A DNA stretch of 64,000 nucleotides, taken from NCBI RefSeq assembly GCF_029760895.1, contig NZ_CP121679.1:2418001-2482000 (forward strand), written 5' to 3'. Positions within the stretch are counted from its first letter, which is position 1, and each line of letters begins with the position of its first letter. This stretch comes from Ancylobacter sp. WKF20 (GTDB lineage: Bacteria > Pseudomonadota > Alphaproteobacteria > Rhizobiales > Xanthobacteraceae). Positions 1 through 64,000 of the stretch are shown here, one piece after another. The notes under the pieces are model-generated. The model worked only from the letters and a program-made list of their open reading frames with translations, had not been told where the DNA came from and did no database searches. Position numbers and translations under genes: made by a program.

Positions 1-948
1 CTTCGGGCTGATGGAGTGCTCCATCCACATATAGGCGCAGTTCGGGTGAGCGGCGTCCACATGAATCATGGTGGTGTCGGCCCAGCCGGTCGCGCCCTCC
101 TTCGGAATGGTGGAGGCGATCGGCTTCTTCTGACTTTGCAGCAGGTTGACCTGGAACGGCCAGGAGGAGGAGGCAACGACGCCCTCATTGGTGAAGTCGT
201 CGATCTGGATCATCGCGTCGTGCCAGTAACGCTGGACGATCTTGCGCTGGCTGCGCAGCAGGTCGAGTGCCGCCTTGTACTGCTCCTCGGTCAGCTCATA
301 GGGATCCTTGATGCCGAGTTCCGGCTTGGTCGCCATGAGATAGAGCGCGGCGTCGGCGATGTAGATCGGCCCGTCAAAGGCCTGGATGCGGCCCTTGTTC
401 GACTTGCCGTCGGGCAGCGTCTGCTCCTCGAACACCACGCTCCAGCTCTTGGGCGCCTCGCCCTTGAAGGTTTCCGTGTTGTACATCAACACGTTAGAGC
501 CCCACTGATAGGGCACGCCGTAATGCACGCCATTGACCGTGTGCCAGGGCGCGTCCTGCAGGCGGGTGTCGACGGTGCCCCAGCTCGGAATGAGCTTGGT
601 ATTGATGGGGGCGACCTTCTTGCCGGCGATGAGGCGAAGCGAGGCGTCGCCGGAGGCGGTGACGAGGTCGAAGCCGCCCTCATTCATCAGCGCCACCATC
701 TCGTCGGAGGTGCCGGCGGTCTTCACATTGACCTTGCAGCCGGATTTCTTCTCGAAATCGGTCACCCAGTCATAGGCCTTGTCGGTCTCGCCGCGCTCGA
801 TATAGCCCGGCCAGGCGACGATATCGACTTGGCCCTCGCCGGGACCGATGGAGGAAAGCTCAGCAGCAACAACGGGTTGGAAGGCGAGCGAGGCGCAGGC
901 GGCGAGCGCAGGCAGGCGCAGACAGGAGGTGAGATGCGACGTCGGCAT
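1..948 (-). CDS. ABC transporter periplasmic solute-binding protein, polyamine-type (3' end beyond window)
   Basis: Translating the minus strand from the ATG at 948 gives 316 codons without a stop, so the gene runs off the left edge. The product begins with a Sec-type signal peptide (hydrophobic stretch ending near VVAAE, about residue 31). The mature part has the PotD/YdcS style of a spermidine/putrescine-like binding protein: VDIVAWPGYIERG near the start, GGFDLVTASGDASLRLI, YGVPYQWGSNVLMYN and a C-terminal IASTIPKEGATGWADTTMI. It should capture an organic substrate in the periplasm and hand it to an ABC permease, presumably encoded further left. A GAGGGAT stretch precedes the start. A LysR-family gene lies upstream on the same strand. 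Family assignment is firm; the substrate is inferred only from resemblance. Confidence 0.85.
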   Translation of the reverse strand, partial: MPTSHLTSCLRLPALAACASLAFQPVVAAELSSIGPGEGQVDIVAWPGYIERGETDKAYDWVTDFEKKSGCKVNVKTAGTSDEMVALMNEGGFDLVTASGDASLRLIAGKKVAPINTKLIPSWGTVDTRLQDAPWHTVNGVHYGVPYQWGSNVLMYNTETFKGEAPKSWSVVFEEQTLPDGKSNKGRIQAFDGPIYIADAALYLMATKPELGIKDPYELTEEQYKAALDLLRSQRKIVQRYWHDAMIQIDDFTNEGVVASSSWPFQVNLLQSQKKPIASTIPKEGATGWADTTMIHVDAAHPNCAYMWMEHSISPK

Positions 949-1145
949 GATCGTGATCCCTCTGGTTCCCCGGGCGTTTTCCGCCCTTTGACGCCAGTGT
1001 GCCGCCGCGATTTCCCCTGCGCCACACCAAAGATCAGAAAGCAGGTATCGGAAAAACCGATGAGCAACTTTTGGGCGGGATGTGGCGAGAGGGTCGGACT
1101 TTTGGCGTGGAGGCAAGGGGGTTCAGTGCCTGCGGCGGAGAGCCT

Positions 1146-1197
1146 TCCCTGGACCCCGGATCAGCGCGGCGCGGAGCGCCGCTTGTCCGGGACACGA
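1146..1197. repeat. REP-like palindromic element
   Basis: An imperfect palindrome with GGACCCCGGATC on one side and TTGTCCGGGACAC on the other encloses a GC-rich inner inverted repeat. Related palindromes with the same CCCGGATC / TGTCCGGGA arms occur at about 26740 and 63693. It lies in the 268-bp gap between the solute-binding protein gene and the LysR gene. This looks like a dispersed intergenic palindrome family. Confidence 0.55.
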
Positions 1198-1216
1198 GAA
1201 AGCATGAGACCGCTCC

Positions 1217-2128
1217 CTACCGCCCCCGCCCGGCATGGCGCGTCGCCGCCAGCGCGACGAAGCCGGCGGCGGCGGCCGAGAGCGGCGAGCCGCGCCGCCA
1301 GGCGGTGGCGACCTCGACCGCCGGCACGTCCTCGCTCAGCGCGCGGGCCTCGATCTTGTCGCCTTCCAGCGACCAGGGGCGGTAGGTGAGGTCCGGCAGC
1401 ACCGCGACGCCCGCTCCCGTCGCCACCAGCGAGCGCACCGCCTCGACCGAGCGCGTGCGGAACGCGACCGGCGGGCGGATGCCGAGGCGGCGCCACACCA
1501 GCTCCGAGGCTTCGGCGATTTCGTCAATGGTGAGAAGCACATGCGGCTCGCCTGAGAGATCGCGCAGGCTCACCCGCTCCTGCGCCAGCGCGGGATGGCC
1601 GAGCGGCGTCCACAGGCGATAGGGCGAGATTTCGACCGTCTCGGTCTGGAGCGCGGGGGAGCGGCGCTCCTGCGGCAGCACCATCACCGCCACATCGAGT
1701 TCGCCCCCCACCAGCAGATGCTCGAGATAGTCGCCGGCATCCTCCACCGCCTCGACGGTGACGCCGGCAAAGGCGCGGCGGAAGCGGGCGATGAGATCGG
1801 GATAGATGTAGCCGGCGACCAGCGGGGTGACGCCGATGGTGAGCCGCCCCGTCAGCGCGGTCGCCCCCGCCCCAGCCAGCGCCCGGCGCGCATCGGCGAC
1901 ATCGCCGAGGATTTTCCGCGCATGGCGCAGGAAATGATGGCCCTTCAGCGTGAGGTCGGCGCCGCGCGCGTGGCGTTCCAAGAGCTTGAAGCCTAAGTCC
2001 AATTCCAGCTCGCGCAACGCTTCGGTCACCGTCGATTGCGAGATGGAGAGCGTGTGCGCGGCGGAGGACACCGAGCCCTTCTCCGCCACCGCGATGAAAT
2101 ACTGGAGCTGGCGCAGCGAGAAGGCCAT
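1217..2128 (-). CDS. LysR-family transcriptional regulator
   Basis: This 303-residue protein has the classic LysR layout. A winged helix-turn-helix sits at the N-terminus (residues about 1-60; LRQLQYFIAVAEKGSVSSAA, then SQSTVTEALRELE), followed by the two-lobed periplasmic-binding-protein-like effector domain, which starts near GRLTIGVTPLVAGYIYP. The length is normal for the family. It reads in the same direction as the downstream solute-binding gene, separated by a gap with a REP-like palindrome, so it may control that transport system; this is inference. The effector is unknown. Confidence 0.9.
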   Translation of the reverse strand: MAFSLRQLQYFIAVAEKGSVSSAAHTLSISQSTVTEALRELELDLGFKLLERHARGADLTLKGHHFLRHARKILGDVADARRALAGAGATALTGRLTIGVTPLVAGYIYPDLIARFRRAFAGVTVEAVEDAGDYLEHLLVGGELDVAVMVLPQERRSPALQTETVEISPYRLWTPLGHPALAQERVSLRDLSGEPHVLLTIDEIAEASELVWRRLGIRPPVAFRTRSVEAVRSLVATGAGVAVLPDLTYRPWSLEGDKIEARALSEDVPAVEVATAWRRGSPLSAAAAGFVALAATRHAGRGR

Positions 2129-2277
2129 CGGAAATTCCGCGCGACGGGGTATTTTCCGATGGTATCAGCCGTCGTTTTTCGACGCCAGAGGCGGGGCGTC
2201 AGGCGTGACCAGTCAGTGCAGTCAGGTGGACGATCAGGCCAGTGTGTGCAGGTTCGTGGCCGATCAGGCCAATGCGC

Positions 2278-3537
2278 TCACTTGGTCAGCAGCGTCTTCA
2301 GGTCGAACCCCTCATCGGCGGCTTCCTCCGGGGTGAGGCGCGGCGTGCCGGCGAGGAGGCGACGGCCGAGCATGTGGTCGGCCGGGCGGTTGACGCTCTC
2401 GATGGCGGTCAGCCGGCGCTCATGGAAGCGGAACACCGAGAAGCGCCGCGAGGCCGGGTCGCCGCGCAGCACGGCAAGGTCCGTCGGCCCGGCAATGCCG
2501 ACCATTTGCAGCTTGAGGTCGGCCTGGTCGCTCCAGAACCAAGGCACGGCGATATAGGGCAGCGGCTCCCCGGCCGGCCCGACCTTGCCGGTCAGCCGGG
2601 CGGCGATGGAGCGCGCCTGATCGACCGCGTTCTGCACCGATTCCAGCCGCGTCCTCATCCCGGCATGCACGCTCGGATACGCCGCCGCGTCGCCCAGCGC
2701 GGAGATGGCGGGGTCGGCGGTGGCGAGATGCGCGTCGACCACGATGCCATTGGCGATCCCCAGCCCTGCCTCGGCCGCCAGCTCGACATTGGGCGTGACG
2801 CCGATGCCGACCAGCACGAAATCGGCGGGGTAGACCACGCCATCCGTCGCCTCGACGCCGGTGACATGCCCGTCCTCGCCCACCAGCCCCACCACGCCGG
2901 CCCCGCAGCGCAGATCCGTGCCCATGGCGCGGTGTTCGGCGGCGAAGAAGGCGGACATGTCCGGCGACAGCGCCCGCGCCATGGGCCGCGAGGCGGCCTC
3001 TAGCACCGTGACCTCATGGCCGAGCGCGCGGGCCACGGCGGCGAATTCCAGCCCGATGAAGCCGGCGCCGATCACCACCACGCGGCGGGCGCCGGGCAGG
3101 CGCTGCTTCAGGGCGTCCGCGTCGGCGCGGGTGCGCAGGTAATAGACGCCCGCCAGATCCTTGCCCGGCACGGGGAGTGGCCGGTTGCGCGCCCCGGTGG
3201 CGAGGATGAGATGGGCGTAGGGGTGAACGCTGCCATCGGCCATCCGCACGCGCTGCGCCGCGCGCTCAATGGCGACGGCGCGGCCCTCGACCAGCGTGAT
3301 CGCATGATCGGCATAAAAGGCGGCGGGGCGCAGCTCGATCTGCTCGGGGCCGGCCTCGCCCTTCATATAGGCCTTGGAGAGCGGCGGGCGCTGATAGGGC
3401 AGGCCCGGCTCGTCGCCGATCAGCGTCAGCGGGCCGGTAAAGCCGGCCTCGCGCAGCGAGGCGGCGGCCTGAAAGCCCCCCTGTCCCGCGCCAATGATGA
3501 CGATGCCCGTGCCGTCGCGGCCTGCTTCCTCGCTCAT
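2278..3537 (-). CDS. FAD-dependent NAD(P)H:ferredoxin/rubredoxin-type reductase
   Basis: This 419-residue flavoprotein belongs to the putidaredoxin/rhodocoxin reductase family, which passes electrons from NAD(P)H to a small iron-sulfur protein. Visible marks are the N-terminal FAD dinucleotide fold (IVIIGAGQGGFQAAASLREAG), the PYQRPPLSK motif, the ATGARNRPLPVPG segment, the second (NAD) fold VVVIGAGFIGLEFAAVARALG and the late FAD motif ISALGDAA. The ATG overlaps the stop of the upstream plsC-like gene by 4 bp, so the two are co-transcribed. No partner ferredoxin or oxygenase is adjacent, so the electron acceptor cannot be named. Confidence 0.9.
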   Translation of the reverse strand: MSEEAGRDGTGIVIIGAGQGGFQAAASLREAGFTGPLTLIGDEPGLPYQRPPLSKAYMKGEAGPEQIELRPAAFYADHAITLVEGRAVAIERAAQRVRMADGSVHPYAHLILATGARNRPLPVPGKDLAGVYYLRTRADADALKQRLPGARRVVVIGAGFIGLEFAAVARALGHEVTVLEAASRPMARALSPDMSAFFAAEHRAMGTDLRCGAGVVGLVGEDGHVTGVEATDGVVYPADFVLVGIGVTPNVELAAEAGLGIANGIVVDAHLATADPAISALGDAAAYPSVHAGMRTRLESVQNAVDQARSIAARLTGKVGPAGEPLPYIAVPWFWSDQADLKLQMVGIAGPTDLAVLRGDPASRRFSVFRFHERRLTAIESVNRPADHMLGRRLLAGTPRLTPEEAADEGFDLKTLLTK

Positions 3538-4286
3538 GCCTCACCCCCGGCGCTGCGCGCGCCCTTGTCGGAAGAACGCTCAAGCGCCACCAGCCGGTCG
3601 CGCTCGTCATAAATGCCGCTGTGCAGCCGCTCCATGAACTCGGCCTCGGGCAGGCCGGGGGGGATGGGCGGCAGGAAGGAGACGGTGATCGTCCCCGGCC
3701 GGATCTGGAAGCTGCGCGCCAGCCAGAACAGCCCGGCATTGTGCACCATGGGTACGACGGGCAGGCCGAGCGCCTTGTAGAGCAGCACCACGCCGCGCTG
3801 GAACTCGCCGCGCGCATCCACCTTCTGGCGGGTGCCCTCGGGAAAGATCAGCAGGCTGCGCCCCTCGGCGGCGGCCTCGCGGCCCTCGCGGAACATCTTC
3901 TTCATCGCCGAGCCGCCACCGGCGCGGTCGATGGCGATCATCGGCGAGTGGCGGAGGAACCAGCCGAAGACCGGAATGCGGTACAGCTCTTCCTTCAGCA
4001 CGATGGCGACATCGGGTACCAGCACGGCGATGGCGATGGTCTCGAAGGTCGACTGGTGGTTGGCGACATAGAGCGCCGGCGTTGCCGGCCGGTTCGCCTC
4101 GCCCTGGGTGCGGTAGGCAACGCCGACGAAACGCAGAATAGCCAGCACCCCTGTCGCCCAGAAGCGCGAGAAGCCCCGCGTGCGCGCCGGCTCGCCCCGC
4201 CACCGGTAATAGGGAATGGTCGGCGCCAGCAGCGCGGTCCACAGCACCAGCAGGACAAGGAAGATGGCGGAGCGCAGGCGGGACAT
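3534..4286 (-). CDS. plsC: 1-acyl-sn-glycerol-3-phosphate acyltransferase (PlsC family)
   Basis: This 250-residue membrane-associated acyltransferase starts with a hydrophobic segment (FLVLLVLWTALLAPTIPYY). It carries the family motifs in order: NHQSTFE (an HX4E variant of the usual HX4D catalytic motif), then the glycerol-phosphate binding motif FPEGTR, then a hydrophobic VVPMVHNAG stretch. It should convert lysophosphatidic acid to phosphatidic acid at the inner membrane during phospholipid synthesis. It is coupled by a 4-bp overlap to the downstream flavoprotein gene. The HX4E variant could reflect a different acyl acceptor, so the symbol describes the family. Confidence 0.85.
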   Translation of the reverse strand: MSRLRSAIFLVLLVLWTALLAPTIPYYRWRGEPARTRGFSRFWATGVLAILRFVGVAYRTQGEANRPATPALYVANHQSTFETIAIAVLVPDVAIVLKEELYRIPVFGWFLRHSPMIAIDRAGGGSAMKKMFREGREAAAEGRSLLIFPEGTRQKVDARGEFQRGVVLLYKALGLPVVPMVHNAGLFWLARSFQIRPGTITVSFLPPIPPGLPEAEFMERLHSGIYDERDRLVALERSSDKGARSAGGEA

Positions 4287-4630
4287 GGCAGGGCGCGGGG
4301 GGCTGGTGAGGCGGGCAAGGTTCGGGCGACGGGTCTAGCAGATCGCGCCGGGAGGCGGCACCCTGAAAACCGTCAGGCGGCGGCACGACCTCCTGCGAGG
4401 CGCACCGGTGGCGCGCACCTCAGCATGGCGACGCGCGGGGCGTGATGCCAACATCTTTGCCGACCACGCCGGCACGATCCTCGCCCCTCAATACCGGATC
4501 GGCCCTGCGGCCGTGCGGGAGGTCGGGCGGCGTGCCGGCGCACGCTCCTTGCTGCCCCCCCCGGACACGCGCCCCTGACGGCGCCGGCGGCGTGAACCCT
4601 GGGCGCGGGCTCGGGCTCCAGTGGCTTGGG
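4287..4630. other. Gap without a recognised gene (left edge of the CRISPR island)
   Basis: These 344 GC-rich bases lie between the start of plsC and the stop of the Csx16-CARF-HEPN gene, both on the minus strand. No coding frame here resembles a known protein and no RNA or CRISPR repeat is visible. It probably holds the plsC promoter and the 3' end of the CRISPR ancillary transcript. Confidence 0.5.
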
Positions 4631-6193
4631 TCAATTGCCCAGAAGGCGGGAGGCGACCCGCCGGATCAGCGCCGCCAACGCCTCGGGGTTGCCAAGCAGG
4701 CGAGTTGTTTGCTCACGCGGCGGCCGGCTCATGTGGAGAAGCGCGTTCCTCACCGCCTTGAGCTGTCGATAGTCGGCCGCGATCGGGTCCGCCCGTGCGG
4801 CCTCTCCACGCGTCAGCAGGTTCAGCTGTTCCTGAGCCCGGCTGCGTTCAAGAGCGTTTTCCGTGATCTGGGGCGCCAGATGACCGCCCGCCTCAATGTA
4901 GGCGGAGATGATCGCCTCGAAGGCCAACGCCACCGCCGCGGTGAAATCTCCGCTGGCCAGCGACTGCCGCGCCAGCGCCGCCTGCAGCTCGCTCAGGCGC
5001 TGTCCTGCCCGTGCCCACCCGAGCCTTTGATGCAACGCCTCGCGAAACAGCACGGCAACCGGGCTGGCGGAAGCGTCGACGAGATCGAGCAGATGGCGCG
5101 CCCGTTCCGCCGCGCGGCGCGGACGCAGCATCTTCTCGTCGAGAGCCTGATGGCCCAGCGCCCGGCTTATCTCCGGCGAACCCGCGGCGAGTATGTCGGC
5201 CAGCGGGCCCGTCTCGCCACCGGCATCCAGCGCCCCAATCGCCCGGATCCAGGCCATGATGTCGGGAACGGCCGGTATGGAAACGACATCCGCACGGGCC
5301 TGTCGCGCATCGCGCATCGGGGCGTAAATGACCTTGTCGATGGTCAGCCGGCGCAGCGCCTCGAGCGCGGTAAGCGTCGTCATCACTGTCAGCATGATGT
5401 CGCGCAAGCCGAAAGTGACGTCGACCAGCACCCTCGCCTCCCCGCCGAGGGCAAGAGCGAGCTGCGCGGCAAAGAGCGTCGACGCGTCGCCTTGATCGAC
5501 ATAGGGCGCCAGCAGCGGCGTCACGGGCAGGCCGAAATGGCTGGAGAGCGCGCCGCCGAGCCGCGCGAGCAGTGCCGGGTCCAAGGTCCCGGACTCCACG
5601 CCGGCGAACAGGGCGAATTCGAGATCGGAGCCCCCGAGCCCGGCGAGGTCCGCCAGGAGGCTCCAGCCACTGCCAGCGGTGCCGATGACGATGACGCGCT
5701 CGATGGGCGGCCCGCCGGCGCGGCCATGGCGGATGAGGGCATCGGCCAGCCAGCGGCTCTCAATCTGGCGATCATCGAGGCCATAGCGGCAGACGGCATA
5801 ATCGCGATGCGGCGCGCCCAGCAGGGTAACGAGCGTGACCGGCGCCCGCGGTGCCGCTGGCCTGCCGACCGCCGGTCCTGTGAGGCTCTCCGGTCCGCCG
5901 CGCGGGTCGTGAAAGCTCGCCAGCGGAACGAGCCGCGCCCCGAGCCGCTCCATCTCGTCCGCGGTGAGATCCGTTCCGCGCAGACCCAGGGGCGTCTCAA
6001 GGGCGATATGCCAGTAGCGGGCCCCCCGCGCAGTGATCTGCGCGACAATGTGGCCGGGAAGATTGCCGATCACCACCGCGCCCTCGGCGAGGCCGGCCAT
6101 GTCGAGATGCTCGACGGCCTGCGCGTCGATGCCCTGCCGGGCCAGCCATTCCCGCGTGCCGGGATGGCGAGTGACCAGTTGAACCGCCGCCAT
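4631..6193 (-). CDS. Csx16-CARF-HEPN fusion (type III CRISPR ancillary protein)
   Basis: This 520-residue protein is a three-part fusion. Residues about 1-95 match Csx16 (VVA1548 family): LVTRHPGTREWLARQGI, VVIGNLP and ARGARYWHIALETP. Residues about 115-290 match a TM1812/Csx2-type CARF domain: VTLVTLLGAPHRDY at its start, VIVIGTAGSGWSLL, and the ligand-loop region DVTFGLRDIMLT. The C-terminal helical part ends with an HEPN RNase motif, RNALLH (Arg482, His487). By family knowledge, CARF binds cyclic oligoadenylate made by Cas10 and activates the HEPN RNase; Csx16 has been proposed as a ring nuclease. The fusion would then carry both an alarm and an off-switch. It reads away from array 1. Domain calls are firm; the functional reading is inference. 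Confidence 0.85.
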   Translation of the reverse strand: MAAVQLVTRHPGTREWLARQGIDAQAVEHLDMAGLAEGAVVIGNLPGHIVAQITARGARYWHIALETPLGLRGTDLTADEMERLGARLVPLASFHDPRGGPESLTGPAVGRPAAPRAPVTLVTLLGAPHRDYAVCRYGLDDRQIESRWLADALIRHGRAGGPPIERVIVIGTAGSGWSLLADLAGLGGSDLEFALFAGVESGTLDPALLARLGGALSSHFGLPVTPLLAPYVDQGDASTLFAAQLALALGGEARVLVDVTFGLRDIMLTVMTTLTALEALRRLTIDKVIYAPMRDARQARADVVSIPAVPDIMAWIRAIGALDAGGETGPLADILAAGSPEISRALGHQALDEKMLRPRRAAERARHLLDLVDASASPVAVLFREALHQRLGWARAGQRLSELQAALARQSLASGDFTAAVALAFEAIISAYIEAGGHLAPQITENALERSRAQEQLNLLTRGEAARADPIAADYRQLKAVRNALLHMSRPPREQTTRLLGNPEALAALIRRVASRLLGN

Positions 6194-6240
6194 GAGTGCC
6201 CCCGCCGCAGCCTAGGCGAGGTGCGAAATTCCTGCAACTT

Positions 6241-6343
6241 TCCACACGGTGCTTCCAAGAGGCATAAAATGGCGCCTTTGATACGGACTCCGTGGAAACT
6301 GGTGCGAAACAAGGGCGATTGACAGATACCTCCAGATAGGGGA
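6241..6343 (+). promoter_or_regulatory. Leader of CRISPR array 1
   Basis: This 103-bp segment directly precedes the first repeat of array 1 and aligns over its length with the 102-bp leader of array 2 (minus strand, 15960 to 15859). Shared elements at matching distances are TCCACA(C/G)GGT at the outer end, AAATG after about 26-29 nt, GTGGAA about 52 nt from the first repeat, TTGAC 25 nt from it, and TCCAGA just inside. It should hold the array promoter and the integration signals used by RT-Cas1-Cas2. It sits in the divergent gap to the Csx16 fusion gene. Confidence 0.75.
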
Positions 6344-6926
6344 GTTTGCAGCGCCTCCGCGCGCCCTAGCGCTTAGAAACGACAATTACGATGTTACTGA
6401 CTTTGTATGTTTGCAGCGCCTCCGCGCGCCCTAGCGCTTAGAAACTATCCATGACAAGAGCTCCTTTTGCTCGTTGTTTGCAGCGCCTCCGCGCGCCCTA
6501 GCGCTTAGAAACGAAGGCAAGCATGTGCAAACTCCATGGAAAAGTTTGCACCGCCTCCGCGCGCCCTAGCGCTTAGAAACCTGATCAATCCGAGAAGCAT
6601 TTTGTGCTCCTAGTTTGCAGCGCCTCCGCGCGCCCTAGCGCTTAGAAACAGGGCCAGAAGGGTACGACGCATGGGAATCTCCCATGGTTTGCCGCGCCTC
6701 CGCGCGCCCTAGCGCTTAGAAACCTGCACACATGTGATTCATGAGGCTCATGTTTGCCGCGCCTCCGCGCGCCCTAGCGCTTAGAAACCGGCCAGCCGAA
6801 TTTCTGTCGTGAAATTCAGTTTGCAGCGCCTCCGCGCGCCCTAGCGCTTAGAGACTCGTGGTGTCCATTTCGTCTATCCTTTTCCCTCCGGTTGCAGCGC
6901 CTCCTCGCGCCCTAGCGCTCTGAAAC
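6344..6926 (+). CRISPR. CRISPR array 1: nine 37-bp repeats, eight spacers
   Basis: Repeats start at 6344, 6409, 6476, 6544, 6613, 6687, 6752, 6819 and 6890. Each begins GTTTGC, contains the short stem GCGC(GCCCTA)GCGC and ends with the 8-nt tag TTAGAAAC. Spacers are 28, 30, 31, 32, 37, 28, 30 and 34 bp. The repeat at 6544 has G to C at position 8; those at 6687 and 6752 have A to C at position 7; 6819 ends GAGAC; and the last (6890) is the most decayed. Decay at the right end and the leader homology put the leader on the left and transcription rightwards. Read as the target strand, spacers 2, 3, 4, 5 and 8 hold a Shine-Dalgarno core and an ATG at proper spacing. Confidence 0.98.
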
Positions 6927-7213
6927 CGCCCTTGGGCGAACGCGTCATAGATCAGGTATCTTCGCGCCCACCTGCCTTCCAAAATGGCTTAAACTACTTC
7001 CACCCCCACTCCGATGACGCAGATCGTTCGCCCGAATACGATCGACCAACGTCGAACCGCACGCAGAACCGCCCTTATATCTTGCGGCGACGGGGATGGC
7101 GGGGCGCTCAGCCTGCCGGCACTCAGTGCCGCTCCGCCGTGATGATCGAAAAACCGGATTGACTTACCTCCGTCGCGCGGTTCTTCTTTCCTTCACGGAG
7201 GGTTGCGGCGCGT
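6927..7213. other. Intergenic region between array 1 and cmr1
   Basis: These 287 bp follow the decayed last repeat and precede cmr1. No further repeat is recognisable, and the short open frame inside (76 codons) has no protein-like features. The cmr operon promoter should be here but no consensus -35/-10 pair stands out. A GGAGG sequence at 7197-7201, 12 nt before the cmr1 ATG, is the likely ribosome binding site. Confidence 0.5.
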
Positions 7214-8464
7214 ATGACCTTTCAGATTCCTCAACGACGAAGTGTTCTCGGCAGTCGCCTGTCGACGCACCGGCTCTGCTTCGCCACGCCGGCGTTGATC
7301 GGCGGGGCGCTCCGCGACAAGCCGCCCTCCCTTGGGCTCGTCCCCCTGCTGGCGGGCTTGCGCTTCTGGTGGCGGGCCGGGGTTCATCGCGGCGCGCCGG
7401 CTTCCATGCGACGAGAGGAAATCCGGCTGTTTGGTGGCCCGGCCGAGGATGAGCGCCCGGCAAAGAACGAGCGGCCAGCCGATAAGGGCGATGCGGATAG
7501 CAGGAGCCGTTCAGCGGACAAGGGCAACATCGCCGAAAAAGCCAGCCCGACTGGCGGGATCGGGGCGTTTCAGCCCGAGCTCGATCCACTCTGTTTCGGC
7601 CCCTGGACAAAGGACGCGAAGGCCGAGTCGGTTGTTCGCGCGAATTCCGCTCTTTCCGACTTCCTGGGCTCGGCGATGGGCGGCACTTCTGCAAAAGTTT
7701 TCGCATTTCTGGAGGCGGGCGCCAGCGGTACCCTGACCTTGCGCGAGCGCCCCAGGGCAACCACGCAGGCCGACCCGACCGGTCAACCGGAGGCCCCCAT
7801 CGAGGCGCTCGACCTGGCGCTCAACCTCATGACCACCTTTGGCGGCCTCGGCCTGCTTGGGCGGCGCGGCCTCGGCTCCATCAATGACGCGGCGAGGACC
7901 GACCTCGATATCAACGCGTTCACGACCCATGTCGAAAAGCTCATCGCCACGGTCCGCGAGCGCCGCCGCCCGTCGCCCCCGCTTTCGGGAACAGCCGCGG
8001 CCACGCCGCCGCCGGACCCCTGGCGCTCGCTCCCCACCTTCGCGACTTTCTCGCATGCCACACGCTGCGTGGTGCTGGACATGACGCACACGCGGACAGG
8101 GCTCGACGCCCTCGCGGAGCTCGCCACCGCCGTTGGCAACTTCGCGAAGAGCCCGCCCGTGGCGTTCGCACCGGAACATGTGTTCTCGGCCCAGAGCGCG
8201 ATCACAGGCAAAGCGACCCGGGGCCGCTGGCCGAGCCAGTTGCACATTCATGTCCAGCAACTCGCGGCAGGTTATGCCATCGTGCTGACTCATCTGCCGA
8301 CGGCCTTCCCTCCGCTGGCCAAGGATGGAAGGGCTGCTCACGATGCGGAGATTGCCAAGGCCGAGTTCGATGCCGCCACTCTCCGAATAGAGACCTTTCT
8401 GGATCAGATTCCGCACGCCGGCCTCGCGGGCGCGGTGCACCCGATCACGGTGCCCCGCGAATGA
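7214..8464 (+). CDS. cmr1: Type III-B CRISPR RAMP protein Cmr1
   Basis: This 416-residue protein is the first gene of the six-gene cmr operon and should cap the 3' end of the crRNA in the Cmr complex. Cmr1 marks are visible: an N-terminal strand and loop (LCFATPALIGGA), LAGLRFWWRAG (the usual PPSIRGxLRWWWRA region), REEIRLFGG, and the glycine-rich loop GGLGLLGRRGLGSI in the middle, as expected for a two-RAMP protein. The N-terminal extension of about 20 residues before the first strand leaves the start slightly uncertain; the ATG at 7214 has GGAGG upstream. The stop overlaps the cmr2 ATG by 4 bp, so the two are translationally coupled. Confidence 0.88.
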   Translation: MTFQIPQRRSVLGSRLSTHRLCFATPALIGGALRDKPPSLGLVPLLAGLRFWWRAGVHRGAPASMRREEIRLFGGPAEDERPAKNERPADKGDADSRSRSADKGNIAEKASPTGGIGAFQPELDPLCFGPWTKDAKAESVVRANSALSDFLGSAMGGTSAKVFAFLEAGASGTLTLRERPRATTQADPTGQPEAPIEALDLALNLMTTFGGLGLLGRRGLGSINDAARTDLDINAFTTHVEKLIATVRERRRPSPPLSGTAAATPPPDPWRSLPTFATFSHATRCVVLDMTHTRTGLDALAELATAVGNFAKSPPVAFAPEHVFSAQSAITGKATRGRWPSQLHIHVQQLAAGYAIVLTHLPTAFPPLAKDGRAAHDAEIAKAEFDAATLRIETFLDQIPHAGLAGAVHPITVPRE

Positions 8465-10857
8465 GCGAGAACCGCCTGCATTTTCATCTGGGACCGGTGG
8501 CGGGTTTCGTCGGCAGCGCGCGCCGCACGCGGGACGTATGGGCCGGGTCGTTCATCCTGTCCTGGCTCTCGGCCTCCGCGCTGCATGCGGCGCTGACACC
8601 TCTCCGCGGCGACACGGAGCGGGTCATCAGTCCATTTGGCGTCGATCAGGATCCGACCTTCCGCGCCATCTGCCTCAAGGAGGACCGCGCGAACGGCCGC
8701 AAGACGGGCGAGCCGACCATTCGTCCGTTCCTTGGGACTTTTCCCAATCAGTTCATCCTGTCCGCCGGTAGCCAGCACGCCAAGGCCGCGGCAGCCGCAA
8801 CCAAGTCCGTGCGCGACAACTGGAAGCAGCTGGGCGCGGCCGTGGCATCGTTCATCTTCGACGCAGAGATCGAAGGGTCGACCCTCGGCACCCTCTATCC
8901 TGACGCGCGAAATCTCTTCATGAGCCAGATCCACGTCGGCGACCTCACGCCCATGTGGGAAATTCTCACCGTCGTCGATCATAGCGAGGACAGATGGAGG
9001 AAGCTTCCCGACATCGGCAATCTGTCGCCCATGGCGTTGCGCAAGCTCAACCGCTGGTCCGCAGACACGGCAGCCCTGCCGCCTGAACAGACTGGCGCTC
9101 TCTGCACCATGCTGCCCGGCTGGCGCGAGATCTCCGCCATTGATGGCGGCGGCAGTCGTAAGGACGAGCGGCGCGAATTCTGGGCCAAAATGCGGGCTGC
9201 CCTGCTCGCCAGACGTTACCCGGGAGCCAAACTCACCTCCGATTGGGAATGCCTCGATCTTCGGCCGACAGAGCAACTCAGCGCCCCAGCGCTGGTCAAG
9301 CGGGTGTTCCCTCTGCTCCCCGAAGAGACACTGGTCAAAATCATCGGGTGGATGCCGCTGATCGAGGCCCCGGAACTTCCACCAAGCCTCAACGAGCCCA
9401 ATGCGGGCGCCCAGCTTCTGCAGTGGGCCAAGCATTTTTTCTTCGGGCGCATGAACGGTGGAGAGGACAGCCCCAGTGTGGCGGAGCCGAAGGGGACCAC
9501 GGCACCCTCGCCCAAGGCGTCGAGGCACCGGCAGATCATGCTGTGGCCGTCCACGAGCTATATGGCCGCCGCCCATTGGCTGGAGAAAGTGCAGCGGCAG
9601 GCACATGGCGAACGTGCCCGTAAGGGCCTTGCCGATGCGGTCGAAAAAGCGGCCTGGCCTCTGCGCGTCGCGGAGCGGACCCTGTTCGTCAAATGCACCA
9701 GCATCGAGAACCGTTCGGTTCTCGCGGATGTAGATGGGGCGTGCTTCTTTGACACAAGCGTTCAGCGGCTGATCCGGCAGGCAAATGAGCGGCCCGCTGG
9801 CAAAAAATCCGTCGCCACCATGGAGACGGTCGCGCAGTGCTTGCAGGCGATTTACGATCTCCCTCTCGATCCTGACGACGAGAACAGCCCCCGGATCGGA
9901 GCACCGGCCCCAATCTATGCCGTGATCCATGTGGATGGAGACCAGGTCGGCAAGACACTCGCGGAGTATCCACACTACCGGGCGGCCATCAGCGGCGCCC
10001 TTGCCGATTTCATCGGCGCGATGCGCGGCAGAAACAACGAGCTCGGCATTATTGCGGAATCAAATGGCGTGACGCTCTATGCGGCCGCGGACGAAATCAT
10101 CGCCATGTGCCCTCTTGAGGACGCCATCGATCTCGCGTTGAAAATCAACGATACCTTTGACGACAAGATGAAGGCGGCCTGCTCGCCGAGTAAGGCGGCA
10201 AAGAAGGAGAAGGTTCCCGACAAGCCTCCCACCCTTTCAGTCGCCATCACATTCGCGCATCGGCAGGTGCCGCTCACCTGGGTGCTGGAATCGGGCAAAC
10301 GGCTGCTCGATGATGTCGCCAAAAGAGAGATGGGCCGGGCGGCGCTTGCCATCGAAGTGCTCGACGCTGGCGGGCGGCGGCTGGACTGGGGGGCCAATTG
10401 GCAAAGCCCGAACGACCCGATCAAGGGCTTGAGTCGCCTTCTGTCCTTCGCTCTCGGACGTGCGCCCGCTATCGGCAGCAACCAGTTCATCCACGCCTTT
10501 GCGGAAACGTTAGCGCCGCTGCTGCTCGATGATCCCACTCTCGACTTCAGGGCGCGTCTGGAGGCAATGAGAGAGGAGCCGGAAGTACCGTCTCCATCAG
10601 AGCAGGTTTCTGTCGTAGCGCTCGCTTTGATCAGTCATCTATTCAAGGAGTTCTGCAAGGACGACGAAACCTTAAAGGATCTAACGCCTATGATCGCGGG
10701 GGATATACTGGCGATTTCAAGAGGATATTGGAAAGAGACGGAGAACGAGAAGTTCTGCAAGGACACACAGGGGCTTCTGTCCGGCAATGGCTTACGGTTG
10801 CTTCGGTTCATGGTCGAGAACTGGCGGGGCGATCCGCCGGTGGAGGTCAACCCGTGA
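8461..10857 (+). CDS. cmr2: Cas10/Cmr2, HD-less, with divergent palm motif AADE
   Basis: This 798-residue large subunit of the Cmr complex opens directly with the Cmr2 N-terminal domain (GPVAGFVGSARRTRDVWAGSF), so the HD nuclease domain found before it in many Cas10 proteins is absent. The cyclase palm is recognisable: first metal Asp in VDGDQVGK (residues 491-498), then TLSVAITFAHRQVPL and the helix with AKREMGRAALAIEVL. Where the catalytic GGDD should be, the sequence is Y540-AAADEII, giving A542-A543-D544-E545. One acidic residue is kept and the other is Glu, as in GGDEF cyclases, but both glycines are lost. Cyclic oligoadenylate synthesis is thus in doubt. It overlaps cmr1 and cmr3 by 4 bp. 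Confidence 0.9.
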   Translation: MSENRLHFHLGPVAGFVGSARRTRDVWAGSFILSWLSASALHAALTPLRGDTERVISPFGVDQDPTFRAICLKEDRANGRKTGEPTIRPFLGTFPNQFILSAGSQHAKAAAAATKSVRDNWKQLGAAVASFIFDAEIEGSTLGTLYPDARNLFMSQIHVGDLTPMWEILTVVDHSEDRWRKLPDIGNLSPMALRKLNRWSADTAALPPEQTGALCTMLPGWREISAIDGGGSRKDERREFWAKMRAALLARRYPGAKLTSDWECLDLRPTEQLSAPALVKRVFPLLPEETLVKIIGWMPLIEAPELPPSLNEPNAGAQLLQWAKHFFFGRMNGGEDSPSVAEPKGTTAPSPKASRHRQIMLWPSTSYMAAAHWLEKVQRQAHGERARKGLADAVEKAAWPLRVAERTLFVKCTSIENRSVLADVDGACFFDTSVQRLIRQANERPAGKKSVATMETVAQCLQAIYDLPLDPDDENSPRIGAPAPIYAVIHVDGDQVGKTLAEYPHYRAAISGALADFIGAMRGRNNELGIIAESNGVTLYAAADEIIAMCPLEDAIDLALKINDTFDDKMKAACSPSKAAKKEKVPDKPPTLSVAITFAHRQVPLTWVLESGKRLLDDVAKREMGRAALAIEVLDAGGRRLDWGANWQSPNDPIKGLSRLLSFALGRAPAIGSNQFIHAFAETLAPLLLDDPTLDFRARLEAMREEPEVPSPSEQVSVVALALISHLFKEFCKDDETLKDLTPMIAGDILAISRGYWKETENEKFCKDTQGLLSGNGLRLLRFMVENWRGDPPVEVNP

Positions 10858-12056
10858 CCGATCCATGCATTGTGGCCTTCGACGCCGTCGACACGCTCTG
10901 GTTCCGCGAGGGGCGAAGCTTTGAACAGACCGATGACGGGCTTGCAGATGCGCGCGCGGTCTTCCCGCCGTCGCCCACCAGCCTTGCCGGCGCGTTGGCG
11001 GCGGCGATCGGGCGCCCCTTGCTGCCGTCTCTGCGCATCAGCGGCCCGTTCTTGACGGACGGTTCGACGCTTTTCCTGCCGGCTCCATCCACGCTCTTCC
11101 GCAAGGAATCGAAGCGATCAACGTCCCCGGTAGCACGCGAGGACCTCGTCGTCATGCTTCCTCAAAAGGATTCGACGTGGCTCGGCGATGAGTGGCTGCC
11201 CTGCCCGGTACGGCTCCAACAGCCCGCCCGCGACGCTTCCAACAAGAAACATGAACCAGATCTCGAAGATCTCAGCGGAGCCTTCATCAGGGATACTGAA
11301 TTTTTTCAGCATATGGACGATATGCTCCTTCACGGGACGCGTTTCCTCCCTCTCGTCGGCCGAAGCAGCGTTGTGATACCCGAGCCGCGGATCGGCATTA
11401 AGCTTCAGGCGGAGCAACGCGCCGCAGAGCCAAGCATGCTCTATGCTGGACAGCATTTTCGACCGGCGCGCGTTGAACCTAAATTACTCTGCGTGGAACT
11501 TGCGGGCGCGGATCAGGCAACGTTGAGCGCCATAGATGGGGCCCTGGTGCCACTGGGTGGACGGGGAAGGATGTGCCGCCTTCGGGTTCTGCCTGACATC
11601 GCGCTCCATCGTTACCGAGAAACGACCCCGCCAGTGCGGTGGCGCACGGAACGCAAACGTTTTTACTTTAGGCTGACAGCTCTCTCGCCGGTTCCCGTGA
11701 GCGAGGACGGATCGAAACGTTTCGGTCTTGGCCTTCCCACCGGGAATACGGGCTGGTGTTCCGATTTGCAGGTTTGCACGGCTATCATGCCGTCCCGTCC
11801 GACCGTGATCGGACGCTGGGCCTTGGGGCCGGGCAGCTCGGGAACCAGCCATTCGAGCCTGCATTATGCGCACCCTGCCGGAACGACGTGGTTCGTCTCG
11901 CTGCCGGAAGCCGGCAAGTCGCAGGCTGATCTTGTTCGGGCTTTCAACGACGTTCGGTTCGCTCCGCCCCCTCTTGATGGCATCGGCTTCGGTCGCGTGG
12001 CGGCGGGTGAATGGCCGACGCATGAGGGCATACGCAAACGCATGAAGGCGAAATAG
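10854..12056 (+). CDS. cmr3: Type III-B CRISPR RAMP protein Cmr3
   Basis: I chose the GTG at 10854, which overlaps the cmr2 stop (GTGA), over an upstream in-frame ATG inside cmr2. The 400-residue product then starts as Cmr3 should: FDAVDTLWFREGRSF, followed by ARAVFPPSPTSLAGALAAAIG. Cmr3 binds the crRNA 5' tag beside Cas10 and joins it to the Cmr4 filament. A C-terminal stretch with HYAHPAGTTWFVSLPE and GIGFGRVAAGEW supplies the RAMP glycine-rich loop. It is followed after 3 bp by cmr4. Confidence in the family is high. Confidence 0.88.
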   Translation: MTDPCIVAFDAVDTLWFREGRSFEQTDDGLADARAVFPPSPTSLAGALAAAIGRPLLPSLRISGPFLTDGSTLFLPAPSTLFRKESKRSTSPVAREDLVVMLPQKDSTWLGDEWLPCPVRLQQPARDASNKKHEPDLEDLSGAFIRDTEFFQHMDDMLLHGTRFLPLVGRSSVVIPEPRIGIKLQAEQRAAEPSMLYAGQHFRPARVEPKLLCVELAGADQATLSAIDGALVPLGGRGRMCRLRVLPDIALHRYRETTPPVRWRTERKRFYFRLTALSPVPVSEDGSKRFGLGLPTGNTGWCSDLQVCTAIMPSRPTVIGRWALGPGSSGTSHSSLHYAHPAGTTWFVSLPEAGKSQADLVRAFNDVRFAPPPLDGIGFGRVAAGEWPTHEGIRKRMKAK

Positions 12057-12059
12057 GTC

Positions 12060-12986
12060 ATGACACGATCGCTTTGGTGGCTAAACGCCGAGACATCGAT
12101 CCATGTCGGATCCGCGTCCACGGCGTCGCTGATCGACCAGCCGGTAGCTCGGGAATCGACCACCGGCTATCCCTTCATTCCGGGGTCGGGCCTGAAGGGT
12201 GCCCTGCGCGATGCTTGGCGGTTCTCTCTCGTCAGCAAACCGGCTGCCGTCAATCTGAAGGAGGCCGACAGTCATCAGGACATCAAAGAATTTTTCGGCG
12301 TTGCCGAAGGCGCAGGAAGCATTCTCATCTCGGATGGGCGGCTCCTGCTCCTGCCCATGCGGTCGTTGAACCACGCCTTCGTCTGGACGACCTGCCCCTA
12401 CCTGATCAAGCGATACGCCCGCGACATGGAATTCTGCGGCCTATCGCTGGACAACCAATTTATTCCGCCACTCCAGCCGGCGGATCATGAGTGTTTCATC
12501 ACGCATGCCGACGACGAGAAGGAAAAGCTCAAGGACAACATCTGGATCGAGGATCACCGGCTGACCTGCCAGCGAAGCGATATACCCTGGAACAGTCTTG
12601 CCCCGCTCAGGGATGAATCCCAGGAGACGTATAGCGGCCCCCCCGTCGTCGTGGTCTCAGATCGTCTGTTCGGTCACTTCGCACGCAGCAGGCTCCCGGT
12701 TCGCATGCGCAACCAGCTCAACCCGGATAGCAAGACCGTGAAAACGGGACACCTCTGGTCCGAGGAGGCGCTGCCGCCCGAGACCGTCCTCTACACGATC
12801 CTGAGTGACCGCCTGCCCTCCGCAACGAACGCTGCGGGTGCCAGCGCTCTTTCGCGATTTGAAGTCGAGCTTGAAAAGATCAAGCATGTTCAGGTCGGTG
12901 CCAACGAGACCGTGGGTGAAGGCTGGCTGCGCGTGCAGCCGTGGCGCGAATTGTCGAACGGGGCTCAGAAGGCGCCCCAGTCATGA
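12060..12986 (+). CDS. cmr4: Type III-B CRISPR backbone RNase Cmr4
   Basis: This 308-residue RAMP protein forms the repeated backbone of the Cmr effector and cuts target RNA every six nucleotides. The N-terminus has the Cmr4 pattern HVGSASTASLIDQPVARE followed by GYPFIPGSGLKGALRDAW. The Asp at position 26, in the IDQP stretch, matches the known slicer residue, so target RNA cleavage should be intact even though Cas10 is degenerate. LFGVAEGAG-like and C-terminal VGANETVGEGW glycine-rich regions also fit. The stop overlaps the cmr5 ATG by 4 bp. Confidence 0.92.
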   Translation: MTRSLWWLNAETSIHVGSASTASLIDQPVARESTTGYPFIPGSGLKGALRDAWRFSLVSKPAAVNLKEADSHQDIKEFFGVAEGAGSILISDGRLLLLPMRSLNHAFVWTTCPYLIKRYARDMEFCGLSLDNQFIPPLQPADHECFITHADDEKEKLKDNIWIEDHRLTCQRSDIPWNSLAPLRDESQETYSGPPVVVVSDRLFGHFARSRLPVRMRNQLNPDSKTVKTGHLWSEEALPPETVLYTILSDRLPSATNAAGASALSRFEVELEKIKHVQVGANETVGEGWLRVQPWRELSNGAQKAPQS

Positions 12987-13396
12987 TGTCCCTGTCGAAC
13001 GATCACTACCGACTCCGGACCGTGGCGAGGACGATTGGCGCCTCCTGCACGCGCGACTTTGCCGGCGCTGTCGACAGCCTGGCGTCCGACTTCATGATCG
13101 TCGGCCTGCTGAAGGCACTGGTGATGGCCCCTCCCAGGGCGAGCGAGGTCGGGCCTCATCCCGCAACCATGCTGGCGGGCTGGCTGAGCCAGCAATTTCC
13201 ATCGAACGAGCGCAAGGGGGATAGCGTCATTGCCTGCGTCCAGTGGCTGCTTGCCGTGGATGACAACACCGAATGGCTGATGATCGAAGAAGAGGCAGCC
13301 GCTTATCTGGCTCAGCTCAAGATTTACGCAAAGGCTGCAAAGGAAAAAGAGCGCGAGGAAACGCCGGCGAAAGGGGCCGTCAATGACCGCGGATGA
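12983..13396 (+). CDS. cmr5: Type III-B CRISPR small subunit Cmr5
   Basis: I take the ATG at 12983, which overlaps the cmr4 stop, giving a 137-residue mostly helical protein of the size expected for Cmr5. Cmr5 forms the minor filament (belly) that holds the target strand. The sequence itself is weakly conserved; GLLKALVMAPPRAS, MLAGWLSQQFP and VIACVQWLLAVDDNTEWLMIEEEA are helix-rich segments typical of the family. The call rests on size, helical character and position between cmr4 and cmr6. The C-terminus is a charged tail. It overlaps cmr6 by 14 bp. Confidence 0.82.
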   Translation: MMSLSNDHYRLRTVARTIGASCTRDFAGAVDSLASDFMIVGLLKALVMAPPRASEVGPHPATMLAGWLSQQFPSNERKGDSVIACVQWLLAVDDNTEWLMIEEEAAAYLAQLKIYAKAAKEKEREETPAKGAVNDRG

Positions 13397-14342
13397 TGCT
13401 AAACGGGCGCTGGTAGAGGTTCTAAGCACAGACCCCGTTCTTTCCAAGGTCCAGGGGGCCGCACCTGCGAGCGGGGGGCATGCCGGGCTCTGGTGGGAGC
13501 GCTATGGCGGGGCCTTCGTCACGGAAAGAAGGAGCAAGGGAGTGAAAACAAGGAACCTGTCGGTTCCGCGTTCCAACTGGATCAAAGCGTTGGCCGACCG
13601 GGTCGGGAACGCCGACGCGATGATGAAGGCCCGGTTGACCCGGCATCATCAGCAGCGGGCCGCGTTGATCGGGCCGAAGGGCGTGCAGTTCACCGCGACG
13701 CTCAGGACCCCGCTCGTCATCGGCATGGGCCTGCCGCATCCGACCGAGAACGGATTGATGTTCCACCCCACCCTCGGTGTGCCTTACATACCCGGCTCGT
13801 CGCTGAAAGGCGCGGTTCAGGCCTTTGTCTATGAATGGCTGCTGCGCGGTGCCTATGATGTTGCGAAGGCGCTCGATGAGGATATTAAGCGCATCTTCGG
13901 GCAGCCCCACCGCCTCGAGGCGCATGAGAAGGCGCATGAGGAGAAGGCCACGAAGCGTGGGTCCGTTGTCTTCCTTGATGCCCTTCCCGTCAGTTGGCCG
14001 AGCATCGGCACGGAAATACTCAATCCGCACATCGGCAACTATCTGACGAGCGCCAATGAGCCGCTGACAGATGGCATTCATGTCACCCTGAAGCCCATCG
14101 CCTTCGCGAGCGTGGCGCCGGGGTGCACTTTCGCCTTTCTGCTGCGCCCCTCGCCCATGGCGCCCGTCTCGGCGGCGGAGGCAGAGGCCGATGTCGCCCT
14201 CGCGGCCGGCTGGCTGGCGGCAACACTCACCGATCTGGGGATTGGCGCCAAGACCAAATCAGGATTTGGCCGGTTCGCGGACATTCGCGAGATCGCTCAC
14301 GCGTCGAACGCGGGCACGACGTCGAAGGACACGACTTCATAG
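13383..14342 (+). CDS. cmr6: Type III-B CRISPR RAMP protein Cmr6
   Basis: This 319-residue RAMP protein ends the cmr operon and caps the filament next to Cmr1. It shows the family signature TPLVIGMGLPHPTENGLMFHPTLGVPYIPGSSLKGA (split here by reading) near residues 108-145, a RIFGQ helix, GSVVFLDALPV in the core, and the C-terminal glycine loop GIGAKTKSGFGRF. The first 100 residues are a helical extension. The 3' end overlaps the 3' end of the minus-strand membrane CARF gene by 46 bp, so the two transcripts are complementary there. Confidence 0.85.
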   Translation: MTADDAKRALVEVLSTDPVLSKVQGAAPASGGHAGLWWERYGGAFVTERRSKGVKTRNLSVPRSNWIKALADRVGNADAMMKARLTRHHQQRAALIGPKGVQFTATLRTPLVIGMGLPHPTENGLMFHPTLGVPYIPGSSLKGAVQAFVYEWLLRGAYDVAKALDEDIKRIFGQPHRLEAHEKAHEEKATKRGSVVFLDALPVSWPSIGTEILNPHIGNYLTSANEPLTDGIHVTLKPIAFASVAPGCTFAFLLRPSPMAPVSAAEAEADVALAAGWLAATLTDLGIGAKTKSGFGRFADIREIAHASNAGTTSKDTTS

Positions 14343-15322
14343 CCGCCCGGCCGCTGATCGTTATCCCGCACATAGACCATGATCACGTCCGGCTGCAGCG
14401 TCACCAGCCCGCTGGCGACAGCGTAAACGCGGGGGCCTCCGGTGATGTCGATCGCGATTCGCGGCCGCCGCTTGAGGGGGCCGCCCGGGGACTGCGAGGT
14501 GTCCTTCAGCAACGCGCCGATCTCTTCATTGACCTTATCCCGCAGGCGGTTCTCGATATATTCGATTTCGGAAGATTCCTCATCTCCGCTGATCGGAAAA
14601 TCCTCGATCTTTACATGATTCAAGCCACAATTACTTAGTATATGTTGGATAATATTATGAAATATCTCCGGTTGGTACTTTCTATTATTTGCTTCAAAGT
14701 GAGACGTTATTAATAGAACGACTTTCTTCAGTCGGCGGGACTCGGGTGGCGAAACGTCGATCTGCGCCTTCAGGCTTCGCCAGCTCTGCTGCCAGGAGAA
14801 ATCCTGCAGTTTGACGCTGGCGCCCGGTTCAGTGACAATTGAACCATGGCTGTGGCAAATCTTCGTAAGATCCCATGACTTATCTTTGTCACCGATTTCT
14901 TCAGGATTAATCTTTGATCCAGGCAGTTTTCCCGCCATAAACGCCTCGATAGTCCGAAGTTTTGCTTCAATATCCCCCTCCGCAGTGAGGCTATTCAGGG
15001 GCTTGGACACCGCCAGGAACAGAACATCAGCGGTGGGATCGTCGGTCTTCCGGCCCTGCGCGCTTTTCAACCCGGCGAGCGCCTGCACACCCTTGATGGT
15101 GAAATAGGTGAAGACGCCGGCAATCAGCGCGGTCACGAGGACGAGGCCGGCGCGTCCCCACCAGCGCGGGTCGCACCACGCGATGATGGCGCCGCTTTCC
15201 GTGAGGCTCGCGCCCTCCTTGACCCAATCGGAGAGCAACGTGCCCGACACCCCCGCCGAAAGGCCCGCGACGACCAGACAGAAGGCGGCCCGAGCCCGCT
15301 GCCCCCGGCTTGTTGACGCCAT
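14297..15322 (-). CDS. Two-helix membrane protein with C-terminal CARF-like domain
   Basis: From the ATG at 15322 (GGGGAG about 10 nt upstream) the product is 341 residues; an in-frame start 96 bp upstream is possible but less fitting. Two hydrophobic helices lie at about 12-31 and 57-76. A soluble domain begins near ADVLFLAVSKPLNSL and ends with the CARF-like motif IDITGGPRVYAVASGLVTL, close to the ligand-loop pattern of known CARF proteins. By analogy with the membrane CARF effector Cam1, it could open or perturb the membrane when cyclic oligoadenylate binds. The middle of the gene (about 14610-14720) is far more AT-rich than its neighbours, hinting at transfer. It converges on cmr6. CARF membership is inferred from motif and context. 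Confidence 0.7.
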   Translation of the reverse strand: MASTSRGQRARAAFCLVVAGLSAGVSGTLLSDWVKEGASLTESGAIIAWCDPRWWGRAGLVLVTALIAGVFTYFTIKGVQALAGLKSAQGRKTDDPTADVLFLAVSKPLNSLTAEGDIEAKLRTIEAFMAGKLPGSKINPEEIGDKDKSWDLTKICHSHGSIVTEPGASVKLQDFSWQQSWRSLKAQIDVSPPESRRLKKVVLLITSHFEANNRKYQPEIFHNIIQHILSNCGLNHVKIEDFPISGDEESSEIEYIENRLRDKVNEEIGALLKDTSQSPGGPLKRRPRIAIDITGGPRVYAVASGLVTLQPDVIMVYVRDNDQRPGGYEVVSFDVVPAFDA

Positions 15323-15551
15323 GCCCTGACACTCCCCTGCCCCGCCCTCATTATCGAGGTACCGTGCAGCGCGAGGCAAGGGCAATGCCAGTGGGGCGGC
15401 CGTATCTGACCCGCGCACGGGAAAGAACGTGCGCAGGCATCGTGAATCGATGGCGTGCCGTTTCTACGTCGGGCCGACGCTTCTGAACACCAGGACGCCC
15501 GGCGTCGCCTGAACTTGGAGAACCCTAAGTTTCGGTGCCCATCGACAAGAA

Positions 15552-15858
15552 GCTTCCAAGCAGTCGGGCGCGCTGAGGTGCGCCTAACTTAATTTCCGAC
15601 GCCAGCCAATGGAGGCCAGTTTCTAAGCGCTCGGGCGCGCTGAGGTGCGCCTAACAGGCTCATCGATGTGATGGAGTTTCCATGTTTCTAAGCGCTCGGG
15701 CGCGCTGAGGTGCGCCTAACCTCGTTTTGGAGGCATAGCGAGGAAGGAGATGTTTCTAAGCGCTCGGGCGCGCTGAGGTGCGCCTAACCCGCGGTATGGA
15801 GATAGATATGATGAACATTCAGTTTCTAAGCGCTCGGGCGCGCTGAGGTGCGCCTAAC
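15552..15858 (-). CRISPR. CRISPR array 2: five 37-bp repeats, four spacers
   Basis: Plus-strand repeat positions are 15552, 15619, 15684, 15752 and 15822 (each 37 bp). Read on the minus strand they start GTTAGGCGC, keep the stem GCGC(GCCCGA)GCGC and end in the same tag TTAGAAAC as array 1. The copy at 15552 is decayed, so the leader is at the right, next to RT-cas1, and transcription is leftwards. Spacers are 30, 28, 31 and 33 bp. On the target (plus) strand the spacer at 15789 holds GGAG, 6 nt, ATGATG. The one at 15656 holds GGAG, 5 nt, AT, with the repeat's first G completing ATG. The one at 15721 ends in a purine-rich GAGGAAGGAGAT. Confidence 0.98.
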
Positions 15859-15960
15859 TTAGCCTCTGGAAACCCCTCGTCAAGAGCGATTTTTGTCGGT
15901 AGCTTCCACATGGCACCTGCGTTTGACACTCATTTCTGAGTTATAGATCGACCCTGTGGA
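15859..15960 (-). promoter_or_regulatory. Leader of CRISPR array 2
   Basis: These 102 bp separate the first repeat of array 2 from the RT-cas1 gene and overlap its GTG start by 5 nt. Read on the minus strand they match the array 1 leader in length and in spaced blocks (TCCACAGGGT, GTGGAA, TTGAC, TCCAGA). The same segment must also carry the RT-cas1 promoter on the other strand: TATAGAT at 15942-15948 lies 7 nt before the GTG, which would make a nearly leaderless mRNA, but no well-spaced -35 is seen. Confidence 0.7.
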
Positions 15961-18019
15961 ATTGCACTCGAATATCTTCGAAAACCTGTGCACGCCAGCC
16001 GCCCTTCTGGCGGGCTGGGCGCGCGTGCTGGCCAATGTCGGTGGACCGGGGGGCGACCGCGTTACCGTCCACAGCTTCGGTCACAATCTGGATGGCGAGA
16101 TCGCCCGGCTGCGCGCCGACCTCGCCAGCGGCGCCTACCGGCCCGGCCCGCTGCGGCGCACCGCCATTCCCAAGCGCTCCGGCGGCAGCCGGCCTCTGGC
16201 CATTCCCTGCGTGCGCGACCGCGTGGCACAGAGCGCGCTGCGCCTTTTGCTGGAGCCGCGGCTGGAACCCACCTTCTCCGATGCCAGCTTCGGCTATCGG
16301 CCGGGTCGCGGTGTCACCGAAGCCGTGGCGCGGGTGCAGGAACTCTATCGGGAGGGCTACCGCCACGTCGTCGACGCCGATATCGAGCGCTTCTTCGAGC
16401 ATGTGCCGCACGGCCCGCTGCTGGTGCGGCTGGGAGAGGCGATCCAAGAGCCGCCGGTCGTGCGGCTCATCGGTCGCTGGCTCTCCGCCGAGCCCGAGGC
16501 GCGGGGCCTGCCGCAGGGGTCGCCGATCTCGCCGCTGCTCTCCAACTTCTATCTCGACCATCTCGATGATCGCCTCACCGGGCGCGGCGTGCGTCTCGTG
16601 CGTTTCGCCGACGATTTTCTCGTTCTCTGCCGCAGTCCCGACGGTGCCGGGGCGGCGCTGGAGCGGGTGCGTGACATTCTCGGCGAACTCGGGCTCCGGC
16701 TCAATCTCGACAAGACCCGGCTGATCGACTTCGACCGCGGCTTCCAGTTCCTGGGGCGGAAATTCGTCAAGAGCTTCGTGCTGGCCGGCACCGTGCTGGA
16801 GGAGGAGGAGGAAGACGAGGCGATGAGCATCGCCGGACCCTCCGGAGCATGGTCGGCGGGGAATCCGATGGACGCCGCCCTGCCGGCGCCGGCGGATGCG
16901 AACGCCGCCCCACGCCTTACGCCGGCGCCCAACGCGACGCCGCCCCAGACACTGGACGCCGGCACGCCCGAAAATGCCCCCGCGGCCGAAGGCGCGCCCG
17001 CCACCCATGATCTGGCCCCGGTCCTTCGGCCACTCTACCTGCTCACGCCCGGCCGCCGGCTGAGCCTGCGCGGTGAGGCCTTCGCCGTGATGGAGGACGG
17101 ACAGACCGTCGCGCTGCTCGCCCCGCGCCGGCTCGACCGCATCGAGATCGGCCCCGACGCGGAGGCTGATGGGAATGCCCTGCGCCAGGCGCTCGCCTAC
17201 GGCATCCATGTCGCCTATGTGAGCGGCAGCGGGCGCACGCTGGGCACCCTCGCCCCGCCCCCCGACCACGGCGCGCGGCATCTGGCGCAGGCCGGCACGC
17301 GGCTCGACCCGCGGCGCGGGCTCGCCATCGCCCGCGCCTTCGCCGGCGCCCGCATCCGTAATCAGCGGGCGCTGCTGAACCGGCTCAACCGGCGCCGCAA
17401 GCACAGCGCCGTCGCGGAGACCGCGAGCAAGATCGGCCGCATCGCGCTGAAGCTCGGTATCGCCCTGCGTGAGGATGCCGTGAGGGGCGTCGAGGGAGAA
17501 GCCGCCGCCTTGTACTGGCCGGCGCTGGGCCAGATGTTCGAGCACGGCTTCGGCCTGACGCGCCGCGAACGGCAGCCCCCCGCCTCACCGACCGATCTCA
17601 TTCTGAACTACGCCGCCGGGCTGCTGGCGCGCGACGTGGAAACCCTGCTGCTTCGGCACGGGCTGCATCCGGGGATCGGCTTCCTGCATGGCGCGCGCGA
17701 TCTGGAGGCGCCCCTGGCCTGGGATATCATGGAGCCGTTCCGCGCGCCCCTGGTCGAGGGTTTCGCCGTCTATCTCGTCAACAACCGCGTCCTGCGCGCC
17801 GCCGAGTTCGACCGGCGTGAAGATGGCAGCCTCGTCATGGCGCCGGACGCGCGACTCTCGCTCACCCGAGCCTATGAAGGCTGGCTGGCGCGGCCGGTGA
17901 GAAACCACCGCCTCGGCAGTGACACGGTATGGCGCGGCCTGATCGAGCACGACATCCTCGCCCTCATTCGCACGATCCAAGAGGACGAGCCGTTCGAGCC
18001 TTACGTAATGGATTATTGA
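15956..18019 (+). CDS. cas1: Reverse transcriptase-Cas1 fusion
   Basis: This 687-residue adaptation protein has a group II intron-like reverse transcriptase (about 1-275) fused to Cas1 (about 350-687). RT motifs are intact: first catalytic Asp in VDADIERFF (D140), GLPQGSPISPLLSN, and the active site FADD (217-220). The Cas1 active-site trio is also intact: Glu515 (GEA), His578 (GFLH) and Asp590 (AWDIMEPFR). Known RT-Cas1 proteins can acquire spacers from RNA. The two parts are joined by an unusual linker: an EEEEEDE acidic run then some 60 Pro/Ala-rich residues. The GTG start is set by alignment of the N-terminus (IFENL...W.RVLANVGG) with RTs. Cas2 follows after 2 bp. Confidence 0.95.
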   Translation: MELHSNIFENLCTPAALLAGWARVLANVGGPGGDRVTVHSFGHNLDGEIARLRADLASGAYRPGPLRRTAIPKRSGGSRPLAIPCVRDRVAQSALRLLLEPRLEPTFSDASFGYRPGRGVTEAVARVQELYREGYRHVVDADIERFFEHVPHGPLLVRLGEAIQEPPVVRLIGRWLSAEPEARGLPQGSPISPLLSNFYLDHLDDRLTGRGVRLVRFADDFLVLCRSPDGAGAALERVRDILGELGLRLNLDKTRLIDFDRGFQFLGRKFVKSFVLAGTVLEEEEEDEAMSIAGPSGAWSAGNPMDAALPAPADANAAPRLTPAPNATPPQTLDAGTPENAPAAEGAPATHDLAPVLRPLYLLTPGRRLSLRGEAFAVMEDGQTVALLAPRRLDRIEIGPDAEADGNALRQALAYGIHVAYVSGSGRTLGTLAPPPDHGARHLAQAGTRLDPRRGLAIARAFAGARIRNQRALLNRLNRRRKHSAVAETASKIGRIALKLGIALREDAVRGVEGEAAALYWPALGQMFEHGFGLTRRERQPPASPTDLILNYAAGLLARDVETLLLRHGLHPGIGFLHGARDLEAPLAWDIMEPFRAPLVEGFAVYLVNNRVLRAAEFDRREDGSLVMAPDARLSLTRAYEGWLARPVRNHRLGSDTVWRGLIEHDILALIRTIQEDEPFEPYVMDY

Positions 18020-18021
18020 GG

Positions 18022-18306
18022 ATGGCAGCCAAGGTTCTCGCGGTCGTCTGCTACGATGTCATCAAGGACTCGGTCCGCGACCGCCTCGCATCCCTGCTGG
18101 AAGAGGAACTTATCCGCGTTCAGGAGAGCGTGTTTGAAGGGTGGATCGGCGAAGGGAAGCTACGGAATCTCGTCCGACGATCCGCCGCGCTGATTGGCCC
18201 CGACGACAGCCTGCGGGTTTATCGCCTCGGCGCGTCGGACGCGATGCGCACGATCGTCCATGGACCGACCCCCGCGGTGGAGGCTGGCGATTACTATCTC
18301 TTCTGA
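18022..18306 (+). CDS. cas2: CRISPR adaptation protein Cas2
   Basis: This 94-residue protein has the normal Cas2 length and fold signature: a first strand ending in VVCYDV with the conserved Asp12, then DSVRDRLASLLEEELIRVQESVFEG, and a late strand LRVYRL. Cas2 bridges two Cas1 dimers in the integration complex that inserts spacers at the leader end. It starts 2 bp after RT-cas1, with GAGG just before the ATG, and its end overlaps the start of cas6. Confidence 0.95.
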   Translation: MAAKVLAVVCYDVIKDSVRDRLASLLEEELIRVQESVFEGWIGEGKLRNLVRRSAALIGPDDSLRVYRLGASDAMRTIVHGPTPAVEAGDYYLF

Positions 18307-19192
18307 CGCTGCGGCCGCTCCAGACGCGGATTTCCGACGGATCATCGAACGGCGACTGTCGTCGCCACAGGTTCATGGCGATCTCGAAACGCTGCTGTCC
18401 GCCTTGCACTGGACCGATCTCACCCTGGTGATGACGGCGCCGCCTCTCATGGAAGAGCTCCCTGATCTCGGTGACCGTTTCCGGGGAGCTCTTGGCCGGC
18501 GCCTGGAGGCAATGGGCCCGACAGGAGCCGAGGCGTGGCACCTTCTCTTCGGACCGCTCTTTCGCGCCGGTAGCGAAGAAGCCATCCGTCCCTACGCGAT
18601 AGCCGCGCATCGTGAGCGGGACGCGATCATCTGGCGCCTGCGGCTTTTCGGCTTCGCCGATCTCTGGGCGGAGGAGATCGAGGCTGCCATGCGGTTGGCT
18701 CCCGTGGCTGGTATCGCCCTGCGGCGATCGGGCATGCAGCGCGTCCCCCTTGATATCCGGTCCGTAACACGCGCGCTTTCATGGTGGGCCTCTCCACCGC
18801 ACGAAGCGCGCCGTGTTCGGATGACAACCATCACCCCTCTCATCATCCGCCGGAGCCGCTCCACGCTTGGCTCGCTCGACGGCCTGCATTCCTCCATCAT
18901 CAGACGATTGCTGGCCGTCGCCCGCTGGTGCGATGCCGCGGCCAGTCGATCCTTACTCGCAGATCTGCGGTCCGATGTGTGGAGCCTTGCCGACGAGACC
19001 CTCTCCCCCGTCGGCTGGGTTCGGCATTCATCCAATCACCCGGAGGGCGTCGTCAATCTCGGCCTTTCAGGACACTTCCTGTTGAGTGATTTGACACCGA
19101 TCGGCAACCGATTGACGCAGTCCGCACTGCTTTTCCACGCAGGCGGAGGAGCGACAGCCGGCTTTGGATGGCTAACAGGCATCCTGTTGTAG
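18260..19192 (+). CDS. cas6: CRISPR precursor-crRNA endoribonuclease Cas6
   Basis: From the ATG at 18260 the product is 310 residues, the usual Cas6 length; an in-frame ATG at 18194 lies deeper inside cas2, and the true start is uncertain because no clear ribosome site is seen. The C-terminal half has the Cas6 RAMP features: LGLSGHFLLSDL and the terminal glycine-rich loop GGGATAGFGWLTG. Cas6 should cut each repeat 3' of the GCGC stem and leave the 8-nt UUAGAAAC tag found in both arrays. It is separate from RT-cas1, unlike Cas6-RT-Cas1 fusions known elsewhere. It overlaps cas2 by 47 bp. Confidence 0.8.
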   Translation: MDRPPRWRLAITISSDAAAAPDADFRRIIERRLSSPQVHGDLETLLSALHWTDLTLVMTAPPLMEELPDLGDRFRGALGRRLEAMGPTGAEAWHLLFGPLFRAGSEEAIRPYAIAAHRERDAIIWRLRLFGFADLWAEEIEAAMRLAPVAGIALRRSGMQRVPLDIRSVTRALSWWASPPHEARRVRMTTITPLIIRRSRSTLGSLDGLHSSIIRRLLAVARWCDAAASRSLLADLRSDVWSLADETLSPVGWVRHSSNHPEGVVNLGLSGHFLLSDLTPIGNRLTQSALLFHAGGGATAGFGWLTGILL

Positions 19193-19310
19193 GAGCCTTT
19201 ACGGAGGCCGTCGCCTTTCCCCACCCCGCCGAAGATACAACACAAGGGTGGTTAGCGCCCGGCGCGGTCTGCCCTACACTCCGCCGCCCAACTGCCGGAG
19301 GAATTGACCC

Positions 19311-20276
19311 ATGGAACTGCGCCGTCTTGGCCGCTCCGACATTCTGGTCCCGCCGCTGTGCTTCGGTGGCAATGTGTTCGGCTGGACCGCCGACGAGGCG
19401 ACCTCCTTCCGCCTGCTCGACGGGCTCGTGGAGGCGGGCTTCACCTTCATCGACACGGCCGATGTCTATTCGCGCTGGGCGGACGGCAATCAGGGCGGGG
19501 AATCCGAGGCGATCATCGGCCGCTGGATGAAGGCGCGCGGCAACCGCGCCAAGCTCACCATCGCCACCAAGGTCGGCTCGGACATGGGGCGCGGCAAGGT
19601 CTGCCTCGCGCCCGACTACATCGCCAGCGCCGTCGAGGCCTCGCTCACCCGCCTGCAGACCGATTACATCGACCTCTACCAGTCGCATTGGGACGACCCG
19701 GACACCCCGTTCGAGGAGGTGCTGGGTGCCTATGACGGTCTCATCCGCGCCGGCAAGGTGCGGCTCATCGGCGCCTCCAACCTCAGCCCGGCCCGGCTGT
19801 TCGAGGCGCTGGCGGTGGCCGCGCGCGAGAAGCTGCCGCGCTACGAGACGCTGCAGCCGGAGTACAATCTCTACGCGCGCGCCGGCTATGAGGCCGAGCT
19901 GGAGCCGATCTGCCGGGGCAACGGGCTCGGCGTCATCACCTATTTCTCGCTCGCCGCCGGCTTCCTGACCGGCAAGTACCGCACGCCCGCCGACGCCGCC
20001 AAGAGCGCGCGCGGCGAGGAGGTGGTGGCGACCTATCTCAACCCGCGCGGCGAACGTATCCTCGCCGCGCTCGATCAGGTCGCTGCCGCCCGGAGCGTCA
20101 GCCCGGCGCAGGTGGCGCTCGCCTGGGTGATGGCGCGCCCGAGCCTCACCGCCGCCATCGCCAGCGCCTCCCGCCCCGAACAGCTCGGCGATCTCATCGC
20201 CGCTGCCACGCTTGACCTCACCACGGGAGAAATCGACAAGCTGGACGCCGCCAGCGCCTGGAAGGATGCCGCATGA
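19311..20276 (+). CDS. Aldo/keto reductase
   Basis: This 321-residue TIM-barrel NADPH oxidoreductase shows the family marks: [11 protein letters not shown] near the N-terminus, FIDTADVY with the catalytic Asp and Tyr, LTIATKVG with the catalytic Lys, YIDLYQSHW with the active-site His, and the NADPH region near [22 protein letters not shown] lies 8 nt before the ATG. Its stop overlaps the adenine deaminase start by 4 bp. It marks the right border of the CRISPR island. The substrate is not predictable. Confidence 0.9.
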
Positions 20277-21985
20277 GCAAGCTCTCCCCCGCCGAGATCG
20301 GCCGCTTCATCGATGCCGGGCGCGGTGTCGCCCCGGCGGACCTCGTGATCAAGAATGTCCGCCTGCTCGACGTCATCACCGGCGCGATCACCGAGACCGA
20401 CATCGCCATCGTCGGCTCGCGCATTGTCGGCACTTATGACCGCTATGAGGGCGCCGAGACCATCGACGGCGCCGGCCTGTTCGCCGTGCCGGGCTTCATC
20501 GACACCCATCTTCATGTCGAATCCTCGCTGGTCACCCCGCTGGAATTCGACCGCTGCGTGCTGCCGCATGGCGTGACCACGGCGATCTGCGACCCGCACG
20601 AAATCGCCAATGTGCTGGGCGCCGAGGGCATCCGCTATTTCCAGCGCTGCGCCGAGCGCACCATCATGGATCTGCGGGTGCAGCTCTCCTCCTGCGTGCC
20701 GGCCACCGCCTTCGAGACCTCGGGCGCCGAGCTTGACGCGGGCGACCTCATCGCCCTGCGGGGCCATGCCTCGGGCATCGGCCTTGCCGAGTTCATGAAT
20801 TTCCCCGGCGTGCTGTTCAAGGATGCCGGCGTCCTCGCCAAGCTCTCCGCCTTCTCCGACGGGCGGATCGACGGCCACGCGCCGCTGCTGGGGGGCCGCG
20901 ACCTCAATGGCTACATCGCCGCCGGCATCCGCACCGAGCATGAGGCGACCGCGCTGGCGGAAGCCCGCGAGAAGCTGATGAAGGGCATGACGGTGCTGAT
21001 CCGCGAGGGGTCGGTCTCCAAGGACCTTCACGCGCTGATCCCGCTGATCACCGCCGACACCTCCGCCTTCCTCGCCTTCTGCACCGACGACCGCAACCCG
21101 CTCGACATCGCCGAGGAAGGCCATCTCGACTACATGATCCGCACCGCCATCGCGCGCGGCGCGCCGCTGCACCATGTCTACCGCGTGGCGAGCTGGTCGG
21201 CGGCCAACGCTTTCGGCCTGACCGATCGCGGCCTCATCGCGCCGGGGCGCCGGGCCGACATCGTGCTGCTGGATGATCTCGAAGCGTGCTCGGTGCGTCA
21301 GGTCATCTCTGCCGGGCGGCTGGTGAGCGAGGCGCTGTTCGCCACGCGCGGCGCGGTGGAGCCGGTCGGGCTCGATTCGATGAAGGCGCGGCAGGTGACG
21401 GCGGCCGATTTCCGCATCCCCGCCACCGCGCCGGCGACGCGGGTGATGGGCGTGGTGCCCGGCCGCATCATCACCGAGGATCTCACCTTCGACCTGCCGG
21501 TGATCGACGGCGAGAAGCAGGTCGATTTCGCCAAGGACGCGGTGAAGGTCTGCGTCGTCGCCCGCCACGGCAAGAACGACAATATCGGCCGCGGCTTCGT
21601 CCATGGCTTCGGCATGAAGCGCGGCGCCATTGCTTCCTCGGTCGGCCATGACAGCCACAATATCTGCGTCGTCGGCGCGGATGAGGCGGATATGGCGGTG
21701 GCGGTCAACCGGCTCATCGCCATCAAGGGCGGCTTCGTGGTGGCGGAAGGCGGAAAGGTCACCGCCGAACTGGCGCTCCCCGTCGCCGGCCTCATGTCGG
21801 CGGGCTCCTTCGAGGAGGTGCATGACGCCCTCATCCCGCTGCGCGCCGCCGCCAAGGCGCTCGGCGTCGTGCTGGCCGAGCCGTTCCTCCAAGTGGCCTT
21901 CCTGCCGCTGCCGGTGATCCCGCATCTGAAGATCACCGACCACGGCATGTTCGACGTCGACGCCTTCGCGCCGGTGGAGGGGTAG
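20273..21985 (+). CDS. ade: Adenine deaminase
   Basis: This 570-residue amidohydrolase has the length and motifs of bacterial adenine deaminase, which converts adenine to hypoxanthine in purine salvage. Visible are the metal motif [29 protein letters not shown], the [11 protein letters not shown] loop, and the C-terminal [10 protein letters not shown] region characteristic of the Ade family. The start overlaps the aldo/keto reductase stop (ATGA), so they form one operon. It converges with a DeoR-type gene only 4 bp from its stop. Confidence 0.95.
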
Positions 21986-21989
21986 GAAC

Positions 21990-22775
21990 CTAAAACCCGT
22001 CCTCGTCGCGCGAGCCGACTTCGATCAGTTCGACCGCGTCACGGGCGCAGACGTCGCGCAGCGAGGGAGAGGAGACGACGTCGGTCACGAAGGTGTCGAT
22101 CTCCGCCATGGCGCCGATGCGCACCGGGGCGGTGCGCTCGAGCTTGGAGCGGTCGGCCACCAGAATGACCTGTCGGGCATTGTCGATAATGGCGCGGGCG
22201 ACCTGCACCTCGCGGTAGTCGAAATCGAGCAGCGTGCCGTCCTCCTCGATAGCGGAGGCGCCGATCACCGCATAGTCGACGCGGAACTGGCGGACGAAAT
22301 CCACCGCCGCCGAGCCGATCACCGCGCCGTCGGCATGGCGTACCGGGCCGCCGGCCATGATCAGCTCGATCTTCGGGTGGCGGTAGAGCAGCGTCGCGAC
22401 ATTGAGGTTGTTGGTGATGACCAGAAGGTCTTCATGGTCGCCGAGCGCGCGGGCGACCTCTTCCGTCGTCGTGCCGATATTGATGAACAGCGAGGCGCGG
22501 TTCGGCACCATGTCGGCGGCGGCCTCGGCGATGGCGCGCTTGGCGCCCTGCGCCATGGCGCGGCGGGCCTCATAGGCGAGGTTCTCGACGCCCGAGGCGA
22601 CGACCGCCCCGCCATGCACGCGCGACATCAGCCGGCGCACGCAGAGATCGTTGAGGTCCTTGCGGATGGTCTGCGGCGACACGTCGAAGCGCGACGACAG
22701 ATCCTCGACGCTGACGCGCCCCTGCGCCCGCGCCAGCATCAGAATATCCTGCTGGCGTGATGAGATCGCGTTCAT
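21990..22775 (-). CDS. DeoR/GlpR-family transcriptional regulator
   Basis: I start at the ATG at 22775 (MNAISSRQQDILML), giving 261 residues, the usual family length. The open frame extends 36 residues further upstream without similarity. The N-terminal helix-turn-helix is clear (GRVSVEDLSSRFDVSPQTIRKDLNDL), followed by the family's RVHGGAV signature and the sugar-phosphate sensor domain (NIGTTTEEVARAL, VITNNLNVATLL, DYAVIGASAI). It probably represses a sugar or glycerol-phosphate pathway; no such target is adjacent. Confidence 0.9.
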   Translation of the reverse strand: MNAISSRQQDILMLARAQGRVSVEDLSSRFDVSPQTIRKDLNDLCVRRLMSRVHGGAVVASGVENLAYEARRAMAQGAKRAIAEAAADMVPNRASLFINIGTTTEEVARALGDHEDLLVITNNLNVATLLYRHPKIELIMAGGPVRHADGAVIGSAAVDFVRQFRVDYAVIGASAIEEDGTLLDFDYREVQVARAIIDNARQVILVADRSKLERTAPVRIGAMAEIDTFVTDVVSSPSLRDVCARDAVELIEVGSRDEDGF

Positions 22776-22891
22776 TCCGGTGCGTCCGCCATTCCCGTAG
22801 GTCCGCTCCTGCCCCCGCGCCGGCGCGACGTCCGAGAGAATGATTCCAGTCAGCAATCCTGCACAACCGGAGGCCGCACGCAAACAAAGGC

Positions 22892-24022
22892 TTAGCTGCG
22901 CTGCAGCATCAGCGCGCTGCCAAGACCGCCCGCGGCGGCGATGGCGGCAAGGCCCAGAGCCCCCGGCGTCTCCCGCGCCAGTTCATGGAACAGCCGCACC
23001 GCGAGGATGGCGCCGGACGCGCCCACGGGATGGCCCCGCGCCAGCGCCCCGCCGCCCCGGTTGAGCGGGTCGTCCCGCAGATCGAGTTGGCGCCGGTTCT
23101 CCAGAAGCTGCGGCGCGGAGGCTTCCATCAGTTCGAGCACGGCGAGCGCGTCGAGTGCGCTTCCCGCCTGATCGAGCACCGCCCGCACCGCCGGCACCAG
23201 CGCATCATAGGGCCGCTCGGGCACGCCGCCCGCCGACGCGGCCGCCGCGACGATGCAGGAGGGAAGGCCAAGGCGCTCCTTCACCTTGGCGGAGACGATC
23301 AGAACGCCGGCGGCCGCATCCGCCTCCACCGCGACGGTGGTGGCGTCGAGCGCGCAGGCGCCCTCCCCGGCGACGAGAGGGGCGCGGGCGGCGAGGCGGT
23401 GGGTGAGGTCGCGGGTGAAGGCGTCGTGGGCGAGCCCGGCCATGGCCACGATTTCCGCCGCCATGCGGTCGCGGGCCGCGCGCGCCTTGGCGTGGCTGTC
23501 CACCGCCAGCCCGTGCTGGACGGCGCGGGTATAGCCCCGTTCGACAGCGAGCGCGGCCATCGCTTCCAGCATGTCCGGGTCGGCATCCGGGAAGGGGCTG
23601 AAGGGCGGGCGCTCATAAAAGGCCGGCGCCTCACCCGCCTCACGCGGGCGCCGGGCGCGCAGCGGCGCGCGGCTCCAGCTTTCCACCCCGCCGGCCAGCA
23701 CGATTTCCGCTGCGCCACTCGCGACGAGGCGCGCGCCGAGCGCGATGGCGTCGAGCCCGGAGCAGCATTGCGTGTCGAGGGTCAAGGCCGGCACATGCGC
23801 CGGGATGCCCGCCGCCAGCGCTGAAAGGCGCGCGACATTGCCACCGCCGGACAGCGCATTGCCGAGGATGACATGGCCGACGGCCTCGGGCGGGATGCCA
23901 GCGTCCTGAAGGCACGCGCGCAGCACCGGGGCGGCAAGGTCATGCGCCTCGATGGCGTTGAACGCTCCGCGCCGGGGCGCCACCGCCGTGCGGCGGGCGG
24001 CGAGGACATACGCGCCGCTCAT
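22892..24022 (-). CDS. Thiolase (acetyl-CoA acetyltransferase family)
   Basis: This 376-residue protein shows thiolase features: the active-site Cys in LDTQCCSGLDAIA (about residue 88), NRGGGALARGHPVGASGA with the catalytic His, and a final AAAGGLGSALML with the glycine-rich C-terminus. It should make or cleave beta-ketoacyl-CoA. The ATG overlaps the stop of the acyl-CoA ligase gene by 4 bp, so it is the last gene of a bioM-bioN-bioY-ligase-thiolase run. It is a little shorter than typical thiolases (about 390). Confidence 0.88.
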   Translation of the reverse strand: MSGAYVLAARRTAVAPRRGAFNAIEAHDLAAPVLRACLQDAGIPPEAVGHVILGNALSGGGNVARLSALAAGIPAHVPALTLDTQCCSGLDAIALGARLVASGAAEIVLAGGVESWSRAPLRARRPREAGEAPAFYERPPFSPFPDADPDMLEAMAALAVERGYTRAVQHGLAVDSHAKARAARDRMAAEIVAMAGLAHDAFTRDLTHRLAARAPLVAGEGACALDATTVAVEADAAAGVLIVSAKVKERLGLPSCIVAAAASAGGVPERPYDALVPAVRAVLDQAGSALDALAVLELMEASAPQLLENRRQLDLRDDPLNRGGGALARGHPVGASGAILAVRLFHELARETPGALGLAAIAAAGGLGSALMLQRS

Positions 24023-25449
24023 CGACCCAGCCTCGCGTGGGACAGCCTCTCGCGCGCCAGCGCCTCCAGCGCCCTAAGGTCCGCCTTGCCGCCAGAGGTG
24101 CGCGGCCAGTCGGCGAGCGCGAGGAAGCGGCGGGGAATCTTGGCGGCGGGGAGAAAGGCGCGGCAGGCGGCGCGCAGGGCGGGAGCATCCGGCCCGCTCT
24201 GCGGAAAGTCCCCCCGCAACACGGCGACGAGTTCGACGCCGCGCAGATCGTCGGCCAGGCCAAACACCGCCGCCTCCTCAATGCCGGGCAGGCGTGTCAG
24301 CACCGCCTCCACCTCCTCCGGGTAGACATTGAGCCCGGCGGTGACCAGCATCCGCTTTTCCCGGCCATGCAGATAGAGGAAGCCGGCCGCGTCCAGCCGT
24401 CCATGGTCGCCGACGCTCATGAAGCCCTCCGTGCGGCCGAGTTCATCGCTGCCGCCGCAGGCATAGCCATCGAACAGCAGCGTCGAGCCGACCCAGATCG
24501 CGCCGGCCTCCCCCGCCGACAGCTCGCGCCCCTGCGCGTCGCGGATGGAGAGGGTGACGCCATGGGCGGCGCGGCCGACCGAGCCGGGCGGCACGGGCTC
24601 ATTCGGATGGGCGATGGTGACGAAGGAGAGTTCGGAGGCGCCGTAGAATTCGCCGATGGCCGCACCGGGGAACAGGCGCTCCACCGCCGCGCGGGTGTCC
24701 GCCCGCCATTTGGCACCGGAAATGAGGATCAGCCGCACGCTGGGGTAAATGGCGCCCTGCCCCGCCTCCACCAGCATCTGCAATTGGGTGGGGGTGAGAT
24801 AGATGACGCTCACCGCTTCCCGCGCGATGAGACGCAAGGCGCGGCGGGGGTGGAAGGCGCGCATCATCACCGCCCGCGCGCCGACATGCAGCGCATGGAC
24901 GACGCCATAAAGGTGCAGCGAGGCGGCAAGGCCGCCGGGCGCCATCACCACATCGTCGGACGTGAGGCCGAACTCGACCGCCGTGACGGTGAAGCTGTCG
25001 ATCCAGCTGCGGTGGCTGCGCCGATACCCCTTCGGGATGCCGGTCGAGCCGGAGGTGAAACCGACATAGAAGGGCGTGTCAGGTGTCGGCGGCGCGGGCG
25101 GGGGGCCGGGCGTGTCGTCAAAGGCCGGGGCGGCGTCGAGCATCAGCGCCGGTGCGAGCGCGGCGTCGATCGCGGCGCGGGTCTGCGCCGGCCAGCCGGG
25201 ATCATAGACCAGCGCCTGCCGCCCGCTCACCGCGCAGGCGAAGAACAGCTCCACCAGCGCGGGATCATTGCCCATGGCGAGCGCGATGCACGCGCCCGGC
25301 GCGGTGCGGGCGTCGAGAAAGCCGGCGAGGCGATCCACGCGGGCGGCGAAGGCGGCGCGGGTGAGGCGTTCGTCCTCGCACACCAGCGCGACACGCTCCG
25401 GCGCACGTGCGGCGAGCGCGGCGAGATCCGCGCCGATGGTGCTTTCCAT
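24019..25449 (-). CDS. AMP-forming acyl-CoA synthetase
   Basis: The ATG at 25449 overlaps the bioY stop region and gives 476 residues; the longer open frame upstream is the bioY gene read in another frame. ANL-superfamily motifs are in order: the P-loop YVGFTSGSTGIPKGYRRSH, the GEFYGASEL motif, SVGDHGRLDAAGFLYLHGREKRM, and the catalytic Lys near SGGKADLRALE. It should activate a carboxylic acid to an acyl-CoA. The setting behind bioMNY and before a thiolase suggests use of a biotin-pathway or fatty acid precursor such as a dicarboxylic acid; this is inference. Confidence 0.88.
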   Translation of the reverse strand: MESTIGADLAALAARAPERVALVCEDERLTRAAFAARVDRLAGFLDARTAPGACIALAMGNDPALVELFFACAVSGRQALVYDPGWPAQTRAAIDAALAPALMLDAAPAFDDTPGPPPAPPTPDTPFYVGFTSGSTGIPKGYRRSHRSWIDSFTVTAVEFGLTSDDVVMAPGGLAASLHLYGVVHALHVGARAVMMRAFHPRRALRLIAREAVSVIYLTPTQLQMLVEAGQGAIYPSVRLILISGAKWRADTRAAVERLFPGAAIGEFYGASELSFVTIAHPNEPVPPGSVGRAAHGVTLSIRDAQGRELSAGEAGAIWVGSTLLFDGYACGGSDELGRTEGFMSVGDHGRLDAAGFLYLHGREKRMLVTAGLNVYPEEVEAVLTRLPGIEEAAVFGLADDLRGVELVAVLRGDFPQSGPDAPALRAACRAFLPAAKIPRRFLALADWPRTSGGKADLRALEALARERLSHARLGR

Positions 25450-26006
25450 CAGGCGTTGCGCGAGAGCAGCGCCTCCGGCAGGCCCCGCGCCACGGTCTGC
25501 GCGACCAGCGCGGTCAGCACCGCCTTGATGGCGTCGCCGGGAATGAAGATGAGGCAGGCCTTGGTGGCGTCGAGCAGGGAAAGCTGGGTCTTCATGGCCA
25601 TGCCGACAATGCCGAAGGCATAGAGCACGACGATGCCGCCAATGACCGAGGCGACCAGCGCCGCCGGGAACACTGGCGCCTTGCGCAGCGCCTGCATGAT
25701 CGCGCCGGCGACGATGGCCGCCGCCACCCAACCGAAGAGGAAGCCGACCGAGGGGCCGAAGAACACGCCGAGCCCGCCGCGCCCGCCGGCGAGGATGGGC
25801 GCGCCGAGAGCCACCACGAACAGCATCAGCGCCATCGCCGCGCCGCCGCGCCAGGCCCCGAGCATCACGCCCGCCAGCATCGCGCCCATGCTCTGCGCGG
25901 TGATCGGCACGCCGCCGGCGAGCGGAATGTCGAATTTGGGCAGCAGGCCGAGCACGGCGAAGATCGCGGCATAGAGGGCGATCTGGACGAGCGAGCGATC
26001 CTTCAT
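25449..26006 (-). CDS. bioY: Biotin ECF transporter substrate-binding protein BioY
   Basis: This 185-residue membrane protein starts at the ATG at 26006, overlapping bioN by 4 bp. It has six predicted hydrophobic segments and the BioY signature: GVPITAQSMGAMLAGVMLGAWRG, followed by GGRGGLGVFFGPSVGFLFGW. BioY binds biotin with high affinity and works with BioM and BioN encoded just upstream. The stop overlaps the ligase start. Confidence 0.95.
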   Translation of the reverse strand: MKDRSLVQIALYAAIFAVLGLLPKFDIPLAGGVPITAQSMGAMLAGVMLGAWRGGAAMALMLFVVALGAPILAGGRGGLGVFFGPSVGFLFGWVAAAIVAGAIMQALRKAPVFPAALVASVIGGIVVLYAFGIVGMAMKTQLSLLDATKACLIFIPGDAIKAVLTALVAQTVARGLPEALLSRNA

Positions 26007-26614
26007 CGGCGGGTTCCTCTCGGGGCGCCGCCACGCGCGCTCAGCGCCTCGGCGGTATGATGGGACAGGCGGAGCGTCTGGATACAGAACGGCGCCAGCA
26101 GACGCCAGCCGCCGCGCTTGCCGGTGCGGGCACGATAGCTCTCGTTCAGCGCTTCCCACAGGGCGAAAAGCAGCGGGATGAATCGGATCATCATCGCCAC
26201 CATCAGCGCCAGCGCGCGCGGCGACAGGCCAACCCAGGCGAGCGGGCGCAGGAGCGGCTCGACCGCATCCATCATCGCGTCCATGCGCGTGGTCATAGTC
26301 ACCGCATTGGCGAGCAGGATCATGGCAATGAGCCGCGCGAGCACGGCAAGGCCGGTGGCGATGTCGCCATTCCAGGCGTGAAACAGCAGCAGGATCGCGA
26401 AGAGCGGACACATGGCGCGCAGCATCAGGAGCTGGCGCAGCGCCGCCTTCCCCAGCGAGGCATAGAGCGCGAGCACGGCGAGGATGAGCGCGCCCATGAC
26501 GGCCACGTTTTCCAGCGGCGCAATGAGCAGGCTGATGAGCGCCAGCGCCGCGAGTTTCCAGCCGGCGGGGACGGCGTGCAGCCAGGTACGCTCCGCCAGA
26601 TAAAGCGAGATCAC
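26003..26614 (-). CDS. bioN: Biotin ECF transporter transmembrane protein BioN
   Basis: The GTG at 26614 (VISLYLAERTWLH) gives 203 residues, the expected BioN size. The protein is hydrophobic with several membrane helices and has the CbiQ/EcfT-type coupling region near the C-terminus (YRARTGKRG, then LSHHTAEALSARG). It links the BioM ATPase to BioY in the inner membrane. A 220-bp gap with REP-like palindromes separates it from bioM, unusual inside an operon; a processed or attenuated transcript is possible. Confidence 0.9.
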   Translation of the reverse strand: MISLYLAERTWLHAVPAGWKLAALALISLLIAPLENVAVMGALILAVLALYASLGKAALRQLLMLRAMCPLFAILLLFHAWNGDIATGLAVLARLIAMILLANAVTMTTRMDAMMDAVEPLLRPLAWVGLSPRALALMVAMMIRFIPLLFALWEALNESYRARTGKRGGWRLLAPFCIQTLRLSHHTAEALSARGGAPRGTRR

Positions 26615-26739
26615 GCCTGCGCCTCCCGTGTCCCGGCCCAGCGACGCCGGAGGCGGAGCGCCGAGCCGGGACCCAGGGGAGAGTCGGCGAAGCCTCTGAT
26701 TCGTGTCACACAAGATCTAGCCGCCTGCGGCGGATTCTC

Positions 26740-26786
26740 TCCTGGATCCCGGATCGGCGCTGCACCTTGTGCAGCTTGTCCGGGAC
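26740..26786. repeat. REP-like palindrome between bioM and bioN
   Basis: An imperfect palindrome: CTGGATCCCGGATC on the left, an inner hairpin GCTGCACC..GTGCAGC, then TTGTCCGGGACAC on the right. The arms match the elements near 1146 and 63693. A second, weaker palindrome with GTCCCGGC and GCCGGGAC lies at about 26625-26665. Placed inside the bioMNY operon, it could stabilise the upstream mRNA segment or end some transcripts. Confidence 0.6.
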
Positions 26787-26834
26787 ACGGACGGCGCGCG
26801 CATCGCCTCTGCGGGACACGCGGAGCAGGCGCGC

Positions 26835-27533
26835 TCACGCCTGCGCCTCGGCAAAAGCGCGGTAGGCGGCGAGCACCTCGGTGGGCGGGCCGTCCATGCG
26901 CACGCGGCCCTCGTCCAGCCAGAGCAGCCGGTCGTAACCGCTGAAGGCGTCGAGTTCATGCGCCACGAGGATCACCTGTTGCGGCAGGGTGGCGATGAGC
27001 GCTTCCAGCCGCCGCCGGGTGGGCAAATCGAGGCTGGAAAAGGGTTCGTCGAACACGATCACCGCCGGCTCCATCACCAGCACGGCGATGATGCACAAAA
27101 GCTGCTTCTCGCCTTCCGACAAAGCATGGACCGGCCGCTCGGCCCAGCCCTCCCGGCCGAAGCAGGCAAGCGCCGGCACCGCCCCGTCGCGCGCCTCGCG
27201 CCGCGAGCGGCCGGCCTGTTCGAGGCTGAAGGCGATCTCCTCGGCGACCGTCGGGAAGATGATCTGGTGGTCCGGGTTCTGGAAGATGAAACCGACTTTG
27301 CGCGGCAGCTCGGCCGGGCTCTCGGCGGCGTCGATGCCGTGGACGGTGACGCGGCCTTTGTCGGGCGTCAGCAGCCCGTTGAACAGGCGCACCAGCGAGC
27401 TCTTGCCGGAGCCATTGGTGCCTATGAGCCCGATCCGCCGCTCGGACAGCGCCAGCGACACATCGTCGAGCACCACCCGCCCGCCGCGGGTGAGGGTGAC
27501 GTGATCGAGCAGGATGGACGGCGGCTGCGGCAC
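26835..27533 (-). CDS. bioM: Biotin ECF transporter ATPase BioM
   Basis: This 232-residue ABC ATPase carries the Walker A motif GTNGSGKSSLV, a Q-loop in IFQNPDHQIIFPTV (the ECF-type NPD signature), the ABC signature ALSEGEKQLL and Walker B VIVFDEPFSSLD. It energises biotin uptake with BioN and BioY. It is the first gene of the operon; upstream lies a 15-bp-period direct repeat and then a TetR-family gene on the same strand. Confidence 0.93.
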   Translation of the reverse strand: MPQPPSILLDHVTLTRGGRVVLDDVSLALSERRIGLIGTNGSGKSSLVRLFNGLLTPDKGRVTVHGIDAAESPAELPRKVGFIFQNPDHQIIFPTVAEEIAFSLEQAGRSRREARDGAVPALACFGREGWAERPVHALSEGEKQLLCIIAVLVMEPAVIVFDEPFSSLDLPTRRRLEALIATLPQQVILVAHELDAFSGYDRLLWLDEGRVRMDGPPTEVLAAYRAFAEAQA

Positions 27534-27594
27534 GGGGCTTGTCCGGCTGGCGGCGAAAGGGTCTCGCGCCGCCTTATGGAACCGGCAAGGCCTG

Positions 27595-27622
27595 CTGTCG
27601 ATACGCCTCCTGTCGATACGCC
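27595..27622. repeat. Direct repeat upstream of bioM (13 bp twice, period 15)
   Basis: The sequence CTGTCGATACGCC occurs twice, at 27595-27607 and 27610-27622, in the 102-bp gap between bioM and the TetR-family gene. Two identical sites about one and a half helical turns apart could be a regulator binding site for bioMNY. It does not match the known BioR box. Confidence 0.45.
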
Positions 27623-27635
27623 GCCGGTTGTGCGC

Positions 27636-28214
27636 TCACCCCGCCCGCCCCTTTAGCGTCGCCAGGGCGAAACGGACGAGGCGGTCGAAAGCCCCGCCGT
27701 CGCCCGCCCGCGCGCGCAGCACCGCGCCCTCATAGAGGTCGATGATGTAGGCGGCGACCTCCGTCGCATCGAGCCCGGAATCGACCTCGCCCGCCTGCTG
27801 CGCCTCGACAATGAGGGCGGCAAGATCCGCCTGCCAGCTACCGAAGACGTCGGTGAGCTTCGCCTTGAGGTCATCGCCGAGCCCGGGTGCGGCCAGTGCG
27901 AGAACGCCATAGAGGCAACCGGCGACATCGCCCTCCGCCATCGTGTCCTCGACGAGCTTTTCCAGATGCCGCTCGATACGGGCGAGCGGGGTCAGCGCCG
28001 CGTCGGCGAACAGCGTGCGCCGCTGGGTGCGGTATTGCCCGGCATAGGCCTCGAGCACGGCGCTCGCGAAGGCCTCCTTGCTCGGGAAGAAATGATAGAA
28101 CGAGCCCTTGGGCACGGCGATGGAGGCCAGAAGCGGGCCGAGCCCGGTGCCCTCATAGCCCTGCTCCAGCATCGCCCGGCGGCCAGCGGCGACGATTTTT
28201 TCGCGCGTCGACAT
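27636..28214 (-). CDS. TetR-family transcriptional regulator
   Basis: This 192-residue protein has the TetR helix-turn-helix at its N-terminus (LGPLLASIAVPKGSFYHFFPSKEAFASAVLEAY, positions about 24-57), typical of regulators of efflux and detoxification genes. The C-terminal half is the ligand-binding domain. It is divergent from an EamA transporter gene, and a perfect inverted repeat sits in the gap, so it most likely represses both genes. Confidence 0.92.
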   Translation of the reverse strand: MSTREKIVAAGRRAMLEQGYEGTGLGPLLASIAVPKGSFYHFFPSKEAFASAVLEAYAGQYRTQRRTLFADAALTPLARIERHLEKLVEDTMAEGDVAGCLYGVLALAAPGLGDDLKAKLTDVFGSWQADLAALIVEAQQAGEVDSGLDATEVAAYIIDLYEGAVLRARAGDGGAFDRLVRFALATLKGRAG

Positions 28215-28230
28215 TTCGCGCCCTCCTCAC

Positions 28231-28245
28231 TAGACGACTGGTCTA
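28231..28245. promoter_or_regulatory. Probable operator of the TetR-family regulator
   Basis: TAGAC-GACTG-GTCTA is a perfect 5-bp inverted repeat with a 5-bp centre, in the 75-bp divergent gap between the TetR-family gene and the EamA transporter gene. It resembles the TAGACC-type operators of LmrA/YxaF-like TetR proteins. Assignment is by position and symmetry. Confidence 0.6.
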
Positions 28246-28289
28246 CTTTGTCCTATTCAGAGTGAAACCGCAACCGTCGAGGCCACCCC

Positions 28290-29198
28290 ATGTCGAGCGT
28301 TGAGCCGTGCGTCGCCCCTCCGCCCGCGCCGTCCCTGCTGCGCTCGCGCGCCGGTGGCTTCGCGCTGGTGCTCGTCGGCGCGGTGCTGTGGAGCACGGCG
28401 GGCTATTTCGTGCGGCTGGCACAGCTCGATTCCTGGTCGATCGTGCTGTGGCGCTCGCTCTTCGCGGCGCTGGCGCTGCTGCCCTTCTGGCTGCTGACCG
28501 GCCGGAACCGGCGGGCCGCCCTGCGCAGCCTCATCACCCCGCTCGGCCTGTTCGCGGTGTTTCTCGGCGTCGCCGGCAACGTGACCTATATCCTCGCCCT
28601 GCAGCTCACCACGGTGGCGACCGTGATGACGGTCGGCGCCATCATGCCCTTCGTCGCCGCGGCGCTGGCTTATCTCGCGATGCGCGAGCCGCTGACCCGC
28701 CGCTTCGGCGGCGCGGCGGCATTGGCGGGGCTCGGCGTCGTCATCACCGCCGGGGCGGGCGTGACGCCGACGGACATGGCCGGCATCGTCATGACGCTGG
28801 CGATGGTGCTGTGCTGGGGCGGCCTGCTGGTGCTGATGCGCAAGCATCCCGGCCTCGATCTCACCCTGGTGAGCCTAGCCTCCGCGCTGGTGGCGGCGCT
28901 CGCCGCGCTTCCCTTCGTCCCGGCCACGCTGCCTTCCGGCCATGCGCTGATGGCCTGCGCCATGCTCGGCGTGCTCACCACCGGCCTCGCCAATGTCATC
29001 ACCCTGATGGGCGGCCGCTTCATCCGCTCCGGCGAGGCGAGCCTCGTCCTGCTGCTGGACATCGTGCTGAGCCCGCTCTGGGTGTGGCTGGCCTTCGGCG
29101 AGGCGGTTGGCCCCGCCCAGATGATGGGCGGAGCGCTGGTGATCGGCGCGGTCGGCTTCTATCTGGCCGCCGAGACGCCCCGCCGGGCTGCCGCCTGA
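28290..29198 (+). CDS. EamA/DMT-family transporter
   Basis: This 302-residue inner-membrane protein has about ten hydrophobic helices in two five-helix halves, each with EamA character (GAVLWSTAGYFVRLA in the first, ALAYLAMREPLTRR at the end of it, and VLLLDIVLSPLWVWLAFGEAVG in the second). It probably exports a metabolite or drug. It is divergent from the TetR-family gene that presumably controls it. Confidence 0.9.
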   Translation: MSSVEPCVAPPPAPSLLRSRAGGFALVLVGAVLWSTAGYFVRLAQLDSWSIVLWRSLFAALALLPFWLLTGRNRRAALRSLITPLGLFAVFLGVAGNVTYILALQLTTVATVMTVGAIMPFVAAALAYLAMREPLTRRFGGAAALAGLGVVITAGAGVTPTDMAGIVMTLAMVLCWGGLLVLMRKHPGLDLTLVSLASALVAALAALPFVPATLPSGHALMACAMLGVLTTGLANVITLMGGRFIRSGEASLVLLLDIVLSPLWVWLAFGEAVGPAQMMGGALVIGAVGFYLAAETPRRAAA

Positions 29199-29208
29199 CG
29201 GCGCGCCG

Positions 29209-30042
29209 TCACAGCATCTCCAGCGAGCGCTTGCGGCTCGGCGGCGGGAAGGCCTTGTCGAGCGCGGCGAGGTCGTCCGCGTCGAGGCGGATGTCGCGGG
29301 CGCCGGCATTCTCGCGCATATGGGCGGGGCGGGACGCCTTGGGGATCACGATATTGCCGGGGAAGCGCAGCGCCCAGGCGAGCGCGATCTGGAACGGCTT
29401 GGCGTTGTGCTTGGCGGCGATCTCGGTGAGCACGCCGGCGGTTTTGATCCGCCCCTGCTCGATCGGGCTATAGGCCATCAGCGGCATTTCGTGCTGCTGG
29501 AGCCATGGCAGCAGATCCCATTCCGGCCCGCGCCGGGTGAGGTTGTACAGCACCTGATTGACGGCGCAGGCCTCCCCGCCCGGCGTCTCCTCCAGCTCGA
29601 TCATGTCGTCCGTGTCGAAATTCGACACGCCCCAATGGCGGATCTTGCCGGTGCTCTTGAGGTGCTCGAAGCCGATGATGGTCTCCTCCAGCGGCACGCC
29701 GCCGCGCCAGTGCAGGAGATAGAGATCGAGCCGGTCGGTCTTCAGCCGCTTCAGGCTGCGCTCGCAGGCGGCGATGACCCCGGCGCGGCTGGCATTGTGC
29801 GGGTAGACCTTGCTGACCAGGAACACCTTGTCGCGCAAGCCGTCCAACGCATCGCCGAGGAAGCTCTCGCAGGCGCCCTCGCCATACATTTCGGCGGTGT
29901 CGACCAGCTTCAGACCGAGCTCGACGCCGAGGCGGACCGATTCGGCCTCTTCCTTCCGCACTGCTGCGCGCTCGCCCATCATCCACGTGCCGATGCCGAG
30001 GGTGGGCACCTTTTCACCGTCGGGAAGCGTCACCTTGCTCAT
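29209..30042 (-). CDS. Aldo/keto reductase
   Basis: Two ATGs stand in tandem; I prefer the second (30042), placed 6 nt after GAGG, giving 277 residues. Motifs are GIGTWMMGE, LVDTAEMYG with the catalytic Asp/Tyr, FLVSKVYP with the Lys, LYLLHWRG with the His, and the C-terminal NIVIPKASRPAHMREN typical of the 2,5-diketogluconate-reductase-like group. Substrate unknown. It converges with the EamA gene. Confidence 0.9.
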   Translation of the reverse strand: MSKVTLPDGEKVPTLGIGTWMMGERAAVRKEEAESVRLGVELGLKLVDTAEMYGEGACESFLGDALDGLRDKVFLVSKVYPHNASRAGVIAACERSLKRLKTDRLDLYLLHWRGGVPLEETIIGFEHLKSTGKIRHWGVSNFDTDDMIELEETPGGEACAVNQVLYNLTRRGPEWDLLPWLQQHEMPLMAYSPIEQGRIKTAGVLTEIAAKHNAKPFQIALAWALRFPGNIVIPKASRPAHMRENAGARDIRLDADDLAALDKAFPPPSRKRSLEML

Positions 30043-30165
30043 CATCCACCTCGCGCATGCTCAGGGTTCGTCTCAAGCCGGATTGCCATCGCAGCGCCGG
30101 GCGCGCAACCATGCTATCAGCGCGACACCGCCATTCGCACGCCAGCCTTGCCGTCGTGGAGCCCG

Positions 30166-31134
30166 ATGACGCCCGCCCCCTCCCCCGCTTCTGAAGGCAT
30201 GCCGGAACCGGGGCTCGCCATCGGCCTGTCGGCGGTCATCGTGGCGGTGACGGGGGATGACCCGAAAGTGCTCGCCATCCGCCATGCCAATGGCCGCGAG
30301 GGTCTGCCGTCGGGCCCGCTGGAGCGCGGCCACCGCACGCTGGAAATCGGCCTGCGCAGCTGGGTGGAGCGGCAGACGCTGCAGGAACTCGGCTATGTCG
30401 AGCAGCTCTACACCTTCGGCGACCGCGACCGAGGCGAGGACGGCGCGCGCGCCCTCTCGCTGGCCTATCTCGCTTTGGTGCGCGAGGCCCGCCCGGCCGG
30501 CGACGCCGATGCGGCGTGGGAGAGCTGGTACCGCTATTTCCCGTGGGAAGACTGGCGGGACGGCCGCCCGGCTTTGCTCGACGCGCTGATTCCGGGCCTG
30601 CGCGCCTGGGCGGCCTCGGCGACCAATCCGCGCATGGCGGAGACGCGGGTCGAACGGGTGACGCTGTGCTTCGGCGGCGATTCCGGCTGGAACGAGGAGC
30701 GCGTGCTCGAACGCTATGAGCTGCTCTATGAGGCCGGGCTGGTGGCCGAGGCGCTGCGCGAGCGCGGCTCCGACCGCGTGGCGCCGGGCTCCTCGGGCGC
30801 GGAGATGCGCGAGGACCACCGGCGCATGCTGGCGCTCGCCATCGCCCGGCTGCGCGGCAAGATCAAATACCGCCCGGTGGTGTTCGAGCTGATGCCGCCG
30901 AGCTTCACCCTGCTGCAGCTCCAGCGCACGGTCGAGGCGCTCTCGGGCGTGCGGCTGCACAAGCAGAATTTCCGCCGGCTGATCGAGCAGCAGCGCCTCG
31001 TCGAGGAAACCGGCGAGACCACCGCCGAGACGGGCGGGCGCCCCGCCCGGCTCGTGCGCTTCCGCCGCGAAGTGCTCATCGAGCGCCCCGCCCCCGGCGT
31101 GCGCCTGCCCGGCGGGCATGGACGGCGCGGCTAG
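30166..31134 (+). CDS. NUDIX-domain protein with C-terminal winged helix (NrtR/COG4111-like)
   Basis: I start at the ATG at 30166, preceded by GGAG; the open frame continues far upstream but that part is antisense to the aldo/keto reductase. The 322-residue product has an N-terminal NUDIX-like domain (VIVAVTGDDPKVLAIR, then GLPSGPLERGHRTLEIGLRSWVERQT) in which the canonical GX5EX7REUXEE box is degenerate, so hydrolysis is doubtful. The C-terminal part (KYRPVVFELMPPSFTLLQLQRTVEAL) is the winged-helix region of NrtR-like regulators. It may sense an NAD-related nucleotide; this is inference. Confidence 0.75.
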   Translation: MTPAPSPASEGMPEPGLAIGLSAVIVAVTGDDPKVLAIRHANGREGLPSGPLERGHRTLEIGLRSWVERQTLQELGYVEQLYTFGDRDRGEDGARALSLAYLALVREARPAGDADAAWESWYRYFPWEDWRDGRPALLDALIPGLRAWAASATNPRMAETRVERVTLCFGGDSGWNEERVLERYELLYEAGLVAEALRERGSDRVAPGSSGAEMREDHRRMLALAIARLRGKIKYRPVVFELMPPSFTLLQLQRTVEALSGVRLHKQNFRRLIEQQRLVEETGETTAETGGRPARLVRFRREVLIERPAPGVRLPGGHGRRG

Positions 31135-31315
31135 GTGGCCACGGCAACCTCAGCTCTTTGTGGCCTAAACGCACTTTCGGGATGTGCAGGGGAGTCGCCT
31201 GCGGTTAGATAAGTGACGCATGATGGCCCTACGTCGGTAGTGGCGCCCGCGTGATTGTCGCGGACGGGCCGATCCGCGCCAGACATCCTTTCAGCCTGCC
31301 GACGCCTGGACGACG

Positions 31316-33883
31316 ATGAGCGATATACCCTTACCCCCCGCCTCCACCGTGGAGGACGCTCACGCGACGCCGGTTTCCGGCCTCAGCGATCTCAGCGACA
31401 AGCCCTTTCGCCTGCGGCGCCCGCCCCGGCGCAAGCGGCGGCTGCGGCGGCTTCTGGCGCCGCTCACCAAGCTGGCGACGCGCCTGCTGCGGCTCGGCAC
31501 CGTGGCGCGACTGGCGATCACCGACATGCGCGAGAACTGGGGTGGCGCGGCCTCCCGGCTGCTGGCGCAGTATCCGGGCGCGGCTCCCGGCGGCGGCGGG
31601 GCGGTCGCGCTCTACGCGCATTTCGCGCCGCATTCCGGCATCAGCGACATGGTGGTGCGCCAGCTGCGCGCCTATGCCGGCCTCGGCTTCCGCATCGTGT
31701 TCATCTCCAGCGCGCCGCGCCTCGACGCCACCGACCGCGCGGCCATTGCAGAGCATGTCGAGCTGATCCTCCACCGGCGCAATTTCGGGCTGGATTTCGG
31801 CGCCTGGAGCGACGCGCTGGCGCTGCGGCCGGAGCTTCTCGACGGGGCGGACGAGCTGCTGCTGGTCAACGATTCCGTGCTCGGCCCGCTCCGCCCGCTC
31901 GACGACATGATGGAGCGCCTGCGCGCCGGTGGGGACGGGCTGTTCGGCCTGACCGACAGCGTGCAATACGCCCCGCACCTGCAATCCTATTTCCTGCTGG
32001 CGCGCGGCGAGGCGGCGATCGACGACGTCGCCGACTTCCTGCACACCCGGCGGCTCACCGCCAACAAGCGCACCGTCATCGAGCGCTTCGAGGTCGGCCT
32101 CAGCGAGCACATGCGCGATCTCGGCCACCGCGTCGCCTCGGTCTGGGGCTATGACGATATCGAGAACGCCGTGCTCCAATCCGAGACCGACATCGCGGCG
32201 CTGCTGGCGGTGCTGCCGGGCAACCGGGCGCTGGCGGCCGGGCCGGGCGGACAGTTCACCCTGCGCCGGCAATTGCTCGACCTGCCGCTCAACCCGGTGC
32301 ACCACTTCGCCGGCGTGCTGATACGCCGCTGCGGCTTTCCCTTCCTGAAGACCGAGCTGGTGCTGAAGAACCCCGAGCGCCTGCCGGAGGCGGTGAACTG
32401 GCGGGCACTGGTGCCGGCGGACGCGCCGGTTCCGGTGGCGGTGATCGAGGATCATCTCGCCGCCTATGAGCGCCCGCGCCGCCGCGCCCGGCCCCGCCGT
32501 CCGGCCACCGCCGCGCCGGCCCCGCGCGGGCCGGCCGAACCGGGGGAACCTCTCCCGGCGCTCCCCCTCCCGCCATGGCAGGCGCCCCTGCGCGCAGCCT
32601 GGGCGCGGCGCGTGGCGCCCCCCGCACCCGCCATCGTGGCGCCGACCCTGTCGGCCAGGGCACTGGCGGCGGGTCTGCCGCAGGTGCCGCTGGTCATCGC
32701 CTTCAGCCATGACGACTACGCCGCCCATTGCGGCGGGGTGCAGAATGTCATCGCCGCCGAACAGCGGGCCTTCGCCGCCGAGGGGGTGGGCTATCTGCAC
32801 CTCGCACCGGCGCAGGCCACCCCCGGTCTCGCCGCTGTGGATCCGGCGGCGTGCTATTCGGTCCGCATCGACGGCACGCATCTCGGCCTCGTGCGCCTCG
32901 ACGCGCTGCTCGACGCCTGCCGCGAACTCGGGCGGCAGAAGGCGGTGATGGCGGGGCTGGTCCACCACCTCGCCGGCCATGCGCCGGAGCAGGTTCAGGC
33001 GCTGATCGAGGCGACGCAGGCACCGGAGCGGCTGTTCTGGCTGCACGATTTCGGCACGCTGTGCGACCAGCCCATGTTGCTGCGCAACGACATCGCCTTT
33101 TGCGGCGGGCCGGCAGTGGACTCGGCCGCCTGTACGGTCTGCGCCCATGGCGCCGCGCGTCCCGAGCATCTCGCCCGCGTCGCGGCCTTCTTCGCGGCGC
33201 TCCGGCCGGTGGCGCTCGCGCCCTCGGCGTCCGCGCTCGCCTTCTGGGAAAGCCGGACCGATTGGCCGGTGACGGGCACCGCCGTGCTGCCGCCGGCCCG
33301 CCTCGTCGCGCTGCCCGCGCCCGGCCCGCGCCGCACCGGAACGCCGCTGCGCGTCGCCTATCTCGGCGCGCGCGCCTCGCATAAGGGCTGGCCGGTCTTC
33401 GCCGCGCTGGCGGAGCGTGTCGCGGACACAGGGCGCTACGAATTCCTTCAGCTCGGCATCGACGCCGCCCTGCCCGCCAGTCCGGCGGTGCGGTGCGTGC
33501 CGGTGCAGGTGAGCCCGGACCACCCCACCGCCATGATCGACGCGCTGCTGGCGCAGCAGGTCGACGTGGTGATCAACTGGTCGCTCTGCCACGAGACCTT
33601 CTCCTTCACCACCCATGAGGCGCTGGCCGCTGGCGCCTTCGTGGTGACGCACGCGCAGGCCGGCAACGTGCCCCATGCCATCGCCGCCAACGCGCCCGCG
33701 CAGGGGCTGACGCTGATGAATGAGCAGGAACTCGAGGCACTGTTCGTCGAGGAGCGCCTGCAGGAGGTGCTGGCGCAGGCGTCCCGCGCGCGCCACATGC
33801 TGGCTTTTGGCGGGGCGAGCGCGGAATGGCTGCTCGCCCGCCGGGTCGAGGCGCGCATGCGGACGCTCTCCCGCCATGGGTGA
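31316..33883 (+). CDS. Two-domain surface-glycan glycosyltransferase, RgpF-like N-terminus
   Basis: This 855-residue protein is a fusion. Residues about 95-370 match the rhamnan synthesis F (RgpF) family: LYAHFAPHSGISDMVVRQLRAY, LILHRRNFGLDFGAW and LLLVNDSVLGPL. A Pro/Arg/Ala-rich linker follows (about 375-450), then a second domain resembling GT4-type transferases (IAFSHDDYAAHCGGVQNVI, LFWLHDFGTLC, and VINWSLCHETFSFTTHEALAAG, where the glutamates match the nucleotide-sugar site). It should build a surface polysaccharide. The last 8 bp overlap the next glycosyltransferase gene. Confidence 0.82.
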   Translation: MSDIPLPPASTVEDAHATPVSGLSDLSDKPFRLRRPPRRKRRLRRLLAPLTKLATRLLRLGTVARLAITDMRENWGGAASRLLAQYPGAAPGGGGAVALYAHFAPHSGISDMVVRQLRAYAGLGFRIVFISSAPRLDATDRAAIAEHVELILHRRNFGLDFGAWSDALALRPELLDGADELLLVNDSVLGPLRPLDDMMERLRAGGDGLFGLTDSVQYAPHLQSYFLLARGEAAIDDVADFLHTRRLTANKRTVIERFEVGLSEHMRDLGHRVASVWGYDDIENAVLQSETDIAALLAVLPGNRALAAGPGGQFTLRRQLLDLPLNPVHHFAGVLIRRCGFPFLKTELVLKNPERLPEAVNWRALVPADAPVPVAVIEDHLAAYERPRRRARPRRPATAAPAPRGPAEPGEPLPALPLPPWQAPLRAAWARRVAPPAPAIVAPTLSARALAAGLPQVPLVIAFSHDDYAAHCGGVQNVIAAEQRAFAAEGVGYLHLAPAQATPGLAAVDPAACYSVRIDGTHLGLVRLDALLDACRELGRQKAVMAGLVHHLAGHAPEQVQALIEATQAPERLFWLHDFGTLCDQPMLLRNDIAFCGGPAVDSAACTVCAHGAARPEHLARVAAFFAALRPVALAPSASALAFWESRTDWPVTGTAVLPPARLVALPAPGPRRTGTPLRVAYLGARASHKGWPVFAALAERVADTGRYEFLQLGIDAALPASPAVRCVPVQVSPDHPTAMIDALLAQQVDVVINWSLCHETFSFTTHEALAAGAFVVTHAQAGNVPHAIAANAPAQGLTLMNEQELEALFVEERLQEVLAQASRARHMLAFGGASAEWLLARRVEARMRTLSRHG

Positions 33884-34919
33884 CGCGCACATGGCCGCCA
33901 GCACCGTCCACTGCTTCACCTCGGCCTCGCTCGCCTATGCCGACCGGGCGCTGGTGCTGGCCCACAGCCTGCGCCGGCAGCATCCCGACTGGGTGATCTG
34001 GCTGTGCCTCGTCGACCGCCCGCCGGAAGGGTTCGCGCTCGACCCGCTCACGGCGGCGTTCGACCATATCGTGCCGGCGGAAGCGCTCCCCATCGCCGAC
34101 ATGCGCGGCTGGCTGTTCGGCCATGATGTGGTGGAAGCCTGCACCGCGGTGAAGGGCGCGATGCTCCGCCATATGCTGGATCAGGGTGCCGACAGGGTGC
34201 TCTATCTCGATCCCGACATCGCTGTCTTCGCCCCGCTGACCGCGCTCGCCGAGCAACTCGACACCGCCGATGTTCTGCTGACACCGCATGTGCTGGTGCC
34301 GGAATCCACGGCAGCCGGTGTGCTCGACAATGAGATCGGCGCGCTGAAGCACGGCATCTACAATCTCGGCTTCATCGGGGTGAGCGGACGGGATGAGGGG
34401 CGCCGCTTCGCCCGGTGGTGGGACGAACGGCTCCAGGTCCACTGTATCGACGATATTCCCGCCGGCCTGTTCACCGACCAGCGCTGGTGCGACCATGTGC
34501 CGGTGTTCTTTCCGGGCACGCAGATCGTGCGCGATCCCGGCTACAATGTCGCGAGCTGGAACGTCGCCAACCGCCCGCTCAGCATCGGCACGGACGGGGT
34601 GATCCGCGCCGCCGGCGTGCCGCTGCGCTTCTTCCACTTCACCAAATTCACCGGCATCGGCCGGCTGATGCTGGAGCGCCAGGGCGGCACCGCGAGCGCC
34701 CTCGCCGAGGTGATGGCCTGGTACGCCGACGCCCTCGCCGCGCAGGCGCCCGTCGGCCTGCCGGCGGGCTGGTGGGCCTATGGCCACTATGCCGACGGCC
34801 GACCCATCCCGCGCGAGCACCGGCGCCGCTGGCGGGCGGACGATGCGCTGCGGGCCCGCATCGCGGACCCGTTCGCACTGACCTTTCGCCAGGCCGCCGA
34901 GCTGACCCGTTCGGCCTGA
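33876..34919 (+). CDS. GT8-like glycosyltransferase
   Basis: The ATG at 33876 overlaps the preceding gene by 8 bp; a second ATG at 33891 is also possible. The 347-residue protein has a cytosolic GT-A fold: HCFTSASLAYADRALVLAHSL at the N-terminus, the metal-binding DXD in DRVLYLDPDIAVF, and NLGFIGVS with the sugar-site region. The C-terminal FFHFTKFTGI also fits. It should transfer a sugar to the same surface glycan as its neighbours. It is followed after 1 bp by a DUF6270 gene. Confidence 0.82.
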   Translation: MGDAHMAASTVHCFTSASLAYADRALVLAHSLRRQHPDWVIWLCLVDRPPEGFALDPLTAAFDHIVPAEALPIADMRGWLFGHDVVEACTAVKGAMLRHMLDQGADRVLYLDPDIAVFAPLTALAEQLDTADVLLTPHVLVPESTAAGVLDNEIGALKHGIYNLGFIGVSGRDEGRRFARWWDERLQVHCIDDIPAGLFTDQRWCDHVPVFFPGTQIVRDPGYNVASWNVANRPLSIGTDGVIRAAGVPLRFFHFTKFTGIGRLMLERQGGTASALAEVMAWYADALAAQAPVGLPAGWWAYGHYADGRPIPREHRRRWRADDALRARIADPFALTFRQAAELTRSA

Positions 34920-34920
34920 A

Positions 34921-35754
34921 ATGAGCGACAGGCGCCGCGTTATCCTCGGCAGCTGCGTCACCCGCGACGCGTGGAAACTGCCGGAGTTGGGATGCGTGCC
35001 CCCAACGCTCTATCTCGGCCGGACCTCGCTCGCCAGCGCCTCGCTGCCGGCGGGTGCGGCCAATCCGCTGGCGGCCCTGGTGGAGCGGATCACGCCGGGC
35101 GTGCCGGGCAAGACCTTCACCGTGCGCTCGCTCACCGCTGAACTCGGCAAGACCACCGTCGCGCAGATCGCGGCGGCCCGGCCGGACGTGCTGTACCTCG
35201 ACTTCATCGACGAACGCTTCGACCTGCTCGCCTGCGGCGCAGCGCTGGTGACGGAAAGTCTCGAGCTGATCGACAGCGGGGTCATGCATTTGCCGCCGCT
35301 GGCGCAGGCGCGCCGTGTCCCCCGCCTCTCGCACGAGGCGTGGGCGGCGTGGGAGGACGGCCTCCTGCGGCTGCGGCACGCCTTTGACACGGGAACGATT
35401 CCGGCCTGCCGGATCGTGCTCCACGCCTGCCTCTGGGCCGACACGTCGCTCACGGCGGAGGGCCCCCGCCCCCTCCCCGATGCGTGCGAGATCCTGCCCG
35501 GCCGCATCGTCTCGCGCGCGGCGCATAATGAGCTTCTGCACCGCATGCACGCGGCCTTCGCGGCGCGGTTTCCCGAGGCGGTGGTGATCGAGATTCCGGC
35601 GGCGCTGCGGGTCGCGGACGCCGCCCATCGCTGGGGCGCGGCGCCCTTCCACTTCATCCCGTCCTACTATGAGGCATTCGCGCGCGAGGCAGCCTGGCAG
35701 GGCGTTCCGCTCGGCGCGCGCGGCGCGGACAACAGCGGACGCCGCGACGGCTGA
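34921..35754 (+). CDS. DUF6270-domain protein
   Basis: This 277-residue protein opens with RRRVILGSCVTRDAW, the GSCVTRD hallmark of DUF6270, whose members often occur in polysaccharide clusters. The GSC(V/I)(S/T)RD motif resembles the nucleophile block of SGNH-type hydrolases, and a late HFIPSYYEAFA could supply the His. It is probably a glycan modification enzyme, but the reaction is unknown. It begins 1 bp after the glycosyltransferase gene. Confidence 0.72.
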   Translation: MSDRRRVILGSCVTRDAWKLPELGCVPPTLYLGRTSLASASLPAGAANPLAALVERITPGVPGKTFTVRSLTAELGKTTVAQIAAARPDVLYLDFIDERFDLLACGAALVTESLELIDSGVMHLPPLAQARRVPRLSHEAWAAWEDGLLRLRHAFDTGTIPACRIVLHACLWADTSLTAEGPRPLPDACEILPGRIVSRAAHNELLHRMHAAFAARFPEAVVIEIPAALRVADAAHRWGAAPFHFIPSYYEAFAREAAWQGVPLGARGADNSGRRDG

Positions 35755-35787
35755 ACGCAGGCTCAATCAACGGCCGAGGCGCAGCTC

Positions 35788-36546
35788 TCAGCCCGCGGCC
35801 AAGGTCGGCCAATGGGCGGCGTCGATGCCGGCGAGCGCCACCGCCGCGCGGGCATCCCGCGCGTACAATTCGCGCAGATGGGCGACATCGCGCGGCTCCG
35901 GCGCTCTGTGCGGCAAGGGGTTGGCGCGCTCGCGCAGGGGGGTGACCGGCGGAAAGGCGTCGATCCCGGCAAAGGCGGCGATGCGGGAAAGCGTGCCGGC
36001 GGGGTCACTCGCCAGCGCCCGCGATTCCAGAAACAGAAGCTGGGTGTCGGGGAACAGCAGAAGCGCGCGCCGCACCTGCCCGAGATAGAAGCCGCGCTCG
36101 ACATAGGACTGGTCGCGCCAGGCCGGCCCCAGCGGCGCGCCTTTGAGCCGCGCGCGCCCGACCGTGATGGCGTCGGAGAAGGACAGCGACTCGGTGCCGC
36201 GATGCACCTCCATCGACCAGTGCGACCAGGCCCGCTCGATCGGGTCGCGCAACAGCAGGATGATCCGCGCCGCCGGATTGTAGCGGCGGATGCGGGCAAG
36301 CGCCGGCGGCCAGAAGCTGCTGATCGGCGTCGCCTCGAACCGCATCACCCCCGCTCTAGCCGGCGGGTAGAACGCATGCAGCCGCTCATAGGGCGGGTCT
36401 TCCCAGGTGAGCGCCTCATCGTCGAAGAAATGCGTCTCCTTCACCGAGGGCGGAGCGAGGGCGGGATGCTGGCGCAGATAGGCGTCGAGGCTCGTCGTCC
36501 CCGCCTTCTGGACCCCGGCGACGAACATCCCGACCCGCTCGCTCAT
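35788..36546 (-). CDS. Sulfotransferase
   Basis: This 252-residue protein carries the 5'-PAPS binding loop GVQKAGTTSLDAYL at its N-terminus, ETHFFDDEAL, and the 3'-phosphate binding segment LLLRDPIERAWSHW. It should move a sulfate group from PAPS to a glycan or lipid. Its start overlaps the stop of a second sulfotransferase gene by 4 bp. Together with the convergent glycosyltransferase genes it suggests a sulfated cell-surface polymer. Confidence 0.9.
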   Translation of the reverse strand: MSERVGMFVAGVQKAGTTSLDAYLRQHPALAPPSVKETHFFDDEALTWEDPPYERLHAFYPPARAGVMRFEATPISSFWPPALARIRRYNPAARIILLLRDPIERAWSHWSMEVHRGTESLSFSDAITVGRARLKGAPLGPAWRDQSYVERGFYLGQVRRALLLFPDTQLLFLESRALASDPAGTLSRIAAFAGIDAFPPVTPLRERANPLPHRAPEPRDVAHLRELYARDARAAVALAGIDAAHWPTLAAG

Positions 36547-37499
36547 GGCGCGGGCGCGCGATGCAGCGCATCGAACAGTAGGGCGAGCGCCGCCCGGTCG
36601 CCCGCCGGGTCCGTGGAGGCCCAGAGCGGATTGGGGGTGGAGAGCCGCCGGTGCAGATACTCCGCCTCCAGCAGATCGCTCTCGCGGGTGGCGATGGCCA
36701 TTACCGCACGGGCGGCGGCGTCGATGCGGGCGTGCTGGGCGGCATCGTCCGCCCCGGCGAGCCCGGTGAGCGCCTCATGCAGCGCCTCCAAACGTGGGCC
36801 AAGGCGTGGGCCGAAGGTCTCCACCGCATCGAGCCCGCGATGATGGCGCAGCTCGGCCTTGAGCGGGGCGTCGGCGGGATCCTCCACGCGCCACGGGCCG
36901 GGCAGCGACCGGATGCGCGCCGCCGTGGCCCGCCAGTCCGCCATCATATCGGCATAGGCGACGGTGACACGCGGCAGGTCGCGGCTGTCGCGCTCGGCGG
37001 CGATGACATGGCGGGCCCAGAGGAAGCCGGCATAGGTCGCGGACATCGGATCGCGCCGGGCCAGCGAGGCAGCGACCTCGGAAGGGTGGCGCAGGGCCAG
37101 GACCACCGCGACCTCCAGGCCGAGCGCGCCGAGCACCTCGCGCGCTAGCGGCACGAAGCGGCACATGCGGGGATCCTTGATGAGCGCGAGCGGGGCGTCG
37201 GGGTAATCCTCCGCGATCACCTGCGCCATCTCCGCCAGCAGCGCGCGCGCCGCCTCCGCCGGTATGGCGCCCAGCGCAAAGGGCTTGAAATCGAACCAGG
37301 CACTGCCGCCCGCCGCCAACAGCCGATCATGAAGGGCGACGAGGGCAGCCGGCTCGAAATAGCCCTCGGGATTGTCCGGGCCCGGCGGGTTGAGGCGCAG
37401 TGGCAGGTCCGCACCCAGCTCGGCGAGCAGATGGGCCAGCGCGGAGGTGCCGCTGCGGTGCATTCCCAGCACGAGGCAGGCATAGCGTCGGTGCGGCAC
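36543..37499 (-). CDS. Sulfotransferase-family protein
   Basis: This 318-residue protein has the PAPS loop LVLGMHRSGTSALAHLL, then the downstream LIKDPRMCRFVPL and VVLALRHPSEVAASLARRD segments used for the 3'-phosphate. It resembles the group of long sulfotransferases in exopolysaccharide clusters. It is the first gene of the two-gene sulfotransferase operon and is divergent from the autotransporter gene. Confidence 0.88.
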   Translation of the reverse strand: MPHRRYACLVLGMHRSGTSALAHLLAELGADLPLRLNPPGPDNPEGYFEPAALVALHDRLLAAGGSAWFDFKPFALGAIPAEAARALLAEMAQVIAEDYPDAPLALIKDPRMCRFVPLAREVLGALGLEVAVVLALRHPSEVAASLARRDPMSATYAGFLWARHVIAAERDSRDLPRVTVAYADMMADWRATAARIRSLPGPWRVEDPADAPLKAELRHHRGLDAVETFGPRLGPRLEALHEALTGLAGADDAAQHARIDAAARAVMAIATRESDLLEAEYLHRRLSTPNPLWASTDPAGDRAALALLFDALHRAPAP

Positions 37500-37797
37500 G
37501 GCGAAATCCCCCGGCAGACGCAGCGCGCCGGCACGCGCTGCACTCGCCTCCTAGCATGACCGGACGACCGAGACAGCCGCTCCCTTGCCCGGCGGGAGGC
37601 AACGCGGCACCAAGGACAAGCGATCTGCCGCAGAGTTATCAAGCATCCGCGGCGGTCTTCCCATGCGACGAGGCCGGATACTTCAGTTACGTCCAAAAAT
37701 CGTCATTGATGAGATCCGCCCACCTGTAGTGAATTGCGCGCGTGCGGGGCAAAGGGAATCGCGCTCGCGCGGGCAGGATCGACAGGGGCGGGGCTTC

Positions 37798-39765
37798 ATG
37801 GTGAGGCATGTTACGGCGGGTGTTGTGGCGCTGATCGCCAGCACGAGCCTGAGCGGGGGCGCCTTGGGCCAGTCGATCTGGGATCCGGTCATCAGCAACT
37901 CGAACTGGTACGTCACCGTGCCGCAGATGCTGGCCTATGCCGCGCCCCCGGACAATTTCGCCAACCCGCTGCCGATCGGCGACCAGACGCTGTGGGCGAT
38001 CGGCCCCTCGGTGAATGGCGTGTTCACCGGGATCAGCACGGGCACGCTGGCGTTCGGCCCGGTCATCAGCACCTCGACCTTGACCATGCAGGGGACGGTG
38101 ACGCCGTCGGGAGAGGTGAGCATCGTCTTCACCTCGACCTCGGGCGGATCGAACACGATCGGCCTCGGCGTGATGCAGGAGGTCGGCGGCGTCATGACCA
38201 TGGAGATGCAGATGATCATCGGCAGCGACCCGATGGTCAGCCACTGGGCCAATATGGCGCCCTATGATCCCGCGACCTTCACCCCGCCAGCGCCTCAGGC
38301 GGTGCCGAGCAATCTCTCGCCGCAATGGGCGTGGAGCGAGGGGACGCCCTGGCGGATCGTCAGCCCCGATGCCTTCGGCACCAGCGCGCCGGGCACCTTC
38401 ATCATCACCGGCTACAAGAGCGGCTATTTCTGGGGCATTGGCCTCAGGCCCGACGGCACGCAGTTCACCCTGCTCGGCTCGATCACCCCGCAGGGGCGCG
38501 TGCTGTTCAACATCACCGACGCCAGCAGCCAGTTGCTGAGCCTCTATGGCGGCATCGAGGGCGATCCTTCCACCGCGCAGATGCTTCTCGGCACCTATGA
38601 TTCCTCGGCGCTGTTCACCGGCGACATCACCTTCACGCAGGTCGTGCGACCCTATCAGGAAACGGCGGAGGCGACCGGGACCGTCTCGGCGATCGGTGCC
38701 GCCGAGGTGCTGTACGCCGTGGCGGGCACACCGGACGGTCTGATCGGGGCGATGGCGCCGGTCACCAGCGTGCTCAACAACCTCTCGGGCAGCGCGCTGT
38801 CGGGGGCGCTGAGCCAGACCGTGCCGGTGCTCTCCGGCGCGGCGGCGCAGGCCACCGCCAACACCCAGCGCATGATCGGGCAGGTGGTGGCCGACCGGCT
38901 CGCCGATGTCGACGCCGCACCCGACAGCCAGGTCTGGGTGCAGCCGCTCGGGGGCGCCGGCCGCCAGAACGCGGTGGACGGCGTGCCCGGCTACACGATG
39001 AGCGGCGGCGGTTTCGCCACCGGCGCCGACCGCGTCTTCGGCTCGGCGACGCGCCTCGGGGCACTGTTCGCCTTCGCCTCGACCTCGCTGGAGGCGAGCA
39101 CCGACATCGATACGGCGAGCCTCGCGGAAGGCTCCGCCGACCTTCAGTCCTATGTGTTCGGGCTCTATGGCGCGCATGAGCTGAGCCCCGGCCTCAACCT
39201 CACCTTCGCCGCCAATGCCGGGGTGGTGGACACCTCGACCAGCCGCAGCATCGCCTTCATGGGGAGCGTCGCGGAGGCGAGCTATCAGAGCCTCGTGCTC
39301 GGGCTCGGGGCCGGGCTGCACAAGGCCTATGCGGTTTCCGACGCGCTGACGCTGACGCCCGGCGTGCGGCTGGATTACATGACCGTGAGTTCCGGCAGCT
39401 ATGACGAGAGCGGCGCGGGCCCGCTCGACCTCTCCGTCGATTCCGACGCCTATCAGGAGCTGATCCTCAGTGCCGAGCTGGCGCTGCGCTACCGGCTGAC
39501 GGACAGCCTCGACCTCACCGCCCGCGGCTCGGCCGGCTACAACACGCTGGACACGGCGAGCGCGGTGACGGCGAGCTTCGCCGGCGGCGGCGATCCCTTC
39601 GTCACCACTGGCCCGAACGTGTCGCGCTGGCTGTTCACCGGCGGCGTCGGCCTTGCCTCTCCGGTGACGGAGAATTTCAGCCTCGGCATCAATTACGACA
39701 TGCAGGCCAGCCCCTCCGGCTATCTCAACCAGATCGGCTCGGTCCGCCTGAAGGTCCGGCTTTAA
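37798..39765 (+). CDS. Autotransporter-domain outer-membrane protein
   Basis: I start at the ATG at 37798, which opens a signal peptide (HVTAGVVALIASTSLSGGA, cleavage near ALGQS), giving 655 residues. The passenger (about 30-350) is rich in Gly, Thr and Ser without Cys. The C-terminal 280 residues are an autotransporter beta-barrel (QVWVQPLGGAGRQNAVDG at its start, alternating-residue strands, ending SVRLKVRL). It should be displayed on or released from the cell surface. It lies beside the glycan cluster, so the passenger may be glycosylated. Confidence 0.85.
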   Translation: MVRHVTAGVVALIASTSLSGGALGQSIWDPVISNSNWYVTVPQMLAYAAPPDNFANPLPIGDQTLWAIGPSVNGVFTGISTGTLAFGPVISTSTLTMQGTVTPSGEVSIVFTSTSGGSNTIGLGVMQEVGGVMTMEMQMIIGSDPMVSHWANMAPYDPATFTPPAPQAVPSNLSPQWAWSEGTPWRIVSPDAFGTSAPGTFIITGYKSGYFWGIGLRPDGTQFTLLGSITPQGRVLFNITDASSQLLSLYGGIEGDPSTAQMLLGTYDSSALFTGDITFTQVVRPYQETAEATGTVSAIGAAEVLYAVAGTPDGLIGAMAPVTSVLNNLSGSALSGALSQTVPVLSGAAAQATANTQRMIGQVVADRLADVDAAPDSQVWVQPLGGAGRQNAVDGVPGYTMSGGGFATGADRVFGSATRLGALFAFASTSLEASTDIDTASLAEGSADLQSYVFGLYGAHELSPGLNLTFAANAGVVDTSTSRSIAFMGSVAEASYQSLVLGLGAGLHKAYAVSDALTLTPGVRLDYMTVSSGSYDESGAGPLDLSVDSDAYQELILSAELALRYRLTDSLDLTARGSAGYNTLDTASAVTASFAGGGDPFVTTGPNVSRWLFTGGVGLASPVTENFSLGINYDMQASPSGYLNQIGSVRLKVRL

Positions 39766-39843
39766 GCGTCTTCCACAGGGGGGATCCCCGGGTCACGCCC
39801 GGGGATGAGGCGGCAGGAGAGCCGAAGGACGTGCGTCCCCGGC

Positions 39844-41685
39844 TCAGTCTTCCATCGCCTCCAGCTCACCGATCATGCGCTCGATGAGGGTGAGGCCGGT
39901 CTGCCAGAAGGCCGGGTCGCGGGCGTCGAGGCCGAAGGGCTTCAAGAGCTCCGAATGATGCTTGGTGCCACCGGCCGCCAGCATGGAAAGGTAACGCTCG
40001 GCAAAGCCGTCCGTCGCGTTCTCGTAAACCGCGTAGAGCGAGTTCACCAGGCAGTCGCCGAACGCATAGGCGTAGACATAGAACGGCGAATGGATGAAGT
40101 GGCCGATATAGACCCAGTAATTCTCATAGCCGGGCCCGAGATGGATGGCATCGCCCAGGCTCTCGCTCTGCACCTCCATCCAGATCTCGCTGATGCGGTC
40201 GGCGGTCAGCTCGCCATTCTTGCGCTCGGTGTGGATGCGGCGCTCGAAGGTGTAGAAGGCGATCTGCCGCACCACGGTGTTGATCATGTCCTCCACCTTC
40301 GAGGCCAGCATCGCCTTGCGGGCGCGGGCATCGGGGGCGGCGGCGAGCAGGCGCTGGAAGGTCAGCATCTCGCCGAACACCGAGGCGGTCTCGGCCAGCG
40401 TCAGCGGGGTCGGCGCCATCAGCGCGCCATTGGGGGCGGCGAGCACCTGATGCACGCCATGGCCAAGCTCATGGGCGAGCGTCATCACGTCGCGCGGCTT
40501 GCCGAGATAGTTCACGAGCACATAGGGGTGCGCCGACGGCACGGTCGGGTGCGCGAAGGCGCCGGTCGCCTTGCCCGGCCGCACGCCGGCGTCGATCCAG
40601 CGCTTGTCGAAGAAGGTGCGGGCGATGTCCGCCATGCGCGGGGAGAAGGTGGAATAGGCGCCGAGCACCGTGTCGCGGGCCTCGTCCCAGGCGATGGTGC
40701 GGGTCTCGACCTTGGGCAGCGGGGCGTTGCGGTCCCAATATTCCAGCTTGTCCTTGCCGAACCACTTGGCCTTCAGCCGGTAATAGCGGTGGGCGAGCTT
40801 GGGGTAAGCGGCGTGGACGGAGGAGACCAGCGCGTCCACGACTTCACGCTCGACGCGGTTGGCGAGGTGGCGGGAGTCGGCGATGTCCTCGAAGCCGCGC
40901 CAGCGGTCGGAGATTTCCTTGTCCTTGGCCAGCGTGTTGGTGACAAGGGTGAACAGCCGCACATTCTCGCGGAACACCTTAGCGAGGGCGTTCGCGCCAT
41001 CGCGGCGCTTTTCCTCATCCGTTTCGGCGAGGAAGTTCAGCGTCTGCTCCAGCGGCAGGATCTCGCCGCGCACCTCGAAACGCAGGCCCGCGATGGTCTC
41101 GTCGAACAGCCGGTTCCACGCGCTGCGGCTGGAAACGCCCTTCTCATGGAAGAGCTGCTCGATGCGGTCGTCGAGCTGGTAGGGCTTTTCCGCCCGCACA
41201 TCCTCGATCCACGGGCGGTACTTGCCGAAGGCGGGAGCAATGAGCGCGGCTTCCATCTTCGCGTCATCCAGCCGGTTCAGCTCCAGCGTGAAGAACAGCA
41301 GATGGGTGGAGGCGTTGGTCAGCTTCTCCTGCACGTCGCCATAGAACTTGGCGCGTACCGGATCGGTGGTGTCACCGGAATAGATCAGGCCCGCATAGGA
41401 ATAGAGCCGGCCGAGCAGATCCTCGATCGCTTCGTAGCGGGCGACGACCAGTGCCATCTGCTCGCCCGCGTCGGTGCCGTCGAGAATGGCGGCGAGCTTG
41501 CCCTTATAAGCCTCCTCGAAGGCCGTGCAGTCAGCGTCGGCGCGTTCGAGGTCGGCTTTCAGCTCGGGCGATTCCATGCCGGGATAGAGGTCGCTGAGAT
41601 CCCATTGCGGCAGCGCGCCAAGCGCGGCGGAGGCGACAGGCATGTCGGGCGAACGGGGCACGAGGCCAAAGGCGGGCGGCAGCAT
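39844..41685 (-). CDS. pepF: M3-family oligoendopeptidase F
   Basis: I choose the ATG at 41685 (GGAG 5 nt upstream), giving 613 residues; the open frame extends 36 codons further without similarity. The zinc motif HELGHGVHQ and the downstream Glu in TPLTLAETASVFGE are the M3 active site. The N-terminal LPQWDLSDLYPGMESPEL is typical of alphaproteobacterial PepF. It degrades short peptides in the cytoplasm. Confidence 0.93.
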   Translation of the reverse strand: MLPPAFGLVPRSPDMPVASAALGALPQWDLSDLYPGMESPELKADLERADADCTAFEEAYKGKLAAILDGTDAGEQMALVVARYEAIEDLLGRLYSYAGLIYSGDTTDPVRAKFYGDVQEKLTNASTHLLFFTLELNRLDDAKMEAALIAPAFGKYRPWIEDVRAEKPYQLDDRIEQLFHEKGVSSRSAWNRLFDETIAGLRFEVRGEILPLEQTLNFLAETDEEKRRDGANALAKVFRENVRLFTLVTNTLAKDKEISDRWRGFEDIADSRHLANRVEREVVDALVSSVHAAYPKLAHRYYRLKAKWFGKDKLEYWDRNAPLPKVETRTIAWDEARDTVLGAYSTFSPRMADIARTFFDKRWIDAGVRPGKATGAFAHPTVPSAHPYVLVNYLGKPRDVMTLAHELGHGVHQVLAAPNGALMAPTPLTLAETASVFGEMLTFQRLLAAAPDARARKAMLASKVEDMINTVVRQIAFYTFERRIHTERKNGELTADRISEIWMEVQSESLGDAIHLGPGYENYWVYIGHFIHSPFYVYAYAFGDCLVNSLYAVYENATDGFAERYLSMLAAGGTKHHSELLKPFGLDARDPAFWQTGLTLIERMIGELEAMED

Positions 41686-41889
41686 GGTCACTCCAGGCAA
41701 GGCGCAAGTTGCGGGGCGCAACGTTGCTCGGCACAACATTGGCGGGGAAAAATCCTGTCGGCACAGATAACGTGCCTCGTCACGCGCTATCAATCCACCC
41801 CACGCCCATGCGTTCCCGCTTCACATGCTTGCGGGGGCCGGCAGGCAGCGGCATTTTGGCACCGTTGCCGGGCGTGAGCGGGGATCAGG

Positions 41890-42624
41890 ATGAGCGGTGG
41901 ATGGATGAAAACGGGGTTGGCGGTCCTGGCGGCGCTCGCTCTGGGTGTAACCGCCCTGCCCGCCGACGCGGCGCCCAAGCGCATCGTCATCGTGCGTCAC
42001 GGCGAAAAGCTCTCGCCCGCCAGCCTGTGCGGTCTCGGTAAGGAGCGGGCGCAGGCGCTGGCGGATCAGTATCTGTCGCCCACCGATCCGATGAGCCTGA
42101 TCGCCAAGGATCCGCCGGCGGCCATTCTCGCCATCACCCTGCACACGCTGGAGACCGCGCGGCCGATCGCCAAGGCCTGGGGCATGGAGATCGCCACCAA
42201 CAAGCTGATGCTGACGCCGATCCATAACAACCGGCACGACAATGCGCTGATCAACACGCAGAATCGCAAGGTGGTAGCCGACCTCCTGGAGAATCCGCGC
42301 TGGCACGGCACCACGGTGGTGATGGTGTGGGAGCATTTCCACATCGCCAGCGAGGCGCTGGAGAAGGAGTTCGCTGGCGAGCAGGTGACACTGCGCCAGT
42401 TGCTCAAGCTCGACCAGGTGAAGGGCGTGCCCGGCGGGGTGCCGAAGACCTGGCCGGATGACAACTATAATTTCTTCTGGATACTGGACTATGACAGCCC
42501 GACCGCGACCATACCGTCGCGGTTTCATATGGTGCGGCAATATTTCAAGCCGCCGCACGATAATTTACCCTCCAACGACTGGGGAGCGCCCGAGGGCAGG
42601 CCCGCCAATTCCGGCTGCACCTGA
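41890..42624 (+). CDS. Secreted histidine-phosphatase-family protein
   Basis: This 244-residue protein has a signal peptide (MKTGLAVLAALALGVTALPADA, from the second Met at 41905) and starts its mature part with the RHG motif IVIVRHGEK of the histidine phosphatase superfamily. A later MVWEHFHIA supplies the second catalytic His area. It probably hydrolyses a phosphate ester in the periplasm, but parts of the usual core are altered and the function could be non-enzymatic. Start either 41890 or 41905. Confidence 0.78.
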   Translation: MSGGWMKTGLAVLAALALGVTALPADAAPKRIVIVRHGEKLSPASLCGLGKERAQALADQYLSPTDPMSLIAKDPPAAILAITLHTLETARPIAKAWGMEIATNKLMLTPIHNNRHDNALINTQNRKVVADLLENPRWHGTTVVMVWEHFHIASEALEKEFAGEQVTLRQLLKLDQVKGVPGGVPKTWPDDNYNFFWILDYDSPTATIPSRFHMVRQYFKPPHDNLPSNDWGAPEGRPANSGCT

Positions 42625-42666
42625 TCCCCGGACCCCCCCCGGTTCGTCATTGTCGGACGCCGCGCG

Positions 42667-42942
42667 TCAGTCGAAGGCGCGCTTGACCTGCTGGCCGGGC
42701 GAGTTCTTGCCCTGATAGAGCGGCCCGAACAGCGGCTGGTAGATCGGGCGATGCGCGTTCTGGCGCACCTGCTGGCGGCGCACGCGCTCACGTTCGCGCA
42801 CATCGCGCTGCTCATAGCTGCCAATCGCCGGCAGCGGCTTGGTCGTGGTGGTGGTGGCATGGGCCGGCGTGCTGACCGGAACCATGAAGGCCGCCGCGAG
42901 CACGGCAGCACCGGCTGTGATGGCGATAGTCTTCGAGTTCAT
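42667..42942 (-). CDS. Small secreted basic protein of unknown function
   Basis: The ATG at 42942 follows GGGAGG by 5 nt and opens a 91-residue protein with a clear signal peptide (AITAGAAVLAAAFMVPVSTPAHA). The mature part is Arg/Gln-rich (RERERVRRQQVRQNAHRP), then YQPLFGPLYQGKNSP. I do not recognise a family. It may be an exported nucleic-acid or envelope-binding protein; this is a guess. Confidence 0.7.
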   Translation of the reverse strand: MNSKTIAITAGAAVLAAAFMVPVSTPAHATTTTTKPLPAIGSYEQRDVRERERVRRQQVRQNAHRPIYQPLFGPLYQGKNSPGQQVKRAFD

Positions 42943-43123
42943 GACTGCCTCCCGTTGAAGTGGAATTGCAGTCTCAACGAAGAAATCGGCAAAGAGTTTC
43001 ATCGCCGCGATTTTCGACAGCGGCGGCCCGACGCAGCCTGTCAAGCGCGGGAGGCGGAACGGGCATGCGCGCTACGCATTAGCTCGGCGCTGGGTCAGCC
43101 CCAGCGCAACCGGGAGACAGTTC

Positions 43124-43381
43124 ATGACGGAAGCCGCCCCCTCCTCCGCGCTCATTCCCCCGCTCACGCTGCGCGATGGCGACACGCTGGTGGAGATCGC
43201 CTCGCTCGACGCGGCGCTGCTCTTCGCCGAGACGCATCCGCTTCACGAGGGCGACTATGAGGGCATGATCCGCCGGCTGCAGAGCGCGCACGAGACCGCG
43301 GACCGCATCGAGGCCAGCAACGCCTTCAAATGGTGGGCCGAATCGAACGGCATTCTCGTGGAGGCAGGCCTGCCGGAATAG
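43124..43381 (+). CDS. Small hypothetical protein, DUF982-like
   Basis: This 85-residue protein follows GGGAGA by 6 nt. The pattern (a Gly-Asp-rich first strand, ASLDAALLFAETHPL, GDYEGMIRRLQSA, then ASNAFKWWAESNGILVEAG) resembles the DUF982 family of rhizobial small cytoplasmic proteins. Role unknown. It converges with the RgpF-like gene. Confidence 0.7.
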   Translation: MTEAAPSSALIPPLTLRDGDTLVEIASLDAALLFAETHPLHEGDYEGMIRRLQSAHETADRIEASNAFKWWAESNGILVEAGLPE

Positions 43382-43388
43382 CCGGCAC

Positions 43389-44480
43389 TCACACCGACTC
43401 AGCCGGCTCGCTGTCCTCCGGCCGGGCGGCGGCGATCTCGGCCTGGATCACCGGGTCGAGCCGCTCCAGCAGCCCGAAACGCACCAGCTCCGCATGTTGG
43501 GCCTCGATGCGCTTCTTGAGGAAGGCGAGCCGCATGTCCATCAGCAGCACCGGATGGGCGTGGACGGTGGAGGCGAAAAGCTCGTGATTCGCCACGCGCG
43601 GGGCGAGGTCGTCGCGCAGCGCGCGGGCTGAATCGCCCGCCGCGAGCCGCGCCGCCATGGCGTTATAATCCTTGGGCGCGACGCCGCTCTGATGGGTGAA
43701 GATCGCCCGCAGCGTCGCCTCGTCCTCGATCCGGGCGAGGCTGTCGGCGAGTTCGCTCCAATGGGTAAGCGCGCTCACCTTGAAGCCGCGCTGCTTGAAG
43801 TGGCGCGAGACGAAGCGCTCGAAGCGATGGACGACCAGATATTTGTCGTCGACCAGCGGCATCTCCCGCCAGTAGCGGGCGAAGTCGGGGTGGGCGATCA
43901 GCCGGCCGGAGAAGCGGAAGAAATAGGACTGGATGTACTCATGATCCGGCGACGGCTTGCCGGCATTGCCCATGAGCAGCCCGACCACATCCGCCTCATT
44001 GGCGCGCAGGCGCTCCATCGCGTCGCTGTCGCGGGCAAGCGGAAACCAGATGCTGTCATTGAGGACATAGAGGGCGTCTAGCTTTCCGCCGCGCTCAAGC
44101 AGCGTCATCACGCCCTCGCGGTAGCCGCCGAAATCGTAGCCGACATTGGGCCGCTCGATGACGAGATGGCTGCGGGCGGCCAGCCGCGCGCGGTCTGCCG
44201 GGGTCAGCTTGGTGTTCGACACGACGACGGTGGAGACGCCGTGGTCGGCGAAATAGTCGAGCGTGAGAAAGGTCGAGGCGATGAGGCCGGCGGGCTGATA
44301 GATCAGCAGCACCGCCATTTCCGGCCGCGCGGGCTGCGCACCCTCGGTCACGGTGAGGCGGGAGGCGCGCTGGCGATCATAGGTCCAGCGGCGCAGGCGC
44401 CCACGGAAATACCAGGGCAGCGCATTGGCCTTGCGGCCCAGCCGGATCGCCTCGCGCTTCAGTTTCCAGAGGGGAATCAT
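43389..44480 (-). CDS. Rhamnan synthesis F (RgpF)-family glycosyltransferase
   Basis: This 363-residue protein matches the RgpF pattern: LLIYQPAGLIASTFLTLDYFADHG, then IERPNVGYDFGGYREG and YVLNDSIWFPL. This family adds side sugars in rhamnose-containing cell-surface polysaccharides. The N-terminal 60 residues are basic. It is a paralogue of the first domain of the 855-residue glycosyltransferase about 10 kb upstream but stands alone here, next to tRNA-Val. Confidence 0.85.
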   Translation of the reverse strand: MIPLWKLKREAIRLGRKANALPWYFRGRLRRWTYDRQRASRLTVTEGAQPARPEMAVLLIYQPAGLIASTFLTLDYFADHGVSTVVVSNTKLTPADRARLAARSHLVIERPNVGYDFGGYREGVMTLLERGGKLDALYVLNDSIWFPLARDSDAMERLRANEADVVGLLMGNAGKPSPDHEYIQSYFFRFSGRLIAHPDFARYWREMPLVDDKYLVVHRFERFVSRHFKQRGFKVSALTHWSELADSLARIEDEATLRAIFTHQSGVAPKDYNAMAARLAAGDSARALRDDLAPRVANHELFASTVHAHPVLLMDMRLAFLKKRIEAQHAELVRFGLLERLDPVIQAEIAAARPEDSEPAESV

Positions 44481-44566
44481 GCCCGCGCCACCAAGGAAAA
44501 CAGGTCCTGCCCTGTAAGGGACACCCGGGCGGGCCTTTGGTCTCGCGGAGGGGAGGTTTTACGGAA

Positions 44567-44641
44567 TGGTGGGCGCGACAGGGATTGAACCTGTGACCCC
44601 CTCGATGTCAACGAGGTGCTCTCCCGCTGAGCTACGCGCCC
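44567..44641 (-). tRNA. tRNA-Val (anticodon GAC), CCA encoded
   Basis: On the minus strand the sequence folds into a standard 72-nt cloverleaf plus genomic CCA: acceptor stem GGGCGCG/CGCGCCC, D-arm GCTC/GAGC, anticodon arm CCTCG-TTGACAT-CGAGG with anticodon GAC (valine, GUC/GUU codons), a T-arm with TTCAATC, discriminator A. It sits between the RgpF-like gene and cpdR. Confidence 0.97.
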
Positions 44642-44794
44642 ATTCCGTGGTCTCTTGCGAGCGGGGCTTCCCTATATCCATTCGCCCCGGCCTGTGCAAG
44701 CGGTCCTGCAAACGGTCGTGGCGGGGATGTGGATAGTTCCGCTCACCCCACCCGCTCCCGCAGGTTTCAGGCCGCCAGCATCATGCCGCCAGCA

Positions 44795-45154
44795 TCATGC
44801 CGCCAGCATCTTGCCGACCTCGTTGACGAGATCGCGCAGATGGAAGGGCTTGGACAGCACCTTCGCATCCTTCGGCGCCTTGCTGTCGGCGTTGAGCGCG
44901 ACGGCGGCGAAGCCGGTGATGAACATCACCTTGATGTCCGGGTCGAGCTCGGTCGCGCGGCGCGCCAGCTCGATTCCGTCCATCTCCGGCATGACGATGT
45001 CGGTCAGCAGCAGCTCGAACGGCTCCTCGCGCAGCCGGTCATAGGCCGAGCGGCCATTATCGAAGGAGGCAACGTCGTAACCGGCGTTCTCCAGCGCCTT
45101 CACCAGAAAGCGACGCATATCGTTGTCGTCTTCGGCGAGAAGGATCTTCAGCAT
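44795..45154 (-). CDS. cpdR: CpdR-type single-domain response regulator
   Basis: This 119-residue receiver domain is almost a textbook CpdR: ILLAEDDNDMRRFLVKALENAGYDV at the start, LLLTDIVMPEMDG with the phospho-Asp, FITGFAAVAL, and VLSKPFHLRDLV. In alphaproteobacteria unphosphorylated CpdR localises and primes ClpXP for cell-cycle proteolysis, under the CckA-ChpT phosphorelay. The open frame extends upstream but the ATG at 45154 gives the family start. Confidence 0.95.
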   Translation of the reverse strand: MLKILLAEDDNDMRRFLVKALENAGYDVASFDNGRSAYDRLREEPFELLLTDIVMPEMDGIELARRATELDPDIKVMFITGFAAVALNADSKAPKDAKVLSKPFHLRDLVNEVGKMLAA

Positions 45155-45528
45155 CCCTTGCACCCTGTTCACTCGCGGCGGAGGCGCAGGAGCGTTCTCC
45201 CGCATGCACGCCCGGCAGCCTGTTGCCTCATCGGTACTCCCTCTGCTCTTAGCACATCGTGAATCGCCAGGGGATGCGGGGCGTATCCACAGGCCAACGG
45301 CAGGCGCGCGACCTCCCCCAGCCCCGCGCAGGCCAAGGCGATCATAGGGCTGGCTGTGCACGACTCGCACGCTCGTGTTCACGCGCGGCCCACGCGGGCG
45401 CGTTCCTCGTTCCGCACCGGGAACGCTCATGTTAGAGAAGCATTGTTGCACGCTGGAGGCGCTGGGGCCTCACCGCCATCACCGTGAGGGGCGGCACGGC
45501 GACACACGGGGTTGAGCTGGTCCTTGAG
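45155..45528. other. Divergent control region between cpdR and the amidohydrolase gene
   Basis: This 374-bp stretch separates two divergent genes, so it must carry both promoters. No convincing -35/-10 pair, riboswitch or small RNA is visible to me. No recognisable coding sequence lies in it beyond upstream extensions of the two frames. Confidence 0.4.
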
Positions 45529-46416
45529 ATGATGGCTGTCATTGCCGAAACCATCGATCCCGCCTTCGAGGTCGTGATGCCGGCCCAGCCGGCCCTGCCG
45601 TTCCTGTTCAATTCGCCCCATAGCGGCATCGTCTATCCGCGCGCCTTCGTCGAGCAGTCGCGGCTCGATCTGCCGCTGCTGCGCCGCTCGGAGGACACGC
45701 TGGTCGACGCGTTGTTCGCCGATGTCACGCAGCTCGGCATGGCGTTCATGCGAGCGCATTTCCCGCGCTGCTATCTCGACGTGAACCGCGAGCCCTATGA
45801 GCTCGATCCCCGCATGTTCGAGGGGCGCCTGCCGGCCTATGCCAATACGCGCTCCATGCGCGTCTCCGGCGGGCTGGGCACCATCGCGCGAATCGTCGGC
45901 GAGGCGCAGGAGATCTATGCAAGGCGCATCCCGATCGACGACGCCATCGCCCGCATCGACACGCTCTACAAGCCCTATCACCGCACGCTGCGCCAGATCA
46001 TGACGCAGTTGCAGCGCAGCTTCGGCATGGCGGTGCTGGTTGACTGCCACTCCATGCCCTCCGGCTGCCAGCGCGAGGACCATTCCCGCATCGACATGGT
46101 GATCGGCGACCGCTACGGCACGAGCTGCGCGCCGGTGATTGCCGAGGTGCTGGAGAATGAGCTGCGCCGGCGGGGCTATTCGGTGGTGCGCAACAAGCCC
46201 TATGCGGGCGGCTTCATCACCGAGCATTACGGCAACCCGGCCTCGGGCGTTCACGCGGTGCAGATCGAGATCAACCGCGCGCTCTATATGCATGAGCCCA
46301 CTTATCGGGCATCCGATGCCTTCGAAACCGTCCGCACCGACCTTATCGAGGTAGCGGCAGCCCTGGGGAAAATCGCCCAGGTGGAGCTGACGGCGAGCCG
46401 GGCGGCGGCGGAATAA
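45529..46416 (+). CDS. N-formylglutamate amidohydrolase-family protein
   Basis: From the ATG at 45529 the product is 295 residues; an in-frame GTG at 45484 is also possible. The family motifs are FNSPHSGIVYPRAF at the N-terminus (metal ligand His), CYLDVNREPYELDP, VLVDCHSMPSG and ITEHYGNPASGVHAVQIEINRALYM. It should hydrolyse an N-formyl or similar amide, as in the last step of one histidine-degradation route. No other hut genes are adjacent, so I give no symbol. Confidence 0.88.
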   Translation: MMAVIAETIDPAFEVVMPAQPALPFLFNSPHSGIVYPRAFVEQSRLDLPLLRRSEDTLVDALFADVTQLGMAFMRAHFPRCYLDVNREPYELDPRMFEGRLPAYANTRSMRVSGGLGTIARIVGEAQEIYARRIPIDDAIARIDTLYKPYHRTLRQIMTQLQRSFGMAVLVDCHSMPSGCQREDHSRIDMVIGDRYGTSCAPVIAEVLENELRRRGYSVVRNKPYAGGFITEHYGNPASGVHAVQIEINRALYMHEPTYRASDAFETVRTDLIEVAAALGKIAQVELTASRAAAE

Positions 46417-46689
46417 GCTGAATCTTCAAAGACTTACGCTAAACACTACAAAAATGTGATCATGTGATGCAAAAGGCCGCATAACAGCCTTGCATTTTGG
46501 ACATGAGAGCTATACGAATTCTGCACGCTCGGATCCGGGCAGTTCATCCCTCACCCAAAAGGGTCGAGACCGCGACAAGCGGCCGGGACAGAACGCCCTG
46601 AAAACCAGCCACCCGGACAGGGTGTCGGGAACGCCAAGCGGATGTGACGAAGATCGGCGACAGCCGGCGCGACCCATCCGACCCGGCAC

Positions 46690-46788
46690 AAAAGAAAGAG
46701 GCCGCCCACGCGAAGCGAGAGCGGCCCAAGTCTAGGGAGGAAACGCCCAAGGAGGGCAGTACGGAGCGACGCCAATCGCTGCGTACGA
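46690..46788 (-). ncRNA. Small RNA copy 1 (suhB/alpha-r14-like)
   Basis: About 99 nt on the minus strand, the first of three related copies. The conserved core reads CCUUGGGCGUUUCCUCCC then UAGACUUGGGCCGCU, with an anti-Shine-Dalgarno UCCUCCC. It ends in a GGCCGC...GCGGCC hairpin (46700-46726) followed by UCUUUCUUUU, a Rho-independent terminator. Upstream, CTTGAT and ACATCT are 17 nt apart. The layout resembles the multicopy suhB / alpha-r14 small RNAs of alphaproteobacteria, which may pair with ribosome binding sites. Confidence 0.75.
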
Positions 46789-47256
46789 GTTGGAAGATGT
46801 AGGTGCATTGCGGAATAATCAAGGCACCCTCCGCCACTTTCTGGCATACCAGATACGCAAACTCCGCCGTGTGACAAAATTGCCGCGATAACGGCCCGCC
46901 CGGCGACCGCTACATCTTCATAAAGGCTCGCTTCCCGCCTCTCGCCAACCGCGAGACGCCCGATGCGGGCCTTGCTTGTTTTCGGCCCAAGGCGAGCTTT
47001 CGGGCCACGACAGCCAGGAGACGCCGAGTCGCGTCATCCCCTACGCCGCCCCTTCCCACTACAATGGCGACCAGCCCACGCTCGGCGCCCGCACCGGGTC
47101 AGCCCCGCGCGGCGATCTTAATCCGCGCGCGGGCGCCGCGCCTTCGCTCATGCGACCAGTGACGCGCCGCCCCAGCGCCACCGTGCCCGATGACGGGCAA
47201 ATGAGGTGCGCGCCTCCGGCGAGGGAGCGGACACGTAAGTGAGCTTTGAGGGGCTG
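46789..47256. other. Spacer between small RNA copies 1 and 2
   Basis: This 468-bp stretch holds the copy-1 promoter near its left end. The remainder is GC-rich without a coding frame or a further copy of the conserved core that I can recognise; only short open frames on both strands are present and none looks like a protein. Confidence 0.5.
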
Positions 47257-47359
47257 AAAAGAAAGAGGCCGCTCGCGCGAAAGCGGAGCGGCCCAAGTCT
47301 AGGGAGGAAACGCCCAAGAAGGGCGGCCGGGGCGCGACGCCAATCACGCCCGGGCACTG
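47257..47359 (-). ncRNA. Small RNA copy 2 (suhB/alpha-r14-like)
   Basis: About 103 nt on the minus strand. The core is the same as copy 1, except CUUCUUGGGCG in the first part. The terminator hairpin uses GGCCGCUCCGC...GCGAGCGGCC followed by UCUUUCUUUU. The promoter is the best of the three: CTTGCT, 17 nt, GTATAT (rightmost base of the -35 near 47394). Confidence 0.78.
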
Positions 47360-47600
47360 AGGTTGATATACCGGTGCATCGCACAAATAGCAAGGCTCAA
47401 ACGAAAGAAACGAAACCGACCTCACCAGAGCGTGAGCGCGAATGACGCAAATCGCGCCCCGTGCGCGCATCGACGGCAGCGACCAACCCAGCGTAGGCAG
47501 CGGGAACTGCGCGGCGGCACACGGCATCGCACGCACAAGCCCAGCCCCTCGGCACCCTCATTGGGCCGACAAATAAAATTCAACGATTTCAAGGGGTTAT

Positions 47601-47700
47601 AAAAAGAAAGGGGCCGCTCACGTTGCCGGAGCGGCCCAAGTCTAGGGAGGAAACGCCCAAGGAGGGCGGCGGTGGGGCAACGCCAATCGCCTCACCGCAC
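47601..47700 (-). ncRNA. Small RNA copy 3 (suhB/alpha-r14-like)
   Basis: About 100 nt on the minus strand with the same CCUUGGGCGUUUCCUCCC core. The terminator hairpin is GGCCGCUCCGG...GAGCGGCC with CUUUCUUUUU. TTGCGC and CATATT, 17 nt apart, form a promoter. It lies 254 bp from a HisN/inositol-monophosphatase-family gene, matching the setting after which the suhB RNA was named. Confidence 0.78.
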
Positions 47701-47953
47701 TGCAATAATATGGCAGCTTCACTGCCCGAGCGCAACGGATAGGCATGCCCAATCCTTCATCTTGTCGGAATGGCAGCCATGCGCTGAGCGCGCAGCAGGT
47801 GAGGCGCGCACCTCAGCGTTCCACGCGCATCATCCCAGAGCGCCCTGCCACACCCCCATGCCTCCCCCGCCCGGCCAATTGCCGAGCCGGGCGCGGCCCG
47901 ATATGCGTTGCGGGAAAGCGCCGGGCGGCCGGCGGGCAGCGGGAGCGGGGCGC

Positions 47954-48739
47954 ATGGGCGCGGTGGATTTCGAGACTTTCGTGCACGAACTGGCGACGGT
48001 CTCCGGCCAGGCCATCCTGCCCTTCTTCCGCACCGCCATCGGCGTCGAGGACAAGAACAGCGGCGGCGCCTTCGATCCGGTCACCGCGGCTGACCGCGCC
48101 GCCGAGCAGGCGATGCGCACGCTGATCCGCCGCCATTTCCCCAGCCACGGCGTGCGCGGCGAGGAATTCCCCGATGAGGGTCTCGACGCGGAATATGTCT
48201 GGGTGCTCGACCCGATCGACGGCACCAAGTCCTTCATCACCGGCCTGCCCGCCTGGGGCACGCTGATCGGCCTGTGCCGTGAGGACGAGCCAGCCTATGG
48301 CATGATGCACCAGCCCTTCATTGGCGAGCGCTTCTATGGCGACGGCGCCACGGCGCGCTATCGCGGCCCGGCCGGGGAGCGGCGCCTGCGCGTGCGCCCC
48401 TGTGCGGCGCTGGAGGACGCGATCCTGCTCACCACCTCGCCGCTGCTGATGGAAGAGGCCGACCGCGCCCTCTATCGCGCGGTGGAGGAGCGTGCCCGCC
48501 TGCCGCGCTATGGCGGCGACTGCTACGCCTATTGCATGCTCGCGGCGGGCCATGTCGATCTCGTCATCGAGACCAACCTCAAGGCGTTCGACATATTGCC
48601 GCTTGTCCCCGTCATTCGCGGCGCGGGCGGCATTGTCACGAGCTGGGAAGGCACAGATGACCTGTCGAGCGGCCGGGTGATCGCGGCCGGTGACCCGCGC
48701 ACCCACGAAGCCGCGCTGAAAGTGCTCCAGCAGGGCTGA
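47954..48739 (+). CDS. hisN: Histidinol-phosphatase (HisN, inositol monophosphatase family)
   Basis: I start at the ATG at 47954 (MGAVDFETFVHEL), giving 261 residues; the longer open frame runs into the small RNA region. The metal-binding motifs are present: GVRGEEFPDEG, then VLDPIDGTKSFITG, and GGDCYAYCMLAAGHVDLVIE near the C-terminus. HisN-type enzymes take the histidinol-phosphate step of histidine synthesis in many alphaproteobacteria; a general inositol phosphatase remains possible. Confidence 0.85.
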   Translation: MGAVDFETFVHELATVSGQAILPFFRTAIGVEDKNSGGAFDPVTAADRAAEQAMRTLIRRHFPSHGVRGEEFPDEGLDAEYVWVLDPIDGTKSFITGLPAWGTLIGLCREDEPAYGMMHQPFIGERFYGDGATARYRGPAGERRLRVRPCAALEDAILLTTSPLLMEEADRALYRAVEERARLPRYGGDCYAYCMLAAGHVDLVIETNLKAFDILPLVPVIRGAGGIVTSWEGTDDLSSGRVIAAGDPRTHEAALKVLQQG

Positions 48740-48768
48740 GAGCGGCGTCCCGCCTGCGCGGAAAAGAT

Positions 48769-49728
48769 CTAGCGCGCGCTGCCCGGAATGAAGGCGTCGA
48801 AGGCGGCGAGCAGCGGCTCGCGGAAGGCGTCGCGCTCCTGCAGCAATTCGTGCCGCGCGCCGGGAATGACCAGGCTCGCCCCGGCGATCAGCCGCGTGCC
48901 GAAACGCTCAATGGCCGGCGTCGAAACGATCTGGTCGTCGCCCGCCGCCACCATCAGCAGCGGCTGACGGATCGCCCGCGCGGTCTGCGGCTCGGCGAAG
49001 CGGTCCATCAGGTCGAAGGCGGCCGTCACCCAGCCAATGGTCGGCGGGCCGACATCGAGCTGCGGCTGCTCCATGGTGATGGTGAGGTTGCGGGCGAAAC
49101 GCGCCGGGTCCGAGGTCAGCCGGTTGCCGTCGAAATGGAACTCGTTGAGCCGCACCCGACGCCCACGCGGCACATAGGCGCGCGAAAAGCCAATGCCGGT
49201 GAGCACGCGCGCCAGCCGCCGCGCCGCCACATCATGCTTGACCAGCGACAGCTCCAGCATGGGCGCGACGAGGAACATGCGGTCGAAGATGCGCTCGCCC
49301 GCGCGCGCGGAATCGAGAAGAATCGCGGCACCCATGGAATGGGCGAGCGCGAAGAACGGCGCCGGACAGGACGGGATGACCACCTCGCGCATGAAGGCTT
49401 CGAGGTCGTACTGATAATCCGCGAAGTCCTCGACATGCCCCTTCATCGGGTTGCGCAGCAGGCGCTGCGAGCCGCCCTGCCCGCGCCAGTCCATCGCGGC
49501 GACCGTGAAGCCGCGCTTTATGAGGTCGCGCACCGTCTCGAAATACTTCTCGATCTTCTCGGTGCGCCCGGCGAACAGGCACACCGTGCCAAGCGCGGGC
49601 CCCTCCGGATCCCAGCGGGCGAAGCGCAGCGATACGCCATCCGCCGTGGCGACCTGTCCGGTCTGCGCGCCCGCGGGCACGGGGTTGTCCTTGGTGCTGA
49701 ACAGCGTCATCAGGCGGGCATCTTGCAC
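48769..49728 (-). CDS. Alpha/beta hydrolase, lysophospholipase-like
   Basis: This 319-residue protein resembles PldB-type lysophospholipases and monoacylglycerol lipases: CLFAGRTEKIEKYFETVRDL, the MDWRGQGGS block, and the nucleophile elbow LAHSMGAAILL. A late VAAGDDQIV (Asp) and GARHELLQE (His) complete the triad. A second in-frame ATG at 49710 could be the start. It converges with hisN. Confidence 0.88.
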   Translation of the reverse strand: MQDARLMTLFSTKDNPVPAGAQTGQVATADGVSLRFARWDPEGPALGTVCLFAGRTEKIEKYFETVRDLIKRGFTVAAMDWRGQGGSQRLLRNPMKGHVEDFADYQYDLEAFMREVVIPSCPAPFFALAHSMGAAILLDSARAGERIFDRMFLVAPMLELSLVKHDVAARRLARVLTGIGFSRAYVPRGRRVRLNEFHFDGNRLTSDPARFARNLTITMEQPQLDVGPPTIGWVTAAFDLMDRFAEPQTARAIRQPLLMVAAGDDQIVSTPAIERFGTRLIAGASLVIPGARHELLQERDAFREPLLAAFDAFIPGSAR

Positions 49729-49856
49729 GAGGGAGACCGGAAGGCGAGAGCAGGCGGGCGCACACGTCGCGCGCGCTGGGCAGCGCTTATAACGAAGCCA
49801 TGTGACGGAACAAACCGACCGTACGAGCGGACACGAGAGTCGCGGCGATCACCGGT

Positions 49857-50216
49857 TCAATAGCGCTTGTCGCCGAAGCCAATGACCTTCATGCCGTTGA
49901 TCGCGCCCGACATGGCATCGACGATGAGCTGCACCCGTTCCCCGCGCGGCCCGTTCGCCTCCATGAGCAGCGTCGGCCCCCGACGGCGGATGACGGAGAT
50001 GTTGGTGAAGCCGCGCGCCGCCAGCATCCGCGTCGCCGCCTCGTCGTCCACCTCGCCGCCGCGCGCGGGCGGTGCGTTGTAGGGATCGAACGGACCGGGA
50101 GGCGGGCCATAGGGGCCAGGCGGCGGGTAGCCCTGGGCGAGCGTGCTCCCCCCGCTCGCGGCGGCGAGCAGGACCACAAGCACGATCCGCGCGGATAATC
50201 GCCTGCGCACGCGCAT
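49857..50216 (-). CDS. Periplasmic PepSY-like small protein
   Basis: From the ATG at 50216 (a GTG at 50243 is also possible) the product is 119 residues with a signal peptide (RIVLVVLLAAASGGSTLA), then a Pro/Gly/Tyr-rich stretch and a small domain (ATRMLAARGFTNISVIRRRG...MEANGPRGERVQLIVDAMSGAINGM). This domain recurs, weakly, in the protein encoded at 51029-51973. It looks like a single PepSY-type module. Confidence 0.72.
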   Translation of the reverse strand: MRVRRRLSARIVLVVLLAAASGGSTLAQGYPPPGPYGPPPGPFDPYNAPPARGGEVDDEAATRMLAARGFTNISVIRRRGPTLLMEANGPRGERVQLIVDAMSGAINGMKVIGFGDKRY

Positions 50217-50384
50217 CCTCTCTCGACCGGGGCCTTCGCTCACCTAGAACAACAGCCGTGAACCGGGGCGGAGCACCCCGTTCATCCAGCGTTCATCTTC
50301 GGCCGCCGACCCGCGCGCCCCCTCTTGCGCCGGCCAAAGGCCTTCCTATCTCGAAGATGTACCGGCCCGATGGCGGTACGCAAA

Positions 50385-50447
50385 CCGGGTCCGGCTCAGG
50401 AGAGCGGACCTATCAATCGCATGTCGCTTGAATGTGAGGATATGCCT
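50385..50447 (+). promoter_or_regulatory. ROSE-like RNA thermometer ahead of hsp20
   Basis: In the 5' leader of the small heat-shock gene, UCGCU (50424-50428) can pair with AGGA (50437-50440), with the central G bulged, exactly the U(U/C)GCU motif of ROSE elements that mask the Shine-Dalgarno of rhizobial hsp20 genes. The AGGA is 7 nt before the ATG. Upstream hairpins were not folded. Confidence 0.55.
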
Positions 50448-50939
50448 ATGCGTACGTTTGATTTCACCCCCCTGCAGCGCTCGACCGTGGGCTTCGACCG
50501 CCTGTTCTCCCTGCTCGACCAGATGGGCACGGTGGACAGCACGACGACCTACCCGCCCTATAATATCGAGCGCACCGGCGAGAACGCCTACCGCATCACC
50601 GTGGCGGTCGCCGGCTTCACCGATCAGGATCTCGACATCGAGGTGAAGGAAAATACCCTTGCCATCCGCGGCGACCGCAAGGTCGAGAGCGCGGGCAATG
50701 CTCCCGGCGAGGTGCTCTATCAGGGCATCGCCGCGCGCGCCTTCGAGCGCCGCTTCCAGCTCGCCGATCATGTGGAGGTGCGGGGCGCGAGCCTCGCCAA
50801 TGGCCTGCTCCATGTCGACCTCGTGCGGGAAATCCCCGAGGCGATGAAGCCGCGCCGCATCCCGATCGCCGCCAGCAGCGCGACCCCGCGCGTGCTTGAG
50901 GCGAAGGTGAACGAGCCCGCCGACGCCAAGGCGGCGTGA
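50448..50939 (+). CDS. Small heat-shock protein Hsp20 (IbpA-like)
   Basis: This 163-residue chaperone starts MRTFDFTPLQRSTVGFDRLF, the standard N-terminus of alphaproteobacterial IbpA-like proteins, so the ATG at 50448 is preferred to an ATG 6 nt earlier. The alpha-crystallin domain spans about YNIERTGENAYRITVAVAGF to the GLLHVDLVREIPE segment. It holds unfolding proteins in the cytoplasm. A strong terminator follows and a ROSE-like element precedes it. Confidence 0.95.
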   Translation: MRTFDFTPLQRSTVGFDRLFSLLDQMGTVDSTTTYPPYNIERTGENAYRITVAVAGFTDQDLDIEVKENTLAIRGDRKVESAGNAPGEVLYQGIAARAFERRFQLADHVEVRGASLANGLLHVDLVREIPEAMKPRRIPIAASSATPRVLEAKVNEPADAKAA

Positions 50940-50989
50940 CGCTCCGCGACGTCGAGCGCGGCTCGACCGCGCTCTCTTCCGATAAGTCG

Positions 50990-51020
50990 GCGCCCCGGGA
51001 GACCGGGGCGCTTTGTTTTT
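50990..51020 (+). terminator. Rho-independent terminator after hsp20
   Basis: GCGCCCCGG-GAGA-CCGGGGCGC forms a 9-bp GC stem followed by TTTGTTTTT. It lies 50 bp past the hsp20 stop and just before the 3' end of the convergent periplasmic protein gene. Confidence 0.9.
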
Positions 51021-51028
51021 GACGGGGA

Positions 51029-51973
51029 TCAGGGCGCCGGCGCCGGCGTCGTCCCTCCGCCATCGCGGGCGATGACCGAGGCGGTGCCGGCGGAGCCGTC
51101 AGGCGCGCCCGTGCCGACGCCCGTGCCCACGCCCGCCGCCGCGCCGGATGGCGCAGTGCCGGGCGGCACGGCAACGCCGGGAATGACCCGGATCGGACCA
51201 TTGGCGACGGCGGGAGCCGGAGCCTGGGCGGGCGCCGGGGCGGCGGCGGCCGGCGGATTGGCCGGTAGGGTCGTGGGGGGCGGAGAGGACGGCGGATTAT
51301 AGGCGCCGGGGCCGGTATCGACCTCGTCCACCGAATCGTCCGTATCCGGCCCCTGCGGCACGGCGGAGGGCGCCATGGGCCCCTGCCCGGCCGGCGGAAC
51401 GGCGGCGAATTCCGGCTGGCGCGTGGGCGGCAGCGGCGGCTGGGCCGGAAGCGCTAGGGGTTGCGCCACTTGCGGGGCGACTTGGCGGCCGACCACGCCG
51501 CCCATGCCGCTCGGCACATTCAGTGCGGCCGGCGGCGGGTTCCAGCCGCCATTGCCGGGCGGCGGTGCGCCATAGCCGGTGGCGCTGGCATCCGGCCCGA
51601 TCGGAATCATCGAGATGATGCGTCCGCTCATGGCGTCGATGCGCACGCGCTGGCGCATGCCGCGCGGATCAGTGGCATCGACCGCGTAGATGTTGCTGCC
51701 CGCCCGCACGCGCCCGACATTGCTCATGCCCATAGAGCGCAGCATCGGCTCCACATCCTGCGGCGGCAGGGCGACGGGCGGCGCATTGTAGTCGGCGGGG
51801 CCCGGCTGGCTGTAGGCGTTGAGGTCCAGGTCGATATAGGGCTGCACATATGGCCGGCCGTAAGGCCGATCATAGGACTGCGCCGCCGCCGGGGCGGCGG
51901 TGACGAGGAGAGCGGCAGCCGCGAGCAGGTGCCGCGAGCGGAGCCGGGCGACACGGGCCGGAAGGGCGGGCAT
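51029..51973 (-). CDS. Proline-rich periplasmic protein with PepSY-like module
   Basis: The ATG at 51973 follows GGAGG by 5 nt, and the 314-residue product has a signal peptide (RHLLAAAALLVTAAPAAAQ). A module near residues 55-130 (VEPMLRSMGMSNVGRVRAG...MRQRVRIDAMSGRIISM) parallels the protein encoded at 49857. The remaining half is low-complexity Pro/Ala/Gly. The reading points to an exported scaffold or envelope protein; the function is unknown. Confidence 0.75.
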   Translation of the reverse strand: MPALPARVARLRSRHLLAAAALLVTAAPAAAQSYDRPYGRPYVQPYIDLDLNAYSQPGPADYNAPPVALPPQDVEPMLRSMGMSNVGRVRAGSNIYAVDATDPRGMRQRVRIDAMSGRIISMIPIGPDASATGYGAPPPGNGGWNPPPAALNVPSGMGGVVGRQVAPQVAQPLALPAQPPLPPTRQPEFAAVPPAGQGPMAPSAVPQGPDTDDSVDEVDTGPGAYNPPSSPPPTTLPANPPAAAAPAPAQAPAPAVANGPIRVIPGVAVPPGTAPSGAAAGVGTGVGTGAPDGSAGTASVIARDGGGTTPAPAP

Positions 51974-52297
51974 GGAAGCCTCCGAAGGGATCGTTCCGAA
52001 GCGGCATAACAGCGCGCGAATACGGCAAGGGCAGGACGAAGCCGCCCAGCCCCCGGTAACGGCACGCCGCGCCAGCCTGCCACAGCGAGGCTTGCGCGAG
52101 GCTCGCAGACGCCACACCCAGCCGAAACCGGCGGATCAGTGGCACCCGATCACGGGCAAGAGCATTGCGCCGGGAATCACGTCGCCTTACCGTTCCTTTC
52201 GTCGGACGGGGGCTGCTCCGCAACAAGTCGCAAAAATCGCCGGGATCGGCTATGTCACGGCGCTTGTGCGCGGACAGCAATTCTGGCATCTTCGCGA

Positions 52298-52326
52298 TTG
52301 ATAGGGAAGCTATGCTGTCCTATAAT
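52298..52326 (+). promoter_or_regulatory. Sigma-70-type promoter of gltBD
   Basis: TTGATA (52298-52303), 17 nt, TATAAT (52321-52326). It lies 155 bp before the gltB ATG in a 507-bp intergenic region between the minus-strand periplasmic protein gene and gltB. Nothing else is recognised in the region. Confidence 0.7.
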
Positions 52327-52480
52327 GGGATGAGGTCGCCGCTCGGCTGCGCAGGATGCGACGCGGGGCGGGCCGAAACGCGCGTCATTTGAGAACGGCG
52401 AGCATCTTCGCGGGGGGAGCGCCCCGCGGGAACGGAAAGCATCCGGCACGCCGAAGCACGACCCGAAGGGAGATACGGGG

Positions 52481-57211
<4,731 letters not shown>

Positions 57212-57382
57212 CCGCCTGCCCCCTCCCGCGGGAGCGGCAGGGAAGGCCCCGACAACGGGCCACGACCGTCGTCGTGGCGCGGCCGTGTGCCGCGCCGTCA
57301 TTTTCCAACTGGCACGTTTGATGTATCTGCACCGGGGGCTAGAACGCCTCCAGGGTGGCGGTGCTCCGCGAAAGAGGGCGCA

Positions 57383-58807
57383 ATGGGTAAGGTTACGGGC
57401 TTTCTCGAGATCGATCGGCGCGAGGCGAAGTATCAGCCGGCGTCCGACCGCATTCGCCATTTCCGCGAGTTCACCCTGCCGCTGCCGGATGCGGAAGTCG
57501 CCAACCAGGCCTCGCGCTGCATGGATTGCGGCGTGCCGTTCTGCCATGGGCCGAATGGCTGCCCGGTGCACAACCAGATCCCGGACTGGAACGACCTCGT
57601 CTATAACGGGAACTGGGAGGAAGCCGCGCGCAACCTCCACTCGACCAACAACTTCCCGGAATTCACCGGCCGCATCTGCCCCGCGCCCTGCGAGGAAGCC
57701 TGCACGCTGAACCTGGAAGACGTGCCCGTCACCATCAAGACGGTCGAACAGGCCATCGCCGACAAGGCGTGGAAGGCCGGCTGGGTGAAGCCCGAGCCGC
57801 CCTCGACCCGCACCGGCAAGACCGTCGCCATCGTCGGCTCCGGCCCGGCCGGTCTTGCGGCCGCCCAGCAGCTCGCCCGCACCGGCCACGATGTCCATGT
57901 GTTCGAGCGCGAGCCCAAGGCCGGCGGCCTGCTGCGCTACGGCATCCCGGACTTCAAGATGGAGAAGCACTACATCGACCGCCGCGTGGCGCAGATGGAG
58001 GCCGAGGGCGTCACCTTCCATTACGGGGTGAATGTCGGCGTTACCAAGCCGCTCGACGAACTGCTCGCGCAGTATGACGCGGTGCTGATGTGCGGCGGCT
58101 CGGAATCCCCGCGCAATCCCGGCCTGCCCGGCCAGGAGCTGGAAGGCGTGCATTACGCCATGCCCTATCTGGTGCAGCAGAACCGCCGCATCGGCCGTGA
58201 GGATGTGAGCCGCGAGACCCCGATCCTCGCCGCCGGCAAGCATGTCGTGGTCATCGGCGGTGGCGACACGGCGTCCGACTGCGTCGGCACCTCCTTCCGC
58301 CAGGGCGCGCTTTCCGTTCACCAGCTCGACATCCGCGCGGTGCCGCCGCTGAAGGAAGACAAGCTGGCCGTGTGGCCGTATTGGCCGACCAAGTTCCGCA
58401 CCTCCACCAGCCAGGCCGAGGGCGCCGACCGCGAATTCGCCGCCGCGACCCTCGCCATCGAAGGCAAGAAGGGCCACGTCACCGCGGTGAAGTGCGCCCG
58501 CGTCGATGCCAAGCGCCAGCCCATTCCCGGCACCGAGTTCCTCATCAAGGCGGACCTCGTCTTCATCGCGCTCGGCTTCGCGCATCCGGTGCGCGAGGGG
58601 ATGCTGGAGCAGTCCGGCCTCGGTCTCGACAAGCGCGGCAATGTCGCGGCGACCGAGCTCGACTACGCGACCAGCGTGCCGAAGCTGTTCGCCGCCGGCG
58701 ACATGCGGCGCGGCCAGTCGCTGGTCGTGTGGGCGATCCGCGAGGGCCGGCAGGCCGCCGCCTCCATCGACACCTTCCTGATGGGCGCGACGGTTCTGCC
58801 GCGCTGA
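57383..58807 (+). CDS. gltD: Glutamate synthase (NADPH) small chain
   Basis: From the ATG at 57383 the product is 474 residues. Two N-terminal cysteine clusters for 4Fe-4S centres are visible ([17 protein letters not shown] and CPAPCEEAC), then the FAD fold [18 protein letters not shown], the NADPH fold [15 protein letters not shown] and a final FAD contact [18 protein letters not shown]. It supplies electrons to GltB. The preceding 171-bp gap shows no clear promoter. Confidence 0.97.
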
Positions 58808-58818
58808 GGACAACGCTG

Positions 58819-59286
58819 ATGTCGGGCGAACCGAGCGAGGCACCATCCTCCCTCCCGCCCGATTTTGTGTGGGCGCCCCTCGTTCCCGAGCTGCTGGTGA
58901 CGGACATCGCCGCCAGCCTCGCCTTCTGGTGCGGCCTGTGCGGCTTCGCCATTGCCTATGCGCGCGAGGAAGACCGCTTCGCCTATCTCCAGCGCGAGGG
59001 CGCGCAGCTCATGCTGGAGGAGATCGGCGAAGGCCGGCACTGGATCACCGGTCCGCTCGAGCGCCCCTTTGGACGCGGCCTCAATATCCAGATCGCGACA
59101 AGCAGCGTCGCACCGATCCTCGCCGCGCTCAGGGCGGCGGCATGGCCGCTCTATATGGACGTCGAGGATAAATGGTACCGGGCCGGGACGATGGAGACCG
59201 GCGTGCGCCAGTTCCTCGTGCAGGATCCGGACGGCTATCTGCTCCGCTTCTCCGAAGGTCTCGGCCTGCGGCCCTGCGAGGGCTGA
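58819..59286 (+). CDS. VOC-family (bleomycin-resistance-like) protein
   Basis: This 155-residue protein begins 11 bp after gltD, probably in the same transcript. VPELLVTDIAASLAFWCGLCGF is the first betaalphabeta unit of the vicinal oxygen chelate fold, and VRQFLVQDPDGYLLRFSEGLG is the last. It resembles bleomycin-resistance/glyoxalase-type binding proteins. The ligand is unknown. Confidence 0.88.
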   Translation: MSGEPSEAPSSLPPDFVWAPLVPELLVTDIAASLAFWCGLCGFAIAYAREEDRFAYLQREGAQLMLEEIGEGRHWITGPLERPFGRGLNIQIATSSVAPILAALRAAAWPLYMDVEDKWYRAGTMETGVRQFLVQDPDGYLLRFSEGLGLRPCEG

Positions 59287-59430
59287 TCCGCGGCACGGAC
59301 GGTGCTACCCGCTCCATCCCGGCCGCGGCGCCGCGCAGGAGCGGGGATCAATCTCAGCGCATTACGACATCAATCATTCCGGCGCGGTCACGGCTCGGCC
59401 TTCGGCCGTCCGGGACGACGGTGTCGCGCG

Positions 59431-60933
59431 CTAGGGCGCGCCCGTTCCCACCCCTGCCCCGCTTGCCGGCGTGCCCACGGGGGTCGCCGCCGACGGCAGC
59501 GGGCCAGCGGGTAAGGCACCCGCCGGGGCAGCCGGCACCAGCGGATCGGCGGTCGCGGCGGGCTGGCCGGCGGGCCAGCGGAAATCGTCGGTCCGGCCGA
59601 TGACAACGGGCAGCGGTGCCCCGGTCAGCAGCGCCTTGGCGGGCTCGGGCTCCTCCGGTCGCGCGGAGAGCGGCAGCGACGCCGGCGTGGCGGCGGGCAG
59701 GGAGCCCGGAAGCAGTGTGCCCGGCGCGCCGGCCAGAGTGCGCGCGCCGGCGGAGGCTCCGCCCGTCAGCAGAATGATCGAGGGTCGCGCCTCAGCCGGG
59801 TTCGCCGCGGCGGCTGCGGCAGCGGGGTCGAGCGGCTGCGCCAGCAGCGCGTCGAGGTGGCGGTCAACGAAGAAGGCGAGCTTGCGGCCACCGGCACGGG
59901 TGAAGCCGACACCATCGGCGCTGCGCAGGCGTCGGCGCTGGCCGTCAACATCGGGGCCGGAGGTCATGAACTTGCCGTCCTCGTCGACGAAGCCGTCGGT
60001 GACATCGGCATAGACCAGCCCGGCACGTTCTACCCGTTCCTTGAGCAGGGCATTGAGCTCGACATTGCGCTGGTTCGCCGCCGCATCCTCGACCGGCGGC
60101 AGGCCGACCACGACAACAGGACGGCCGGCGAGTTTCAGGCCGAGCAGGAAATCCTCCATCCGCCGGCCATAAAGGCCGCGCCAGCGCTCGTCGAACAGCT
60201 CGGCGCGACCCGTTGGATCCTCGATCGGCGTGAGATCGTTCAGGCCCGCGAGCACCACCACGACATTGGGCTGCTCGGTCGCGGTGAGCTGGCGGCCATT
60301 GGCGATCCAGTCATAGGGGCTGGCGGGGCCGAGGCCGGAACCGGGCTGCGTCTTGGCGGCGACCGCGACCGTCTCGCGATCCGCCGCGAAACCATCGGCG
60401 AGGCCCTGCGCGAGCGGCGTCGCCAGCTCGTCGCCGAGCACCAGCACCACTTCCTTGATTTTATCGGAATCCGCCCGCGCCGCCGCCACCGTCTCGAAGA
60501 CGGTGCCGCGCGGCTCGGCCGGCTGGGCGATGACGGGGGGCGCGGCCACCGGCGGCGGCACATAGTCATTTGAGCGGCCTGGCGCCACGCGGCGCGGCTG
60601 ATCGGAGCGGAACAGGTTGAACAGCGGGGCGAAGGGCGACCAGGTCTGGCGCTGCGGCTCCGGCACCTGACGGCGCTGCGCCTGAGGCGTTACGCCCTGC
60701 TGCCGGCGCTGCGGCACCTGGCGTTGCTGCTGCTGAGGCGGCGCCTGCCGGTACTGCTGCTGCGGCGGCGCCTGCCGGGAGGGCGCGCCGACATTGCCCG
60801 GCGGGCGGAACCAGTCGCTCTGCGCCAGCGCCGGGCCGGTGCCGAGAAGCGGCAGCGACAGGCCGCCGGCCGCCAGCGCAATGGCGAGCGGCAGCGCCGT
60901 CAGTATCCCAGCGAAGCGGCGTGCGCCCATCAT
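59431..60933 (-). CDS. DUF459 (SGNH-hydrolase-like) exported protein
   Basis: The ATG at 60933 follows GGAAGG by 4 nt and opens a 500-residue exported protein. The signal peptide is followed by a Gln/Pro/Arg-rich segment and then a DUF459 domain: VVLVLGDELATPLAQGL, NVVVVLAGLNDLTP and YADVTDGFVDEDG, which parallel the GDS, GxND and D/H blocks of SGNH hydrolases. The usual Ser appears as GDE rather than GDS, so catalysis is questionable. The last 130 residues are Pro/Ala-rich. Confidence 0.82.
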   Translation of the reverse strand: MMGARRFAGILTALPLAIALAAGGLSLPLLGTGPALAQSDWFRPPGNVGAPSRQAPPQQQYRQAPPQQQQRQVPQRRQQGVTPQAQRRQVPEPQRQTWSPFAPLFNLFRSDQPRRVAPGRSNDYVPPPVAAPPVIAQPAEPRGTVFETVAAARADSDKIKEVVLVLGDELATPLAQGLADGFAADRETVAVAAKTQPGSGLGPASPYDWIANGRQLTATEQPNVVVVLAGLNDLTPIEDPTGRAELFDERWRGLYGRRMEDFLLGLKLAGRPVVVVGLPPVEDAAANQRNVELNALLKERVERAGLVYADVTDGFVDEDGKFMTSGPDVDGQRRRLRSADGVGFTRAGGRKLAFFVDRHLDALLAQPLDPAAAAAAANPAEARPSIILLTGGASAGARTLAGAPGTLLPGSLPAATPASLPLSARPEEPEPAKALLTGAPLPVVIGRTDDFRWPAGQPAATADPLVPAAPAGALPAGPLPSAATPVGTPASGAGVGTGAP

Positions 60934-61044
60934 GTGACCTTCCGCCGGCACGTTATGCGCGAGACACCCGATGGGCGCCGCGCCAAAAACCCAGCGTCAG
61001 GCGTGAACCATTCTGGCGGCGGTTTCAAGTCCCCGGCCGGCGAC

Positions 61045-62463
61045 CTAGCCGCCGCCACGGTTGCGCAGACTGTCCAGCACCTGGTCGGAGGGGTGGCCGT
61101 CCGCCGGCAGGCCGACGCTCACCTGATATTCGCGTACCGCGACGCGCGTCTTGGCGCCGAGAGACCCATCCACTGGCCCGACATCATAGCCGCGCGCGGC
61201 GAGGCGCTGCTGGAGTTCGGTGCGCTCAAGCCGCGACAGCGCGCGCGCATCTTCCGGCCAGGGCTGCACGAAGGGCCCGCCGCCACGGATACGGTCGGCG
61301 AGATGGCCGATGGCGAGCGCATAGGCGTCCGCCGGGTTGTAGCTGAGGATGGCCTTGAAATTGTCGGTCATCAGGAAGGCCGGCCCCTGCGCCCCGGCGG
61401 GCAGCAGCAGATAGGCCACCTCGTCGCCGGCCGGCATGCCCCTGCCCTCCGGGCGGCGCACGCCCATGGCCCACCATTCGCGCATCGGCTTGCGGATGTT
61501 CTTGTCGGCCACCGCGTAGTTGAAGCGCGCCGGCAGCACGACCTCATAGCCCCAGGAGCGCCCGGCCTGCCAGCCGCCACGCTTCAGCTTGTTGGCGGTC
61601 GAGCCCATGGCGTCGGCGACCGAATCCACCACGTTGCGGTGCCCGTCGCCGTCGAAATCCACGGCGTCGCGCTGGAAGGCGGTGGGCATGAACTGCGTCA
61701 GGCCGAAGGCGCCGGCCCAGGAGCCGCGCAGATGGCTCTCGGGAATGTCGCCCTTGTCGACGATGCGCAGCGCGGCGACGAACTCGTCGCGGAAATAGGC
61801 CTGCCGCCGGCCGATGCAGGCGAGCGTACCGGTGGCCTGCAGCACGGGATAGGAGCCGCGCGCGCTGCCGTAATTGGTCTCGATGCCCCAGATTGCGGCA
61901 ACCACATACGGATCGACGCCATAGGAGCGACCCACCGCCTCGAACACGGCGGCGTTCTGCGCCATCGCCTCGCGCCCGCGCCGGATGCGGGTCTCGGAGA
62001 CCAGCATGGTCACGTAATCGCCCGCCGTGCGGGTGAATTCGGGCTGCGTCTGCAGCTTCTCCATGATGCTCATGTCGGGCTTGAGCCCGACGGTGTAGCG
62101 CCGGAAGCCGGCCGCGGAGACGCCGCGCGCACGGGCTTCGGGCTCAAGCGATGCGATGCAGCGGGAGAAATTCGCCTCGGCGCGCGCGAGCGCCGCCGGG
62201 GTCATCTCGGGATGGGTCGCGGCCTGCGCCGGCGCCGCCGGAGCGGGGCGCGCCGGCTGGGGTGCGGCCACCGCGCGGGGCGCCGGGGCGTAGCCCGCAG
62301 GCGCGGGGCTCGCATAAGCGGTGGGCGCGGCGGGGCGCACGGGGGTCGCGAGCGTGCCCGTCACATCGTCGGGCGAGGCGCAGCCCGCCAGCCCGAGACC
62401 CATCATCACCGCGGCGATGCCGCCGGCCGAGCGCCGGCCGTGAACCGTCGTCCGATAACGCAT
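61045..62463 (-). CDS. Lytic murein transglycosylase lipoprotein (MltB-like)
   Basis: This 472-residue protein has a lipobox (GLGLAGC), a Pro/Ala linker to about residue 80, then the MltB/SLT_2 catalytic domain with the acid Glu in VAAIWGIETNYGSARG and AGAFGLTQFMPTAFQRDAVDFDGDG. A C-terminal peptidoglycan-binding domain follows (LQQRLAARGYDVGPVDGSLGAKTRVAV). It cleaves glycan strands at the outer membrane. Confidence 0.92.
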   Translation of the reverse strand: MRYRTTVHGRRSAGGIAAVMMGLGLAGCASPDDVTGTLATPVRPAAPTAYASPAPAGYAPAPRAVAAPQPARPAPAAPAQAATHPEMTPAALARAEANFSRCIASLEPEARARGVSAAGFRRYTVGLKPDMSIMEKLQTQPEFTRTAGDYVTMLVSETRIRRGREAMAQNAAVFEAVGRSYGVDPYVVAAIWGIETNYGSARGSYPVLQATGTLACIGRRQAYFRDEFVAALRIVDKGDIPESHLRGSWAGAFGLTQFMPTAFQRDAVDFDGDGHRNVVDSVADAMGSTANKLKRGGWQAGRSWGYEVVLPARFNYAVADKNIRKPMREWWAMGVRRPEGRGMPAGDEVAYLLLPAGAQGPAFLMTDNFKAILSYNPADAYALAIGHLADRIRGGGPFVQPWPEDARALSRLERTELQQRLAARGYDVGPVDGSLGAKTRVAVREYQVSVGLPADGHPSDQVLDSLRNRGGG

Positions 62464-62783
62464 GACGCTTACCCTTACGCGAACCCAAGGCCGGATTAGG
62501 GACGCATCACGGTTTCCAAGCGCTTAACGGGGGTCAGGGAATCACAGATGCGCCAGCACGCAGATGAACGGATGCCGAGCGGGCCGGTCCGTGATTGTTC
62601 ATCCACGCGCCCTATGTTCCCAGGCGCGGCGCGACTGTTGCGTCGCAAAAAAGACGGGGAGCTGATCGCGGCGCCGCGCGTTATAACGAATATGTCATTC
62701 ATCTGCGGTAGCGGCTAAGCTCCCGAGGCCCGTCCTTTCCGTCCGACTTCGTACCCACCGATCAAGAGCGGCATCACCAGTCC
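62464..62783. other. Divergent control region between the transglycosylase gene and galU
   Basis: A 320-bp gap with no coding frame. It must carry both promoters. The stretch near 62680-62705 (GTTATAACGAATATGTCATT) is the most AT-rich part and could include the galU promoter, but no confident -35/-10 is assigned. Confidence 0.4.
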
Positions 62784-63674
62784 ATGGCTACTCCGATACG
62801 CAAAGCGATCCTGCCCGTCGCCGGTCTCGGCACCCGTTTCCTGCCGGCCACCAAGGCTGTGCCGAAGGAAATGCTGACGGTGGTGGACCGCCCCGTCGTC
62901 CAGCATGTGGTGGACGAGGCGCGCGCCGCCGGCATCGAGCACATTGTCTTCGTCACCGGCCGCAACAAGGGCGTCATCGAGGACCATTTCGACCGCCAGT
63001 ACGAGCTGGAAGCGACGCTGTCCGAGCGCGGCAAGCATCAGATCCTCGACGCGCTGCGCGAGGAGACGATGGGGCCGGGCAAGACCAGCTTCACCCGCCA
63101 GCAGCTGCCGCTCGGCCTCGGCCATGCGGTGTGGTGCGCCCGCGACATCATCGGCAACGAGCCCTTCGCGCTGCTGCTGCCGGACATGCTGCACAAGCCG
63201 CGCAACGGCAAGGGCTGCCTGGCGCAGATGGTCGACGCCTACAAAAAGGCGGGCGGCGGCAACCACTTGGCCGTTTATGAGGTGCCGAAGGAGCAGACCG
63301 ACCAGTACGGCATCGTCGGGCTGGGCGAGCCGCTGTCCGACAATGTGCACCGCATCTCCCGGATGGTGGAGAAGCCGAAGACCAGCCTGGCGCCGTCCAA
63401 CCTCGCCATCTCCGGCCGCTACATCCTCCAGCCGGAAATCTTCGACCTGCTGGCCACGCAGGAGCGCGGCGCCGGCGGCGAGATCCAGCTGACCGATTCC
63501 ATGCTCAAGCTGGCGAAAAAGCAGGATTTCTATAGCGTTACCTTTGACGGCTCGATCTATGACTGCGGCTCGAAGCTCGGCTTCCTGATGGCGAATGTCG
63601 CCTACGCGCTCTCGCGCCCGGACATCGCCGAGACCTTCCGTCCCGAGCTCGACGCCCTGCTGGCGCAGAGCTGA
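62784..63674 (+). CDS. galU: UTP-glucose-1-phosphate uridylyltransferase
   Basis: This 296-residue enzyme has the nucleotidyl-transferase signature [20 protein letters not shown] and [10 protein letters not shown], plus [14 protein letters not shown] near the C-terminus. It makes UDP-glucose for surface polysaccharides, which ties it to the glycan genes at 31-44 kb. The length is normal. Confidence 0.96.
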
Positions 63675-63692
63675 GACGGCGACGGGCCCGCG

Positions 63693-63724
63693 ATCCCGGA
63701 TCGGTCCTGCGGACCGTCCGGGAT
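63693..63724. repeat. REP-like palindrome after galU
   Basis: ATCCCGGA-TCGGTCC-TGC-GGACCG-TCCGGGAT is a nearly perfect 32-bp palindrome, the cleanest member of the family at 1146 and 26740. It lies between the galU stop and a terminator. Confidence 0.65.
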
Positions 63725-63741
63725 GACGGTTGAACGAAAAA

Positions 63742-63765
63742 GGGCGCCTCGCGGCGCCCTTTGCT
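63742..63765 (+). terminator. Rho-independent terminator between galU and clpB
   Basis: GGGCGCC-TCGC-GGCGCCC followed by TTTGCTT, and preceded by AAAAA on the other side, so it may serve both convergent genes. Confidence 0.75.
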
Positions 63766-63804
63766 TGTGACCAGTGGGGTGAACAGTCAGGCCAATCAGG
63801 CCAG

Positions 63805-64000
63805 TCAGGCCGCCTCGTCCACCGCACCGGCGCGGGTGTCGAACAGCAGCTCGTTCGCCCCGCGCTCGACCCGCACCACATCGCCATCCTTCACCGTGCC
63901 GGCGAGAATGCGGCCGGCGAGCGGATCCTGCAGCAGCTTCTGGATCACGCGCTTCAGCGGGCGCGCGCCATAGGCCGGGTCGTAACCCTTCTCGGCGAGG
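63805..64000 (-). CDS. clpB: Chaperone ClpB, C-terminal fragment
   Basis: The last 64 codons of a minus-strand gene that continues past the right edge. The frame reads [20 protein letters not shown], then [19 protein letters not shown], the hallmark C-terminal end of the ClpB disaggregase. It converges with galU. Confidence 0.9.

Follow-up and report, generated by a model that had tools for sequence, protein, structure and literature searches.

Where on an mRNA do the guides of an RT-linked type III CRISPR-Cas system point? The source of the spacers of such systems is called enigmatic in PMC5513706. The question is raised by a locus of Ancylobacter sp. WKF20, contained in a stretch of 64,000 nucleotides (the window). 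The spacers of its two arrays were originally predicted to look like translation-initiation sites of mRNA, all in the RNA-targeting orientation.

We filed the locus as type III-B from its gene set (Cas10/Cmr2, Cmr3, Cmr4 and Cmr6 are present), the usual, though not defining, GGDD motif being absent from the presumptive Cas10. The effector genes lie on the + strand: Cmr1 (7214..8464), Cas10/Cmr2 (8461..10857), Cmr3 (10728..12056, ORF start uncertain), Cmr4 (12060..12986), Cmr5 (12941..13396) and Cmr6 (13383..14342). Cmr1 and Cmr5 are weak PADLOC matches (E 8e-5 and 0.009) whose positions fit. The RT and Cas1 domains share one open reading frame (15956..18019, +), which is adjoined by Cas2 (18010..18306, +) and followed by Cas6 (18194..19192, +, ORF start uncertain). 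Two genes on the − strand encode CARF proteins, a Csx16-CARF-HEPN effector fusion (4631..6193) and a membrane CARF protein (TM-CARF, 14297..15418).

Array 1 (6344..6926) has nine 37-nt repeats and eight spacers, and array 2 (15552..15858) has five repeats and four spacers. The 3' letters of the repeat are ..CTTAGAAAC, an end that we take to resemble the type III crRNA tag, and a degenerate terminal repeat lies on the crRNA-distal side of both arrays (6890; 15552). For these two reasons, we assigned the crRNA to the + strand in array 1 and to the − strand in array 2. Re-extraction of the 12 spacers returned the six predicted Shine-Dalgarno (SD)-ATG pairs with exactly the predicted spacings (8, 7, 6, 6, 8 and 6). 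Five are on the − strand of array 1 and look like starts, with likelihood ratios (LR) under the start model given in brackets: A1.2 (6446..6475; aaaGGAG-8-ATG; LR 12), A1.3 (6513..6543; GGAG-7-ATG; LR 16), A1.4 (6581..6612; TAGGAG-6-ATG; LR 9), A1.5 (6650..6686; GGGAG-6-ATG; LR 70, the best score) and A1.8 (6856..6889; AAAAGGA-8-ATG; LR only 1.2). In A1.4, the TAG lies three codons ahead of the ATG in the same frame. The sixth, A2.4 (15789..15821, +; GGAG-6-ATG; LR 13), may alternatively be internal coding sequence. The partial case A2.2 (15656..15683, +; GGAG-5-AT, with the G supplied by the repeat) was also as predicted.

The start-like signal in these spacers is real. The loose motif, (GGAG|GAGG|AGGA)N4-9ATG, occurs in 6 of the 12 spacers on the strand antisense to the crRNA and in none on the crRNA strand, so that the predicted RNA-targeting orientation was retrieved and equal frequencies on the two strands were not seen. 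In 5000 shuffles of the spacers, the mean was 0.28 of 12 and the maximum 4. The strict motif (GGAG N5-8 ATG) gave 5/12 against 0/12 on the crRNA strand (shuffle mean 0.09 of 12; frequency in random window segments 0.49%). When AAGG is also accepted as an SD, the crRNA strand reaches 2/12, in agreement with the two weaker opposite-strand cases of the original prediction. In three annotated alphaproteobacterial phages, uniformly drawn coding-strand segments carry the strict motif in 0.49-0.96% and the loose motif in 3.1-4.0% of cases, and 33-nt segments centred on annotated starts in 10-24% and 37-55%, respectively. The window spacers, at 42% strict and 50% loose, look like a set composed of start sites. 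On the anti-crRNA strand, one or more reading frames are open throughout in each of the 12, hence an internal coding position is possible for any single spacer; testing for spacers without any open frame gave no discrimination.

We then scored spacers with the start model in a sample of 80 loci, 63 of which have RT-type arrays according to our own array finder. The orientation of 13 arrays was assigned by hand from the repeat ends, three arrays of other repeat types (78 spacers) were set aside, and identical spacers were counted once, which reduced those of Oryzibacter oryziterrae, the closest readable relative (L002), from 22 to 21. The mixture model estimated a start fraction of 0.66 (0.30-0.92) for the window and 0.52 (0.21-0.80) for Oryzibacter. 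It gave 0.02 for other alphaproteobacterial RT spacers (n=339), 0.01 for the remaining RT spacers (n=547), and 0.07 (0-0.15) for 244 spacers of non-RT type III loci, a control set in which an RT was sought in L121-L152 and from which L126 was removed because it has one. The nulls were 0.00-0.02 for coding-strand and 0.10 for AT-matched phage segments, the same three phages having served to train the SD part of the model and to give three of the four phage nulls. The 62 other RT-Cas1 loci (886 spacers, pooled) show a strand bias, but their start fraction of 0.01-0.02 is the level of uniform coding-strand sampling, and we rejected a start bias general to RT-Cas1 systems. The predicted likeness to initiation sites thus holds beyond chance and beyond uniform sampling of mRNA, and recurs in Oryzibacter, while its extension to related RT-Cas1 arrays narrows to one lineage, defined by Cas10 similarity rank and a common motif.

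Among the 48 loci with at least six spacers, the window ranks first and Oryzibacter second; the next has an lnL gain of 2.3. Against the 886 other RT spacers, P is 5e-6 for the window and 1e-5 for Oryzibacter. The window value stays at 5e-6 when A2.4 is left out, and becomes 1.1e-4 without A1.5 and 9.3e-4 without both. The plain regex is only modestly enriched in Oryzibacter (strict 3/21, P 0.014; loose 4/21, P 0.021), and on the crRNA strand of the window the start model gave f=0.62 (0.05-0.96; gain 2.3). Being relatives, the two loci amount to one evolutionary event with 33 spacers. RT-Cas1 queries of 151, 397 and 20 genomes and a Cas10 query of 385 returned no further members of the lineage. 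Among their other matches, L084 (genome G149) has an array whose repeat is identical to that of L014.

Searches for protospacers gave no target for the window spacers in INPHARED phages (none matched, even at E up to 10), in plasmids, or in IMG/VR by exact cores of 5 of the 12. The plasmid search, which included the Oryzibacter spacers, returned a single chance-level Oryzibacter match, inside one gene, in three records, and the arrays of L050, L051 and L012 had no phage match at E up to 1. The IMG/VR search consisted of eight exact 18-19-mer scans (five window and three of the 21 Oryzibacter spacers), a design that misses diverged targets; six were empty and two had chance-like matches. In IMG/VR, the 18-nt core of A2.4 is present in 50 stretches, and 42 of these place it well within a long open frame read in a different phase; for this reason A2.4 may not be a real start. 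The two phage similarities examined, those of two Oryzibacter spacers, lie at annotated starts, in sense orientation and with E-values near chance (0.8 and 10). Self-targeting or host regulation was rejected: the 12 spacers match their own arrays only, the next host-genome matches being 15-25 nt long with E of at least 0.26.

The Cas10 of the lineage is also unusual. In the window it is without an HD domain and its predicted structure matches Cmr2 chains, some of them HD-deleted. Its palm-2 motif reads AADE in the window, in place of the usual GGDD, and SADE in Oryzibacter. Among the 25 matches listed, the 10 closest Cas10s have [AGS]ADE, with the second Gly replaced by Ala and the acidic D-E pair retained, and the other 15 have GGDD. 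GGDD or GGDE is found in 58 of 63 Cas10s of the fetched loci. A less related Cas10, that of L021, has GADE; its locus has seven spacers without a clear start bias. Genome G976 has two Cas10 loci with GGDD and no array in the stretches fetched. The Asp of the Cmr4 loop, which aligns with Pyrococcus Cmr4 (LIDQPV), is retained in the window and Oryzibacter, as are both CARF effectors (45% and 23% identity). We take the HEPN motif of the CARF-HEPN effector to be intact from its letters; together with the CARF effectors, it suggests a living messenger. The retention of the CARF genes therefore argues against a dead cyclase, since in types III-G and III-H dead cyclases accompany the loss of CARF-type genes, according to PMC12669027.

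How did the bias arise? Base composition has a part in it. Mean GC is 47% in the window spacers and 67.7% in the whole window, and the acquisition machinery may favour AT-rich protospacers, which GC-rich phages have at gene starts. In two phages of about 60% GC, the strict and loose motifs reach 2.1-2.5% and 11-13% of segments with GC of 0.40-0.50, and 3.3-5.2% and 9-29% of those below 0.40, so AT-richness accounts for part of the excess. As a full explanation it is improbable, because both loci exceed the AT-matched phage null (window at the floor of 5e-5, Oryzibacter 3.5e-4), GC-matched RT spacers (1e-5 and 2.5e-5) and the strictest pool, alphaproteobacterial spacers below 0.55 GC (3.5e-5 and 1.3e-3). 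Chance, with the most striking of many arrays having been picked, seems slightly more improbable still: there are only 12 spacers and the motif was chosen after reading them, but Oryzibacter was chosen independently of the motif and still ranked second of 48.

The main rival is an acquisition bias, which we consider somewhat unlikely: RT-Cas1-Cas2 of this lineage would capture RNA pieces around initiation sites, which are AU-rich, accessible and perhaps ribosome-protected, and selection would later fix the orientation only. The shorter spacers (median 30.5 nt in the window and 31 in Oryzibacter, against 33 and 35 in other RT loci) suggest that the acquisition machinery is probably different, and RT-Cas1 proteins take spacers from RNA and DNA (PMC11014452). 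The RT-free III-A system of Streptococcus thermophilus also concentrates spacers near start codons (Zhang et al. 2021, as related in the review PMC9048733). However, these are freshly acquired host-gene spacers, enriched roughly 10-50 bp downstream of the start and on the coding strand, whereas the Ancylobacter spacers cover the SD-ATG itself, in RNA-targeting orientation and in established arrays. Across the spacers, we looked for a sharp ATG position or a ribosome-footprint edge and saw none, the spacer ends being widely scattered relative to the ATG. Biased capture would need oriented acquisition or selection in addition. The RT-Cas1 type III-B system of Marinomonas mediterranea MMB-1, similar in its RT-Cas1 fusion, Cas2 and Cmr effector, orients RNA-derived spacers only marginally (PMC5576922). 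Given this, the one-sided orientation of the Ancylobacter locus indicates selection; the locus further differs from MMB-1-type loci by its altered Cas10 motif and by the start excess that the 62 other loci lack when pooled.

We therefore tentatively favour, at somewhat less than even confidence, a variant of RT-Cas1 type III-B in which spacers antisense to start-like mRNA make up, by our estimate, half of the repertoire or more, crRNAs likely point Cmr at ribosome-binding sites, and the bias stems, as we infer, from selection on function. The crRNAs would bring the Cmr complex to ribosome-binding sites, where messages would be blocked or cut. Second-messenger synthesis is switched on in most type III systems wherever the target RNA is bound, so that the position on the mRNA should be of minor importance. 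Were the altered Cas10 to produce hardly any messenger or none, protection would depend on halting the mRNA that is hit, and spacers covering ribosome-binding sites would be those worth retaining. A more doubtful but still quite possible extension is an adaptive silencer of translation initiation, with spacers captured or kept for covering ribosome-binding sites, in a system whose Cas10 has a rebuilt cyclase motif. Several points speak against the favoured reading: the retained CARF effectors and D-E pair, the GADE of L021 without clear bias, the window protospacers not found, the single evolutionary event, the fit on the crRNA strand and the modest regex enrichment in Oryzibacter. The locus resembles types III-C, III-G and III-H, with their inactivated Cas10 cyclase, in its changed catalytic motif, but unlike them it keeps the acidic pair, two CARF effectors and an ordinary III-B gene set. 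Silencing by sRNA or CRISPRi at ribosome-binding sites uses an antisense guide over the SD or start codon; here the guide would be similar, but come from an adaptive-immunity array.

Spacers of one lineage aimed at one place on the mRNA would give a direct handle on the spacer source of RT-linked type III systems, and link a spacer repertoire with a change in Cas10 in a way that can be tested at the bench. The position of the target within the gene would be part of CRISPR immunity, an uncommon case, and the immune system would likely silence invaders where protein synthesis begins.

The window encodes an RT-Cas1 type III-B locus in the order Csx16-CARF-HEPN (4631-6193, minus strand), array 1, Cmr1, Cas10/Cmr2 (8461-10857), Cmr3, Cmr4, Cmr5, Cmr6, a membrane CARF gene (14297-15418, minus strand), array 2, RT-Cas1, Cas2 and Cas6, where the identities of Cmr1 and Cmr5 rest on weak matches. 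The host genome (4.63 Mb, single contig) has one Cas1 match, and the window's repeat did not turn up in any third array when a pattern search tolerated up to two mismatches. Both arrays were oriented using the 3' end of the repeat and the degenerate terminal repeats at their distal ends. Re-reading the 12 spacers bore out the original prediction that six of them carry a Shine-Dalgarno (SD) core and ATG antisense to the crRNA: the loose motif (GGAG, GAGG or AGGA, N4-9, ATG) occurs in 6/12 on the anti-crRNA strand vs 0/12 on the crRNA strand, and the strict motif (GGAG-N5-8-ATG) in 5/12 on the former. In 5000 shuffles of these spacers the loose motif reached a mean of 0.28 and a maximum of 4. 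If AAGG is admitted as SD, two of the 12 become positive on the crRNA strand.

We compared these rates with phage and viral baselines. In three annotated alphaproteobacterial phages, uniform coding-strand segments gave the strict motif in 0.49-0.96% of cases, and segments centred on annotated starts gave 10-24% (loose: 37-55%). In AT-rich IMG/VR contigs, the coding strand had the strict motif in 1.6% and the loose motif in 5.6% of cases, vs 0.13% and 0.92% for the non-coding strand. In AT-rich segments of two phages of about 60% GC, the strict motif occurred in 2.1-2.5% and the loose motif in 11-13% at GC 0.40-0.50; the corresponding rates were 3.3-5.2% and 9-29% at GC below 0.40, a composition found in 1/12 window spacers. 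The window's 42% strict and 50% loose are therefore at the level given by a set made of starts, and AT preference accounts for only part of the excess.

We then aligned RT-Cas1 homologues and fetched 80 loci, 63 of which had RT-type arrays, with 907 distinct spacers. These carry the strict motif 23 times on the anti-crRNA strand vs once on the crRNA strand, an asymmetry expected if mRNA is the target of type III spacers. We estimated the fraction of start-like spacers with a mixture model whose SD part was trained on phage starts. On the anti-crRNA strand it was 0.66 (0.30-0.92) in the window and 0.52 (0.21-0.80) in its closest readable relative, Oryzibacter oryziterrae. The bias anticipated in related RT-Cas1 arrays thus recurs in at least one of them, but not generally: the fraction was 0.02 (0-0.08) in other alphaproteobacterial RT loci and 0.01 (0-0.05) in the remaining ones. 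It was 0.07 (0-0.15) in non-RT type III arrays, 0.00-0.02 in coding-strand nulls and 0.10 in the AT-matched null. On the crRNA strand it was 0 (0-0.35) in Oryzibacter and 0.62 (0.05-0.96) in the window, the latter with a log-likelihood gain of only 2.3 and probably due to CATG palindromes. Among the 48 RT loci with at least six spacers, the window ranks first by gain (10.9), Oryzibacter second (8.8) and the third locus reaches 2.3. Resampling gave P values for the window and Oryzibacter of 5e-6 and 1e-5 against other RT spacers, 3.5e-5 and 1.3e-3 against alphaproteobacterial RT spacers below 0.55 GC, and 4e-5 and 3.9e-4 against non-RT type III spacers; those of the window are too low because it was picked for its striking appearance, while Oryzibacter was not chosen for the motif. 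Against other RT spacers, the window's P without its best spacer is 1.1e-4, and 9.3e-4 if the doubtful spacer at 15789 is also removed. With the plain regular expression the Oryzibacter enrichment is modest (strict 3/21 vs 20/886, P 0.014).

Some arrays deserve separate mention. The non-RT type III arrays (L121-L162) have a slight start fraction and a clear RNA-targeting orientation (strict motif 7 vs 2, n=244). The third-ranked locus (L006, 9574-10040), whose contig has no Cas10 match, has two start-like spacers out of six (GGAGGTTTTCATG, AAAGGAGGCTGCCGTG). In one array of locus L031, the spacers at 13408 and 13621 share aaccgttaaggagagtaaa and each end at an ATG; perhaps the start of the same or a related gene was captured twice. 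The adjacent spacers at 268 and 335 of the Oryzibacter array are identical.

The window spacers had no protospacers in their own genome, INPHARED or plasmids. When exact cores from five of these 12 spacers were scanned against IMG/VR, the only match was to an 18-mer of the 15789 spacer, which has an SD-ATG-ATG look and recurs in 50 viral stretches (L163-L212); in 42 of these it lies deep within a long open frame that is in a different phase, as codons for GDRYDE. Start calls on single spacers thus need caution. Oryzibacter spacers had 37 matching phage records, and the two examined among the 30 listed both coincide with annotated gene starts, in the sense direction: that of thymidylate synthase in a Pseudomonas phage (26/29 bases across the start, E 0.8) and that of the tail tubular protein A gene of a Klebsiella phage (24/36 over the full spacer, E 10). 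Taken alone, these two are at chance level, and the Oryzibacter plasmid similarity lies inside a gene.

Synteny between the window locus and that of Oryzibacter extends to both CARF genes, Cas2 and Cas6, and the spacers of the two are shorter than those of other loci. Among the 25 Cas10 relatives listed, the ten closest (P0121-P0130, the window's own included) have the palm-2 GGDD changed to [AGS]ADE with the acidic pair kept, and the other 15 have it intact. In the fetched loci, 58 of 63 Cas10 proteins have GGDD or GGDE, the exceptions being the window, Oryzibacter, L049 (AGDE), L021 (GADE) and L072 (GGED). The window Cas10 begins at Cmr2_N and lacks an HD domain; its predicted structure (pLDDT 83, pTM 0.86) matches Cmr2 chains, some of them HD-deleted. 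In an alignment with Pyrococcus Cmr4, the loop Asp, which we take to be catalytic, is kept. The retained CARF proteins, the kept D-E pair and the intact-looking HEPN motif (RNALLH) argue against a dead cyclase. The available text of PMC12669027 predicts about 97% of Cas10s to be active and gives III-C, G and H as inactivated.

Literature word searches, of incomplete coverage and hence no proof of absence, found no paper describing RT-Cas1 arrays directed at gene starts. Vink et al. 2021 (PMC8482600) put the average share of type III spacers that match the coding strand at 65%, and the consulted text of that study does not mention gene starts. For an RT-free system, Zhang et al. 2021, as cited in the consulted part of PMC9048733, found coding-strand enrichment about 10-50 bp downstream of start codons. 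The start bias may come from selection for spacers over ribosome-binding sites or from biased acquisition by RT-Cas1-Cas2, and the sequences would fit both. Biased acquisition is the main rival reading, and the shift in spacer length supports a changed acquisition complex. We favour selection, because the orientation is one-sided even though the Marinomonas RT-Cas1 orients RNA spacers only marginally in the consulted part of PMC5576922, and because the messenger-making motif has changed in this lineage, which would make the position of the target matter. Under either selection or biased acquisition, the crRNAs would guide the Cmr complex to ribosome-binding sites.
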